Positions 1-64,000 of a stretch of DNA of 64,000 bases are shown here, in pieces (position 1 is the first letter of the stretch; each line of letters starts with the position of its first letter). The notes beneath the pieces were generated by a model. The model was given only the letters and a program-made list of their open reading frames with translations. It was not told the origin of the DNA and searched no databases. Source of the DNA: Spiroplasma sabaudiense Ar-1343 (GTDB lineage: Bacteria; Bacillota_I; Bacilli_A; Mycoplasmatales; Mycoplasmataceae); contig NZ_CP006934.1 of assembly GCF_000565215.1 (NCBI RefSeq), positions 930,001 to 994,000 on the forward strand. The letters run 5' to 3'. The position numbers were made by a program, and so were the translations under genes.

Positions 1-612
<612 letters not shown>

Positions 613-673
613 ATTAACCTCTTCTTTTAATTAATTATAACGACTTAATTTCAAAAACAAAACCCGAAATAGT

Positions 674-694
674 AAAAATCCACTAGTGTGGATT
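674..694 (-). terminator. Hairpin at the 3' end of ychF
   Basis: AATCCAC and GTGGATT arms around a TAGT loop, followed on the minus strand by a T-rich tract (TTTTTACTATTT). It overlaps the ychF stop codon and separates ychF from ispF. Confidence 0.6.
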
Positions 695-1790
695 AATTAT
701 TAAATTTAAAGAAACATACATCACCATCATTTAAGATATAAGTTTTTCCTTCTAAACGCATTTTACCAGCATTTTTAACATTTTGTTCAGATCCTAAATT
801 TATTAAATCTTCACAATTATAAACGTCAGCTTTAATAAAACCCTTTTCAAAATCAGTGTGAATTATTCCAGCGGCTTGTGGAGCTGTGGCACCCTTTGGA
901 AATTGCCACGCATGGGCTTCTTGGGGCCCAACAGTAAAGAAAGTTTGTAAATCAAGAGTTAAATAAGCAACTTTAATTAGGGTATCAAGTCCAGATTGCT
1001 CAACTCCCAAATCATTGAGAAATGCTAATTTTTCTTCACTTTCAAGTTCTGATAATTCTTCTTCTACTTGGGCACAAATTTTAACAACCTCTGCGTTATT
1101 AGCTTGTGCAAAATCTCTAACTTTTTTCACATAATCATTATCAGTTTTGATTTCACCTTCGCTTACATTGGCAACATAAACAAATTTTTTAGTTGTAAGA
1201 AGCTGAAATGATTTTAATATTTTTGAGTCATCATCATTTAGTTCCAAAGTGTTTAGCAGTTTTCCTTCACTTAAACATTCTTTTAGTCGAATTAAAACGT
1301 CAACTTCTGCTAGCATATCTTTATCTTTACTGCTTTTGGCTTTTCCTTCAATTCTTTCTAAACGTTTTTTGACAGTTGCCTCGTCAGCTAATATAAGTTC
1401 CAGGTTGATTATTTCGATATCTCGAATCGGATCTACGTTACCTTCAACATGAGTTATGTTTTTATCATCAAAACATCTTACAACTTCGCAAATTAAATCG
1501 GTTTCACGAATATTTGCCAAAAAAGCGTTACCTAAACCTTCGCCTTTGCTTGCTCCAGCAATTAAACCTGCAATGTCAACAAATTCAATTGTGGTTGGCA
1601 CAATTTTTTTACTATTCATTATTTGAGCCATTTTTTCTAAACGTTGATCTGGAACACCAACGATTCCAAAGTTAGGCTGAATTGTTGCGAATGGATAATT
1701 GGCAGCTTCAACTTTTGAATTAGTTATAGCATTAAAAAGGGTTGACTTCCCAACATTTGGTAAACCAACAATTCCAACTTTTAAACTCAT
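693..1790 (-). CDS. ychF: Redox-regulated GTPase/ATPase YchF
   Basis: 365 aa, full length for the Obg-related YchF/OLA1 family. The N-terminus carries the P-loop GLPNVGKST, then the DIAGLI G3 motif. The C-terminal TGS-type domain includes the TVGPQEAHAWQFPKGATAPQAAGIIHTDFEKGFI region, here cited by its first residues TVGPQEAHAW, which is characteristic of this family. YchF binds ribosomes and hydrolyses ATP. ATG start; the upstream DUF951 gene ends 1 nt before it, so the two are translationally close. It is transcribed with parA, parB and the DUF951 gene. Confidence 0.95.
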   Translation of the reverse strand: MSLKVGIVGLPNVGKSTLFNAITNSKVEAANYPFATIQPNFGIVGVPDQRLEKMAQIMNSKKIVPTTIEFVDIAGLIAGASKGEGLGNAFLANIRETDLICEVVRCFDDKNITHVEGNVDPIRDIEIINLELILADEATVKKRLERIEGKAKSSKDKDMLAEVDVLIRLKECLSEGKLLNTLELNDDDSKILKSFQLLTTKKFVYVANVSEGEIKTDNDYVKKVRDFAQANNAEVVKICAQVEEELSELESEEKLAFLNDLGVEQSGLDTLIKVAYLTLDLQTFFTVGPQEAHAWQFPKGATAPQAAGIIHTDFEKGFIKADVYNCEDLINLGSEQNVKNAGKMRLEGKTYILNDGDVCFFKFNN

Positions 1791-1791
1791 C

Positions 1792-1977
1792 CTATTCCCT
1801 ACTCTCTATTGTTTTTATACTTTTCTCTAAAATTTTAGGTTTTAGTTCTATTATTAAATTTTCAACAGAAAGACTTTTTAATTTATAAATTACCCCAACA
1901 CGAATCACTTCTCATTTTTCAGTTTTGCTTGGATGCGGTTTTTTTAGTGTAACAATATCAGAAATATTAATTTTCAT
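1792..1977 (-). CDS. DUF951 family small protein
   Basis: 61 aa, missed by standard-code ORF calling because codon 22 is UGA read as Trp (KTEKWEVIRVG). The start MKINISDIVTLKKPHPSK matches the DUF951 (YyzM-type) family, whose hallmark is the MKKPHPCG-like motif near the N-terminus. The ATG lies 9 nt inside the end of parB and the TAG is 1 nt before ychF. In Firmicutes this small gene is typically found between parB and ychF, so the position supports the call. Function unknown; possibly nucleic-acid binding. Confidence 0.85.
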
Positions 1978-2842
1978 TGTTCAACCCCAAAATTTCTAAA
2001 ACTCGATTTAAGTCTTTATCACCTTCATAGCGAATAATTATTTTATTGTCTGCAACAGTGACTTTAGTTCCAAGTTTTCGCATTGCATTACGCTCAACAA
2101 ATTCCAAATGAACGTTTTTAGGTTTTTTAGTTTGATTTTCAAGTAGTGAACCTGTTGTTCTTTTAACAAGCGCTTCAACCTCGCGAGCTGTTAAATTTTT
2201 TGCCAAAATTTCTTCAAAAATATTTTTTAATTTTTCTTCTTGACTTAGAATCGCCAGCAGCGGTTTTGCCTGACCCATTGTGATTCCATTTGCCATTAAG
2301 GCATCTTGAACATATTGTGGAAGATTTAACAATCTCATCATATTTGCAATATGACTTCGTGATTTTCCAACTCTTGATGCAATTTCTTCTTGTTTTAAAC
2401 CTAAGTCCTCTGATAATTTTTTATAGGCAATTGCCTCTTCGATATCTAAAAGATCGACTCTTTGAATATTTTCGATAATTGCAAACTCTTGCATTTGTTT
2501 ATCGTCAATGTCTAAAATTACAACCGGAACCTCTACTAATCCAGCAATTTTGGCAGCACGACTTCGTCTTTCACCAGCAATTATTTCAAAATCATCATTT
2601 AATTTTCGAACAATAATTGGCTGAATTATTCCGTGGATTTTAATAGAGTCAGCTAATTCGTTGATTTCAGAATCATTAAAAATTCGGCGAGGTTGAAAGG
2701 GATTTACTCGCAAACTATCTAATAAAACTTTTGTTTTGGGAAAATCTTTTGTTTTTTCCCCTTCAATGTTGCTTACTAAATCGCTGACACTTTCTCCAAA
2801 AATCTCATCAAGACCTTTAAATTTGTATTTTTTATTTGCCAT
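1967..2842 (-). CDS. parB: ParB/Spo0J chromosome-partition protein
   Basis: 291 aa from the chosen ATG. An in-frame TTG three codons upstream is possible but sits only about 3 nt from the GAGG site. It has the N-terminal ParB nuclease-like domain with the CTP-binding GERRSRAAK box, and the central helix-turn-helix RVGKSRSHIANMMRLL. It is a CTP-dependent DNA clamp that loads at parS and works with the ParA neighbour in origin segregation. It overlaps the end of parA by 11 nt. No parS-like 16-mer was seen in this window. Confidence 0.93.
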   Translation of the reverse strand: MANKKYKFKGLDEIFGESVSDLVSNIEGEKTKDFPKTKVLLDSLRVNPFQPRRIFNDSEINELADSIKIHGIIQPIIVRKLNDDFEIIAGERRSRAAKIAGLVEVPVVILDIDDKQMQEFAIIENIQRVDLLDIEEAIAYKKLSEDLGLKQEEIASRVGKSRSHIANMMRLLNLPQYVQDALMANGITMGQAKPLLAILSQEEKLKNIFEEILAKNLTAREVEALVKRTTGSLLENQTKKPKNVHLEFVERNAMRKLGTKVTVADNKIIIRYEGDKDLNRVLEILGLNNEN

Positions 2843-3602
2843 TTTGTTCAATTACCTCTCTAACAAAGTCACCGTATGCAATAGCCCCTGGTCCTTTAGG
2901 GTCATGTTCAAATATTGATTTTCCTTCTAAAGACGATTCTGAAATTCTTATATTTCTTGGAATATACGAACTATAAACCTTGGTATCAAAAGTTTTACGA
3001 ACCTCCTCTAATATATCGTGGGCCAACCTTGTTCTTGAATCAAACATTGTTACTAAAACTCCCTCAATCGTTAGTCTAGGATTTAAAGTTTCCTTAACTT
3101 TTTTTATTGTGCGTAATAACTGCGCAACACCGTGCATTGCGTAGTGTTCAGCTTGAATTGGAATCAAAACCGAATCACTACTTGTTAGACCATTACGATT
3201 GATTAGCCCCAAACTCGGAGGACAATCTATTATAATAAAATCATAATTATTTTTAACAGTTTCTAATTGTTTTTTTAAAATATTTTGATTATTTTCTTTT
3301 TGTTCCAACAGGTAAAGATCTGCTGCTGCTAAATCAATTGAGCTTGGTGCCAAATCAACACCAGGTTTGACATTTTTAATAATAATATCTGCTAATACTT
3401 CTTGTCCAATTAAAACATTGTACATACTTTTAGTTGCATTATCAATATCAATTCCGATTCCTGTTGAGGCGTTAAATTGAGGATCCAAGTCAACTAATAA
3501 TACCTTTTTTGAATTTAAGGCTAAGCCACATGCAAGACTGATTGAGGTTGTAGTTTTTCCAACCCCACCTTTTTGATTTGCAACTGAAATAATTTTTCCC
3601 AT
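2832..3602 (-). CDS. parA: ParA/Soj chromosome-partition ATPase
   Basis: 256 aa with the deviant Walker A KGGVGKTT at residues 11-18, Walker A' DLDPQFNAS, and Walker B IIIDCPPSLG: the MinD/ParA family layout. It forms nucleoid-bound ATP dimers that act with ParB in chromosome segregation. ATG start, 38 nt after the rsmG stop; it overlaps parB. The rsmG-parA-parB order is the classic arrangement found near the bacterial replication origin, although no origin is seen in this window. Confidence 0.95.
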   Translation of the reverse strand: MGKIISVANQKGGVGKTTTSISLACGLALNSKKVLLVDLDPQFNASTGIGIDIDNATKSMYNVLIGQEVLADIIIKNVKPGVDLAPSSIDLAAADLYLLEQKENNQNILKKQLETVKNNYDFIIIDCPPSLGLINRNGLTSSDSVLIPIQAEHYAMHGVAQLLRTIKKVKETLNPRLTIEGVLVTMFDSRTRLAHDILEEVRKTFDTKVYSSYIPRNIRISESSLEGKSIFEHDPKGPGAIAYGDFVREVIEQNGK

Positions 3603-3640
3603 TAATTTTACCCTCTCTTATACATCCTATTAATTATATC

Positions 3641-4351
3641 TTATTTTCCTAATGGTTTCTTTTTAATTTGGGCATATTGTCGAGGATAAATTTCGGGGGT
3701 TTTTCTAAGTTTTTGATAAAATAAGTTTACTCGAACACCAATGATTTTATCGTCTAAATTTTGACGATCTCTTAGTTCCAAACCTAATTTATAATTTTGA
3801 TTATTCAAATTTTGCAATTCTCAATCAATTTTTGGCCCTTTTAAACAAACAAAATAGCCATTTATTTTTAATAACTGCGCTCCTAACTCAAGCAAGATGT
3901 TCAATTCACTAACAGCTCTTGAAATTACAATATCAAATTGCTCTTTTTTAGAAATTGCAAAAATTTCTGCTCTTTGTGAGTGAGTGTAAATTTCTTTGAG
4001 ATTTAGCTTTGAAATAAGCTGATTTAAAAAGCTGATTTTTTTATTATTACTCTCAACTAAATGCACTTCCACGTCTGGAAAGAAAATTTTAATAACAACC
4101 CCTGGAAAACCAGCTCCAGTTCCTAAGTCACACAATTTTTGATTGTTAAGTTCTAATTTTGAACAAAATGTCAAAGAGTCAAAAAAATGCTTTCGATAAA
4201 CTTCATCTAAATTTGTGATTGTTGTTAAATTGTATTTTTCATTTTCTGAATTTAAAAATTCAAAATAAATTTCTAACTGTTCTTTAATAGTTTTGGTTAT
4301 TTTGATTGTCGCGATATCTTCAAATATTTCTCAGTTTTCAAATTTTTTCAT
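3641..4351 (-). CDS. rsmG: 16S rRNA (guanine527-N7)-methyltransferase
   Basis: 236 aa, full length for RsmG/GidB. The SAM-binding motif is DLGTGAGFPG, followed by the acidic VHLVESN and the SRAVSEL segment typical of the family. It methylates G527 of 16S rRNA. In-frame UGA codons encode W7 (KKFENWEIF) and the Trp of the C-terminal KIDWELQ. ATG start; the last codons are APIKKKPLGK-like, with stop TAA just upstream of parA. Confidence 0.92.
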
Positions 4352-4394
4352 AAGTTTATTTTAACAAAATTATAGTGGTTTTAAAGCAAAAATA

Positions 4395-4419
4395 AAAACT
4401 CTCAAATTTTGAGAGTTTT
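4395..4419 (-). terminator. Terminator after the amino acid permease
   Basis: AAAACTCTC and GAGAGTTTT arms around AAATTTT, ending in a T-run on the minus strand. It overlaps the permease stop codon and lies 43 nt upstream of rsmG. Confidence 0.7.
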
Positions 4420-5845
4420 AGCCTTTCTTTTTAGCCATTAACTTTTCGTTAATCATTCATAAAATTAGCATAAAAATAACTGAAGTAATAAAAAATATTG
4501 GATAGAACATTGTTTCAGGACTTGAAAATTTACTAAATAAATCGTAATAAATATAGGCCATTGAAAAGCTCAAAAATGCTAACGGGAAAAGAGCGTACCA
4601 AAAGACTCCCTTTATTTTTTCAACTTTGACTTTATTGGTTTTGCGATTTATTAAAACTCCAACCATTATCGTTAAATAAATTGTAAATGCGATTACCGTA
4701 ACAGTATTTGATATAAAATCAATTGTTGTTATTAAATCATTGTTTATTAAAATTGAGGATATCATCAAAATAATGACTATCGTTACTGTTGTAACTCCTT
4801 GAATTAAAGCTGCTCTTTTGTGTGAAATATGACTAGATTTTTTGCTATACAATAGTTTATCTTCAACACTGGCTTGAACACCTTTTGGACCAACAATACT
4901 ATAACCATTAACAATTGTCATAACAGTACAAGCGACAACACTCTTAAAGAAAAATGATCATCCCGGAGCTTTTTCAAAAAGGTTATCAAACAAAGTAAAG
5001 ACATTACCATCAGAACTACCAAAAAAGATTGCAACTGAAATTAAAACATAAAATAATGAAACCCCAAGTACACCAAAAAATAATCCCGGAGCAACAACTT
5101 CCTTGTGTTCAACATCTTTTTGAAGAGCTGCGGCAAAAATAAATCCATCAAAAGAAAATAAAATTGGTGCCATTGTTAAGAACATATATTGGATTTTTCA
5201 ATCTCCACTACTATTTTCAAAAGCATTCGTACCCCCAGAAAAATTAACAATAAATCCCCCAACCAATACAACTGTCAGCGGGACAAATTTAAAAAATGTG
5301 AATATTGTTTGAATTAAATGACCGGGTTTTGTGGAAAACAAGTTTAATAAAATAAATCCAATTATTATTGTTATTGAAATCACCGCTTGGGAAATTAGTT
5401 TTACCTGAGTTGTGGTCCAATCACTGCCTCACAAACTGTCTGCAGCATCAAAAATTGTTTTAACGGCAAAGAGTCCACCAATTCCTGTTAGGATTGGCAC
5501 ATAAAACATTATAAAAAAAATGGCATAAAAGGAACCAACACGACGACCCAAAAAAATTGAACCTCATGTTTGAATTGTTGAATGTCCTTGTTTTTTTGTT
5601 GCCGAGGCCGCTTCAACGAAAACCAAAATCATTAAAGTTGAAACTATTCCTATCACCAATCACATAATAATTGCGATATAAGGATTGCCTCCAGCTTCTC
5701 CCAAGACCCCACCAGGTTCAAGACGGTTCTTTAAATAAATCCCCGAGCCAACCATTAGCCCAAAAACTAAACTAAATAAGGTCATAAACTCAAAAATTTT
5801 ATTTTTAACCTTATTAGATTTTTGCTGTTGAGTTAGATTTGACAT
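4418..5845 (-). CDS. APC-superfamily amino acid permease
   Basis: 475 aa with about 12 hydrophobic segments. The first membrane helix contains SLVFGLMVGSGIYL, the unwound-helix GSGIY motif of amino acid/polyamine/organocation permeases. Another segment, SFDGFIFAAAL, resembles helix 6. Five or more UGA codons are read as Trp. It probably imports an amino acid; the substrate cannot be read from sequence. ATG start with AGGAGG just upstream, 15 nt after the mnmG stop. Confidence 0.85.
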
Positions 5846-5860
5846 AAGACCTCCTATTTC

Positions 5861-7741
5861 CTATTTTTTTAATGCATAGTGTTTTTTTAAATAAAATAAC
5901 AGCATTTGAATATCTGCTGGGTTAACCCCAGATATTCTTGAAGCTTGACCAATCGATGTTGGTCGAACTTTTGTTAACTTTTGCTTTGCCTCTATTGCTA
6001 AATTTTCAACTAATTCGTAGTTGATATCATCTGGTATCATTTTTTTATTAAGTTTTTTTAATCTTTCAGCAACTTCTTGCTCTTTTTTTACATAACCTTC
6101 AAAACGACAATTGATGACAATACTTTGTAACTGGTTTAAGGTTAGATTTTCTAACTCTTTAATATATTTTACCAAAGTTTCAATTTTTACATTTGGTTGT
6201 TTTAAAATTTCATAACCACTTTGACCATTTGTTAAATTTGCCTGACTTTCATTCTTCAATTCATCCGCTAGTTGTGACTTGGGGCTGAACCTTGTTTCTT
6301 TTAATGCTTTCGTTGCTTGCTTGATTTGGAATTGATTATCAAGAAATTTTTGTCAATCCTTCTCATTAATTAAACCAATTTCATAACCATATTTGCAGAG
6401 TCTAGTTTCGGCATTATCGTTTCTTAAAAGCAGTCGACGTTCCGCACGACTAGTTAATAGTCGGTATGGTTCAATTGTTCCCTTATTGACTAAATCATCG
6501 ATCATCACCCCAATATAGGCTTCATCACGACCCAATATCAGCGGTGGAAGTTGATTTATTTTTCTTACAGCATTAATTCCTGCAATTAAACCTTGGCCGG
6601 CGGCTTCTTCATAGCCACTTGTTCCATTAATCTGACCCGCAGTAAAAAGATTTTTGATTTTTTTTAGTTCAAGACTCAAATTTAATTGCATTGGGTCAAT
6701 ACAATCATATTCAATTGCATAAGCTCATTTATCAACAACTACTTTTTCAAATCCTGGAAGACTTTTCAACATTTTTTCTTGAATCTCAATTGGCATTGAA
6801 GTTGAAAATCCTTGAACATAAAAAGTATCTAGGGAAATTGATTCTGGTTCTAAAAAAATTTGATGTTCGATTTTATCTGAAAAGCGAACAACTTTATCTT
6901 CAAAACTGGGGCAATATCTTGGGCCGACTCCTCGAACCTCTCCTGAGTACATCGCAGATAAGGCAAGGTTATCTTCAATAATTTTTTTAGTTTTCTGAGT
7001 TGAGTGAATAAGGTAACAAACCTCTTGTTTTTGTATTGGTTTGAAGTCTGTAGTACTACTGCTGAAAGCCAATGGTAAATCTGTTCCTGGCTCAATAGCT
7101 AGTTTTTCTAAATTAATTGAACTTTTTATTACTCTTGGAGGGGTACCGGTTTTAAAACGCAGCAAATTAATCCCCATTTTTTTTAAAGCTTTACTGATTC
7201 CAGTTGTGGTCAATTCATCATTAGGTCCAGATTTATAATTTTCTTGCCCACGTAAAATTTCGCTCCCTAAATAAGTTCCTGTGGTTAAAATAACGGCTTG
7301 ACTACTAATTTTTGTTCCATCTTCTAAGATTACTCCCAAAACTTCATTATTATTCACAATAAATTCCTTAACAACTTTAGCGACAAGAGTTAGGTTTTTT
7401 TGGGATTTAATAGTTTTTTCCATGTATTTAGAGTATTCGATTTTATCTGATTGGGCTCTTAGAGCTCAAACTCCTGGTCCGCGACTAGAATTTAATAGTT
7501 TCATTTGCAAAGCAGTTGCATCAGCGGCTTTTCCCATTTCTCCACCAAGTGCATCAATTTCTCTTACAACTATACCTTTCGCTGGACCACCAATTGATGG
7601 ATTACAAGGCATTGCTGCAATTTTATTATCGTACAAATTAAAAAGAGCAGTGTTTTTGCCTAATCGCGCGCAAGCCAATGAAGCTTCAACTCCAGCATGG
7701 CCAGCACCAATTACAATGACGTCAAATTTGTTTTTTTCCAT
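5861..7741 (-). CDS. mnmG: tRNA uridine-5-carboxymethylaminomethyl modification enzyme MnmG
   Basis: 626 aa, the usual length of MnmG/GidA. It begins with the FAD-binding dinucleotide fold [12 protein letters not shown], followed by the family signature [12 protein letters not shown]. With MnmE it installs the cmnm5 group at U34 of certain tRNAs. The C-terminal helical domain contains the [12 protein letters not shown] region. Two UGA codons fall at conserved Trp positions (PGVWALRAQ and DKWAYAIEYD). ATG start with AAGGAG upstream. Confidence 0.95.
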
Positions 7742-8142
7742 AAAATTCTCCTTTGGTCAATCACATCTTTGACATCCAATTAACTTTAATTATTATAATT
7801 GATTTTTTACTTACTTGTTTAAAATAAAAACTTAAAATAATTGATTAAATTAATCTAATTTAGAATTAAAAGTGAGCTTTTTTTCAAACATAATTTTAAG
7901 AAATTGTGATGCGGCTATTTTTTTATTTTAAAACTATTTAAAAATTTAAATTAAGAATTTTGATTTTTAGAAATTGCTTTGTCTAGATATGTTGTTGCTT
8001 AGAATTTTACTATCTAAGTTAAATCGGTAAATCGGTAAACTTTTTAGTAAGATTGCATAACTTAAAATGAAATGAAAAAAAATAAATACTCAAAAAAGTT
8101 AAAAAACAAAATAATTTTAATATTTAAACATGGTGAATTAAA
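7742..8142. other. Non-coding, AT-rich stretch upstream of mnmG
   Basis: About 400 bp without a supportable ORF on either strand. It must hold the mnmG promoter; a minus-strand TATAAT lies near 7792 but has no clear -35. A short tandem duplication AAATCGGTAAATCGGT is present around 8022-8038. No tRNA or recognisable RNA fold was seen. Confidence 0.5.
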
Positions 8143-8193
8143 ATAAACCCCTCAATATTTCAATAACAAAGTATTAAATATTGAGGGGTTTAT
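8143..8193 (-). terminator. Strong terminator after metG
   Basis: 18-bp arms ATAAACCCCTCAATATTT and AAATATTGAGGGGTTTAT separated by about 15 nt. It lies 22 nt downstream of the metG stop. Its symmetry means it could work in both directions, but no plus-strand gene precedes it. Confidence 0.75.
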
Positions 8194-8215
8194 ATTTTGA
8201 GTTTATTTAAAATAA

Positions 8216-9736
8216 TTAATTGATTCTTTCAAAAATTATTTTTCGGTCGTTAATTTTTTCAAAAACCAATTTGCCACTTTCTAATTCATAAATATTTAGC
8301 AGAGGCTTATTGTAACCAATTTGATTTAACATTAATGAGTAACTTTTAGTAAGAATTGGTGATAGCAAGTGAATGATCACTGCAATGCTTTCTTGCAACA
8401 CTTTTAAAACTACTGCTAGATTTTTGGTGTCTCCTGATTTTTCAAGTGCTCATGGTTTTTCATCTTCAATGAACTTGTTCAATTCTTGAGAAAACCTCAT
8501 AACAATATCAACGGCTTTGTGAATTTGATAATCATTCATTTCTTTAATATAATTTGCAATCATTTGATTTTTCAAATTTGTAATTTGATGATTTGCTAAG
8601 TCGATTTCTTCTAAAATATTTCCATCAAAATATTTTACAATCATGTTGTTAGTTCTAGAAATTAGATTGCCAATGTTGTTTGCCAAGTTAGTATTATAAG
8701 ATTCAATAAACAATTCTTCTGTGAAATTACCATCGCGTTCAGTTGGTAATTCTTTTGCAATATAAAACCTAAGTGCATCACTTGAAAAACCATTAATAAC
8801 AGCAATTGGATCAATAACATTTCCCAAAGATTTTGACATTTTTGTATCTTTTGCCAAAATTCATCCATGAGAAATTAGCTTTGTGGGCATTGGCAAACCT
8901 AATCCTTCTAAAATTACTGGTCAATAAATCGAGTGAAATCTAGTTATTTCTTTTCCCACATATTGAACAATTTCTGTTTTTGAATTTCAAAATTTTTTTA
9001 GTAAACTATTTTCGCTTTGCCCATAGCCCAAAGCAGTTATATAATTGGATAAAGCATCAATTCAAACATAAATTACATGTTTTGGGTCTTCGTTTGTTGG
9101 AATTCCTCACTCCAAAGAAATTCTTGTAACAGAAAGATCTTCAAGACCTGGCTCAATAAAATTTTTTAGCATTTCATTTTTTCTAGACTCTGGGGTTAAA
9201 AAATTAGTGTCAAATAACTTAGTTAAAAAATCAGAAAATTGAGAAACCCTTAAAAAATAAGTTTCTTCAGCTAAAATTTCTGGTTTGGTTTGCGAAACTT
9301 TACACAAACCTTCTTCGTTGATTTGCTCAGAGGTTAAAAATTCTTCACAACTTACACAATAAAGGCCCTTGTAACTTCCCTTGTAAATTAAATCTTTTTC
9401 AACAAGTTTTGAAAAAATTTCTTGGACCGCCTTTTTGTGGTAATCATCTGTTGTTCTAATAAACTTATCATAGTCAACATCAAGAAGATTTCATAAGTTT
9501 TTAAACTTTTCAACAATCTTGTCTACATAATTTTTTGGAGAAAGATTTTCAGCCAATGCTTTTGTTGCAATTTTTTGACCATGTTCATCTGATCCTGTTA
9601 AAAAGAAAGTTTCATAACCCATAAGTTTTTTATAGCGATTCATAATATCAGCTAACACCGTGGTGTAGGTGTGGCCAATATGTAAATCCCCACTTGCGTA
9701 ATAAATTGGGGTTGTTACATAAAAAGTCTTTTTCAT
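8216..9736 (-). CDS. metG: Methionine--tRNA ligase
   Basis: 506 aa. The N-terminal class I motif TTPIYYASGDLHIGHTYTT contains HIGH, and the KMSKS loop is KDTKMSKSLG. The LYCVSCEEFL segment is the zinc-knuckle-like region. There is no C-terminal tRNA-binding extension, as in the short MetRS form. Several UGA-encoded Trp fall at conserved sites (SHGWILAKD, YVWIDALSNY). ATG start. hpt ends 2 nt upstream, so both are in one operon with purB and purA. Confidence 0.95.
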
Positions 9737-9738
9737 TT

Positions 9739-10284
9739 CTATTCCTCTATATTTACTTTTGTAAATTTGTAAATATCTCTCAAACCACGGTAGCTATCAT
9801 TGTGGGCTAAGCCATACCCTACAAAGTAATCACTTTCCACATTAAATAAAGCTTTGTAATTAAATTTGAAACTTCTTTTAGTTCTGAATTTATCCAACAA
9901 TGTTAGGACTCGAATTTCTTTTGGCTTTTCTTTTTCAATTGATTCATATAAAGATTGTAAAGTGGTACCAAAATCTAAAATGTCTTCAACAATTAAAACA
10001 TTTTTACCTTTTAAACTACTTGATATTCCAATATCAAATTTAGCGGCGGAACTTTTAATTTCGTTTCCAACTTCTTGACTTTGTGTTGCAACAAATTGAA
10101 CTCCAACATCAACTTTTAATTGACGAATTAAATCTGATACAAAAATGAAAACCCCTGAAAGTTTTGCCACAATTACAAGCGATTGGCCCTCATAGATTTT
10201 TGATAAATTTCTAGCTTCACTAATAATTGCACTTTTTATTTCTTCTTCGGTAATAACCGTTAATAATTTAGTTACTTCTTCCAT
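9739..10284 (-). CDS. hpt: Hypoxanthine-guanine phosphoribosyltransferase
   Basis: 181 aa type I phosphoribosyltransferase. The PRPP-binding loop is VLIVEDILDFGTTL, and the C-terminal VGYGLAHNDSYRGLRDI is the HPRT purine/Mg-binding region. It salvages hypoxanthine and guanine to IMP and GMP. It overlaps the purB end by 17 nt. Clustering with purB and purA gives a complete hypoxanthine to IMP to AMP conversion unit, as expected for a purine-scavenging mollicute. Confidence 0.93.
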   Translation of the reverse strand: MEEVTKLLTVITEEEIKSAIISEARNLSKIYEGQSLVIVAKLSGVFIFVSDLIRQLKVDVGVQFVATQSQEVGNEIKSSAAKFDIGISSSLKGKNVLIVEDILDFGTTLQSLYESIEKEKPKEIRVLTLLDKFRTKRSFKFNYKALFNVESDYFVGYGLAHNDSYRGLRDIYKFTKVNIEE

Positions 10285-11575
10285 TTTTTAAAATCCCTTC
10301 GTAAACTTTTTCAACATTTCTCAAAAAATAATCAAGGTGAAACATTTTTTCAAATTCATTTTCTTTTATATATTTGTTAATATTATTTTTTACCAATTCA
10401 TCTTTGAAATCGCTAGCGTTTGCTTGACATCTCAAAGTGCACTCTTGAATAAAATCATAAATTTCTTCGCGAGAATAATTAGTATTCTTAATAATATAAG
10501 TTAAGATTGGTTGACTAAAAAATATATTTTTTTGTTCTTCAATATGCTTCATCATTTGTTTTGGATTTATATATAAATCTTTTATTGTCGATGTTAGGCG
10601 ATTTAAAGAGTAAATAAGAGCATGATAAATATCAGGAAACATAATTCTTTCATTGGAGCTGTGGGAAATATCTCGCTCGTGTCATAGTAAATTATTTTCT
10701 AAACTCATACTTACAAAAGTTCTTATATATCTTGCTAAACCTGAAATATTTTCAGAACTAATCGGATTTTTTTTGTGAGGCATTGAACTTGAACCTTTTT
10801 GTCCAACTGCAAAGCCTTCCATCATTTCTTGAACTTCGCTACGTTGAAAACTGCGAATTTCAATTGCGATTTTTTCTATAGTTGATGCAATATTGGCAAA
10901 AACCGAAACTAAAAAAGCATGACGGTCCCTTTGAGTTACTTGTGTAGAAATTGTGTCAGTGCCAAGATTTAATTCTTTAGCTACAAATTCCTCTAGTTCT
11001 AATTCGAGGTTAGCATAATTACCCATTGATCCCGAAACTTTTGCAACCTCAATTTGATTTCTAGCTAAGTTCAAGCGTTCCACTTGGCGATTAATTTCTT
11101 CATATCACAATAAAAATTTTAATCCCAACGAAGTTGGCTCCCCATAAATTCCGTGAGTTCTTCCCATAATCATTGTTTTTTTATTTGCAATTGCTTTTTC
11201 TTTTAATATTGCTGTTAAATTATCTAAACTTTTCATTAAAACCTTGTTGGAATTTGCTATTAAATAATTTTGAGCCGTGTCCACAACATCAGTTGAAGTC
11301 AAACCTAAATGAATTCATTTTTTTTCTTCACCCAAAGATTCTGATAACATTCTTGTAAATGCCACAACATCGTGCTTAGTTTGAATTTCAATTTCTTGCA
11401 TACGTTTATAATTTACCCGGGCATTTTTAATAATTTTTTCACAGTCACTTTTAGGAATAACTTTTAGCTCACACCATCCTAGAGTAACTTTATTTTCAAC
11501 TAACAACCATGTTTCCAATTTGTTGGTTTCACTTCAAATTTTTTCAATTTCATTGACTTTATAACGATCAATCAT
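10268..11575 (-). CDS. purB: Adenylosuccinate lyase
   Basis: 435 aa of the fumarase/aspartase superfamily. The signature loop is GSSSMPHKKNP, and HLGLTSTDVVDTAQN is another conserved box. It splits adenylosuccinate to AMP and fumarate, following PurA in the AMP branch. The ATG overlaps the purA TAA by one base (TAATG). UGA encodes Trp in EKIWSET and KKWIHLG. Confidence 0.95.
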
Positions 11576-12861
11576 TAAAATTCAGGCTCCAATAAAATTG
11601 TTTGTTGACGATCTGGTCCAACTGAAAAACCTAAAATATCAATGTTGCACAATTCTTTTATTTTATTTAAATAATTTTGAGCGTTAATTGGTAAATCTTT
11701 GAAAGAGTGAACTTTTGTTATATCTTCATTTCAACCCGGCATTTCAATATAATTTGCTTGACAATTTTGATAATCAGCATTCAATGGTGGTATGGTTGTA
11801 ATTTCTTTACCGTCTAAACTATAACTTGTACAAATTTTGACAACTGGTTCTCCTGATAGTACATCAAGTAAAGTTATAAAAATTTTGTCTAGACCCGTAG
11901 TTCTAATTGCATAATTTAGGGCAACCGCATCAAACCAACCAACTCTTCTGGGACGACCAGTGTTTGAGCCATATTCATTTCCGCGCTTACGAATTCCTTC
12001 ACCAATTGAATTCGCTTGTTCTGTAGGAAAACCTCCAGTTCCAACGCGAGTACAGTAAGCTTTCACAACTCCTAACGCTGTTGTAATTAGATTATGGTTG
12101 ATTCCTGAACCCAACGATGCGTTATTTGCACTTGTATTTGAGCTAGTAACAAATGGATAAGTCCCGTGATCAATATCTAAAAGTGCTCCTTGAGCTCCCT
12201 CAAATAAAACATATTCTCCTGACTTGATAGCTGTGTCAATTAAAAGCGAGGTATCAACAATCTGGTTTTTTATTTTTTCAAAGTTACTCATTAATTCTTG
12301 ATAAATAGTTTCAAAATCTAAAGCCTGACCTTCATAAACTTTTGTTATTAATCGATTTTTAAACTCAATAATTTCAGCAAATCTAGCTTTAAAGTTTGGA
12401 TCAAATAAATCACAAATTCTCACCCCAAGGCGGTCAACTTTATCTTGATAAGTTGGTCCAATTCCTCGTTTTGTTGTCCCTATTTTATTTTTCCCTCGCG
12501 CATTTTCTTGAAGTTCATCAATTGCGATATGATATGGTAAAACAACATGGGCGCGGTTAGATATTAATAAGTTTTTAGTTTCAACTCCGGTTTTTTTTAA
12601 AATTTCTAATTCTGAAACCAGTCTTGGTAAATTAATTACAGCTCCATTGGCAATAACGTTGGTAACTTTTGGATTTAAAATTCCTGAAGGTACAATTGTT
12701 ACTTTATGGCGAACTCCTTCACTTACAATAATATGTCCGGCATTATCTCCTCCAGAAAATCTTACAACCATTTTTGCTTTTTGAGCAAAATAGTCTGTAA
12801 TTTTTCCCTTTCCCTCGTCGCCTCATTGTGCTCCAACGATAACTAAACTTTTATTTTTCAT
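11575..12861 (-). CDS. purA: Adenylosuccinate synthase
   Basis: 428 aa, full length. It begins [15 protein letters not shown], the PurA GTP/IMP loop, and continues with [10 protein letters not shown] and the GIGPTYQDK motif. It joins IMP and aspartate using GTP. The ATG is preceded by GGAGG, which overlaps the pth stop codon (TAGGAGG), implying translational coupling. It is the first step of the purA-purB AMP branch here, fed by hpt. Confidence 0.96.
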
Positions 12862-12870
12862 AGCTTCCTC

Positions 12871-13431
12871 CTAATTATATTTATTCATTAAATTAATAAA
12901 TTCCATTCCTTCAACTCAATCTTTTAATCAATTAATTTTATTAACGAAATTAGTAATAATAGTTTTTAATTCTGTGTCAGAAATTTTTGATAACACTCAG
13001 TCAACAATTTTTCATCCAGGTTCAGGATTACCAATACCGATTCTCAATCTTTGAAAATTTGTAGTATGAAAATGACTAATCAAACTTTTAAGACCATTAT
13101 GGCCAGCTGGGCTACCAAAATTTTTAAATTGTTGTTTGGTTATTGGAAAATCCTTTTCATCATGCAAAATAACTACGTCATTTAGTGATAATTTATAAAA
13201 GCTGATAATTTTTATCACTGAATCACCTGATAAATTCATGAAAGTTAGAGGCTTTGCCATAATAACTTTTTCTCCTGCAATATTTGCTGTAAATATTTGT
13301 GCTTGAAACTTTTCACCAGAAAAGTCTGCACGATAATGTTTTATCAACTCGTCAAGTACTAAAAAACCAGCATTGTGACGCGTTTGTTGATATTGCAATC
13401 CTGGGTTTCCCAATCCCACAATTAATTTCAC
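12871..13431 (-). CDS. pth: Peptidyl-tRNA hydrolase
   Basis: 186 aa. The N-terminus LIVGLGNPGLQYQQTRHNAG carries the catalytic His of the RHNAG box. FMNLSG and the GHNGLKSL segment with the LRIGIG box are further Pth motifs. It releases peptides from stalled peptidyl-tRNA. The GTG start follows the prs TAA directly (TAAGTG), with AGGAG inside the end of prs. Two UGA-Trp occur in the C-terminal helix (DWVLSK, EW-type positions). Confidence 0.94.
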
Positions 13432-14472
13432 TTACTTTTTATCTCCTAAAAACTTTTTAATTCGGCATAAAGTTTGTGCTTGAAATTCTCCATAGACATC
13501 CGACAAAGAGTCATTTTGAACAGAGGCCTTGATCATTGTAGCTAGTAAGTTGGCAACTGAAATAATTTTTAGACCCTTAAATTTTTTTGCTTCAGGAATT
13601 TCAATTGTATTTGTAACAACGATTTCCTTGACAATTTTATTTTGGATTGCGGTTGTCATTTTGCTTGGGCCTTCCCCATTAAATAATCCATGACCCCCAA
13701 AAATATAAACTTCTTTTGCTCCGTTTTCTTTTAAAGCATTGGCCGCGGCAATAATTGTCCCACCAGTATCTATCATGTCATCAACAATAAAACATACTCT
13801 ATCTTGGATATCACCCAAAACAAATTCTACATTAGCTTTATTGGGTTCTGGCCTTCTCTTTGCAATAACAGCTATTCCATTTGTTAAACCGGCTGTATAT
13901 TTTGCAACCTCATGAACACGAGTTAACCCTCCGTGATCTGGGGACACTAAAATACATTTGTTATGATCCAAATTATTATCAATTATTGTATTAATAATTT
14001 CGTTTGCCATAGTTTGAGCAGAGTGAAAGTTATCAACTGGAATATCAAAAAATCCCATTGACTGAGCTGAGTGGAGGTCCACGATAATAACTCGGTCGGC
14101 TCCAGCCTTCTCAATAAGGTTGGCAACTAATTTGGCTGTGATTGGTTGACGGCCTTTGGCTTTTCTATCTTGGCGTGCATATCCAAAATATGGTATTACA
14201 ACGTTGATTTTTTGGGCACTTGCTCGCTTAAACATATCCACTGCAATCAACAGCTCCATCAAGTTTTCATTAACTGGCTGGCTTGTTGACTGAATTACAT
14301 AAATTTCCTTACCCCGAACAGTATCCTCAGCTTGCATTAGGATTTCTCCATCAGCAAAAACGATTTTTTTTGCTATTTTTTGAGTGATTCCCAAAATTTT
14401 GCAAATTTCATCGGTTAATTTTTGGCTCGCTGATAAACCAAAAATATTTATTTCGTTTTGTTCCCTTGGCAT
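13432..14472 (-). CDS. prs: Ribose-phosphate pyrophosphokinase
   Basis: 346 aa from the chosen ATG (MPREQNEINIFGLS); an in-frame extension 20 codons longer is possible but lacks a good RBS. Motifs: the flexible ATP loop YARQDRK, DLHSAQSMGFF, and the PRPP-binding loop VDDMIDTGGTI. It makes PRPP from ribose 5-phosphate and ATP, the co-substrate needed by the downstream hpt. It is immediately followed by pth. Confidence 0.93.
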   Translation of the reverse strand: MPREQNEINIFGLSASQKLTDEICKILGITQKIAKKIVFADGEILMQAEDTVRGKEIYVIQSTSQPVNENLMELLIAVDMFKRASAQKINVVIPYFGYARQDRKAKGRQPITAKLVANLIEKAGADRVIIVDLHSAQSMGFFDIPVDNFHSAQTMANEIINTIIDNNLDHNKCILVSPDHGGLTRVHEVAKYTAGLTNGIAVIAKRRPEPNKANVEFVLGDIQDRVCFIVDDMIDTGGTIIAAANALKENGAKEVYIFGGHGLFNGEGPSKMTTAIQNKIVKEIVVTNTIEIPEAKKFKGLKIISVANLLATMIKASVQNDSLSDVYGEFQAQTLCRIKKFLGDKK

Positions 14473-14550
14473 ATAAAAGAATTCTCGCTTCCCATAATAT
14501 AAATATAACCTAAAAAATGTTATATTTATCATACTATTCCCAAAAATATG

Positions 14551-14577
14551 AAAAAATCGCTTTTATAAAAGCGATTT
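14551..14577 (-). terminator. Terminator between membrane-protein gene and prs
   Basis: AAATCGCTTTT and AAAAGCGATTT arms with a 3-nt loop and a T-run on the minus strand. It overlaps the stop codon of the upstream gene and lies about 80 nt before the prs start, so prs should have its own promoter. Confidence 0.72.
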
Positions 14578-15264
14578 ATTATAAATATTTACAAGTTCTA
14601 GAGTAGTCAAGTAACTATTGGTAGGAATTGCATTCTTATCAATAAGAATAAAAGCATTTTGGTAGATAAAGTTTTTAGTATTTTTAGAATTTACGAATTG
14701 TTTACTTGTTACTTCTTCATTTGGTTTGACAGCAACTTTATTAATACTGTTAACATAATCTTTATTTGCTAATAAAATCCCAGTCAAATTTAGTTTATAA
14801 GTTTTGATATTTTCAAATAAAAACATATTTAACTCGGTTTGGTCGTCTTGTTTAAGCTTATAAATAAAAATATTTAAGTTACTAAAAATCTTTTGGTATT
14901 CTTTTAAATTAGCCTTGTTTAGACCAAAAGCCAACCCAATTCCAGCTCCCAACGCTGTAAAACCCAAGATTGTAAGTCATGTTCAATAATCGACCATTTT
15001 AAATCCCAAAAAAATCACCAACGAAATTCCTACACTTAATCCAAAAATTGCCAGTAGAGAGGTTAAAAATATAATTAAATGCAGAGAGCTGATTCTAAAT
15101 AACCGAAAGAAAATTAATTGAACTTGAAACAATTCAATTAAACCTTGTTTTAGAGAGTTTTTTGAAATTTTTGTATAGTCAACTGTGTTATCTTTTGCTA
15201 TTGAATTTGCACTAATGGTTGGAAATAAAAATTTTTGATAATTTGCTTTAGTCTTTGGCTTCAT
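14563..15264 (-). CDS. Hypothetical membrane protein
   Basis: 233 aa, not recognised. A cytoplasmic-looking N-terminus of about 55 residues leads to two or three hydrophobic segments between residues 45 and 110, including SSLHLIIFLTSLLAIFGLSV. A soluble C-terminal half of about 120 residues follows. The ORF is continuous only with two UGA read as Trp (DYWTWLT). ATG start. It is divergent from the ABC-F gene, with about 107 bp between them. Confidence 0.7.
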
Positions 15265-15290
15265 AATTATTTAAAACACACCCTGTCACT

Positions 15291-15320
15291 TTGATTTTTA
15301 TGCTGCTAATAGTATATAAT
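15291..15320 (+). promoter_or_regulatory. Predicted promoter of the ABC-F gene
   Basis: TTGATT at 15291-15296 and TATAAT at 15315-15320, with an 18-bp spacer. This is followed by AGGACGGAG at 15357-15365 as ribosome-binding site, 7 nt before the ATG at 15372. Confidence 0.6.
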
Positions 15321-15371
15321 AATACGGTTAGATTTATAACTATTTTTTAAATTATTAGGACGGAGAAAAAA

Positions 15372-16904
15372 ATGAGTTTAGTATATATTGAAGGTTTAAC
15401 TCATGCAAATGGAGGTAAAAAACTCTATGAAAATGCCACTTTAAGAATTAATAAAGGTGAGCATATTGCACTAGTTGGGGCAAATGGTGTTGGAAAAACA
15501 ACGCTTTTAAATATTATAAATAATTCAATCATTCCAGATCACGGTAATATCGAGGTTCACCCTCGTGTTACTGTTGGATATTTAGACCAACATCAAAAAG
15601 TTGATGGGGAATTAACAGTAAATGCTTATTTGGAGGGAGCCTACAAAGAACTTTTTGATATTGAGGCCCAAATTTCAAAGATTTATGAAGATATGGCAAT
15701 CGAATATAAAGAAGATGAATTAGTTCGCGCATTAAAGCTTCAAGAACATTTAGATTTAAATGACTTTGAAATAATTGGTAAGAAAATTCGTAGTTTAGTT
15801 GATGGTTTAGGAATTGAACACGAACGATTAGAACAAAAAATGAGCAGTTTATCTGGTGGGCAAAGGGGTAAAGTTCTTTTAGCGAAATTATTGCTAAGTG
15901 AAAATGACTACTTGCTTCTCGATGAGCCAACCAACTTTTTGGATATTGAGCAAGTTGACTGATTAGCAAAATTCTTACAAAGTTTTGAACCTGCCTTCAT
16001 TATGGTTTCTCATGATAGTGAATTTATTAATAAAACTTGCAACATTATTTATGAAATTGAGAACCTTAAAATAAATCGTTACGTTGGAAACTTTGATAAA
16101 TACATTGAACAATCTGAATTACGCAAGGAGCAATATACCAAGGAATGAGCTGGACAGCAAAAAACCATTAAAAAATTAGAAACTTATGTGGCAAAAAATG
16201 CCGCTAGAGCCTCAACCGCTAAGTCAGCACAATCTCGTCAAAAACAATTAGATAAAATGGATGTTATGAAGGAGCTTTCAGAACAAGCTAAACCAAAATT
16301 CAGTTTTAAATATAAAAGACCGGCAAGTTCAGTTATTGTTAAAGCTGAAAAATTAGAAATGGGTTATGATTTTGCTTTAACTCATCCACTTAACTTCGAG
16401 CTTCGTGAAGGTGAGAAATGTATTGTTTCTGGTTATAATGGAATTGGTAAGACCACCTTTTTGAAAACTTTAGCTGGAGAAATCCCAGCAATTAGTGGAA
16501 CCTGCGAGTTAGGTAACGGCGTTCAAGTCGCATATTTTAGACAAATAGAAAAAAATACAGAAATGACACCTGTTCAATATATTAAAAATATTCACGAGGA
16601 TATGCCTGAGTCAACAATTAGAGCCACAATTGCTAAGTTTGGACTGAAAAGTGCATTGATGAATAATCCGATGCATATGCTATCTGGGGGAGAACAGACC
16701 AAAGTTCGCTTAGCTGAAGCGAGTTTGATTCCTTGTAGCTTACTGATTCTTGATGAGCCAACAAACCATATAGATATTCTAGCAAAAGAAGCACTATTGG
16801 AGAGCATTAAAAATTTTGAGGGAACAGTATTACTTACAACTCATGATATTAACTTCTCAACTCAGTGAGCAGATAAAATTTTAGATTTTGAAAAGTTAGT
16901 ATAA
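15372..16904 (+). CDS. ABC-F family ribosome-associated ATPase
   Basis: 510 aa with two ABC domains and no membrane segment. First domain: Walker A GANGVGKTT, signature LSGGQRGK, Walker B LLLDEPTNFLD. Second: GYNGIGKTT, LSGGEQTK, LILDEPTNHID. The charged linker between them (KKLETYVAKNAARASTAKSA) is the ribosome-interacting P-site motif region of ABC-F proteins. It probably relieves ribosome stalling, YkpA/YbiT-like; a role in antibiotic protection cannot be judged. UGA encodes Trp after EQVD and FSTQ. It is the only plus-strand gene in the first 30 kb. Confidence 0.9.
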
Positions 16905-16945
16905 TCATTTAACCAAATTTAATTTTAAAAATAATTTAATAAATA

Positions 16946-16980
16946 AAAAATACCCTATTGAGTTTCAATAAGGTATTTTT
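16946..16980 (+). terminator. Terminator of the ABC-F gene
   Basis: AAAATACC-C-TATTGA pairs with TCAATA-A-GGTATTTT around a GTT loop, ending in a T-run on the plus strand, 42 nt after the stop. Confidence 0.75.
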
Positions 16981-17057
16981 CATTTAGATTAATAATTTAA
17001 TTATTGCTGCTTCATAAAAAATTTTATTTTAATAAGCTTTCATAATTAATGACAAAA

Positions 17058-18362
17058 TTAAAAAATAAAATTTTCTAAATAATCTTTAATGTTTTTTTGT
17101 CAATTGTTATACATTTTTTCTCTTGCGATTCTAATTTCATCAACTTGCTTGGTAATTCCCGATTCAGAAGCCTTAATTCTTTCTAAACTGTCAAAAAATA
17201 ATTTATTCAAAACTGGTAATTGCGTATCTTTTCATTGATTAAAGTTTGCAATTTTATCTTCAAGATTTGAATTGTTTTTTTGATTATTTAATTTATCTTC
17301 GACCAAAATTAAACTTTTAATTATTTGACCAACAAAGATAAAACTTTCTGGATCGCATAAATAAATATTCGGATTTTCATCAGATCTTTTAAATGGTATT
17401 CCTAAATATTTTTTATTAAATGACGTTGCAACTAGGATTCCATACTTTGATTTTTGTCTTGCCATATCTTCTGTCAATTTTTTTTCTCAAGCATTACTTC
17501 AATCAGCATTTTTAACTTCATAAACAATTTTGCCAACTGGTTCATTATTGTTTCTAACGGTGTGCAAGTAGTCTGCTTTTTTCTCTTGCGAAGTTATTTT
17601 TTCAATAATATCACCTGGTTCAAAAACTTTTCTCAACTCACCCTCAACTTCATGTTCAAAATTTTCACCTTTAGTTTTATTTTGAATTACTTTGTTTAAA
17701 ATATTTGCGTGTTCTAATTCTTTAATTTGGGTTTGTAATTTAGAAATTTCTGAATTTAAAAGTTTTTCTGCCATCGCAACTTTTTCTAAATTTTCTTTTT
17801 GAAACTCTAATTTTATTTTATCAACTTCATTTTGATTACTAGTAATCAAAAGTTTTTGCTCACTGATTACTTTCTGAAATTCTTCTATTTCTTTTTGCTT
17901 GCTTATTAATAAAGCTTTTTCTTTTTCTGCAACTACTAAATCTAACTGGGATTTATTATTTTCTACAAGAGTTCTTAATTTAAAAATTTCTTCTTGTAAT
18001 TTTTTTTCATTCTCATTTGAATTTGACTTCATTGCATTTTCTTGCTCAATCAATTTTTTTTGTAAAATTAAATCAAAGTTTGATAACTCTATTTTCTGAT
18101 TATTGATTAATTGATTTAGCTTATCAATCTCAATTTGCTTTTCTTTTTGAAAAATATTTTCAGCCTCTGTTAATTTTTGACTAACAATTAAATCATTTTT
18201 TTGTTGTAGATTGGCTACAAGGTTTTTTTCTAATATTGAAATATAATCAGCTTCATGCTTCTGAAAAATTTCTTTCAGATTAGCTAGAATTGACTCGTTT
18301 TCTTTAAAATCCGCTGCAGTGATTTTATAGCTGCAGTTTGGACACGTAAATGTAAAATTCAC
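17058..18362 (-). CDS. DUF2130 coiled-coil protein, predicted nuclease-like
   Basis: 434 aa. An N-terminal CPNC knuckle (FTCPNCSYKI) is followed by about 200 residues of heptad-rich coiled coil. The C-terminal domain has AD264YLH and E282VK (VYEVKNADWSNAW), resembling the D...ExK core of PD-(D/E)XK enzymes, the clan to which DUF2130 is assigned. Function is not established; DNA processing is plausible. GTG start with GGAGG 9 nt upstream. UGA-Trp occur at NADWSNAWEKK. Confidence 0.78.
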
Positions 18363-18566
18363 TTTTATGTTCCTCCAAGTTTTTGCATATTTAAAATCGT
18401 AGTCTCTAATTAAAAAGTATTTTATTTTAATTACCGATCTTGTTTTAAATACAAATTTATCTTATCATTTTTAGTGATCATTTAAAATAGGTTTGTTATC
18501 AGCTTTGTTGAAACATTAATTTAGTTTAATATAATCTAGATAAATTTCTTAAATACAATTTAACAC

Positions 18567-18592
18567 AAAAAAAATGACTTAATTGTCATTTC
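18567..18592 (-). terminator. Terminator after the first lemA copy
   Basis: AAATGAC and GTCATTT arms around TTAATT with a run of eight T on the minus strand, about 8 nt after the stop codon. Confidence 0.65.
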
Positions 18593-18599
18593 AAATATT

Positions 18600-19214
18600 T
18601 TAAAATCCTAAATCAATTTTGACATCTTCACGAGCTTCTGGAGTTGCTTCGAAAAACATTTTTGTTTCTAGTTTAGCATTACTTGCAGCAACAATTGCTG
18701 GCCAAGTTTGAATGTATGAATTAAATTTGCGAATTTCGCTATTGTAAAATCTGCGAGCTGCTGCAATATTGTCTTCACAATCAACAATAGTTTTTTGAAG
18801 TTGCTTAACAGTATCGCTAGCTTTTAAATTTGGATAACTCTCAAGAGCAACATTGACTTTACCTAGTGTTGAATTAATTTTGCTATCATATTCTGCAAAA
18901 TCTTGGGGAGCAATTTTTCCTGATGTTCTTAATTTTGTAACTTCCATCAATGTTTTATTTTCATAGTTCATATAGCTTTTTGTTGAATCAACTAATTTCA
19001 TTAAAGTGTCAGCTCTTCTTCTCAATTGAACATCAATATCCGAAGTTGTCTCTTCAATTTTTTGCTCTTGACGCTTAAAATTGTTTTTTGTTCCAATGTA
19101 AAGTCATAAAGTAATTGTCAAAGTCAAGACAAATGAGATGTAAACAATAAATTTACCAAATCCATTTGCTTTTACTAAAACTGTTTCGTTTTTTAATTTA
19201 GGTTCGTACGCCAT
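18600..19214 (-). CDS. lemA: LemA family membrane protein (copy 1)
   Basis: 204 aa. A short N-terminus and one membrane segment near residues 23-43 (FIVYISFVLTLTITLWLYIG) precede an extracellular helical domain. That domain has the LemA pattern: RRRADTLMKLVDSTKSY, and DNIAAARRFYNSEIRKFNS, with the PAIVAAS C-terminal box. The biochemical role of LemA is unknown. A second copy at 41735-42349 is nearly identical over its length and keeps the same stop context. ATG start with AGAGGATT upstream. Confidence 0.9.
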
Positions 19215-19283
19215 TTTTTAATCCTCTATTCTAAATAATGATATCATTTTTAAATTTATAATTTTTTTAATTGAAATAATAAT

Positions 19284-20087
19284 TTATCCTAAATCTTTTT
19301 TCATTATTTCACCAATTTCAAAAACATTATCAATTTGGTGATTTCCGTGTTTTAAAACGTTTGGCTTAGCGGTTTTCATAACAAAAGAGTTTGGGGTTAG
19401 GTCCAACATTTCAATATCATTTTCTCCGTCTCCGGATGTAATAATATCGCCAACTTCAATACTATGTTTTTTCATAATAAATTTAATTCCAAAAGCCTTT
19501 GAGACTTCTTTGTTTACAATTTCCAAAACATTTGTATGAGTTTTTATCGCTTTTAATCTATCTGATATTTTATTAGCTTTTTCTTGAACCAAACTTAAAC
19601 TTTTTTCTTCTCCATAAAAATATATTATATTTATATTTCCTGAATTTAAAATATCTTTCTCTCCTTCAACATGATTGTTGTTTAAAGGAACACTGCCAAT
19701 AAAAAAGGGATTATCGTGAATTACTGATATTTTTTCCGAGTTAAAATCTTTTCGCTCATCCATATCACAATAACCACTTATTAAATCTTTGTTTTCTAAC
19801 AATAAATTTAAAATTGATTGGCGATCTTCCATTGGTATCGGAAGCGATTGAACTAATTTATCATTCTTATCGTAAACCGCTGCTCCATTACAGGCTATTA
19901 TATAATTGTATTTTATATTGTTGTTTTTTAATACATCTTTTATTTCGTTATGTAATCTTCCGCTAGCAATTGCAAATTGATTGTTTCTATCCATAAAACT
20001 TGAAATAAAATCCAAGTCTCTTTTATCAATAGAGTCATCGTGTTTTAAATTAATAGTTCCATCATAATCTGAAAATCATCATTTCAT
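19284..20087 (-). CDS. HAD-superfamily hydrolase (Cof type)
   Basis: 267 aa. Motif I is FSDYDGT near the N-terminus, preceded by two consecutive UGA codons (MKWWFSDYDGT). Motif IV is GDGENDIEML. The large C2B-type cap between them fits Cof/YidA phosphatases acting on sugar phosphates. It follows the RpiR/PTS operon at a distance of 152 bp and has its own predicted promoter with a palindrome, so it is adjacent to rather than clearly within that operon. A role in relieving sugar-phosphate build-up is inference. Confidence 0.85.
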
Positions 20088-20116
20088 ATTTTTACTCCTT
20101 TAACATTATTATACCT

Positions 20117-20132
20117 ATTATCATTTGATAAT
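20117..20132. promoter_or_regulatory. Palindrome in the predicted HAD promoter
   Basis: ATTATCA-TT-TGATAAT, a perfect 7-bp inverted repeat. It sits just upstream of a minus-strand TATAAT (20108-20113), where a promoter spacer would be. It may be an operator. Confidence 0.4.
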
Positions 20133-20239
20133 TTTAAAAACATTTATATTTTAAAGATGTGTTTAACTATTTTTGAAAGGCGATTAAACTTTGATTAAAA
20201 ATTTAGACACTATCTTAGACAATAAAATAAATTTAAAAA

Positions 20240-21157
20240 TTAACTATCATTTTCCAAATTTTTTTTCTCAAAACGGTAATAATCATTGTTGTTATCTTTT
20301 CAAGAATTTAGCTCCGTAACTAACGATTTTAAATTTGAAAATTCATTTTTGTTTTTATAAAATAAAAAAGTTTTTAAATAGTCATTAAACACAATAAATG
20401 AACGCAAGGGACTTGCCAAAATTAAATTGTCTTTTATTTCAATGTCCATCAAATTGTTATGAATGAAAATAGTTCGATTTTCTTGTTCTTGTATTTTGCA
20501 ATTATAATTTGAAGTTATCAAATAAGTTTTGAGATTTGGCTTTGTTTTTTTTAAAAGATTGAAAAAATCTATTGTGAACTCAGAAACACCCTTAAAAGAA
20601 TAAATTATTAATAAATCATCATCTTCAATTTCTGTAATTAGTTGCTTAAAATTATTTTTGTTTTTAATTAATTGTATACATTTTAATTCTAATTTAGAAA
20701 ACATCCCAAATAAATCATTAACCGCCAGCAGGCCATGTCCTTGCCCAAAGCCCAGGATTCTATTAGCTTCACTAATATCATCACACAACTTATCTATTTT
20801 AATAAATTGATCATCCAATATTAATTTATTTTTAAAGTCGGCAGTTTTATTATTATTGAATATCAAATTTGTAATTTGATTTTTCAAGTTAATCTCTTTG
20901 TTGAATGATTCGTCAATTCTAGCAGCGCTTTTCATTCCTTTTAAAATTCCCAATCTAAAGATAAAGGTTTTTCAGCCCTTGGTCTCAATGCAAGCCAAAA
21001 AAGTATAAATGAAGCTAATGCCACAACCATACTTTTCTGATATTTCACGAACACTTAATTCCAAAATGTCATCTAGATTGTTGATGACATAGTTGTATAA
21101 GTCTACTTGTTTTTCATTTAAATTTTCTAAATTAAATTTCTTGAATTCTTTTTTCAT
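20240..21157 (-). CDS. RpiR/MurR-family transcriptional regulator
   Basis: 305 aa. The N-terminal helix-turn-helix domain spans about residues 10-80 (LSVREISEKYGCGISFIYTF), and a SIS sugar-phosphate-binding domain spans about 115-260 (ILGFGQGHGLLAVNDLF). This is the RpiR layout, in which a sugar phosphate modulates DNA binding. It is the last gene of the MATE/GH38/GH38/PTS operon and starts 26 nt inside the end of the PTS gene, so it is the obvious candidate controller of this locus. UGA-Trp occur at residues 62 and after LNS. Confidence 0.87.
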
Positions 21158-23141
21158 TTTTAACCTTAACTTTGCTGCTTTCTTTAAGAAATACAGAATT
21201 AATTATACCTCCAAAAATTGGAGAAGTTAAGGTTAGAATTAAAAATCCAATGTTAAATGAAGGATATTCTAGACCGCATAACTTTAAAAAGTTATCTGTT
21301 GAAAATCCGAAGAAGACACCTAAAATATTGTTGTATCCACCGAATGTTTTAATATGAAATACACCGATTATTGCTCCACAATATATCGCAAGAAGATAAT
21401 TAGATAGGTACGCTTTTCATTTATATTTTTCTAAAGTTCACAAAGCCCCTTCTGAAATACCATTGAATCCTTGTTTTCCAGCTAGTTTTGACAAATTCAA
21501 CTCTTTTTCGTCTAATTTATTTTTCAATAATAATCCACGAGCCCAAACAGCTAGACCTGGTGTTGAAATAGCAATTACTTGGGCGGTCAGCGGAGTCATT
21601 CAAGGATTTTGCGGACTTATTGCAAATGAGTCTAAAAAGAACAAGGCCGAAAATGTAATTGTTCATTTATTTATTGGTCCTCCCATGTCAGTAACCATTA
21701 AGCCAAAAAAAACTGTTGCAACAATAGTTCTAAACCATCAATGATTGCTGTCAAGTTTGATTATATTTTCAAACAAAAAGTTATTTGCCATAGCTATTTG
21801 ATTAAAGCTATAAAAAGCAATTAATCCGATAACAAATACCAAAATAATTTGTAAAAATCATTTAAATCCCCCATTTAATTTTTTATTTTTTAAAAAAATA
21901 AGTGAATTTAATTTATATACATAGAGATGGTACAAAATTGCAACTGCGGAAATAACAATCGCCCCCATGACCCCATATGATGCAAAATACTTTTCTAGTC
22001 CTGTTGAAGCTCCAAGATTATTAAAATTTTTATAAATTGTAATTATAAATAAAGAACCTCCAACAACGCTTCCGGTCCCCTCTGATTTAGTAAAACTATA
22101 CGTGATAAAACCAGCAATTATAGGAATTCCAGGAATTGCCATATATTGTAAAACATCAAGAGAGTCTTTTAAAAATTTACTTTCTGGGGCAAGTTGTACT
22201 GCAAAAACAAACAACGCAATCACCAAGGCAAATAGTCTAATTATGTTATAGGTTTTTCCTGCAGAAAATGAGGAATTCTGATGTAATTTTATCTTAAAAA
22301 AATTGCTTACTGCGGCTTTATTTTTATTTATTTTTATATTACCTTTTAAAATTTCAAAAATTCTTTCTGTGTTTTTTATTGCATCAATTGTTCTTGTTCG
22401 GTAAATATTTTCATGATTAATATGTTTTAAATCCAAGTTTTTATCAACGGCAATTAAAACCCCTTTTGCCTTTTTCAGATCTTCTTCAGTGATAATATTT
22501 TGATCTCCCCGAGCACCATGTGTTTCTACTTTTATTTTGAAATTGTTTTCTTTCGCAAATTTCAATAATTTCTGCTCAGCTAAATAAGTGTGGGCCAAAC
22601 CAAAAGTACAGGCTGAAACAGCGACATAAAAATCTTTTTCTTCATCTGCAACTAAAATTTCTTCGGTAGTATTTCATTTTTCTTCAAATACATTTTTGAT
22701 TTCAATAAATAACTTATCTTTATCTTTTTCTGTTGATAAAACATTTATGAATTTTTCGTCTAATAATTTATTTGCTAAAATTCCCAAAATTCTTAAATGT
22801 TCATCTCCGACCCTCTCATTTTCAGGAACCAAAATACAAAAGAATTTGTCTGAAATTTCTCCATCCATAGCTTTTCAATCTATACCTTTTTTTAAGCGAA
22901 TAAATAATACTGCACTTTTTTTTATTTCTTTAAATCTAGTGTGTGGAATTGCTATACCATTTTCAAATCCAGTTGAAGATAATTCTTCTCTTTCCTTAAT
23001 TTTTTGAATCAACTTTTCTTTATTGTCACAAATTTTATTTCTTAAACAAATTTCAGCAATTTTATTTAATAATTCTTCTGGAGAATTAACATCGACGTTA
23101 ATATTTAAATATTGATTTTGAAAAACTTTTTCATCAGTCAT
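21132..23141 (-). CDS. PTS fructose-family EIIABC permease (mannosylglycerate/mannoside type?)
   Basis: 669 aa, three domains. EIIA spans residues 1-150 with phospho-His67 in GIAIPHTRF. EIIB spans about 165-270 with phospho-Cys178 in VSACTFGLAHTYLAE. The C-terminal EIIC has about 9-10 membrane segments and the GGPINK motif. The fructose family includes E. coli MngA, which imports 2-O-mannosylglycerate and is paired with the GH38 enzyme MngB. Two GH38 genes lie directly upstream here. The substrate is therefore probably a mannoside, but fructose cannot be excluded. ATG overlaps the preceding stop (TAAATG). Confidence 0.85.
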
Positions 23142-25823
23142 TTATTTTTCTCCTTTTTTAATAATTGTTTTAAATTTATTTGCACCAATTTTATTAACTA
23201 GTTTTTTTTCTTGTCTTTCCAATGAATTTGATTCAACAAGGTTAGAACCGATATCTAAAATTTTTATTTCAACTTCTTTTTCTGATGGATTGTACAACCT
23301 AAAAACCTGTTCATTATTGTTATAACTTTTTTTAGCACAAGCTACGAAGAAATTATTTTCTCACTCAAACAAATTGCTAGGCTTTGGAGCTTTATTCAAC
23401 TGGTCCACTTTTGACATTCAAAATGTTTGTCCCTTAAATAAGTAAACTGAAATATTTTGTTTTTGAAAAGCAGAAGTTGGTAGGAAGTGCATTTTTGAAG
23501 CAACTGCAATATTCTTATCGTTTGAAATTTTAAAGTTAAAATTGAACTCCATTTCTTCTAACAGATTACTTTCGGGAGTTGCATATGGATAATCATTGAT
23601 TCCACTGGCTCTTCCTGGACGATATTCAAGACCTCTTCTTCCAATTAAAGAAACTCCCCTAAATAAAGTTACAGCAATTGTTGAAAAATCTTTATCAATA
23701 ATTTCATATTCATTATTTCCAATAGTAAAAATTGAGTATTTTGTTTCTCCTTCTGGATTTAAATATACTAATGACTCACAAGTTTCAATGCAAACCGGAT
23801 TATCTTTTCATTTGTCTTGTTCTCAACGATTTGCATTTCATTGATCGATAACTGGTCGCTTAATTAAAGATCCTGATTGATCAGCAAAAGAAAAATCGTT
23901 TTTAGTTTTTGTATTTCATAAGATTCTTCAACGGATATCTTTTGCCTTATTTAATAAATTAATTTTTATATCAACACTTTCTGAATTTATAAATATTTTG
24001 ATTAAAATATTTTGGTCAATTTTTTTTGGCGACTCAAGACTTTCAAAAACTTTTCAGTTCTGATCAACAACTACTAAGTTATTGTCCTGGATGGTGAAAT
24101 TGTTTGTACTGATTAATTCGTTTATTTTTTTACGATTTATTTTAGATGGTGAAAAATCATAGGTATCACCAGCATCAAACATTGCTTCTAAAGAAATAAT
24201 TGTTTCTTTACTATTTTGCGTCATTAATATATCACCATTTTTTAGAACTTCAATTCCAATGTCATTTATCTCAAGTTTGTTTTTGATTTTCTTTTCAAAA
24301 ATTGGGGCGCTTACTAATTTTAATTCATCATCGGACACTTTGAATATATCATAAAATAATCCATCAATTTTTGGTGTCAGAAATTCAATTTCAGTTACAT
24401 AAAATCCTTTTTCATCGTTATTTGTTGTGTTATAGTGGGTTTCATTTTCAATTATGAATTGATCGCGATTATAAAATTTTTGATTAATGATTCTATAGCT
24501 AATTGAACTTTGATCTTTAAAAATTTCAAACTTTTTGTTTCGAGTAACAATTGGCATTACAACTTTAACTGACCTTCTAAAAGGTAGAGGATTAAAAATT
24601 ATTAAATCTTTTTTTTGTAAATTTAAATATTCAGTGATTCTTCTTTTAATTAAAACGGTTTGAGATTCAAGCATCGACTGAACTTGTTTTAATCGAATAA
24701 TTATTTCGCGGTTTGTTTCATCCGTGCAGCTACCTCCAAGACTATCGTGAGCATGACATTCAAGTAGTAGTTTATTTGCTTTTTCAAAAATTCTTTCAGG
24801 ATATTTGCCTGTAAATTTTTGATAAATTAGACCCATGGGCTCTGCTTCATTATACAATTGATTTTCAACTTTTTTTGAAAGTAATTTAATATCGTATCGA
24901 GAAGAGGCAATGGTTCTGTGAGTTCTTGAGTACTGTCCGTATTTTAACTCTCCTTGAATTTCATTTTTGGACAAATTTTTTGTAGATTTTTTAATATCCT
25001 CACAAAATGAATCATAGTCGCTTAAAATTCATTCATGTTCTAAATCAATTTTATTTAATTCGTCAACAAATAAAGGTAATCATTCAATAATCGGGGCTTG
25101 ATCCGAACCAAAGGGAAAGCACAATACATTACCGGTATTTTTATTTACTTTTTTTCAATTAATTAAATCTTCGTGAGTCGAACTAAACTTATCTAGATAC
25201 TCTTTTGCCAAGTCACTCATATTTTTTTTATCTCATTTTTTATAAACAGAGTCAAAGGCTCAAAAAGTTAAACCATATCCATATTTAAAAATGTTGTAAA
25301 AGTCAACTTTTGATCCATCAATTCCTTTTCATTCACTATAAACCGATTTTTCAATGTGATCTTGATTAACACCTCTTCACTGAATCAAAGTGTCGCACTC
25401 AGTTGATTTTAGTATTTGTGGCATGTTAGAATTAAAACCAAAAGAATCGGGAGTGTAGGCATTTTTTAAGCTGTGACCTCTTTTTTCTGAACCCAGTTTT
25501 CCGATAACTAAATTTCTAATAATTGATTCCCCATTTGTGTTAAACATATCTGGTTGAGTATACCATGGTCCAACCAATAACTTTTTGTCTTTGATTAATT
25601 TATTAATAATTTTTTCGTCTTCTGGAAAATAGCTTAAATAGTCGTCAATAATTGACAGCTGACTATCAAAAACAATACTTTTAAAACTTTCAAGATTATC
25701 ACAAATTGATTTTAGTTTTTGAATATTATCTACTAAAAAAACTGTTGATACTTCTTTGGTAAAATATCACTCTTTATCCCAATGGGTGTGGGGAACAAAG
25801 TGAATTCTTCATTTCTTATTCAT
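23142..25823 (-). CDS. Alpha-mannosidase, glycoside hydrolase family 38 (copy 1)
   Basis: 893 aa, the length of bacterial MngB/SpGH38 enzymes, with no signal peptide, so intracellular. The zinc-site motif is VPHTHWDKEW (H14, D16). The predicted nucleophile is D126 in TPDSFGFNSNMPQ, and the later HAHDSLGG motif supplies the remaining zinc His (H359). It probably hydrolyses alpha-mannosides or their 6-phosphates delivered by the PTS. It is preceded by GAGGATAA overlapping the stop of the second GH38. UGA-Trp include W5. About half of the sequence aligns by eye with copies 2 and 3. Confidence 0.9.
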
Positions 25824-25827
25824 TTTT

Positions 25828-28455
25828 TTATCCTCTATCTATAATAAATGTTTTTATTTCATAACTTTTAAATACTAAATTTGGTTTGCAATTTTTTCGC
25901 TCTAACAAATTGACTTCTTCTTTAATTTTGAAAGCCCCCTTGGTTTGTAAAGCTTCTTTTTTATCTGAGGAATTAAATATTCTCAATATAATTTGGTTTT
26001 TAGATTCGTGTTTTTTAATTGCCTTAACAATTAAATTTTGATTTTCTATAGTTAATAAATTGGCAAGTTCAATTTCTCTAATATCTCCTAAATCAGATAT
26101 TAGAAATCTTTCAAATCTATTAGAATATAAATTTAAATTTTGCTTTTGATAATAGATTGGTTTTGCCAACTTATTTTGTGCAAGATTTCAAACTGAGTTA
26201 CTGATATTTTCAACAAAAAGATCAAATTCAAAATTAATTTCTTTTAGCAATTTAGAATCCTCAGTTTCAATTAAATAATCACTGGTTCCGCTTGCCCGAC
26301 CCGGTCGCCATAACAAATTATTTCTTCCCAATAACGAAACGCTTCTAAATAATGTCAATGCAATAATGTTGAATTGCTTTCCTATTATTTGGTATTCATT
26401 TGTGCCTCGTGTTATTAATCCAAACTGGTAAACATCATTTTTTAAATAAACAAATGATTCGTTGGTTTCGATTTCGATTGGTTTTTCGTTTCATCCTTTT
26501 TCATTTCAAAATTCATTTTCTTTTAACACTACTGGTCTTTTTTCAACACCATATGCCTGATTGGCAAATGAAAATTGAGAATCATAAATCTGAGAATCAA
26601 ATAAAATTCTTCACTTAATGTTTTCGTTTTTATTATTTATCGTAACTTTAAAATTTATTAAATTTTCCTGACTAATAAAAATTTTTATTAAAATTTTTTG
26701 GTCTTTTCCGTTTTTTATTGAGTAATTATTTTCAATAATTATTTCGCAATGCTTGTCAAACTCCTTGATTTTAGATTTTGAATTAATCAAATCATTGATT
26801 ATGAAATTTTCAATTGTTTCTGGGGAAAAATCATATGAGTCACCCATATCTCTTTGAGCTTGTAAAACCATTTGCTTTTCAAAATTTATATTTTTGATTT
26901 TATCAAATAAATTTATTTCACCATCAGTGGTTATAGTAATTTTTCATTTTTGATTTTCTCAAGTATTTTTATTTTTTCAATCAACGTTAACAACTTTGTT
27001 ATTCAATTCTTTAATAAATAATTTTTTAGCTTGTAGGCCTTCGAATTTAGATTCCAATAACAAAATTTTAGTTTTTCAATATCCATTTATTGCTTCTTGA
27101 GATTCTCCATTAGTACCTGTATTTATTTCCAGGTTTGGATTTATAAAAGTATTTTCCAAAATTATTTTTTCAATCTTTTTGGTTCCACAACTAATTTCAA
27201 AATCTTGGGTTTTTGTAAAAATTGTCATTTCCATATCTGTTTTTATTTTTTTAGGATTGGGGTTAAATAATATTAGTTCATTCACTTTACTATTATTGGT
27301 AATTGATTTAAAAATTTTTGTAATTTGAGATTGTGCTCATTGCTTCGCTCAGTTTAAACGAGCAATAACATCTTTATTTGTTGCATCCGTATTACATCCC
27401 CCAAGGCTATCGTGAGCGTGAGAAATCAAAGCACTTTTCAAAATCTTATTAATTATTTCTTTTGGATAAGCACCCCCGATTTGTTCAAAGTAAACCGCCA
27501 GTGGTTCTAGTTGTTCAAAAATTAAATTATCAACTTCTTTTGCTAACTGCTTGATATCAACTCTTTGTGATCCAATAGTTTTGTGAATTCGAGAATTTTC
27601 AGGACTTTTTAATTCACCTTTAACTGTCGGTATTTCTGTAATATTTTCAATCGCTTCAAAGTATTCATCATAACTTGATCAATACCAATCGTGTTCATTA
27701 TCAATCTTATTTAATTCTGCCAGAAAAATATCAATATACTCATTGACAGGTGCTTGATCTCCTCCCAAGGGAAGAAGTAAATTATTTGGTGAATGCGGAT
27801 TAAATTTTTTAAGCTCCCCAAGAGTTTTACCAAAATCTTTTGAAAACTTTTTAGCATAATCTGCTGCATTGTTTTGATTTAATTCCAGATAAGGGAAAAA
27901 GCTTCCCATAATTCAGTAGCCCTTTAAAAAGTTATACGATTTTATTTTAGTTCCATCCAGACCCTCTCAATAATGCAAAACAGAATTTTGCATTTTTTCT
28001 TTTGTAATTCCTCTTCAATAAATCATATTATCAAGCTCAGCTAATTTATAAATTTGTGGCATTTGACTACTTTGGCCAAAAGAGTCTGGAACATAGGCAT
28101 TGCGCATTGAACTTCCAAAACTTTCAGCCATGTTAGTGCCGATCAATAAATTTCTGACAATTGCCTCGGAAGTTGTATTAAATAAATCAGGTTGTGAATA
28201 CCATGGTCCTAAAATTATTTTATTATTTTTTATATTAGTTGCTAACTCATTTTCATTACCATTAAAAATTTTAAAATCATCAATAATGGAACTCTGGCCA
28301 TCATAGGTAAAATTTTTAAAATTTTCATTTGATTTAATTGCTTTATTAAGTTTTTCAAGATTGCCATTTAATAGTAAGTCTGAATCTTGTTTTGTGAAAT
28401 ATCATTCTTTATCCCAATGGGCGTGAGGAACAATGTGTATTCTTATTTTTTTCAT
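25828..28455 (-). CDS. Alpha-mannosidase, glycoside hydrolase family 38 (copy 2)
   Basis: 875 aa, intracellular. Catalytic set: VPHAHWDKEW (H13, D15), VPDSFGQSSQMPQ with the nucleophile Asp, and SHAHDSLGGCNTDATN. The PDSFGQ form is the one I associate with MngB-type enzymes, whereas copy 1 has PDSFGF, so the two may differ in aglycone preference. ATG start; its AAGGAGA site overlaps the MATE gene stop. The tandem arrangement of copies 2 and 1, 4 nt apart, suggests duplication and divergence within the operon. Confidence 0.9.
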
Positions 28456-28465
28456 AATCTTCTCC

Positions 28466-29968
28466 TTAAATTATTAAATTTTTTTGAGCTGTTTTAATCC
28501 AGACTTTTTTGTTTCAAAGGATTCAATAAATTGAGCCTCGAATTATTTCCTCAAATGCTTGAATTGAACAAATTGATAACATTAAAATTATTGCCCGAGA
28601 GTTTACATTTGCTTGATTTGTAAAATCAAAATTTGGTGGAAAAATTAGATTACTGGTTAAGATTACTAAACCAATGTTGAAGATTGATAAAGTAATCGCC
28701 GCACATATTACCGGAATTATCGTATACTTCGCCGCCCTTAAGCACGAAAGTCCGACTTGATTCATTGTTCTCCCAAAGTCTTGCAAGCCAATAATGACTA
28801 ACATAAATATTCCAACAGAAAAAATAATATCGACTGGAATGTTGTAGAGTATAAACAAAGGATAAGCTAGAACCACCACAATTAAAGAAAATGGCAGTGC
28901 AATTAATAAAGTCATATACCAAAACCGGTTTGCAATTTTAATTTCTCAATTTTCGATTTTAGAACCAATTAATCTCGCGACAAAAATCGAAGAGACTTGG
29001 CCAAGTGATGACGAAAGTAAAAGACCAAAATTTGTAATTTGTTGAGCAGCAATTAAAGTATTAAAAAGGGCGTCATCTCTGCCAAACTCGTTGGAGGCCA
29101 AGGTAACATATCTTGTTGTAAAAGCCCCGGCAAAATTAAAAATCATTGCTTCAATTGCTGTTGGCACACCAATAATCAAAATAAGTTTAATGATAGATTT
29201 ATTTCAACAACTTTTGTTGGCGATAAAAATCATTTTAATATTGAAATGTTTAACATTTAAAACCATTAACGTGACTGTCAAAAATATCGCCGATCCCAGA
29301 CTTCCATAAGCGGTTCCAACTGCGGCAAAGTCTGTGGTCAAAGCAATGGATCAAACAATTATGGAATTTACAATGTTTGATAACACTAGTATCAAAAAAA
29401 TTGTTTTCATTTTACCAATAGCAATCTCTGCACGCTGAGAAACAACATTAATACTAGTTAAGAATAAAATTACTAGATTAATATAGTAAATCATATCCGC
29501 GGTTTTTCAATATTTTTCTTCTAAATTCACCCAACGGTATGTAAAGTTTTTCATGGCTAATAATCCTACAATAACAACCATTGAAATCAAAAGATTAAAC
29601 ATTCAGCCTGTAAAAATTGCTTTATGCAAGTCCTGGTCGCGTCCCTGACCCAACATATTTCCAATAACAATAAAAACCCCTGCTGAAGCAAAACTTGGAA
29701 GAAAAATTACTCAGTTATAAGCAAAATTTGCTTTATTAACTACAGCAGTCCAGACTCCACCATCAACTCATCGCAAAAGCAAACTATTGGCCATAGCAAT
29801 AATCACTGTTGAAATCATTTGTAAATAAATTGGAAGCGTAAGTGATCATAAATTTTTATAAAATTTTTTATAAATCAGAAAATCAAGATGCGGATTATCC
29901 TGGACGATGGTTTGTTCTGCCTCTGACAGATTTCAAGCAAAGCGACTTTCTTTGGGTTCTTTTTTCAT
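28466..29968 (-). CDS. MATE-family multidrug/metabolite transporter
   Basis: 500 aa with 12 predicted membrane segments in two MatE repeats. Conserved pieces include LPIYLQMISTVIIAMANSLL in the first half and VPTAIEAMIFNFAGAFTTR in the second. MATE proteins are cation-coupled efflux carriers. It is the first gene of the operon that continues into two GH38 genes and the PTS, an unexpected partner for sugar uptake; it may export a by-product or aglycone (inference). ATG start preceded by GAGAGAGACGG. Confidence 0.88.
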
Positions 29969-30036
29969 TCCGTCTCTCTCGTGTATACTTTTGATACAAT
30001 ATTATTTTACTATTAATATATTTTCGATTTTTTTTT

Positions 30037-30061
30037 TCGCAATTTTGGAATATTATTCTAA
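30037..30061. promoter_or_regulatory. Shared palindromic operator 1 and minus-strand -35 of the MATE/GH38/PTS operon
   Basis: TTGGAATATTATTCTAA at 30045-30061 is a 17-bp palindrome with one mismatch, centred at 30053. Immediately next to it on the minus strand is TTGCGA (30042-30037), and 16 bp further is TATATT, a plausible promoter for the MATE operon. The site is also 39 nt upstream of the divergent lipoprotein start at 30100. The same motif recurs at 41410 and 45270. Confidence 0.6.
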
Positions 30062-30099
30062 GAGCAAGTGGTAAAATATGGAAAAGGAATAATAAGACA

Positions 30100-30738
30100 G
30101 TGAAAAAAATTTTAACTATTTTAGGGAGTTTTACTCTATTTGCATCCCCGATAAGTGCCACAGTAAGTTGCTTTTCGATTGGCGAAGATGCTTTAATTTA
30201 TTTATCATCAAAAATTACTGGTGATTATCAAAATAGTAACAAAAAGAAAATTATTAAGTTTACCAAAAGTGATCATGAAATTGCATATGATTATAGTCCC
30301 CTTTTAACTGATTTTTTGAAACTAATGGGCAGTGATAAATTTGATACCAACAAGTATCGTTCTTTGCAAATGCAGTTTTTAACTGAGCAAGAGTTTTTTG
30401 ACTATCAAACTGAAAATAGTGGTGAAAAGCCCAATATAGAATATCAAGTTCAGGACCCCAAAAAGCAATCACCCTATCAAGCGAATTATAAAAATCAAGA
30501 CGATGAAGAAATTTTTGACCTTCTCCAAATTATTAGAGTTGAAAACTATCAAGACAGTCCGGTACAAGTGGGCAATGATATTTATTTTAAAGAGGTTTTG
30601 GTTAGAGAATGAAATTTTAATGATGATGGTTCAGGGATTGGATTTTATGAGGCCACTAAAAATACGAAAAAAGTTGAAATCTATGTTAGAAATAAAACTA
30701 TTGTTGAACTAAGCGAAGAGGCAATTACAATTAATTAA
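30100..30738 (+). CDS. Putative lipoprotein of unknown function
   Basis: 212 aa. A type II signal peptide ends in the lipobox SATVSC with lipidated Cys24. The mature part is acidic and hydrophilic, and I do not recognise its family. GTG start, chosen because GGAATAA precedes it and the signal peptide begins there. It is divergent from the MATE/GH38/PTS operon and shares its palindromic operator, so it is probably co-regulated. It may be a surface binding protein for the same substrate, but this is inference only. UGA-Trp in VREWNFND. Confidence 0.72.
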
Positions 30739-30780
30739 TGACAATTGCTTTTGCAAATAAAATTACTGTTCTTAATTTAT

Positions 30781-30815
30781 AAAAAACTTTATTGAATTTC
30801 TCAATAAAGTTTTTT
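30781..30815. terminator. Bidirectional terminator between lipoprotein and malK-like gene
   Basis: AAAAAACTTTATTGA and TCAATAAAGTTTTTT arms, 15 bp, around ATTTC. T-runs on both strands, between convergent genes. Confidence 0.85.
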
Positions 30816-30868
30816 ATTTATTAAAGTTAATTGTCCATATAATCATTTTGAATCACATAAAGCTTTGC

Positions 30869-31945
30869 TTATCTAATTCTTTTTTGCGATTCTCCATCAA
30901 ATAGGAAATACTTTTCAAATACTACATTTATTTTTTGGTCTGCTTCAACTTCAGAATTATTTGAAACGGTCACTGAAATATTTGAGTTATCATCCACGAA
31001 ACCTTTAATCTCTTTTTCTTTTCCCAATAATTCCACGTGAATTACCAAGACTTGTGTATCTGTCTTTGATTTTGAAATTTTGACAGACTCACTTCTAACA
31101 CACAAATAAATTCATTTGCTATTTTGTTTTTTTATTGTTTCGATTTCCTCTTTTGAAAGTTTAACCTTAATAGTTTTGGATTCATTTACAAAATATTCTC
31201 CCTCTAAAATACCTTTGTACTGATTTATAGTTGGGTTACCAATAAAATTGGCAACAAATAAATTTTCAGGGTTTTCATATAAATCAGTTGGTGATCCTAC
31301 TTGCTGAATTTTTTGATCATTCATCAAAACAATTTTAGTTGCCATTGTCATGGCTTCGACTTGGTCATGGGTTACATAAATAGTTGTTGATTCTAGTGCT
31401 TTATGAATTTTAACTATTTCTGTACGCATTGTCTCTCTCAACTTAGCATCCAAGTTTGATAATGGTTCATCCATTAAAAATAATTTGGGCTTACGCACAA
31501 TTGCTCGACCAAGCGCTACTCGTTGGCGTTGTCCCCCAGATATTTCGCTTGGTTTTTTATATAGTAAGTGCGTAATGTTTAAAATTTCAGCAACATCTTT
31601 GACTCTTTGATCAATTAAATCTTTTTTTGCTTTTTTCATTTTCAATCCAAAGCCCATGTTTTTATATACATTCATATGAGGATACAAAGCATAGCTTTGA
31701 AAAACCATCGCAATATCACGATCTTTTGGAGGTAAATCATTTGCTCTTTTCTCATCAAATACTAAATCTCCTTTAGTAATTGAATTTAATCCTGCAATCA
31801 TTCTTAACAAAGTAGTTTTTCCACAGCCACTAGGGCCTAGCATTACACAAAAATCTTTGTCTTCAATACTTAAATTGATATTTTCAAGCGTGTATAAGGG
31901 GTTTCCCTCATATTTTTTTGATAAATTTCTTAATTCTACTTTCAT
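30869..31945 (-). CDS. Sugar ABC transporter ATP-binding protein, MalK/MsmK type
   Basis: 358 aa. Walker A is LGPSGCGKTT, the signature is ISGGQRQRVALGRA, and Walker B is LFLMDEPLSNLDAK. A C-terminal TOBE-like regulatory domain follows (about residues 235-358) with the typical NFIGNPTIN and RSESVKI boxes. It energises import through the MalF/MalG-like permeases encoded immediately upstream. It is the last gene of the GH38/ABC operon. ATG start 5 nt after the MalG-like stop. Confidence 0.92.
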
Positions 31946-31950
31946 CTTAA

Positions 31951-33645
31951 CTATCCTTTCACTCCACCAGAAGTCATTCCTGAAACAACAAATTTTTGTA
32001 GCACCAAGAACAACACTCCAATCGGAACTGCCACTAATGTTGACCCAGCAAAGTAGGCTCCATAATTCATTAGTCTTTCACTATTGATAAACATATTTAA
32101 TCCCACCGCGACAGTATAATCTTCTTGATTTCTCAAAATTAAAGAAGGTAAAATTACATCACCAAATGGTCCGATAAAAGACATCAGTGCTATTAAAACC
32201 AACATTGGTTTACACAGCGGAAAAATAATATTTAAAAATATTCAAAAGTGAGAACAGCCATCAATCCTTGCAGCATCATCAATGTCTTGGGAAATTGAAT
32301 CCATATACCCTTTTAAAATAATTGTATTACTTGCAACTCCACCACCAACATAAATTAATAATAGCGTTGCAATTCTTGGCATATTAAATGCGTTATTTAA
32401 CAATTCGGTAAAAATATAGAAAACCAGTAGCGACGTAAATACTGGAACCATTTGAGATACCAATAGGGCAATTAAAAAACTTCTTTTACCTTTGTATTTA
32501 AATCTACTAAACGAATATGCGGTAAGTGATATAATAAATATCGTTATTATCATTGTAAAGAACCCGATTATAATTGAATTTAACAATCACTTTAAAAATA
32601 ATGTTTGTTCAAACAATCTTCGATAATTATTAAATGAGAACTCAAAATTTTGAATGTCTAAAATAACTTTTTGATTATTTAAATTAAACCCTTGCTGAAT
32701 TAATATTACGATTGGAAAAATAATTACCAAAGCTCATAATATTAAGACAACATATCTTATTATTAGCCCAATTCATTCAACTGGGGACATTGGTGGTAAA
32801 TCTGATAAATGCACCTTTACATTCATTTCGGTAATGTTTGAAAACATTTTTTCAATCAAATGATCTTTCATAAAATAGAGACTAGACTTTAAACTATCTA
32901 AAATTAAAATCATTGTGCTTGAAAAGTTATTGTAGTTCTCAGAATTAACAACTCCATCATTTTTTTTATTTTTTAAAAATGTTTCAGCTTCTAATTTTAA
33001 TAAATTGTATTCAGCAATTAAAATTCCAATTTTTGAAAAATTAATAAAGTTGTTTTGGTTGCTGGTCAAAGTTGCCAATTCCTGAGAATATATTGAAAAT
33101 ACGTTGCGACTAATATTTCAATAAGTTTTATTATTGCCTTTAACTAATTCATATTGAGAACTGATAAAAATATTTTCAATTTTTTTATTTTTCAATTCGT
33201 AGGCATTTTTTAAATTACTATAAAATTCTTTTGAGTAATCATAGGCGTATTTTAGGGCGAGACCCTTCAACAGTTCATAACTTTTGGTTACACCTTTGCT
33301 CTGTTTATCTCTTTCATAAGAAAATGAAAGTGCTGCAAATTTTAATGACAAATGATAATCAGAGTTGTTTTCTCAATTATAATTTTTTACTAGATCATTT
33401 AAAATAAGCAAAGCTGATGTGTTATAGTTTCAGTTTTTATCTTCTTTTTTAAAACAACTAATTGCTGCTGCAATATCATTGCGGTCAAAATTTATTTTTT
33501 CATTCGAATTAATGTTTAAAAAGTTTTGTCCTTTAATTTCTTTTAGGATTGAGGAAACTGCAAAAATTAAATTATCTGGAATAGTTTTTTCAGTTTTTTT
33601 TGATTTAGCATGTAATGCCAAATTTTGTTGATTGAAAGTTTGCAC
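31951..33645 (-). CDS. Sugar ABC permease, MalG type, with large N-terminal extension
   Basis: 564 aa, about twice the usual MalG length of 280-300. The C-terminal 280 residues are a standard MalG-type permease with six membrane segments and the EAA loop DDAARIDGCSHF. The first 275 residues are soluble, mostly helical and unrecognised; one hydrophobic segment then joins them to the permease core. GTG start overlapping the MalF TAG by one base (TAGTG), with GGGGGAA 10 nt upstream. Five or more UGA-Trp keep the frame open throughout, so the extension is genuinely fused. Confidence 0.88.
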
Positions 33646-35987
33646 TATGAGGTTCCCCCTTTAACTGATTTGGATTTCAGCAGCACTCCAACCGAGATGG
33701 CTACAATAACTCCTGAAACTACAATATTTAATACCGAAGCTTTAGCAACCTCTCCTCCTTGAATTAATTTGAAGATTAGCGATGCAACTGTGTCAGTTGT
33801 TCCAGCTCCTCCAAAAAGAGTCGAGTTAACATCGTATGGTCCCCCATCAAGATACAGATAAATAATACTAAAGTTATTAAAGGCGCCAATAAATTGGCCA
33901 ATTAAAATTGGAGTCATTTGGAAGATAATCAATGGGATTGTTACCTTTCAAGTTTTTTTCAAGGAGCTTGCTCCATCAATTTCTGCCGCCTCATAAAGAT
34001 CTTTTGGAATCGATTGTAAAATACCGGTAATTAAAACAAAATTAACACAATAACCCATTCAAGTTTGAATCATTAGTAAAGATATTTTTGCATATAGCGG
34101 ACTAGTTTGGAAATCATCATTTCCAAAAATATTACTTAAAATACTTCCTGGCATAAACATAACTTTGAATAACAAAATCGAAATGAATCCTGGAATCGCT
34201 CACGGCAGAATATAAACTAATCTAAATAAAATTTTTCCTTTTATTCTTTGGTTATTTACTAAACTTGCTAAGATAAATGCTAGAAAGAATGCGGCTGTGG
34301 CATTAAATACTGTTCAGATGGCAGTTCATCCTAAAACCGAAACCATTGTATTGGTTCAATCACCATTAAAAACAATTTGAAATTGTTCTCATCCAACTCA
34401 CTCAAAGTTTGATACGTTATTGGGGCCATAGTTGGTAAAAGCTAATAAAATAGTTGTAATGATTGGTACAAAAATAATAAACATTACTAATAGAAATGCT
34501 GGAATAGATGTGGCGATTGGATAACCCTCATCTTTGAAATAGTTTTTAGTTTCCAATCATGATTTAACACGTGCTCCGTTTTGTTTTGCACGAGCCACTA
34601 AATATGATTCTCTAGCAGAAACAATAATATATATAATGGCAAAACTTAAAAATAATACTCCAAGCGCTCCTTCAATAACAAAGTAGCGAGCGTCTCCATT
34701 AGATCAAAAGTATTCTGAATTACCTAGAGTAATTAATCCCAAGATTCCATTACCCTCAATATTTCCTACACCAAAAGCATAGGCAACCAGTAATCCAATC
34801 ACAATAGTTAGACCGTACATAATTAAACCCTTAATGTACTGTCCGTTATAGATTTGTCCGGTTCCAGGAATAATGAAACCCAAGAAACATGCAAAGAATT
34901 TTTTTCACTTAGCTTGTTGAACTGGTATTCTGCTTGTAGCCTCTGCATTTTTTGAAACAAGAATAAGTTTGTCATGAGCTTGTTCTTGCTTAAAGTCATT
35001 TTTAATTTTTTTAATTTCTCATTTTGCTAAAAGCACTTTGTTTGAAAAAATAATTGTTTTTTTATCAGAAATATATTTATTTTTCAAGTCTGTTCTTTTA
35101 GTTTGATACGCTTTGAAATTAATTGTTTTTTTTAGCATACCAAAAAAATTATTTTTAATATCATTGTGGTATTGTTTTTTTAATTCGTTCAAGGCTTTTT
35201 TTTGAAGTGTCTGACTTTCACTATTAATTGTGGTTTTTAATTTTTGATAATTTAAAATACTTTCACTTAATTTATGATCATATTCCGCTTTTTTAATAAT
35301 ATAAGTTTTTAAAAATTCAATCTTATTTTCTGCAAACGCCTGTTTTAAATATCCATCATATGAAAATTTTTTTTGAATCTCTCCAAGAATTACTTTTTGT
35401 TCACAAATTTTTATTTGTTTTTGAAATTTATCCATTTGCTGGAACTCTGCACTTTTTAAATAATTTTTAAATTCGGTTTTTTTTAGTGAATACTCTTGTT
35501 TAAAAACTTTAATTTGAGTTTTTGGAACGTTAACAAACTCGTTTTCATATCAATTTCCATTAGCAGCAATTAGTAATTGGTTCTCAACTCTTTGCTTTTG
35601 AGAGTCGCGATATCTGTTTTTGACTTGAGCGATGCTCAAATTGTTTGATTTTTTTTTGATTTTAATTTTTTGTTGCGTTGGTTTATAACCATAGTCAACA
35701 ATTAATTCCTGACGTCTTTTCTTATAATATTCCATTTTACTTTTATTTTTTTTGATATTTTCTTTATGAAAGATGTTATCAAAAAAATAATATAAATTTC
35801 TTTGTAGATTTCTCGTAATACTAAACTCAGCTAATTTAAATTTTCTTTCATCTTTTAAATTTCTGACAAATCCTTCATAATCATCTTTTAAAACTTTTAT
35901 ATTTGCTTTAATACTGGCATCTTTTGATAAAGACTGTAAATCGGATTTTTGAAATTTTTTAATTTGCTCAATTTTTGCAGAAGTCAT
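33645..35987 (-). CDS. Sugar ABC permease, MalF type, with basic coiled-coil N-terminus
   Basis: 780 aa. Residues 1-345 are highly charged, Lys-rich and helical, with likely coiled coils and no membrane segment. Then comes a TM2-like element (IIPGTGQIYNGQYIKG), followed by the MalF-type core with the EAA loop YEAAEIDGASSLKK near the C-terminus. The core imports an oligosaccharide with the MalG-like partner and the MalK-like ATPase. ATG start with AAAGAGGTG upstream. Function of the N-terminal domain is unknown; scaffolding or ATPase regulation are possibilities. Confidence 0.88.
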
Positions 35988-36000
35988 TTGGCACCTCTTT

Positions 36001-36546
36001 CTATAATGAATGTTTTTCCTTTTCTCTCTGGTACATTAACATTCTCTTATTAACATTTAGTAAATAAAATAAATAAATAATTAGAATCATTACTAAGACT
36101 CCTATTATTAAATTTAATATTCTGATAAATAATAAACCTTGGAAAACAAATAAAACACCGACTGTAAATAGAGTTCATATTGCCAATCAAGTGAAACAGA
36201 AGATAACTCCAATTGGTCGTTTCTTTGTAGCACGATAAATATAAAAGATAAATATAAAATCAATAAAACAATTTAATAAATACGAGGCAATCGCAAAAAC
36301 AAATACTTCACGAGCTTTAGCTATTTCTTCATTGGTTGAAGATTCACCTTTGATTATGGCATCAAGATTAAAGATATTAGAGAACAAAATTACACTCAAC
36401 AAAATTATATTGACCAAGACCGCTACTAAAACTGTTGTAAGTAATCATTTTGGTACAAAAATTTTGCTGTTCTTTTTAAAACTTTCAAAATTACTAATTG
36501 ACCGTTTTTTAATTTCTCGCAGCTCTTTTTTTTGAGCTAATTCCAT
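36001..36546 (-). CDS. Four-helix membrane protein of the sugar ABC operon
   Basis: 181 aa, not recognised. A basic N-terminus of about 32 residues is followed by four hydrophobic segments, roughly residues 33-58, 75-98, 107-128 and 133-155. It lies between the sugar-binding lipoprotein (31 nt upstream) and the MalF-like gene (13 nt downstream) and is clearly co-transcribed. Such a gene is not part of standard CUT1 importers, so it may be an accessory subunit. Two UGA-Trp (VPKWLLTT, FTWLAIW). Confidence 0.72.
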
Positions 36547-36577
36547 TTTCTCACCCCATTTCTTTTAAATTATTAAA

Positions 36578-38557
36578 CTATTTTTTACCAAGTTCATAAT
36601 TTAGTTGGGTTAATATTCTCATTAGATTTTCACAAAACTCTAAACGTTTTTCTTGATACTGGCTTGATTTTTTGTAATCAATTGTTGTATCGGTAAGCTT
36701 TCCATAAATTGCTTCGAAGCTAGCATCTGACATTTTGAAAGCTTGATTTAAACTTGGTAACATTGCATTATTTCCATGTCAGTCATTGTTGGTAGCAAAA
36801 TCATATGAAGAAACATTTGGAGCCATTGAAAGAGTTGTATTTGAAGAAGCGTACAGGACACTGGCTAATTGAATTTGATATTTTTCTAACCGTATGATGG
36901 CAGCCTTTTCTTCTTTTTCATTGTTTTTACCTTCAAAGTTAGCTACCTCATCAATGGCTCTAGCAAATTTATTGTCTGCTATTTCTCTTAGTTTATTTTC
37001 AAAAATTTCATTCTTAGTTTGGCTATCATCAATAATTGCTAATTTCGAAGGGACTTCTAAACTTTTTGTAAATGATCTTTCAAAATTTCATTGTCCTCCA
37101 TCTTCGGAATGAACAATTTTAGTGTCTCCAGATTCATTAGTTTCTTCTTTGGCCCCAAACATAATTTGCACAAATCTTTGGGCTGCTTTTAGCCTTTGTT
37201 TGTTTGAGCCCAATCGGGAATTAAAGACGGTCATTCCACTACCTGCAGGAGCTAGTCATTTTCCAATGTCTTGTTCATCGTATTTTTGAAATTGCTCTGC
37301 TTCTTGATTTTTATCAAACAATTTAATAAATTCTAAGGGCATATAGTCCATTTTGGTAAATGATTTAAAGCCCCCCAACATATCAAAGTAGCTACTTGGT
37401 TCATAATTAATTCCAAAAGCTGATACTTGTTCATTATTAGTAATCCCACTACCCCCTGACAGCATACTTCTTTGAACTCCAGCATTTAAACTTGGGTGGT
37501 TTAAATTTAAAAATGAAGTATTTGCAGTTGTGCCTGTTAATGTTGTCTTAGCAACTTTAATTTGTTGAGAGTAGTAGTCAAATCATTTTCCCAATACTTC
37601 ATGAGCACTTGTTGTGAAATATTTATTTGAAAAGACACTTGAATATTTTCCTTCGCTAGAATCATAGTAAGGGAGGTCGGAATTGTTTAGTCAGTTAACC
37701 CCGATATCTGCTGCTTTGTAAACCTTCCCATCGATTTGATCACTCATAATATTTGAATAAACTGGGTACATTCATCACATTCCGCGGTCAAATAATGATG
37801 AAATGGTTTGGTTTTCTGTTGCTGCTGATATTTCAGTTAATTTATTGATTGAAACATTGGCATTATCAACTCACTTGATTTCACCTTCATCGCCAAATTC
37901 AGATCCTGGTTTTACAAGATTTAAATTTTTAAAATTTCGCATCGACTCATCACTATTTGAAACTAAAGCACTTCCTCCCCCAACTCCTAAGTAGGTTGTG
38001 ATTCCATATTGGGCAGGGTTTTTTTCACGAGCTTTTGGATTATTACTTTTGATTTTTGATGACTTAACAGCAAATGGCATAAAGTTAGATCATAAATCTG
38101 TTTGCGTTGCTGTTCCAGCATGCCATTTTTCCATCGCTGCTTCGGCTTGTTCACTTGAGTAGTTTAAATTTTTTAAAATTTCTCCCGCCTCAGGAATTGC
38201 ATCAGCACCATCAAGTGGTAAAATATATCCCAAAGTCGCTAATTTAGTTGCATTATCAACAGAGACCAAAAATATGTCAGGCATGTTTCGTCCCGAGTTT
38301 CCAATTGTTTGCATTTCTGTTGCTAGTTGATTGTTGTCATCGTAGCGAATTCCTTTAAAATTAAAATCATCACCATAAATTTTTTTATACTCTTCTGCCG
38401 CATCGGTGTAAAGTTTTAATGTATTTTTATCTGTATGATTATCAACATAAGAATAATAAATAGTTGTACTATTGTTAACTCCACCACAGGCAATAACTGA
38501 TAAAGTTGATGAAACTGTTAGAGCAGTTGAAGCTATAACACCTAATAATTTTTTCAA
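36578..38557 (-). CDS. Sugar-binding lipoprotein of the ABC importer
   Basis: 659 aa with a signal peptide and lipobox SVIAC (Cys24). The mature protein shows the extracellular solute-binding pattern: DFNFKGIRYDDNNQLATEMQ, MPDIFLVSVDNA, and later Trp-rich ligand-site segments (RGMWWMYPV). It is longer than the typical 400-450 aa, as in other mollicute binding proteins. It presumably captures a mannose-containing oligosaccharide, inferred from the GH38 gene 17 nt upstream. TTG start with GGGAGATAAT upstream; no ATG fits the signal peptide. Confidence 0.88.
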
Positions 38558-38574
38558 AATAATTATCTCCCTTC

Positions 38575-41343
38575 TTATTTGAGAATGTAACTTTTTATTT
38601 CATTTGGTTTAATAATATTGTTGAAGGTTTTAATTTTATTATCAAGTAAGTCAACCTCACCTTTAAAAATTTCAGTATTGATAGTTATTTCTTGTTCTGT
38701 GGGATTATATAGTCGAACAATGTCAAACTTTTGATTTCAACTTTTTTTAACCGTTGTCACCACTAAGTTGTTAATATCTTTTATGTCAACCAATGATAAT
38801 TCTCTTTGATTAATTGAAGGAATTTTTCTTTGTGTCATCACAAAGGTGTCTCCTTTTCAATGAAAGACATTAATACTTTGAGTTTGATAATAAGTATTTG
38901 GCCAACACCACTCTTTAGATTTTTTGTTTTGGGCTGCAATATTATCTTCAATACTAATTGCAAATTCAAATATCAAATCAACTTTTAAATTACTTTCTGG
39001 AGTTGCATGCGGATAATCATCAACACCCGATGCTCGGCCCTTTCGATAAATTAAATGGCGGCGACCAATATATGAGACGGCCCTAAATAAAGTTAAAGCA
39101 ATTGTCTCTTTTTCATGTCCAATGATTTGATATTCATTTGTTCCCTTGGTAAAGATAGCATGAGAAATTTCTTGATTTTTTAAGGCAACCATCGATTCCA
39201 TCGCTTCAATTTCAATAGCAACATCGACTCATTTTTCAGCAATTGATTTTTTATGGCTAGGATTGTCGATTAGTCTTTTCACTAAAGCAAAACTTTGATC
39301 AGCATAAGAGTATTGATTATTTTTTACTTGCGTCGCGCTTAAAAATCTTCAACGAATGTCGGCTGCTTGATTTGTCATAGCTAATTTAAAGTTGATTAAG
39401 TCATTTTCTAAAATTATTTGCAACTCAATATTTTGTTTTACTTTATCTTCTGAATCCAACTGCTCTGGAACAAGGAAAGTTGAGTTGATAGTCATAATCT
39501 GAATATGGTTATTATTTTCAGTGGAAACTTCAAAATCTAACAGTTCTTTTATATCTGATGGATTGTGGTGTGAGGGTGAATAATCATATGTGTCTCCAGC
39601 ATCAAATGTTGCTTCCAATTGAAACGCTTTTTGAATTGCCACATTATTTTTTTTGTTTAATAAAGTGAAATTCATTTTTTCATCAACACTAATTTTAAAT
39701 AAGTCATTTTCAATTTCATTGAAGTTTTTATTATATTTTAATGCGAAGGTATTATTTTTTGACTCTTTTACTTTTAGAATTTTATATCCCAAACCTTTTA
39801 CAATTTCGTTAAATTTTATTATAGTAGTGTATTTTCCTTTGGCGTTTTCTTCAAGAAGAATGTTAGTTGCATTAATGGGGCCTTCATCAACTATTTTGTC
39901 AGTTTCTTTATAGTCGCTTCCAAAAATATGACTATTTTCTTTTATTGAAAACTCATCATTGTTAAAGAATTTTTGAGAAACAACACTAAAAGATACTTGT
40001 TGATTTTCCTCATTAAATATTTCAAAGAAAGGATTTTTGGTATGAATTTCTAAAGTATTTTGTATTGTTCTAGTATATGGTGCAGTATTAAAAATAATTA
40101 AATTTTCATTACCCAAGCTCAAAGCATCACAAATTCTTTTTTTAATTAGGGTTGTTTGAGATTCAACAATCGCACTTGAAGCTTCTAAGCGATTTAAAAT
40201 GCTACGATTTGTTTCATCGGTGTTACATCCTCCAAGACTGTCGTGGGCATGAGAAGCTACCAATTTTTTTGTAGCATCCAATAAAATTTCAAAAGGATAT
40301 TCTCCCCCTAATCTAGAAAAGATTACAGAAAGTGGCTCTAATTCATTATAGATTTGGTACTCAACTTTTTTTGATAATTTTTTAATATCATATCGTGATG
40401 ATGTAATAGTTTTATGAGCTCTTGCGTAGCGACCATTTCTAAATTCACCCTTAATAATATTGGCATTTTCCATCACCGCAGGATCACTTATCAAATCATC
40501 CATAAATTTTTCAAAGTCTGCTAAAATTCACTCATGAACAGAATCTAATTCGTTCATTTTTTCAACAATTTCTGTTCAACCCGAAACCATTGGCATTTGA
40601 TCAGAACCTACAGGCATTAAAATACGATTATTTGAAGATGCGGCTTTAGTTTTTAAAAAATCCAGTTCTGAATCAGCAAAATTTATATAGTATTGCGCAT
40701 GTTCTTTTGCTCGAGTTTTTGAATCCCACTCTTGTCAATTGTCTGACTTTGATCACTTTTTATTATATTGTTGTAATAAACCTCCCACACCAGTGAAATA
40801 TCCATGCTTATAAAATGAATAGGTTGGGCATTTGGTTCCGTCATCAGCCTCTCAAATATTAAATAAATTATTATTTAATAGCTCATCGTCCCCTCCCCTT
40901 CAGTTAATTATTCCTTTATTTTGCGTTTTGGAAATAATTTGTGGCAAATTAGAATTGAAACCAAATGTATCTGGTAAATAACCAACTCTCATTGAACGAC
41001 CTAATTTTTCACTGAGCTTTGTTCCGATTAGTAAATTTCTTACAATTGATTCACCAGTGGCATTAAACATATCTGTTTGGGTATATCACGGACCAACAAC
41101 CAATTTATTTTCTTTAATAATTTTTTTAACTTTTCCAAGTTTTTGAGGAAAAAGGTTTAAAAAATCATCAACAACTGAATACTGAGCGTCAAATACAAAA
41201 GGGGCTTCGTTTTCGTTCCTTTCGTTGGCTTCTATAATTTGTTTCATGTTATCAACCAAATAAGCATCGCTGACTTCTTTGGTAAAATATCATTCCTTGT
41301 CTCAGTGTGTATGAGGAACAAGATATATCTTTCATTTTTTCAA
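38575..41343 (-). CDS. Alpha-mannosidase, glycoside hydrolase family 38 (copy 3)
   Basis: 922 aa, intracellular. Zinc motif VPHTHWDKEW (H13, D15), nucleophile region LPDTFGFNSNLPQ (Ser of copies 1 and 2 is Thr here), and SHAHDSLGGCNTDETN. Start is TTG, giving (M)KKWKIYLVPHTH, which aligns with MNKKWRIHFVPHTH of copy 1; the out-of-frame ATG nearby cannot encode this. AGGAG lies 9 nt upstream. It is the first gene of the ABC importer operon, so it should degrade unphosphorylated oligosaccharides brought in by that route, unlike the PTS-linked copies. Confidence 0.9.
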
Positions 41344-41409
41344 AATATTTATCTCCTATCTTTTTTATTATAATTTAATTACTTATTTAGAGGACTCAAT
41401 TAAATTGGT

Positions 41410-41426
41410 TTAGAATATTATTCCAA
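41410..41426. promoter_or_regulatory. Shared palindromic operator 2, GH38/ABC operon
   Basis: TTAGAATATTATTCCAA, a 17-bp palindrome with one mismatch. It is the mirror of operator 1 and lies 67 nt upstream of the GH38 start at 41343. A minus-strand TTGAGT with TAAATT 16 bp further, or TATAAT slightly beyond, lies between it and the gene. Confidence 0.6.
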
Positions 41427-41652
41427 TATATTGCTTTGTTTTAGAAAAATATATACTGTTTTTTGCAATTATATTATTGAAAAAAATTTATTATAAATAG
41501 ATTTCATTTTGGTTTAAAAAATTTTCAAAAATTTAGACAACTTAATTGAACTTAAAACTTGTAAGATTTTTTAATCACAAATATTTTAAACTCAAGAGCT
41601 TTATAAATTAGTCCCGAATATTGTTTTGGGTGTGACTATTTTCTAAATTTTT

Positions 41653-41680
41653 CAAAAAAAAATGACTCCAGAAAGTCAAT
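41653..41680 (-). terminator. Possible terminator after lemA copy 2
   Basis: TGACT and AGTCA arms with a run of nine T on the minus strand. The stem is short, only 5 bp. Confidence 0.4.
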
Positions 41681-41734
41681 TTTGTACTAGTTTATAAAAA
41701 AATTATAGTGCTGTACTTCGTAATACTTTATTTT

Positions 41735-42349
41735 TTAAAAGCCTAAATCGACTTTAATGTCTTCACGAGCTTCTGGTGTTGCTTCAAAAAACATTTTTGT
41801 TTCTAGCTTAGCGTTGCTTGCCGCCACAATTGCTGGTCAAGTTTGAATTTGAGCGTTGAATTTACGAATTTCAGTATTATAAAATCTTCGTGCCGCTGCA
41901 ATATTGTCTTCACAATCAACTATTGCTTTTTGTAATTCTTTTACTACTTCACTTGCTCTTAAATTTGGATAGTTCTCAAGCGCAATATTAACTTTTCCCA
42001 AATTAGTATTTATTTTATTTTCATATTCAGCAAAATCTTGGGGAGCAATTTTCCCCGAAGTTCTTAAACTTGTTACTTCAAGTAGTGTTTTATTTTCATA
42101 ATTCATATAACTTTTTGTCGAATCCACCAATTTCATTAAAGTGTCGGCTCTTCTTCTAAGTTGAACATCTATGTCTGAAGTTGTTTCTTCAATTTTTTGT
42201 TCTTGACGTTTAAAGCTATTTTTTGTTCCAATGTACAACCACAAAGTTATGGTTAAGGTAAAGACAAAAGACATGTAAACTATGAATTTACCAAAGCGAT
42301 TTGCTTTAACTACAATTATTTCATTTTTTAATTTTGGTTCGTGTGCCAT
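41735..42349 (-). CDS. lemA: LemA family membrane protein (copy 2)
   Basis: 204 aa, the same length as copy 1 at 18600-19214, and differing at only about one residue in eight by eye (for example MAHEPKLKN versus MAYEPKLKN). It has one membrane segment and the same RRRADTLMKLVDSTKSY and NIAAARRFYN boxes. The copy sits downstream of a DUF3137-like gene, a usual lemA partner, while copy 1 has no such neighbour. This suggests copy 2 is in the ancestral position and copy 1 is a duplicate. ATG start. Confidence 0.9.
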
Positions 42350-42395
42350 ATTTTTTCCTCAATCTAATTTTTTTAAATTGTGTTAACAATGTTTA

Positions 42396-43394
42396 CTAAT
42401 CCGGGAACACTTCCAATGTTTGAATATATTTAAGAGTGCTAAAAATATCTTTTGATTCTGAGGTTACTTTTTTGTATATTTCGTTGCTTATTGTTTTAAT
42501 ATTATTTCCCGGGGGAAGTTCTCAAATTATATATGTATCTTTATGTACTATCGCCCTATTTAGGACTTCCATAAAAATTGAATTGCGGTCCATAAATAAA
42601 TACTTCACTCCAACCTGATCTTTATTTTTGTTAAAATCTAGCAAATTATTCATTTTTTTAGGACTTAAAAATTTTCTTGATAAAATTTGATTAGTTGAAT
42701 AAACATTCGTTTGCTTGTTGAAATCATTAGATTCCAGTTCAATTTTTTCTATTCCTTTTTCTTTAAAAAAAGGAGACTTTGAATAATAAAAGTTTATTGG
42801 AGCTTCTACAACATCATATTCAAAATTTGCTACCATAAAAGTTTGAGTATAGTAATTGTAAATTCTTTGATTATTTTTTGAGACCGTTACCAAAGTTCTG
42901 GAGTTTACCACACCATAAGAAAATCCTTGATCCTCTAAATTAAAATTAACAAAGCTAGCCCCTGTTGTTTCAACACCTTTAACAAATGCTTCTACCTTAA
43001 AGATTCCTAGTTTATAAGTATCGGCGATTCTCATGTTTTTTATATATCCCTGAGTTATATTACTTAATTCAATATTAAAATACTTAACCATATTAAAATT
43101 TTCTTTCAAAGAATTTCTAAACTTCTTTTTTTTAGAATAATAAATTGACAGAAAAATAGCGCCAATAACTCCGCTTAGTATTATTAAAGATAAAATTATA
43201 GGATAAAGATAACCCAAAGATTTAAGGTCTTCTGCTAAAGCTATGAATATGATAGTTCCAAAAAAACCGATTCCAAATAATATATATGGTAAAACTGGAT
43301 TTGGTATTTTCAGTTCCTTCTTGGTATTTTTAAAATATTCCTTGCAATCTTCTTCAATTACTTTTTTTAGGTCAACTTTTTCAAAATCTTCCAT
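42396..43394 (-). CDS. DUF3137-like membrane protein next to lemA
   Basis: 332 aa from the chosen ATG (MEDFEKVDLKK), which has AAAGGCGAG upstream; a longer ORF start lacks one. Two membrane segments lie near residues 40-60 and 65-90. A soluble domain follows, containing KVEAFVKGVETT, ANFEYDVVEAPINFYYSK and LLDFNKNKDQVGVKY. This architecture and the position before lemA match what I know of DUF3137 proteins; the assignment is unverified. Probably co-transcribed with lemA, 46 nt downstream. Function unknown. Confidence 0.62.
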
Positions 43395-43906
43395 TTTACT
43401 CGCCTTTCTAAAAAATATAAATAATTTTTTAATGTTTTTGAATAACAGCTCTTTTTTAGACTGCAAATCGGGCTTTAATTTTTTTTAAAATACTATTCAC
43501 ACATTATTTTATTTTTTATTAACTCCCAAAATAATTATATCTTTAATAACGATATTTTGTCTACAAATAAAAAATTATTTAAAAATTATGATAGGCTTTG
43601 GTCAAATTTTTTTTAATGTAAAAAATTAAGTATAATTTATCAAATATTGGCGATTTAGATCTGCAAAAATAGCAATACAAAATTTTTAAGGTAATAAACT
43701 TAAAATTTTATAATAAATAAAAAAATAGCTGAAAAACATTTTTTCAGATTCTATATTCAGCTTATTAAAAATGTAACTTCAGTTATAAATGATTTATTTG
43801 TAGTACGACCAATTAATAAATTATATATTTTTAATACCGAATTCAAAAGGCTTTTATTATTTTTAATTTTGAACTTTGCATCATAAATCCAATTCTGAAA
43901 AATTTT
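43395..43906. other. Non-coding region between ROK kinase and DUF3137-like gene
   Basis: About 510 bp, AT-rich. It holds the ROK gene terminator at about 43722-43747 and must hold the promoter of the DUF3137-lemA pair. No ORF or RNA gene could be supported. Confidence 0.5.
43722..43747 (-). terminator. Terminator downstream of the ROK kinase gene
   Basis: CTGAAAAA and TTTTTCAG arms with a minimal loop, followed on the minus strand by TATTTTTTTATTT. It is about 160 nt after the ROK stop. Confidence 0.5.
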
Positions 43907-44782
43907 TTAATAGCTTGAATTTTTGGATAGTTCATTAGCACCAATCAAATTGGAATCATTTAAAAATTTGCATTTTAATATTGTAAAATTCTGCTTCATA
44001 TTTGAAAGTTTATATAGTTCTTTTACTTTTTTATTTAATAAATTTAAAAATAATTCATTTGAACTAATTGCTCCACCAATTAAAACTAAATCAGTATCAA
44101 TGGTAAAAGAAATGTTTATTATTGATTTGGATAGTGAATAAATTTGAGCATTTACCAATTCTTTGGCATTTTCGTCTTTTAAATAAGATTCATAAATTTC
44201 TTTTCCGGTCTTTGTATTACCAGAAATTTTTTTATATCTTTTTTCTAATGAGTACATTCCAGATGTTTCAGAAAAATTTAAATATTTTTCATTTTCAATT
44301 TTTTCTAAGAAGCATCCTATTTCACCGGCCATTAAATGATTTCCCTTATGAATTTTTTTATTAATTATAACTGTCGAACCAATGCCTGTCCCAATTACCA
44401 ATACAAGACCATTGTCTACATCAATAGCATTACCTTTTCTCATTTCAGCAATTGCTGCACACTTTGCATCATTTTCAATATAAACATTTTTATGAAATAA
44501 TTCAAATAATTTCTTTTTGAAATTTATTTCATGATTTCTTTGAATTGCAGATAACCCTGACATTTCACCAGTTTCATTATTTATCAATCCAGGAAATGAC
44601 AGACAAATATTATTGATGTTATTAATTTCAACTGAAGTCTTTATGTAATTAACAATTTTTTCAAATAAATTTTTGGCCGTTATTAGTGAATCATATTTAA
44701 TTATATCTTTTTTAATAAATGCATCATTTTTAATAAATGCTACTTTGGTGGACATACCACCAACATCGAAACATAGATTCAT
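43907..44782 (-). CDS. ROK family sugar kinase
   Basis: 291 aa. ATP/phosphate loop DVGGMST (residues 6-12), catalytic Asp105 in YIENDAKCAA, and GTGIGSTVIINKKIHKG are the ROK kinase motifs. There is no DNA-binding N-terminus, so it is a kinase, not a NagC-type repressor. The zinc-binding CxCGxxGC cluster of most ROK kinases is missing: after GEIG only one Cys remains. This also occurs in some glycoside and ManNAc kinases. With the shared operator upstream it may phosphorylate mannose released by the GH38 enzymes; substrate inferred. Confidence 0.83.
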   Translation of the reverse strand: MNLCFDVGGMSTKVAFIKNDAFIKKDIIKYDSLITAKNLFEKIVNYIKTSVEINNINNICLSFPGLINNETGEMSGLSAIQRNHEINFKKKLFELFHKNVYIENDAKCAAIAEMRKGNAIDVDNGLVLVIGTGIGSTVIINKKIHKGNHLMAGEIGCFLEKIENEKYLNFSETSGMYSLEKRYKKISGNTKTGKEIYESYLKDENAKELVNAQIYSLSKSIINISFTIDTDLVLIGGAISSNELFLNLLNKKVKELYKLSNMKQNFTILKCKFLNDSNLIGANELSKNSSY

Positions 44783-45518
44783 TAGATTATTTTTTCCTCA
44801 ATTCTAGTCTATAAGTAATTTTTTATTGAAATAAAAAATTAATTTGCTTTAAAGTTTTCATTAGCAAAATTCATTTTATTTTTTCCCTATTTTAAATTTG
44901 GTTCTCAAATTATTTCTTGAATACCATCGAAAAGCATAAGAGATCGTTATTTTATTTTTTAACTATAAATTTATTTTTGATAATTTTAATATTCAATTTA
45001 TTAATTAAAGTTTTGTTGATCTTAAAATAAAAGATTTATTTTGAATATTTTTGATTTTACTGGGAATAATCTATAAATACGATTTTAAATATTTGAAAAA
45101 TCAATATTGTCAAAATGTTCTGTGATTATTTCCGCACTTCAACCTAACTAAAAAAATTATTGTCAAATTTCATTAATTTATTTTGAATATTTTTTGCTTT
45201 TCTTTTATTATTTTCCTCCTGATATAATTATGAATAGATTTATTAATTTGTTGTATTGTTTTATATATTTTGGAATAATATTCCTTCACTAAAGATATTA
45301 TCCAATTTTTTAAAAAAATTTTTTGACTTGATCAAAAAATTTTAAATTTAAACTTTATTAAAAATACTATCACGTTAAAAGCAACTCAGACAGCTTTAAT
45401 AAAATAAAAGGTTATTCAAATAAAACTTAAAAAAATTTATGCTACTTACCAATGATTTTTTTATTTGGGTTTGTTAAAAAATTTAAATATCAATATTTGT
45501 TTTTGATTTCTTAATATT
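44783..45518. other. Long intergenic region with possible gene remnants
   Basis: About 735 bp between the mannitol operon and the ROK gene. It contains operator 3 (45270-45286), a clear minus-strand AGGAGGAAA site (45212-45220) and two short coding-like fragments on the minus strand. These are GWSAEIITEHFDNIDFSNI ending at 45085 and RSLMLFDGIQEIIWEPNLK ending at 44887. Both are followed by stops and are not joined in one frame. The simplest reading is a decayed gene that was driven from operator 3. Confidence 0.4.
45270..45286. promoter_or_regulatory. Shared palindromic operator 3, upstream of the ROK kinase
   Basis: TTGGAATAATATTCCTT: the central GGAATA-A-TATTCC is a perfect palindrome and the outer bases match operators 1 and 2 on one side. 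It is 488 nt upstream of the ROK start but only 50 nt upstream of the AGGAGGAAA site of the presumed decayed gene. Confidence 0.55.
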
Positions 45519-46625
45519 CTAAATAATTTTTTTGATTAGTTCATTAGGTATATCCTGAATAACTTTTGAAATTATTTCAGCTTTAGAAAATTTTTTTCAA
45601 AGTTCAATAAGTTTTTGTGATTCAATATCTTTGGGATTTAAGTAAAGTAGTGCATTTTCGAATGTTTTTTTTAAAAAATTATGGGCTAGATTATTTTCAA
45701 TTGCAAAAGTTAAAGGGCCTAGTATTCTTTCTTTGAGTTGAATTTTTTGAATCGGATTTCTGCAAATTCTCTCCAAGTTATCAACTAGATATGGGTTTGA
45801 AAATCTTTTTAAAACTTTTTCGCAGTATTTTTTAACTTCTTTAATTTCAAAATTATATTTAAAACTAATTATTTTTCCGACCTCTTGCAAATAATTTTCA
45901 ATGAACTTTAGTGTTTCGTTATTTTCTAATGCTTCTTTTAAAAAAGGAACTTTAAATTTATCAACTTGCCAACGATATCAACCAATTGATGCATGTGCGC
46001 CATTTAACAAACAAATTTTTTTATTTATTTCCCCATCAATATTGTTCGAATAAGCGACTGAACTCAATTTTTTAATAGTATCAGGTCACTGTTCAACATT
46101 TGCAACTCAAGAAAAATATTTTTCAACACTAACATCCAGACCTTTCTGAACTGAATTTGGAACAATTCTATCAACAACACAATCAACAAAAAAAATATTT
46201 TTTAAGTTTTCGGTTTGTTGACTAATCAATGTTTTAAAATACGAAGAAACTTTGTATCCGTTTTCACAACACATTATCACTAATGGATTTTTGCGACTTT
46301 TAATTATCTTTAAAATTTGAGGAATAATATATTTTAAGTTATTTTGCCCAATTGAAATTGTCAGAATACTATAATCTTCAAAATTGTTTTCAATATCAGA
46401 ATTTAAAATTTCTTTAGTCGTAATTGCTGAAATGTTTTTAATCTCAATATTATTTATTTTTGTTCCCATCTCAATTACTTCATATTTTTTTTGTAAATTT
46501 ATTTGGTCAACGATTTCTTGGTTTACATCAATAAATAATAATTTTTCAATCGCTTTGTCTTGAAATAATATCGGAGCAATAAAACCACGACCAATATTTC
46601 CGGCTCCAAAATGTATTGCTTTCAT
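45519..46625 (-). CDS. mtlD: Mannitol-1-phosphate 5-dehydrogenase
   Basis: 368 aa from MKAIHFGAGNIGRGFIAPIL, the NAD-binding Rossmann start typical of MtlD; GGAGACTAAC upstream favours this ATG over one 8 codons earlier. The catalytic region ICLLNGAHASIGW, with its conserved Asn and His, is present. It oxidises mannitol 1-phosphate to fructose 6-phosphate. Its start lies 1 nt after the mtlR stop. UGA-Trp at VANVEQWPD and SIGWYRWQ. Last gene of the mannitol operon. Confidence 0.94.
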
Positions 46626-46626
46626 G

Positions 46627-48522
46627 TTAGTCTCCAATCTTAAATTCATTAAATAGTAATTGTGGAGTGGTATTAATCAGCAACTCATTGACTTTTTCAA
46701 TTTCACTAAATTTTTCAGCGATATTAGCTAAAATTTCTAAGTGTAAATTATTGCTTGAAGCAATTCCTACAATAAAGTTTACTGGTTCATCAAATTTTAC
46801 TGGATCTTTATAATGTAAAATAACGATACCTGAATTTATAATCATTTCTTGACTGCCATCTTCACCATGAGGAATTGCAATTTTATTTCCAATATAAGTT
46901 GTTACTTTTGCCTCGCGTCTAAGCATTGAAGAAATGTATTCTGGTTTTGCATAACCTAAATCAACTAGTTTTTTTCCAGCTCTAGTAATGGCATCTGTTT
47001 TTGATTCGCTGGGTAAATTTGTTTCTATGTTTTCTATTTTTAAAATGTTTTGCATCTCTGTATTTCTCTTTTCCATTTTTTGTTTATAAAATATTTCATT
47101 CAATTTTTCATGAATAATTGCTTTATTTTCGACACTAAAAATTACTGGCAGGTGAAGCGTGTTTTGTGCATTTGTATTTGTTATTTCAATTGAGGAAATG
47201 ACCAAATCAAATTGGTCAATAATTTTGTTATTAATAAAAGCAAATGGCATCGCCTCAATATAAGCTCGCTTATAAATCGTTTTTAAATAAGTGGCTAACA
47301 TTTTACTTTGACCCATCCCTCCAATACAAACAGTTAAAATTTTCATAGGTAAATTGTAAAGTTGGGTGTCCAATCAAACTGTTAGATAAATAAAAATTCC
47401 ATAAGTAATTTGATCTTGATCGTTTTCAACTAAAAAATATTTATTAATCGTACGTCTTAAGTGAATTCACAAGTACTGATAATTATTAATATAGTTTTTT
47501 ATTTTTGAAATATAATTTTTTATTGATAAGTCATATTTTAAATTGTTTTCAACTAAACTATTTTCCAAATGCGAGCGAATGTTTTGCAAAATGTCTTCAT
47601 CAAAGTTTAGTCCTGAGTTAAGCAAATTTTTTACCAGAATTTTGATTTCATTTATGCATCTTTCAATAACTTCGTTTTTTTCAGGTTTAATAGTTTTTTT
47701 ATTAAACCGTTCGATTAACTGACTGGTATCGTTTTTTGTTACTATATTCTGAATTATTATTTTTATATCAGGATTTGAATTTTCTAAAAACAGATTCAAA
47801 ATTTTTTTATTGCATTCATCGTTAATCCAAATTGTAATTAACATCGCTAGTAAGATTGTGTCAATCTCATTTCACTCAATGTTTTCTTTTGTAATTAAGT
47901 TTATTAGATTTGAATAAATTGTATTAAAATTATCGATTTGATAATTATTCTTTAAGATTTTATATATGTAACTATTGAAAAAGTTTTTGACGAATTGATT
48001 TTTAATAAAGCTGGTTGTTTGATTAGATAAGAAGTTCAAAAATATTAAATCAATAAAAATTGCATGTTTGTGATGGGGAGCTAATAAATTAATTGTTAAA
48101 CCTTTTTTCAAATCATTTGAAATTATTGCCTCATATTTTAAAAGAACATTGTTGAGATCCTTAAAATCATTTTGAACTTGGGTTGTTGGTACTTCCAAGT
48201 CATCTGCTAAGTCCAATATGGTTATTTTTTCATCGGTTTTCATAAAGTGGTTAAAAATATAAATTAAACGCTCGTGCTTAGTAAATTTATCTTTGTCATC
48301 GCTTAAACTTTTTCACATTGCACTTGTGTCACCAATTAGTGTCAGTTTGCCTTCAAAACTTTTAACAAATAAATCATATTTTTTAAAATAAACATTTATA
48401 CTTTGAACTGCTCGCAAAATAGTTTTTTCAGAAGTTGAAAACTTATTGCTAAGCTGGGAAACTAAAATAGTTTTGTAATTTAAAAGCAAATAAACAATTT
48501 GTTCATTTCGATCTGAATTCAT
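46627..48522 (-). CDS. mtlR: Mannitol operon regulator MtlR with fused MtlF-like EIIA domain
   Basis: 631 aa. N-terminal helix-turn-helix domains (about 1-110) are followed by degenerate PRD-like regions (about 115-370), an EIIB-Gat-like domain with Cys399 in ILTVCIGGMGQSK, and a C-terminal EIIA with His552 in GNKIAIPHGEDGS. PRD regulators of this family are activated or inhibited by PTS phosphorylation. The EIIA part (from about 490) closely resembles free MtlF. No separate mtlF is in the operon, so this domain may also feed phosphate to MtlA. ATG start with AAAGGAGTT upstream. Confidence 0.87.
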
Positions 48523-48523
48523 T

Positions 48524-50065
48524 CTATCTTAACTCCTTTTCTTTAGTAGCGACTACTTGAATTTCTTCAATAATATTTTTGTAAAAATTGTTATCTAAAA
48601 AATTTGAAATACTTCGATGAATTGCTTTAGGACATTTTTTCATTGCCAAAGGAGTTAAAGCACTTTGAGTGATAACAAATTCACTGTTTTCAGGAAGTTC
48701 TTTGATTGGAAAGTTTTTAACTTCAATTTCTAAATCCGCTGCCTTTAAATGTTTACGAAGCAATCCAGCCCCCATTGCACTTGAACCCATTCCAGCTTCG
48801 CAGGCAAAGATGATTAGTTGCGGTTTTTTCATTTCCTCTTGTAGTTTTAATACATTAGATTTTTTACCTTTTAATTCTAAAGTTTTTTTAGTAGCAAGAT
48901 TTAAATCAATCATTCCTTGTTTAGAGTATTTTTTACGATTAATTATAAAAATTAATGCGGCAGTACCAAATGCAGTGGCACTACTTGCTAGTATTCCAAC
49001 ACTCAATCACAAATAGTTTAATCCAGAGGATTGAGCGAAAATAAAGATCGCAATAATTGATCCTGGGCTTGCGGGCGCTATAAGACCAACATTAAAAATT
49101 TGAAAAATAGCGTTACCAGCAATTCCGCCCCCAATTAAAGCTAGCAGCATTTCAAAACGCATCAGTACAAATGGGAAATATACTTCGTGAATTCCCCCAA
49201 ATAAGTGAATCACGCTAGCTCCAGCAGCATTTCCCCTAGATTTTTTATCAAATAATATAATGGCAACTAGCAATCCAAACCCTGGTCCGGGATTGGCTTC
49301 TAATAAAAATAAAACACTTTTGCCGTGTTCTGCAACCAATTGAGTTCCGATTGGAGTTAAAACCCCATGATTAATAGCATTGTTTAAGAATAAAACCTTT
49401 GCTGGTTCAATAATTATTGCTGCCAAAAAGATCATTGAATTATTTATTAAAAATTCAACTGCTTTGGCAAAAGCTCACGAAATTGAATTGAAGACATAAG
49501 GCATTCCATAGAACGAGCCAACACACATTATGGCTCCCAAAATTCCCAAACTAAAATTATTGACAAGCATTTCAAAACCTTGTTTAATGCGATTTTCCAC
49601 TAGTTTATCAAAACCTTTTAAAATTCCTGCAGCAAGTGGACCGACCATCATTGCTGCCAAAAATTGTGGTGATGGTGTGGAACCGTCAATAAAGCCAGGG
49701 TTGACTTGATTTCCCGCAATTACTCCAAATACCACAAGGGTTGCAACCATTCCCCCGCGGGTTCCATGAACAATTTTTCCTGCATTAAATGCAATCAAAG
49801 TGGGTAAAAGGTAAGTCATCATATTAACAATGATATAGTCATTGATTATCGCCACAGGAGTTCACCCTGTTGGGATGAAAAATGCTGTCAGTAGTCCTCA
49901 AGCAATCATGATTCCAATCATTGGCATAATCATTGAACTTAATCAGCCCCCAAACTTTTGAATTCGCCGAACAATAGTTTGCTTGTCAAAGTTGCGCTTT
50001 CAAAAAAGTTTATGACGTTCTTTGGAACTTAATTTACTATCAAGTTCTTTTATTACTTCTTTCAT
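48524..50065 (-). CDS. mtlA: PTS mannitol-specific EIICB component
   Basis: 513 aa. The EIIC domain spans residues 1-350, with MPMIGIMIAWGLL, NAGKIVHGTRGG and the GIHEVYFPFVLM motif that marks mannitol permeases. The EIIB domain follows with phospho-Cys422 in IFACEAGMGSSAMGAG. There is no EIIA domain, so an external EIIA is required. First gene of the mtlA-mtlR-mtlD operon. ATG start; the end is separated from mtlR by 1 nt. It imports and phosphorylates D-mannitol at the membrane. Confidence 0.94.
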
Positions 50066-50233
50066 AGTTTTCACCTCATAATAATTTTGACACCCAAGAA
50101 ACACAAACCATAACATTTTTGGAAATTTTTTGTCTTTTTAATGTACAAAAAATAGAAAAAATAGAAAATATAAGAACTATTTTTGATATAGTTATAATGA
50201 CTAGCAGCATTGTAGTTGTTGGTGGGAGGATAT

Positions 50234-51463
50234 ATGAACATTTATTCTAGCGCAGTAAATGAGGCAATCTCCAAGACCCTTCTGGACTGACCCCTGTGGT
50301 CAGCTATAATTGCCACAATTTCAGTAATTTCTTTGGGATTTATTTTAACCGTTAAGGGGATTATAAATAAGGATTGGGATCAAGCATTTATAAAGTTTGT
50401 GATGCTCTTGGGGTTGCCCTCGTTAGTACTAAAAAGCTTTTTAGCAGATATTGATATTGATAAATTCATTTCAGAATTATCTGTTATCATCTTAGGATTT
50501 ATTTTTTATCTAATTATGACAATGGTATCGCGAGTTTTCTTTTTGAAATATAACCGCGACATCCAAGATACTTTAGCAATGTGTGTTTCATTGGGTTCTA
50601 CTGCTTACTTTGGGTTACCATTAATTCGTGAAATGTTTGGAACCCCCGGAGAGCTAACCGCCAATAACTTTAACATTTCTTATTGAGTATTTTTGTGTTC
50701 TGTTGGCTTTCTAATTATGAGCAAAGATAACACAATAACAACTCAAGTAGGGTTATTTACTAAAACAGAATTAAAATTAAAAAAAGAAAATTTGACTCCT
50801 GCAGAAATGGAACTGCTTTTAAAAGACCAAACCCAATTAAAAAAACAATTAAAACAAGATGGATTAGTCGAAGCTCGTAAAATGCGTAACGCTAATTTGA
50901 AAAAAATTTTTTCAAATCCAGTTTTAATAGCCACCATGATCGGCTTCTTTATTTGGGCAACTCAACTTATTCCAGGAATTCGTTTTGTATCATATAACGG
51001 GGTTGACAAGTTTTCTCCATTAAGAGTTGATTTAATTTTTCCTCCAATTGCAAATATTCTAACTGCACTGGCGGCTGTTTGTACGCCACTGGCATGAATC
51101 GCGATTGGGATGAAAATGGCTAAAGGAAATATTAAAAAAGCCATTAAGGATAAAAATGTCTGATATGCTACTTTTATTCGTATTATTGTTGTTCCAATTA
51201 TTGCTTTAATATTAACTATTATTGTCGCAACCATTGGTAATGCAAGTGGGGGTTGAACAATTGATGGCATCCAATTATCTGTTATTTTAATTATGGCAGC
51301 GACTCCCCCAGCTAACGTAATTGTAGTTTATGCAATCAACTTTGATAAGGAGCCAGAGTTGGCCTGTAATTTAACTTCAATTTCAACAATTGCCGCAATT
51401 GTCACTATGCCAATTTGAACTGTAATTGGGGCCGTTCTTGGTTCTACACCAATTTTTAACTAG
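50234..51463 (+). CDS. AEC-family (auxin efflux carrier-like) transporter
   Basis: 409 aa with about 9-10 membrane segments in two halves separated by a charged cytoplasmic loop (residues 170-225). The first half includes MCVSLGSTAYFGLPLI and the second AATPPANVIVVYA, both matching the AEC/malate permease family. The substrate is probably an organic acid such as malate. It is divergent from mtlA, with 168 bp between. ATG start with GGGAGGA; TATAAT at 50193-50198. UGA-Trp throughout. Confidence 0.8.
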
Positions 51464-51470
51464 AAAAAAT

Positions 51471-51503
51471 AAAAAATTGCATCGATTAAGATGCAATTTT
51501 TTT
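51471..51503 (+). terminator. Terminator of the AEC transporter gene
   Basis: AAAAAATTGCAT and ATGCAATTTTTTT arms around CGATTAAG, 7 nt after the stop. It also lies 33 nt beyond the convergent lipoprotein gene and may serve both. Confidence 0.8.
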
Positions 51504-51535
51504 AATAATATTTTTTAAAAATTTATAATTTAATA

Positions 51536-53281
51536 TTAATCGGTGATAAATTTTCAAATTGTTTTTTCTCCAAGTCCAGCAAGCGCTCCTCTAGACCCAA
51601 ACTGAAAAGATGGTGTCAGACCACGGTTCGATGAGAAGTTAGAAAAGAAGTAAACCTTTAAAGATGGTGGGTATCATCTAATTTTAGGATCGTTAAATAT
51701 GTAAATATCACCTTTCTTGTTATATTGAATAAACTCTAGTAAAGGAGTGTACAGAGCTTGGAGAGGCGTTGCTATATTAGTTGAAAGATTTAAATTATTT
51801 TTAAAATTTAATGCTTCTTGATTTGCCTCAAATAAGTCATCAACATAATCAATAAATGGTAGTTTTACATCATAGGAATTTCAGGTTTTTGGTTTGTTTA
51901 GATAATAATTTAGCTCAGGATTAGATTCCTTGTTGAATTTATCAAAATTAAATAACTTTTTAACTACATAGTATGAGTCATTTCAAAATTGATTTTCTAG
52001 TTCTTGAGTATTTGCAAACAAAACATCTTGGCGAACCTCAATAAATATTTTTGGCAGCTCAAACTCATCATTTCCATATTTTAGTTTAATGTTTGAGAGC
52101 GAGGTTTTAAACAAGGCAATTGTTTTTTGGTCTTTTTGAACATCAAGTTCAAATTGAGATCCTTGTTGTTCTAAATCTTTAAAACTTAAGCTTTCACTAT
52201 ATTTTAGGTTTAAATTATAGAAATTAAATAGTCTTGACATCCCCGAATGACTATTTACCAAAGCATCATAGTTGGCAATTCTAGGATTTGTTGCTTTTGA
52301 AAAAGTGGTTGAATCTTTTTTTTGGGTTTCTTCTATAAATCTATTTTCTTGTTGTTGATCACCTCATAGAGCGTCTTTTAGAATTGACACAGGTCCTCCC
52401 TCAACACTTCAGTAAAATTTTTCATCTGTGTAAGTATGTGCTGAGTCATCAGATTCATTTTGACTAGTTTGTAATTTTAGGGAATTGCTTTCTGCAGTAA
52501 CTAAACCTTGACCTGCATTTGTAATTACAATATTTAAGAAATCTTTAATCTGATTATTAATAGTTTGATCGGTTGTAATATCTTTAGCTGTTTGGTTCAA
52601 ATTTCCTTTATTACTTAAGAACCTAAATGAGTTTGCATTATCCTTGTTGTTAAATTGTTTTAAATATTCATCTTGAACTTCCTTAAATAAATCAACAACA
52701 TTAACATCTTCAAAAATAGTTATTTGACTCACAAATTTAATTGTTTCATATGAGGCTGCTCCATTTTTATCTTGGTAGTAAACATCGCTAGAAACTTCTA
52801 ATTCAATTGTTACTGCGTTTGAGTCAGCCTTTAAAATGAATTTAAAGGCTTTTAAGTCATAACCATTTTTAAGGGGGTTTTGACCATCAATTAGTAATTG
52901 TTTATAATTAGGATTTGTTACTATTGTTCTTTGCACCTCAGATTCTACCTTATCTCAGTTAATAAGGTATTTCAGGCTGGATTCAATACTTTTATAGTAA
53001 ATGCTTGAAGAGTTATTAAAATCATTGAAATGTGCTCTTATTGTTTGGTAATCATATTCAAAGTAATCAGTCTGGTCGCTAATGAAGAAAACTTTATCAA
53101 AATCATTTTTCAAATTTCTTTGAAAAATTGTATTAATGTCAGCTATCATATTACTTTTCATATTATCAAAATCAAATAGGTCTTCCAAATCATTTTCTGA
53201 TTTATCTTTACAAGCTACAACACTTAATGGTGCTGAAACAACCAATGATGCTGTTGCTAAAATTGATAATAGTTTTTTCAT
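51536..53281 (-). CDS. Putative surface lipoprotein
   Basis: 581 aa with a signal peptide and lipobox SVVAC (Cys24). The mature region is hydrophilic, with a Trp- and aromatic-rich C-terminus. I do not recognise a family. A decayed paralogue lies at 59443-60766: signal peptides agree almost residue for residue and several internal blocks align. ATG start with AAAGGAAAA. The promoter region contains a cluster of TTATAAG-type inverted repeats at 53303-53350. Confidence 0.75.
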
Positions 53282-53584
53282 AACTAGATTTTCCTTTCTG
53301 TACTTATAATAGTACTAATACTATTATAAGTGTATTTTACTTATAAGTTTACTTTTTATGAAAAAAATATAAAATAAATCATTATTTTTATAACCGATTG
53401 TCTGTCATTTAGTCAAAATTAGTTTAACTACCGCTAGTAAATGAGTCCAAATACTAGATAATCTTTGAAAAAACTAACTAATTTGGGTATCAAAATTTTC
53501 TTTAGGTTATTATCTTGTTTTAAATTTAAAAAATATTTTTTAAAAAAAATAGTTTACGGTTTAAAAATCAACTATAATAGGAAA
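53282..53584. other. Divergent promoter region between two surface-protein genes
   Basis: About 300 bp between the minus-strand lipoprotein (start 53281) and the transcribed leader of the plus-strand cassette. It holds the inverted-repeat cluster at 53303-53350 and a plus-strand TATAAT at 53573-53578. A TTG-initiated ORF here is weak and not called. Confidence 0.5.
53303..53350. promoter_or_regulatory. Inverted-repeat cluster at the lipoprotein promoter
   Basis: CTTATAATAGTA and TACTATTATAAG, 12-bp perfect arms with a CTAA centre (53303-53330), are followed by the palindrome ACTTATAAGT near 53340. TATAAT occurs in both arms, so the repeat overlaps a likely -10 for the lipoprotein gene starting at 53281. 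It looks like an operator. Confidence 0.55.
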
Positions 53585-53700
53585 AGGATTGAGATAAAAG
53601 GGCTTATCTCTTGTTTCCGAGATGCTGGTCATCGAACTTACAGGAAATGTTGAATCAGTTTTAGTAGATTAATTAAAAGCTAAAACCAACATTTAAAACA
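53585..53700 (+). ncRNA. Structured 5' leader of the membrane-protein/lipase cassette
   Basis: Between a predicted -10 (53573-53578) and the RBS at about 53702 lie two strong hairpins. GAGATAA pairs with TTATCTC at 53591-53610. A longer element pairs AAATGTTG (53645-53652) with CAACATTT (53687-53694), enclosing GTTTTAG (53658-53664) and CTAAAAC (53680-53686). The long stem ends 8 nt before AAAAAGGAGAA. TTTCC and GGAAA between the two may add a third pairing. It does not match any riboswitch consensus I know. Confidence 0.5.
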
Positions 53701-53713
53701 AAAAGGAGAACAT

Positions 53714-54640
53714 ATGAAAAACTTATCCAAAAAGGTACGTAAATTTTTGCTTGCCTCAATTGCAAGTTTTATGGGTTTGATTTTTATTTTAGGTATGGGG
53801 CTGTCCCTGCCTGGAATGGGGATTGAATCTTTAAAATTTATTAATAGCGTTAAAGATACTGTCAACAAAAATTTTCCAAAAGGTAAATTTGTTATTGATG
53901 GGAATGGTCAATTTTTTGAATATGCCATGGAAAAATCGGTGCGCTCATCTTACACAGCAGACGTAATGTCTGCAACCAATTGGTATGAAGATAGCTCATT
54001 AAATCAAAAACACGAAGAAGAATATCTAGAATTCGCTAATAATTGATTTGATAACCGCTGAGGAAGGGCTATTGAAAACAAGGAAGATGTTGATTTAAAT
54101 GATGTTTCAATGGACTTGATTATTTTTGATCAGGCTTTTGCTGCAAAATATCATAGCTTCGGGTATGTAAATCCTGGAATTACTTGAATTTGGCATAAAG
54201 GAGTTATTGCCGATTTATTATCACCAAACCTAGCTAAACGCCATGTGTACCAAGACGCTTTAGAAAAACAAACGATTATTGATCAAGATATTTATGACCA
54301 AAACGTTGAACATTCAGGACCCGGACTTGGAGGCATTAAGGTAAAAAGTTCATACGGAGCTTATTTAGTTAATAACAAGGTTTGATTTGTCAATATGCAA
54401 AGAGAAAATGTCAAATTTGCAATGACTGCGGCATTAGGTGGCAGTGTATTTAAAAATAAAAAATTAACCGAGAATGATTTGCCAGGGTTAATTGATGCAA
54501 ATAGACTTTATCATCCAAATTTTACAGCAGCTTTAAGAACTACAGCAGCAGGAGTTGGAATGCTAATAATCGTTTTCCCTATCATCTTAATTTTTGGAGT
54601 CACTGCAATTGTATATATTTACATCGCAAACAAAAAATAG
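53714..54640 (+). CDS. Bitopic membrane protein of the lipase/lipoprotein cassette
   Basis: 308 aa, not recognised. An N-terminal membrane segment (about residues 10-33, with FMGLIFILGMGLSLPGMG) and a C-terminal one (about 278-303, IIVFPIILIFGVTAIVYIYI) flank a domain of about 240 residues rich in Trp. That domain is likely exposed outside the cell. ATG start with AAAAGGAGAA. It is the first gene of the three-gene plus-strand cassette, 14 nt before the lipase gene. Confidence 0.72.
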
Positions 54641-54654
54641 AAAGTGAAACTACA

Positions 54655-55755
54655 ATGAAAAAATTATTACAAATAATGGCAACCCTAAGTTTGCTAACAA
54701 GTGCATCGCTTCCATTAGCTAGTTGTACAATTCCTCAAAAAGAAAATTTTAATGCCGATGATTTAATTGGAAAAAACATTGATACTAGCAAACAAGTAGA
54801 CGATTCAAATAATCAGGGATTATTTACAAATTTTTATACAGTTGGTGATAGTCTTTCAGATACCGGAGCACTGATAGGATCAATCAATCAACAATTTGGA
54901 TTAAATTTGGAAATTGATTCACCAAGTTGAAATAATTCTTTTACAAATTCTGACACAGCTGCCAAAAAATTAGCTATCCGTTTAGGGTTTAATACAGATG
55001 ATTGAAATTATGCCTATAACTTCGGTAAACAAAATCACCACGGTAATAATTATGCGGTTGGGGGCGCAACTGCTAGCTCAGTTACTGGGGGTGGTGGATT
55101 ACTTCTAAATAAATTTAAAATAAAAAGTCAAACTGAGGCTTTAATTCGCCAGCACAAAGTTAAAAAAACTGATTTAGTTTTTTTTGAAATTGGAGGAAAT
55201 GATTTATTTCAAGTAATTGGAAAAAGCCAAAAATTTCAACAAGAAAAAATAGAAGAAGCGATTGAAGAAATCAGACAAGCACTTTTGGTTTTATTGAACA
55301 ATGGGATTGAGCACATTATTGTTATGAATGCACCAGATGTAAGTAAAATTCCAAGTTACAATACTCAAAGCGAAAAAGTAAAACAGGAAGCTCACAATTT
55401 AAGTCAAGAATTTAACGAGCAATTTCAAGAAATCTTTGATGACTTGGATAAAAAACACCCAAACAAACTAAAGATGTTTGATTTGTATACCGAATTTAAT
55501 ATTATGTTGGACAAGTTCGAAGAAGAAGTTGACGGTGGTGACTCAAAAACAGCTTGTGTAAATATGAACACTGATTTAAACACGATTGCCAACCAACAAA
55601 AAATTGAAATTAAATTTGAGTCAGGATGCAGTTTGGAAAAATTAGATCAACACTTTTTCTTTGACGGTGTTCACCCTACTGAATGAGGTCATGAATATGT
55701 TGCTGAAAAGTTATACCAACTAGCACTGGAATGGGAGGAACCAAACAATGCGTAA
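54655..55755 (+). CDS. GDSL/SGNH-family lipase or esterase lipoprotein
   Basis: 366 aa. Signal peptide with lipobox PLASC (Cys24), so the enzyme is anchored on the outer face. Block I is YTVGDSLSDTGAL with nucleophile Ser66, block III contains EIGGNDLF, and block V is D337GVHPTEWGHE with catalytic Asp337 and His340. The family hydrolyses lipids and esters; host membrane lipids are a reasonable target. It overlaps the next lipoprotein gene by 8 nt. Five UGA-Trp. Confidence 0.9.
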
Positions 55756-57793
55756 ACTATTGACTATTTTAGGAGCAATTTCCCTAACCGCTTCGGCTGG
55801 ATCGGCCACAGCCGCTTGTACAATTAAAGAAAGTTTTAATTTTGAGAATGCGTACAAAGTAAACAATATAAACAACTTAGCAATTGCCACTGCTCAAGCA
55901 AGTAAAAGTTTAGCACTTAACAGCGAGAATGGCTTTGATAGTGATTTTATTTCAAATAATTATTTGGCTCCAGCTGTAATTGAAGATACTTTTGAAAATT
56001 TTGAGACAAAGGAATTTAATAACTCAAAAAGATTACGTTTTAATAAAGTTTTTAAAACCTACTTTAACACCATTTCTCCAATAAATAAAAATGAAATTAC
56101 AACAGATCTAAATCTGGATGGAGGTAAAAAACCCTCAGCTGGTTCATTGTTAGATTCAATTGCTGGATTTAGTTCAGTAATTGAAATGATTGCAAAAGGT
56201 AATTTTTTTGAAGGAATCGTTGGCCTAATCTCGAAAACAGAAATGATCGCAAAGGTTCTAGACCCCCTTTTAGCAAAAACAATTGCTGGGTTATTGTCAA
56301 AAGAAATTTTGCAAAGTTTTGGGCAAGCTTTTGATTTAGGAGTATATGAGGGAATGACTTTCCAAGATGTTTTACAAAATGGAATGAATAGTCTTTCAAA
56401 TGGGATGGCTAGAATATTTTTAAAAGATAAAAATATTGAGTATGCCAAAATTGGAGTAAAAAACTCTAAAGAAAATACCAATTTAGCTTTAGAAAATTTA
56501 ACAAACGTTTTATTAAACTTCTCATCAGTTGATTTTCAGTTTGACATTGCTGAAAACCTAGAGGCTTTTGCAGAAATAATTCATTTTGGAATTATCTTAA
56601 TGGTTTATATCAATCAGTTTGACCAATATAGAACCCACAAAGTTTCTAATCCAGCCCAACTTTTCGTTGATGGTCAAAAAAATTTAACAACCTTAAAGAG
56701 CGTTCGAAATAAAAAATTTGAAATCAATGATTCTCTAATTAACATTAAACAACTTGTTGCAAATTGTTCGTTCTACTTGAATCCAGATGAAGATGATCCA
56801 AATGGCTATAATTTTCAGCGCTTAATTTCAATTTTGTTTGAAGGAGAGACAAATATTTTTGTTAGAAAAAGTGCGGGAATTAATTGACTTGTTAAACCCG
56901 TTATTAAAGTGCTAGAAAAATTATCCCCAGAAATTTCAAAGTTTTCTGGACAGACTGAACATATTTTTATTTCATTGTTAAATGATATGGCTCGCCAAGA
57001 TAACATTAACGATATTTTGAATATCATATCTTTGATTGAAGGCACATTGCCCGATGATATGAAAGCAATAATTGCTAATATCAAGGCTGATGAAGCAATT
57101 AAAAACAATTTATATAAAGAAATATATCGTGAAGATGGAATTTACCGTTTAGGAGTTATTTTTGGTTTAAATCCAAGTGAGGATTTTGGGAATTTAAGCA
57201 TTAAAAATTTTCTCAATAACTCAACAGGGATACTTTTAGATCCTGCAGCCAAAGCTTTAGAAGTTTCACGTTATGAAGTAGTTTCTTCAAACAACGTTAT
57301 TAACTTGCAAACTCTAGGAAAGATGTTTAATTCGTTAGCACAAGATGAAGAATGAAAAGATAACAATGGTAAAAAAGTGACAACAACGGTTCTAGAACAC
57401 GCCCTTTTAGATTCTAAAAACTTTTTTGAAGTTTTGGGATTTGATCCAGAGAATAAAAATTTCAAAGAAAACAGTTCCCTGAGCCTTCTAAAAAAATTCT
57501 TAAGTGAAGGTTTAGAAAGTTTTAAAGAAGTCGACACTATTTTCAGGGCGGCATCTGAAAAAACAGTCAATAAAAACAATATTCTTTTAGCAGAAATTCA
57601 AAGCTCACTAATTACTGAAAGTTGAAGTTTTGAAATTGAAAATTCAGAATTATTTCACGATGATTTAATCAAAAATTTTAGTATAGTTTTAAACCATGAA
57701 ACCGAAGACAAAACTTTTAGTTACAACATAAGTGCCAAGAGAATAAATTCTGGCTATTTCAAAATAGATAGTTTTTTAAAAAGAAATTCTTAG
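55748..57793 (+). CDS. Large lipoprotein, MOLPALP-like
   Basis: 681 aa. Signal peptide and lipobox ATAAC (Cys24). The mature part is predicted mostly helical with amphipathic stretches (NNLAIATAQASKSL, SNNYLAPAVIEDTF). Its start just after the lipid Cys and its coupling to a GDSL lipase agree with what I recall of the MOLPALP lipoproteins of Mollicutes; this is not verified by search. It begins inside the lipase gene, so the two are translationally coupled. Function unknown; it may chaperone or target the lipase. Confidence 0.68.
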
Positions 57794-57802
57794 TAAAACA
57801 TA

Positions 57803-57837
57803 AATAATCCGCACAATTCAGTGCGGATTATTTTTTT
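57803..57837 (+). terminator. Terminator of the lipase/lipoprotein cassette
   Basis: AATAATCCGCAC and GTGCGGATTATT, 12-bp arms around AATTCA, followed by a T-run. It lies 10 nt after the stop and is the most GC-rich hairpin in the window. Confidence 0.88.
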
Positions 57838-57959
57838 ATTTTATTTAAGTGATTTTTTACTAAAATAAATTCTTAGTTTATAACAAGCCAACAATTTTTG
57901 AGTCTGCGCTTGCTATTTAATATTAAATGGTTTTTTAATTAGTATCAATTTATTGTCCT

Positions 57960-58547
57960 TTAAAAAAGTTTATTTTTTGTACTTTGAATTGAAATAAATC
58001 ATAGTGGCCAAGATATCAATATACCAAAGCCAGCAAAGCAAACAATTAATAAATGGCGCTTAAATAAAAGACCTCCAAGAATTCCCAAAAAAGAAATTAG
58101 CAAAAATAGTGTTAAAAACGTCAGAACTAGAACAATAGCAATTTCTTTCATAAAAGCGAAAACAATAATTCAAACCAAATTGTGAATCCCCGCGGCAATT
58201 AATAGTCAAAGTGTTGCTGTTGTAGCCTTTGAATAGTCATCGGAATTATTTGAATTTTCCGTGTTCTTTTTTTGCTTTTCAATTATTAATAAGGTGATTC
58301 CAAGAGGTAAGAAAATATAACCAATGAAGTATCACCAACGTTTTTTAGTTAAAGTTTCGTTCCTTAAATACTTTATTAGGCTTATAAAAAATGCCGCTAA
58401 TAAAATAAAGGCAAAAACAATATTTAAAGAAAACAATCAAATTGGTATTTGCTCAGTTCTTAGTGCAGTTAATGTTACTATACTGACAACTAATGTCAAT
58501 AATACGGTTAAATTAAAACTATTTAACAGTACAAGACTTTTTCGCAT
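57960..58547 (-). CDS. Hypothetical six-helix membrane protein
   Basis: 195 aa, too fragmented by UGA codons for standard-code ORF calling. It begins MRKSLVLLNSFNLTVLL and has six hydrophobic segments with a short polar loop (KQKKNTENSNNSDDYSK) in the middle. UGA-Trp include PIWLFSL, RWWYFIG and WLLIAAG. ATG start with AGGGGGG 4 nt upstream. No family recognised. It is convergent with the lipoprotein cassette. Confidence 0.7.
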
Positions 58548-58703
58548 TTTCCCCCCTGGATAACTGTATCCACAATTATCTTAACACAATAAAGCAGATT
58601 GACAATTTTCAATAAAAGTTTGAATATAAAATCAACAAATAATTTATTAACCAGAGTAGCAGTGGTAAGATTTCAAAGTAATTAGCAGAGAGGAACAATA
58701 AAT

Positions 58704-59270
58704 ATGTATGGAATTTACAATGCGGGGCCATTATTCAATAAAGCCGAGCGTCAACAAAGAAAAATAGAAGGAGCAAATTTAATGCACAACTTCGGCAGCA
58801 AATTTAAAATTTTCAACCCAGTTGAATTTGATTTTAACAGCGGAGATGTTGTACCAACTAATAAAGAAATTTTTGATTATGATTATAATTGTATGACTAA
58901 GTCAAAATATTTTCTTTTTGATATTGATGGGAGAGACGATGGGACTTTTGTTGAATTGGGAATTGCAATTCAGATGGCTTTAAATGACAGTGACAAATTT
59001 ATTATTGGGATTTTTTCAGACTTTAGAATTGGTAAAGCAAACCAAGGAGAATGACCAGGATATGGAATCAACGAATTTGTAACCGGGCCATTTTATAACG
59101 AAAAACTTGTGAATAATAAAAAAATGTCTCAAATTTATATGGTGGAAAGCCACGATAAAGCTATCGAATTAATTCATGAAATCGAAAAAGTTCAAAATAA
59201 AAATTTTGATGAAACTGAGATTGAAATTTTAAATAACAAATTTCATGATTTCAAAAAAAATAGTTGGTAG
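58704..59270 (+). CDS. Nucleoside 2-deoxyribosyltransferase
   Basis: 188 aa. It starts MYGIYNAGPLFNKAE, where YxAGPLF is the substrate-binding signature, and has DIDGRDDGTFVELGIA with the catalytic Glu84 preceding LG. The enzyme transfers deoxyribose between bases and is used in purine and pyrimidine deoxynucleoside salvage, common in mollicutes. ATG start with AGAGAGGAAC upstream. Monocistronic, followed by a terminator. Confidence 0.9.
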
Positions 59271-59383
59271 TTTTTGGGTAATGAGTACTTTAAAAACTAA
59301 TTTAAGTTGAGAAGTTTAAATATTTAAAAAAATTGTATTCACATTTTTTTGTTAAAAAGAGATAAAAACATTTTTATAGAAAC

Positions 59384-59427
59384 AATTCTTTCGATCTACT
59401 CAATTGGGTAATGAAAGAATTTTTTTA
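59384..59427 (+). terminator. Terminator of the deoxyribosyltransferase gene
   Basis: AATTCTTTC and GAAAGAATT arms with a 20-nt loop and a run of T on the plus strand. Confidence 0.55.
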
Positions 59428-59442
59428 TGAATAATCAGTATC

Positions 59443-60766
59443 TTAATTTTCAGGTTTTTTTCAAGGTAAAATATGATAATAATTCTCTTTAACAAAACTT
59501 CCTTGTAGTCCAATAAATTCCTTGTGATAATAAAATCTTCTACAAAATCTGTATAAATCTAGACAATTTTCATATTCCCTTAGGATCTGTCTTATAATAA
59601 CTTTTTTGATTTGTGAATTCAAACTTAAAGTCACCGATTATAAAACTTGCACCTTGGACAGCATGAAAAAATAATGTTAAAAATTTTTTGTCCTCTTCTA
59701 AATCAATTTTAAAGTTTAAGTTTTGATTTTCAATGTCTGATCTAATTGCGATGTTTCGCAAAAAATTTACATTTAAACAATGACCATTCAATGTCTCTGA
59801 CATTGTTTCAGCATTTTTTAAAGCATCATTTAGTTTTTTGTCACTGAACGCTATCTTTAATATTTATTTTAAATACGAGAATTTAATTTCTCCTAGTCAT
59901 TTATAGAAAGTTTTTTCAGCCTCTTCTTCACCGTACATAGCTTTTAAGTAAATTTTTGTTTCAGCATTTGTAACTGATAATCACGTATTAATTTGAGATT
60001 CAATTACAAGGGCACCAGGATCAACCATAATGTATTCGTTTCTGGTCAGTGATAACTCATTTGTTAATATTTTAGTTTCAAAAATAGGGAAATTATCAAT
60101 TTCTAATTTAGAAATTTCCTCTTTTAATTTACTAGTAATACCGCTGCCACTTTTAATTACAATTGTAGTTTTTTCTAAATTGCCTTTGTCTGATTTATAG
60201 ACTAAGGTATTTGCAAGATTTTTATTTAAAAGATCTAAGTAGCTATTATTTAAATCTATTGCATAATTGGCTAATAGTTCTTCAGAGAAAATATTAACCG
60301 AAACACCGCAATAAACATTTTCTATTAATTCAATAAATGATACTGTAATTTCGCTTTTTAATGGGGTATCTTTATCAATTAGAATCGGGTTATAATTAAT
60401 ATCGTTTGTGACGTTTTCTACTATCTGTTTATTTATTTCATTAATTGAGACCATCGAATATAAATAATCACTAGTCAATTTAAAAAATTCAGAATTTTCA
60501 TCTCGTAATTCATCTTTTCTATTTTTGAAATCTTGAATTTTTAATCCTTCTGGAATATTATCATCAAAAATTCAAGATTTTTCACTAAAATACTTTTGGA
60601 TATTAGTCTGAAAAATTGTTGAGACTTCACTGATGAATAAATTGATTAGATACTGGAAGTCAATATCATCAACTACTCTATCTTTATTTCTACCGCATGA
60701 CACGACACTTAATGGTGCAGAAACAACCATTGTTGAAGATGCTAAAATTGATAGTAATTTTTTAAT
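59443..60766 (-). pseudogene. Decaying paralogue of the 51.5-kb surface lipoprotein
   Basis: The N-terminus reads (M)KKLLSILASSTMVVSAPLS followed by the lipobox VVSC, matching the 51536-53281 lipoprotein, but the start codon is ATT, 7 nt after AGGAG. The frame stays open for 300 codons to a TAA at 59864-59866. It then continues in the same frame (IAFSDKKLNDALKNAE) with homology to the paralogue up to a TAG at 59540-59542. A C-terminal block ending WKKPEN at 59443 is in another frame. The pattern of one nonsense codon, one frameshift and an altered start indicates decay. The 300-aa part might still be expressed if ATT works. Confidence 0.7.
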
Positions 60767-60892
60767 ACTCTTTCTCCTTTAAATAAAATATTTACTAAAT
60801 TATAAAATACAAGAATGCTTATTAAAATTTCGACTTGTAGTCATAATTTGCTGTTACTGAGATTCAGAATTTTTTATAATTATTCGAGAAAA

Positions 60893-61903
60893 TTAAGAAT
60901 CTTGTTCCTCTTTTACATCTAATTTTTTTTGAGCTTTTAAAGCTACAATCGAACACAAATTTTGGTTTTTTTGTGTTTCATCAAATTGGATTACTTGACT
61001 TTTTAAAAAGATTTTAAATCCAAAAAAGAATGCAGTTGATGTTCCAATCATTAAAATAAATACGATTGAAAAAAATTGCAAAGTTGGTCCCATTCACGAA
61101 GTGTAGGCAGCAGTTGATTGATCCAATTCTAAAAACCCATAAGGAAAATAGCCGCTAGTTGACATTTCCAAAGCCCAAGGAAAAGCATTATCAAATGATC
61201 GACAAATAAAACCAATAATTGTAAATAAAACAAAATATGAAAACACTACCGTTGTCACTATTAGCCATTCTTTTATGAAACTCGCTTTTGTAATATTTAA
61301 TTTTCCGTGATTATAAAAATATATAAAGTAAACGACACCGATTATAGGCACAACTGAGTGTTCTAAAAACAAACTTATTCACTGGGCTAAATCATAATTT
61401 TTTGTGTCATCAGTTACAATAAGTGATCCCAAGTATGTGAAGCAAGTAATGGAAATTATTGTCATAACAAAAATTCCAAAATTTGGATTATCAATTTTAC
61501 CTCGACCTTCATTTTTATGAAAAATGGCGCTATTAATAAAAAAGTAAGAAAATAATAAATTTGATAGTGTTGTGTATAAAAATAAATTTCTTGCAAGAGT
61601 ATACCCAACTCTTTGAGTTAAATTTCATTCAATTATTTTTTGTAAATTATAGCGGGGGTTAAACAACGGATCACCTGGAAGTTTTCATTTTGACTCTTGA
61701 GTTCCGCCCATTTTAGTCAAAGCATCAATTACTGGTCATTCCGCTGAATTTCCGTGTTTTAAGTTTTGTGCGGCTACTCAAATACGAAATGAGATGAAAA
61801 AAATTACAGAAAATAATGGTAATATACCTATTCATAATTTTGCTCAAAATTTTCAGTCTTTGAATAATTTTTGACTACTCTGCTGGTCACTTATTTTGTT
61901 CAT
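60893..61903 (-). CDS. Hypothetical multi-pass membrane protein (possibly DUF1600)
   Basis: 336 aa with six to seven hydrophobic segments. The first segment follows a short cytoplasmic N-terminus (LWIGILPLFSVIFFISFRIW). Others include LFLYTTLSNLLFSYFFINS, FVMTIISITCFTYLGSL and VVPIIGVVYFIYFY; the tail is charged and cytoplasmic. The TTLSN segment and overall plan recall the mollicute DUF1600 proteins, an unverified impression. ATG start with AAAGGACAAA. Function unknown. Confidence 0.65.
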
Positions 61904-61980
61904 TATTTTGTCCTTTGTCAAACAGTTTTGTTCTAATTAATATTTTACTACAAGTTTTCTTTAATACTAAAAAATATAAT

Positions 61981-62010
61981 AAAACTTAACCATTTTATGG
62001 TTAAGTTTTT
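61981..62010 (-). terminator. Terminator after the first chitinase gene
   Basis: AAAACTTAACCAT and ATGGTTAAGTTTT arms around a 3-nt loop, only 2 nt after the stop codon at 62013. Confidence 0.8.
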
Positions 62011-62012
62011 GC

Positions 62013-63563
62013 TTATTTTTCTTTTCTGTGGGTTTTATCAAACCATGATGCAAAGGTTCATCTTTTAAAATAGACGGTTTTATTATTTACAAAAATATCT
62101 CCTTCAAAATAATCAAAGTTAATAGCTCAAGTCATTAGACCGCGAGTGTAAATTCCTTCTTCTGAAAGTAACTTATGGGACCTAGAAATTGAGTCATCAG
62201 TTCCAGCACCTCGACCTGCAGGTTCGTTGGTTGAGGCCCCAATCATAAAACGATCTGGACTCATTAAAAACAGCTTATTCATATTGCTAAATGTTGTTGT
62301 TAAATACTTTGTCATTAAATAATAAAACTCTGCTCGCTGCGGTTCGTTATCATTTGTGACATATTGGCCTGCAGGAATATTTAGTTTTAACGCTTCTGCA
62401 GCTTCTGGTACAACCCCGTCAGCTCAACCATTATAAAATTGTGGATTAATTCAGTCATAATAATCATGTAATCCAATTAAAAACGGAATATAACTTTTGC
62501 TACCAATTGAATTACTATTCATTCGCAAATATGGGAATTCTGGGGCCATTGTAATCAGAAATTCTTTTCCTTGGGCACTGCGCTCATTTTTAATTTCTTT
62601 TAAAACATCAACGGTAACTTGAATACTTTCACGATCACTGAGACATTCACCTTCTCAGTCAATATCTAGACCATCTAAATCATACTCATCAATAACTTTT
62701 AAAATTGCTGTTTTAAGTTCATTATGTTGATTTTTGCGAAACTTCATACTAGCACCAGTCTGACCACCCATTGAAATTAGTACTTTATGACCTAAAGAAT
62801 GTTGATATGCGATTCCAGCTTTTAAGCTAGCGGGATTATTAACTTCAAAGACCGGCATTGAGTAAGGGGATTTAGCATATAAAAAAGACAGGTTAATTAC
62901 ATTATAGCTATTTGAGATTTCATCGAGATTGGGTTTTACTTGGTAGTTACCACCCCATTCATATCAATATCCCACTAGCTTTTTATCGTCTTGGGCAACT
63001 TTAGGATTATTTAGACGAAAATCAACTGTTGTTATCCCTTTGTAATTAGTTGAAGTTTCTTTTGCAATTAATCTTACTGTTCCTTTTGTTATATTTGCTA
63101 ACGTTACTTGGTCAAATAAGACTCCAGGGTTTTGTTGTTCTAGGCTGCTTAGTATGGTGGTTTCATCATTATTGGCTAATTTTCCTAAATATGGACTGGT
63201 GATAACACTTGATATATCACTGCGATTGTCAGGAATTGGATTTGCCAATTGAAAACTTACCTCAACAGCACCAGAATAAACTTTTGAATCAGCATTAGCT
63301 TGGACCTTAGCTGTTTCACCATTAATTTGGGAAATGAAAACTTCTTTAGTTTGTAGTTTGGGATTTAACTCTTTTACTTTATTTAGAATTGTTGCTTCTT
63401 GATTATCTTTTATTGTTTGCAAGTCCTTTACAATAATAACTGACAGTAAAGTTTGAAGATCTCCTTTAGTTGGTTTTGGTTCTCCTCCAAAACAAGATAC
63501 TGTTGTAGTTGAAGAGCTTACAATCAAAGTAATGGCACTTAGGCACGCTAATAATTTTTTCAT
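62013..63563 (-). CDS. Glycoside hydrolase family 18 chitinase-like lipoprotein
   Basis: 516 aa. Signal peptide with lipobox TTVSC (Cys24). Two tandem modules of about 75-80 residues (about 33-110 and 113-190) share the pattern DNxxTIL...NP...VYSGxVxVxF-like and resemble the Lipoprotein_17-type repeat of mollicute surface proteins. The GH18 catalytic domain then runs to the C-terminus with D297GLDIDWE, catalytic Glu304. Expected to cleave chitin or related GlcNAc polymers outside the cell, as in insect-associated spiroplasmas. ATG start with AAAAGGAAG. The second chitinase gene lies 50 nt upstream. Confidence 0.87.
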
Positions 63564-63613
63564 AATTTACTTCCTTTTATTCTGAATTTCAACTGAAATA
63601 GTTTGATTAAATT

Positions 63614-64000
63614 TTAATCAAATTCAGTTCCATGGGTTTCATCATATCATTTTGCAAAGCTTCAGCGTTTGAAATAGATTGTCTGATTATTTGAGATGAT
63701 ATTTCCATCATAATTATCAAAGTTTAAAGCTCAAGTCATTAGACCGCGAGTATAAATGCCATCCTCTGCTAATAATTTATAAGATTTTTTAATTGCTGTT
63801 TCTGTTGCGGCTCCACGACCAGCTGGTTCGTTGGTTGATGCCCCTAAGACAAATCGCTCAGGTTCAATTAGATAAAAATCATTATAGCGACTATATGTTG
63901 TGGTTAAATATTTAGTCATAACATAATAGAATTCTCCTCGACGGGCTTCATCATCATTGGTGATAATTTCTAGGGGGTTCACTCCTAATTTGTTTGCCTC
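63614..64000 (-). CDS. Second GH18 chitinase-like protein, C-terminal part (runs off window)
   Basis: The last 128 codons are in the window. They parallel the C-terminus of the downstream chitinase closely: FYYVMTKYLTTTYSRYND versus FYYLMTKYLTTTFSNMNK, then GASTNEPAGRGA, GIYTRGLMTWALNFD and YFKRW. The two are tandem paralogues, 50 nt apart, probably one transcript. The catalytic DxxDxDxE lies beyond the edge and cannot be checked. Confidence 0.85.

Follow-up and report, generated by a model that had tools for sequence, protein, structure and literature searches.

An extended MalFGK2-type importer in Spiroplasma sabaudiense with a helical MalF domain shared with Clostridia and a probable fifth membrane subunit

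Permeases of the MalF type in the CUT1 family are normally about 430–515 aa long, and in the MalFGK2 transporter the N-termini of both permeases are cytoplasmic and lie beside the MalK dimer. To our knowledge, the E. coli maltose operon does not encode a fifth subunit with four transmembrane (4-TM) stretches. Here we describe an operon of Spiroplasma sabaudiense Ar-1343 which is like E. coli MalFGK2 (PDB 2r6g and 9bcr) in its permease cores, its MalK, its binding protein and its 8 + 6 TM stretches, but in which both permeases carry large N-terminal extensions that have no counterpart in the E. coli structures.

The operon lies in a window of 64,000 nucleotides (the whole stretch analysed, positions 930,001 to 994,000 of NZ_CP006934.1, assembly GCF_000565215.1), in a genome made of a single contig of 1,075,953 bases where TGA encodes Trp. 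Read with code 4, the minus-strand gene order is GH38, lipoprotein, 4-TM protein, MalF, MalG and MalK, with the following features (positions in the window):

38575..41343, minus strand: GH38 enzyme gene, upstream of the substrate-binding protein (SBP) gene; genus-specific among the extended operons compared
36578..38557, minus strand: substrate-binding lipoprotein in the MalE position; lipoprotein signal, profile match to Clostridial SBPs
36001..36546, minus strand: 4-TM protein, 181 aa, without a Pfam family; conserved neighbour of extended-MalF genes
33645..35987, minus strand: MalF-like permease gene, 780 aa, ATG start; BPD_transp_1 at residues 567-762, MalF profile 157 bits
34908..35987, minus strand: MalF N-terminal extension, residues 1-360; soluble, Lys-rich, helical
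34908..35510, minus strand: conserved section within the MalF extension, residues 160-360; homologue of the N-domain on Clostridial MalF
34917..34934, minus strand: MalF junction motif R-x-x-P (R352, P355), immediately ahead of PGxGQ, where the chain enters the membrane
33645..34907, minus strand: MalF membrane core, 8 TM-like stretches; BPD_transp_1 match and hydropathy
31951..33645, minus strand: MalG-like permease gene, 564 aa, GTG start; BPD_transp_1 at residues 375-557
32791..33645, minus strand: MalG N-terminal extension, residues 1-285; soluble, helical, mollicutes only
32785..32814, minus strand: MalG juxtamembrane motif LSDLPP, residues ~278-287; also present in the short MalGs of other mycoplasmas and of Clostridia
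31951..32790, minus strand: MalG membrane core, 6 TM-like stretches; BPD_transp_1 match and hydropathy
30869..31945, minus strand: MalK-type ATPase, 358 aa; domain and subfamily model matches

Both permeases contain BPD_transp_1 with its EAA loop (57 and 57.9 bits, cut-off 26.4), the counts of TM-like stretches match an 8-TM MalF and a 6-TM MalG, and for both cores the top match in PDB and NCBIfam is the MalFGK2 maltose transporter. The ATPase scores 429 bits against the UgpC subfamily model (cut-off 432) and 367.5 bits against MalK. The lipoprotein in the binding position did not match a Pfam SBP family by itself; its profile matches, with E 2e-28, Clostridial SBPs which themselves match SBP_bac_1. 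From its sequence we classify the operon as a CUT1/MalFGK2-type sugar importer with putative oligosaccharide uptake. The other PF00528 places in the genome, which was read from stretches, are of the Opp, Pst and Pot types as judged by size and neighbours. Three GH38 genes (893, 875 and 922 aa; 23142-28455 and 38575-41343) lie on both sides of the transporter operon, with mutual identities of 34–41% in the congeneric comparisons, and 41735-42349 encodes a LemA-like protein whose top NCBIfam match, MamQ, reaches 57 bits, far under the model cut-off.

The extensions ahead of the cores are 360 aa in MalF and 285 aa in MalG, close to the ~345 and ~275 aa estimated in a first-pass annotation of this DNA. 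That annotation had set them against a usual CUT1 permease length of about 300 aa, which needs correction for the MalF type; we gauge the MalF excess against the 430–515 aa norm given above. No TM-like stretch was found by hydropathy in residues 1-360 of MalF or 1-285 of MalG. The MalF extension is 19% Lys and net positive, and that of MalG is 12% Lys; their description as soluble, helical and different from each other agrees with the hydropathy and with the homology comparisons below. Both frames are open throughout with UGA as Trp, as had been read, with in-frame TGA at codons 146 and 323 of MalF and 72, 91 and 176 of MalG, and both start sites have a good ribosome-binding site (GAAAGAGGTGCCAA-ATG for MalF and AAAGGGGGAACCTCATA-GTG for MalG, whose GTG overlaps the MalF stop).

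Two congeneric genomes contain the same operon, with a MalF of 780 aa, a MalG of 564 aa and zero indels. Compared with these genomes, the window shows 67–75% identity in the extensions versus 92–97% in the cores; dN/dS is 0.13–0.18 in the extensions and 0.02–0.04 in the cores, and third codon positions carry most of the substitutions. Both extensions are evolving under purifying selection in the genus, though faster than the cores. Could the extensions nevertheless be artefacts of wrong starts, frameshifts or fused neighbour genes, with the true permeases beginning at the cores? The MalG gene does have several Met codons shortly ahead of its core (245–286). However, Shine-Dalgarno sequences are kept at the long starts among the congeners, whereas no conserved internal Met with a Shine-Dalgarno sequence was found ahead of either core in this comparison, and we reject internal starts after the extensions. 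The coding-type pattern of codon positions and dN/dS runs along the entire genes, and long forms occur in dozens of further genomes and are so annotated in RefSeq (1021 aa in M. hyorhinis). The constancy of length among congeners, the dN/dS values, the third-position bias and the conserved long-start Shine-Dalgarno sequences make an artefact very unlikely; neither internal starts nor frameshifts, which the first-pass annotation had named as the tests of its claim, were seen in the genome comparison.

Profile comparison places the MalF extension in a wider family. In hhalign, it matched the N-terminal domain of Clostridial MalF proteins with E 1.5e-8 for the window group (residues 160–359), and with E 6.6e-15 for all mollicutes. 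Reversed and column-shuffled controls gave nothing under 0.2 against the Clostridial MalF domain, and neither did the MalG extensions. On these profiles, residues 160–360 are certainly homologous to a helical domain of ~265 aa in the MalF of Clostridia, Fusobacteria and Treponema putidum. The homology probably starts from residue 70, and residues ~60–360 may represent the whole Clostridial domain, as read from one joint alignment in which D70, K80 and N81 fall onto the Clostridial D-x-I...RKN motif. Clostridial-type extended MalFs are ~670–727 aa long with an N-domain of 250–300 aa, whose motifs are RKNLYL, FYxxYxxLxYDAELxY, GxISxKA and, immediately before PGLGQ, RRxxPxE. In the window protein P355 is invariant in alignments A2 and A5, and R352 and P355 are nearly invariant in A3. 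Window residues ~270–305 and the Clostridial GxISxKA region resemble the SHOCT helical hairpin, a weak lead; PF09851 (SHOCT) was matched by one Clostridial member with E 9e-4 to 4e-3.

When the MalG alignment was used to search the collection, 80 loci were returned, nearly all from Clostridia, Tissierellia and Fusobacteria, with T. putidum and Mycoplasma marinum in addition. The maltodextrin-type operons of the first three groups (for example Clostridium paraputrificum L116 and Oceanivirga L143) share with the window the gene order, the 4-TM protein, the MalF N-domain (250–290 aa in theirs) and the MalG motif (YLSDxPPL in theirs). Unlike the window, they have a short MalG (~297 aa, with ~18 aa ahead of the core), their enzymes are MalP/MalQ, and their MalF is without the first ~60 N-terminal residues of the window protein.

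Within the window's order, the MalF extension measures 299–663 aa at loci that keep the window's gene arrangement (258 aa in one broken gene), and the final ~200 residues are common to all mollicute extension types. The long MalF of metamycoplasmas (M. hyorhinis WP_014335442, 1021 aa, labelled in RefSeq merely as a permease subunit) is like that of the window in its core-adjoining MalF domain, its 4-TM gene and its operon order, but the N-terminal half of its 545–665 aa extension is unrelated to the window's, and its MalG is short with an NxSDxKPP motif. Eighteen short MalFs, in contrast, have 2–86 aa ahead of the equivalent core position. A tree of MalF cores, a quick one in which the program flagged four long end branches, split 57 extended from these 18 short proteins by a single branch with 99% SH-aLRT, thus implying one gain or one loss of the extension. 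By its distribution the MalF domain is old, predates the mollicutes and is shared with Clostridia and Fusobacteria; it has no Pfam name. In M. cynos NCTC10142 (NZ_LR214986.1; L043 and L198) the MalF gene is split within the extension by a mobile element: codons ~1–342 lie ~17 kb upstream and adjoin the 4-TM gene, and codons ~338–1017 adjoin MalG with an integrase gene alongside and an open permease core.

An AlphaFold2 (AF2) model built with 58 relatives predicted a five-helix bundle for MalF residues 180–355, with pLDDT mostly 75–96; residues 1–170 were mostly below 60. The MalG extension was predicted to be helical and was poorly determined (40–76), an expected outcome given that it stands almost alone in its alignment. 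No Pfam family was found for either extension beyond single weak SHOCT-like matches in one Clostridial member, no PDB sequence match fell outside the permease cores, no solved structure spans either extension, and Foldseek returned only the permease cores of known ABC importers. We found no description of the MalF or MalG extensions or of the 4-TM protein in the open-access literature.

In mollicute operons the gene for the 4-TM protein (154–195 aa) sits between those for the binding protein and MalF, and a small membrane-protein ORF occupies the equivalent position in 70 of the 73 extended Clostridial-type loci, giving a five-gene synteny of SBP, 4-TM, MalF, MalG and MalK in both mollicutes and Clostridia. 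The Clostridial and mollicute families match each other over their full length in hhalign (E 3.7e-11), and each profile alone finds members of the other set. The window gene is matched with E 1.8e-34 by a profile of which it is itself part; no Pfam entry was matched by the family. Of 196 Clostridia-class genomes, 6 contain the MalF domain, and strong 4-TM matches occur in exactly those 6, adjacent to it (Fisher p 1e-11). Among 298 genomes of the window's order, the 4-TM gene is found in 49 of 49 with a MalF-domain match; in 8 further 4-TM-positive genomes either a long MalF was seen directly, or the 4-TM gene and MalG are separated by 3.1–3.6 kb, a gap that only a long MalF would fill. The genomes tallied in these tests are related, which exaggerates the number of independent cases; more weight lies in the fact that Clostridia, Fusobacteria and Mollicutes agree. 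The pairing is not strictly obligatory, since T. putidum has the MalF domain and a profile search of its genome gave no 4-TM match. In 17 Bacilli loci with a short MalF there was no 4-TM match within the short flanks read. The short permeases of Bacilli (MalC/MalD type) and of a second CUT1 system in genome G504 (L103) have the fold and family of the window permeases but, unlike these, have 2–86 aa ahead of the MalF core and no 4-TM match in the loci read. The synteny and profile matches make the 4-TM protein a probable fifth subunit of extended-MalF transporters. A further stretch of G504 (C1:524203-529411) contains an extra 4-TM gene and, ~4.4 kb downstream of it, a fragment of MalG (143 aa); this is probably an extended-system copy in decay.

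The MalG domain has a different distribution. In the window's order MalG extensions are 276–289 aa (the window type), 516–566 aa or 31–70 aa, within an overall range of 21 to 566 aa among the operons compared. Clostridial and short mollicute MalGs begin with ~15–40 residues bearing the motif (Y/N)LSDxPP or NxSDxKPP; the window MalG has LSDxPP at 280–285, with a domain of 275 aa ahead of it, and L280, D282 and P285 are invariant in alignment A4. Homologues of the domain occur in four groups of mollicutes, the best comparisons giving E 2e-7 to 1e-16; homology to the 184-aa MalG extension of M. marinum was not detectable, and no relatives were found beyond the mollicutes. The first-pass annotation had treated the two extensions as one joint novelty and had proposed profile searches of each alone. 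Such searches took the MalF domain to Clostridia, Fusobacteria and T. putidum and kept the MalG domain within mollicutes, and in our reading of these matches the latter is a separate, mollicute-only addition placed ahead of the ancestral LSDxPP motif, with many mollicutes having the short form. In the MalF tree, short-MalG mollicutes are nested among long-MalG ones with moderate support (89 and 81), pointing to one gain and one loss, or to a single gain if the branching is wrong.

Several length variants accompany this pattern. Four loci (L075, L077, L079 and L085) encode MalGs of 801–857 aa with a further N-terminal region of ~270 aa unrelated to the remaining extension, and the 550-aa MalG extensions showed no self match, so we rejected an internal duplication. 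Across mollicute operons L074–L105, a short MalG accompanies a MalF that is longer by ~200 aa, and the two extensions sum to ~590–720 aa in most of them. This sum had suggested that the MalG domain moved onto MalF in the short-MalG branch; we rejected such a move after a null hhalign comparison of the MalG extension with the long MalF extension. In short-MalG mycoplasmas (L042, L043, L088–L101) MalK is ~400–420 aa and is longer at its N-terminus by ~45 residues.

Mollicute proteins often have long helical tails, and the extensions might simply be lineage-specific, weakly constrained growths with no specific role. Their faster evolution relative to the cores would fit this, as would their variable lengths (258 to 663 aa in MalF and 21 to 566 aa in MalG) and the restriction of the first ~60–150 MalF residues and of the entire MalG extension to mollicutes. 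It does not sit well with a MalF domain that predates the mollicutes, keeps its motifs over Clostridia, Fusobacteria and mollicutes and co-occurs with the 4-TM gene, or with the purifying selection and lack of indels within the genus. We regard weakly constrained growth as unlikely for the extensions as a whole; it is reasonable for the beginning of MalF and, to a lesser degree, for the MalG domain.

The first-pass annotation had instead proposed an added cytosolic assembly, possibly a scaffold coupling the transporter to the GH38 enzyme or to the ATPase. In the GH38 version the extensions would tether that enzyme for substrate channelling. A GH38 gene does lie upstream in the same strand run in all three congeneric genomes, but among the extended operons compared GH38 is specific to Spiroplasma. 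The MalF domain persists beside GH31, GH65 with GH13, or GH13 in other mollicutes and beside MalP/MalQ in Clostridia, where its conserved part is the same; the extension is thus found where GH38 is not. In genome G504, moreover, GH38 adjoins the short MalF/MalG system, and none was found near the extended systems within the stretches read. With neighbour enzymes varying while the extension stays, and a GH38 beside short permeases, tethering appears improbable. Of the original proposal, the two different soluble extensions are supported, and a link to the 4-TM protein is plausible given its co-occurrence with the MalF extension far outside the genus; the coupling to GH38 is not supported.

We therefore favour, at a probability of roughly 55%, a subfamily of CUT1/MalFGK2 importers defined by a cytoplasmic helical domain on MalF and a fifth, 4-TM subunit, with a putative role in assembly or regulation. 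The fifth subunit, whose gene lies between those of the binding protein and MalF, would be dedicated to importers with an extended MalF. The MalF bundle would be suspended from TM1 on the cytoplasmic side, adjoining the MalK dimer and the inward end of the 4-TM protein, and may help to assemble the transporter or adjust its activity; a constrained helical domain co-inherited with a small membrane protein suggests an accessory unit of this kind. In mollicutes, a second helical domain would have been added to MalG just before the ancestral LSDxPP motif, giving this cytoplasmic assembly another lobe, and would be absent from, or lost in, the M. hyorhinis branch. The window system would represent the extended-MalF architecture with GH38 enzymes as metabolic partners. 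More tentatively, the MalF N-domain and the 4-TM protein could form an undescribed accessory pair, with the MalG lobe completing a cytoplasmic collar around MalK that is absent from solved ABC importers; as part of this same speculative proposal, the pair could act as a regulator or assembly factor of the MalFGK2 subfamily in Clostridia, Fusobacteria and Mollicutes.

If this is true, a textbook transporter family would have a second architecture, with a permease-borne cytoplasmic domain and a fifth membrane subunit, neither with a Pfam name, spanning at least three bacterial lineages among gut, oral and animal-associated bacteria. It would account for the unusually large permeases of mollicutes, for which databases give no label beyond 'permease subunit', and it would pose a tractable question, namely what effect the MalF domain and the 4-TM protein have on MalFGK2.
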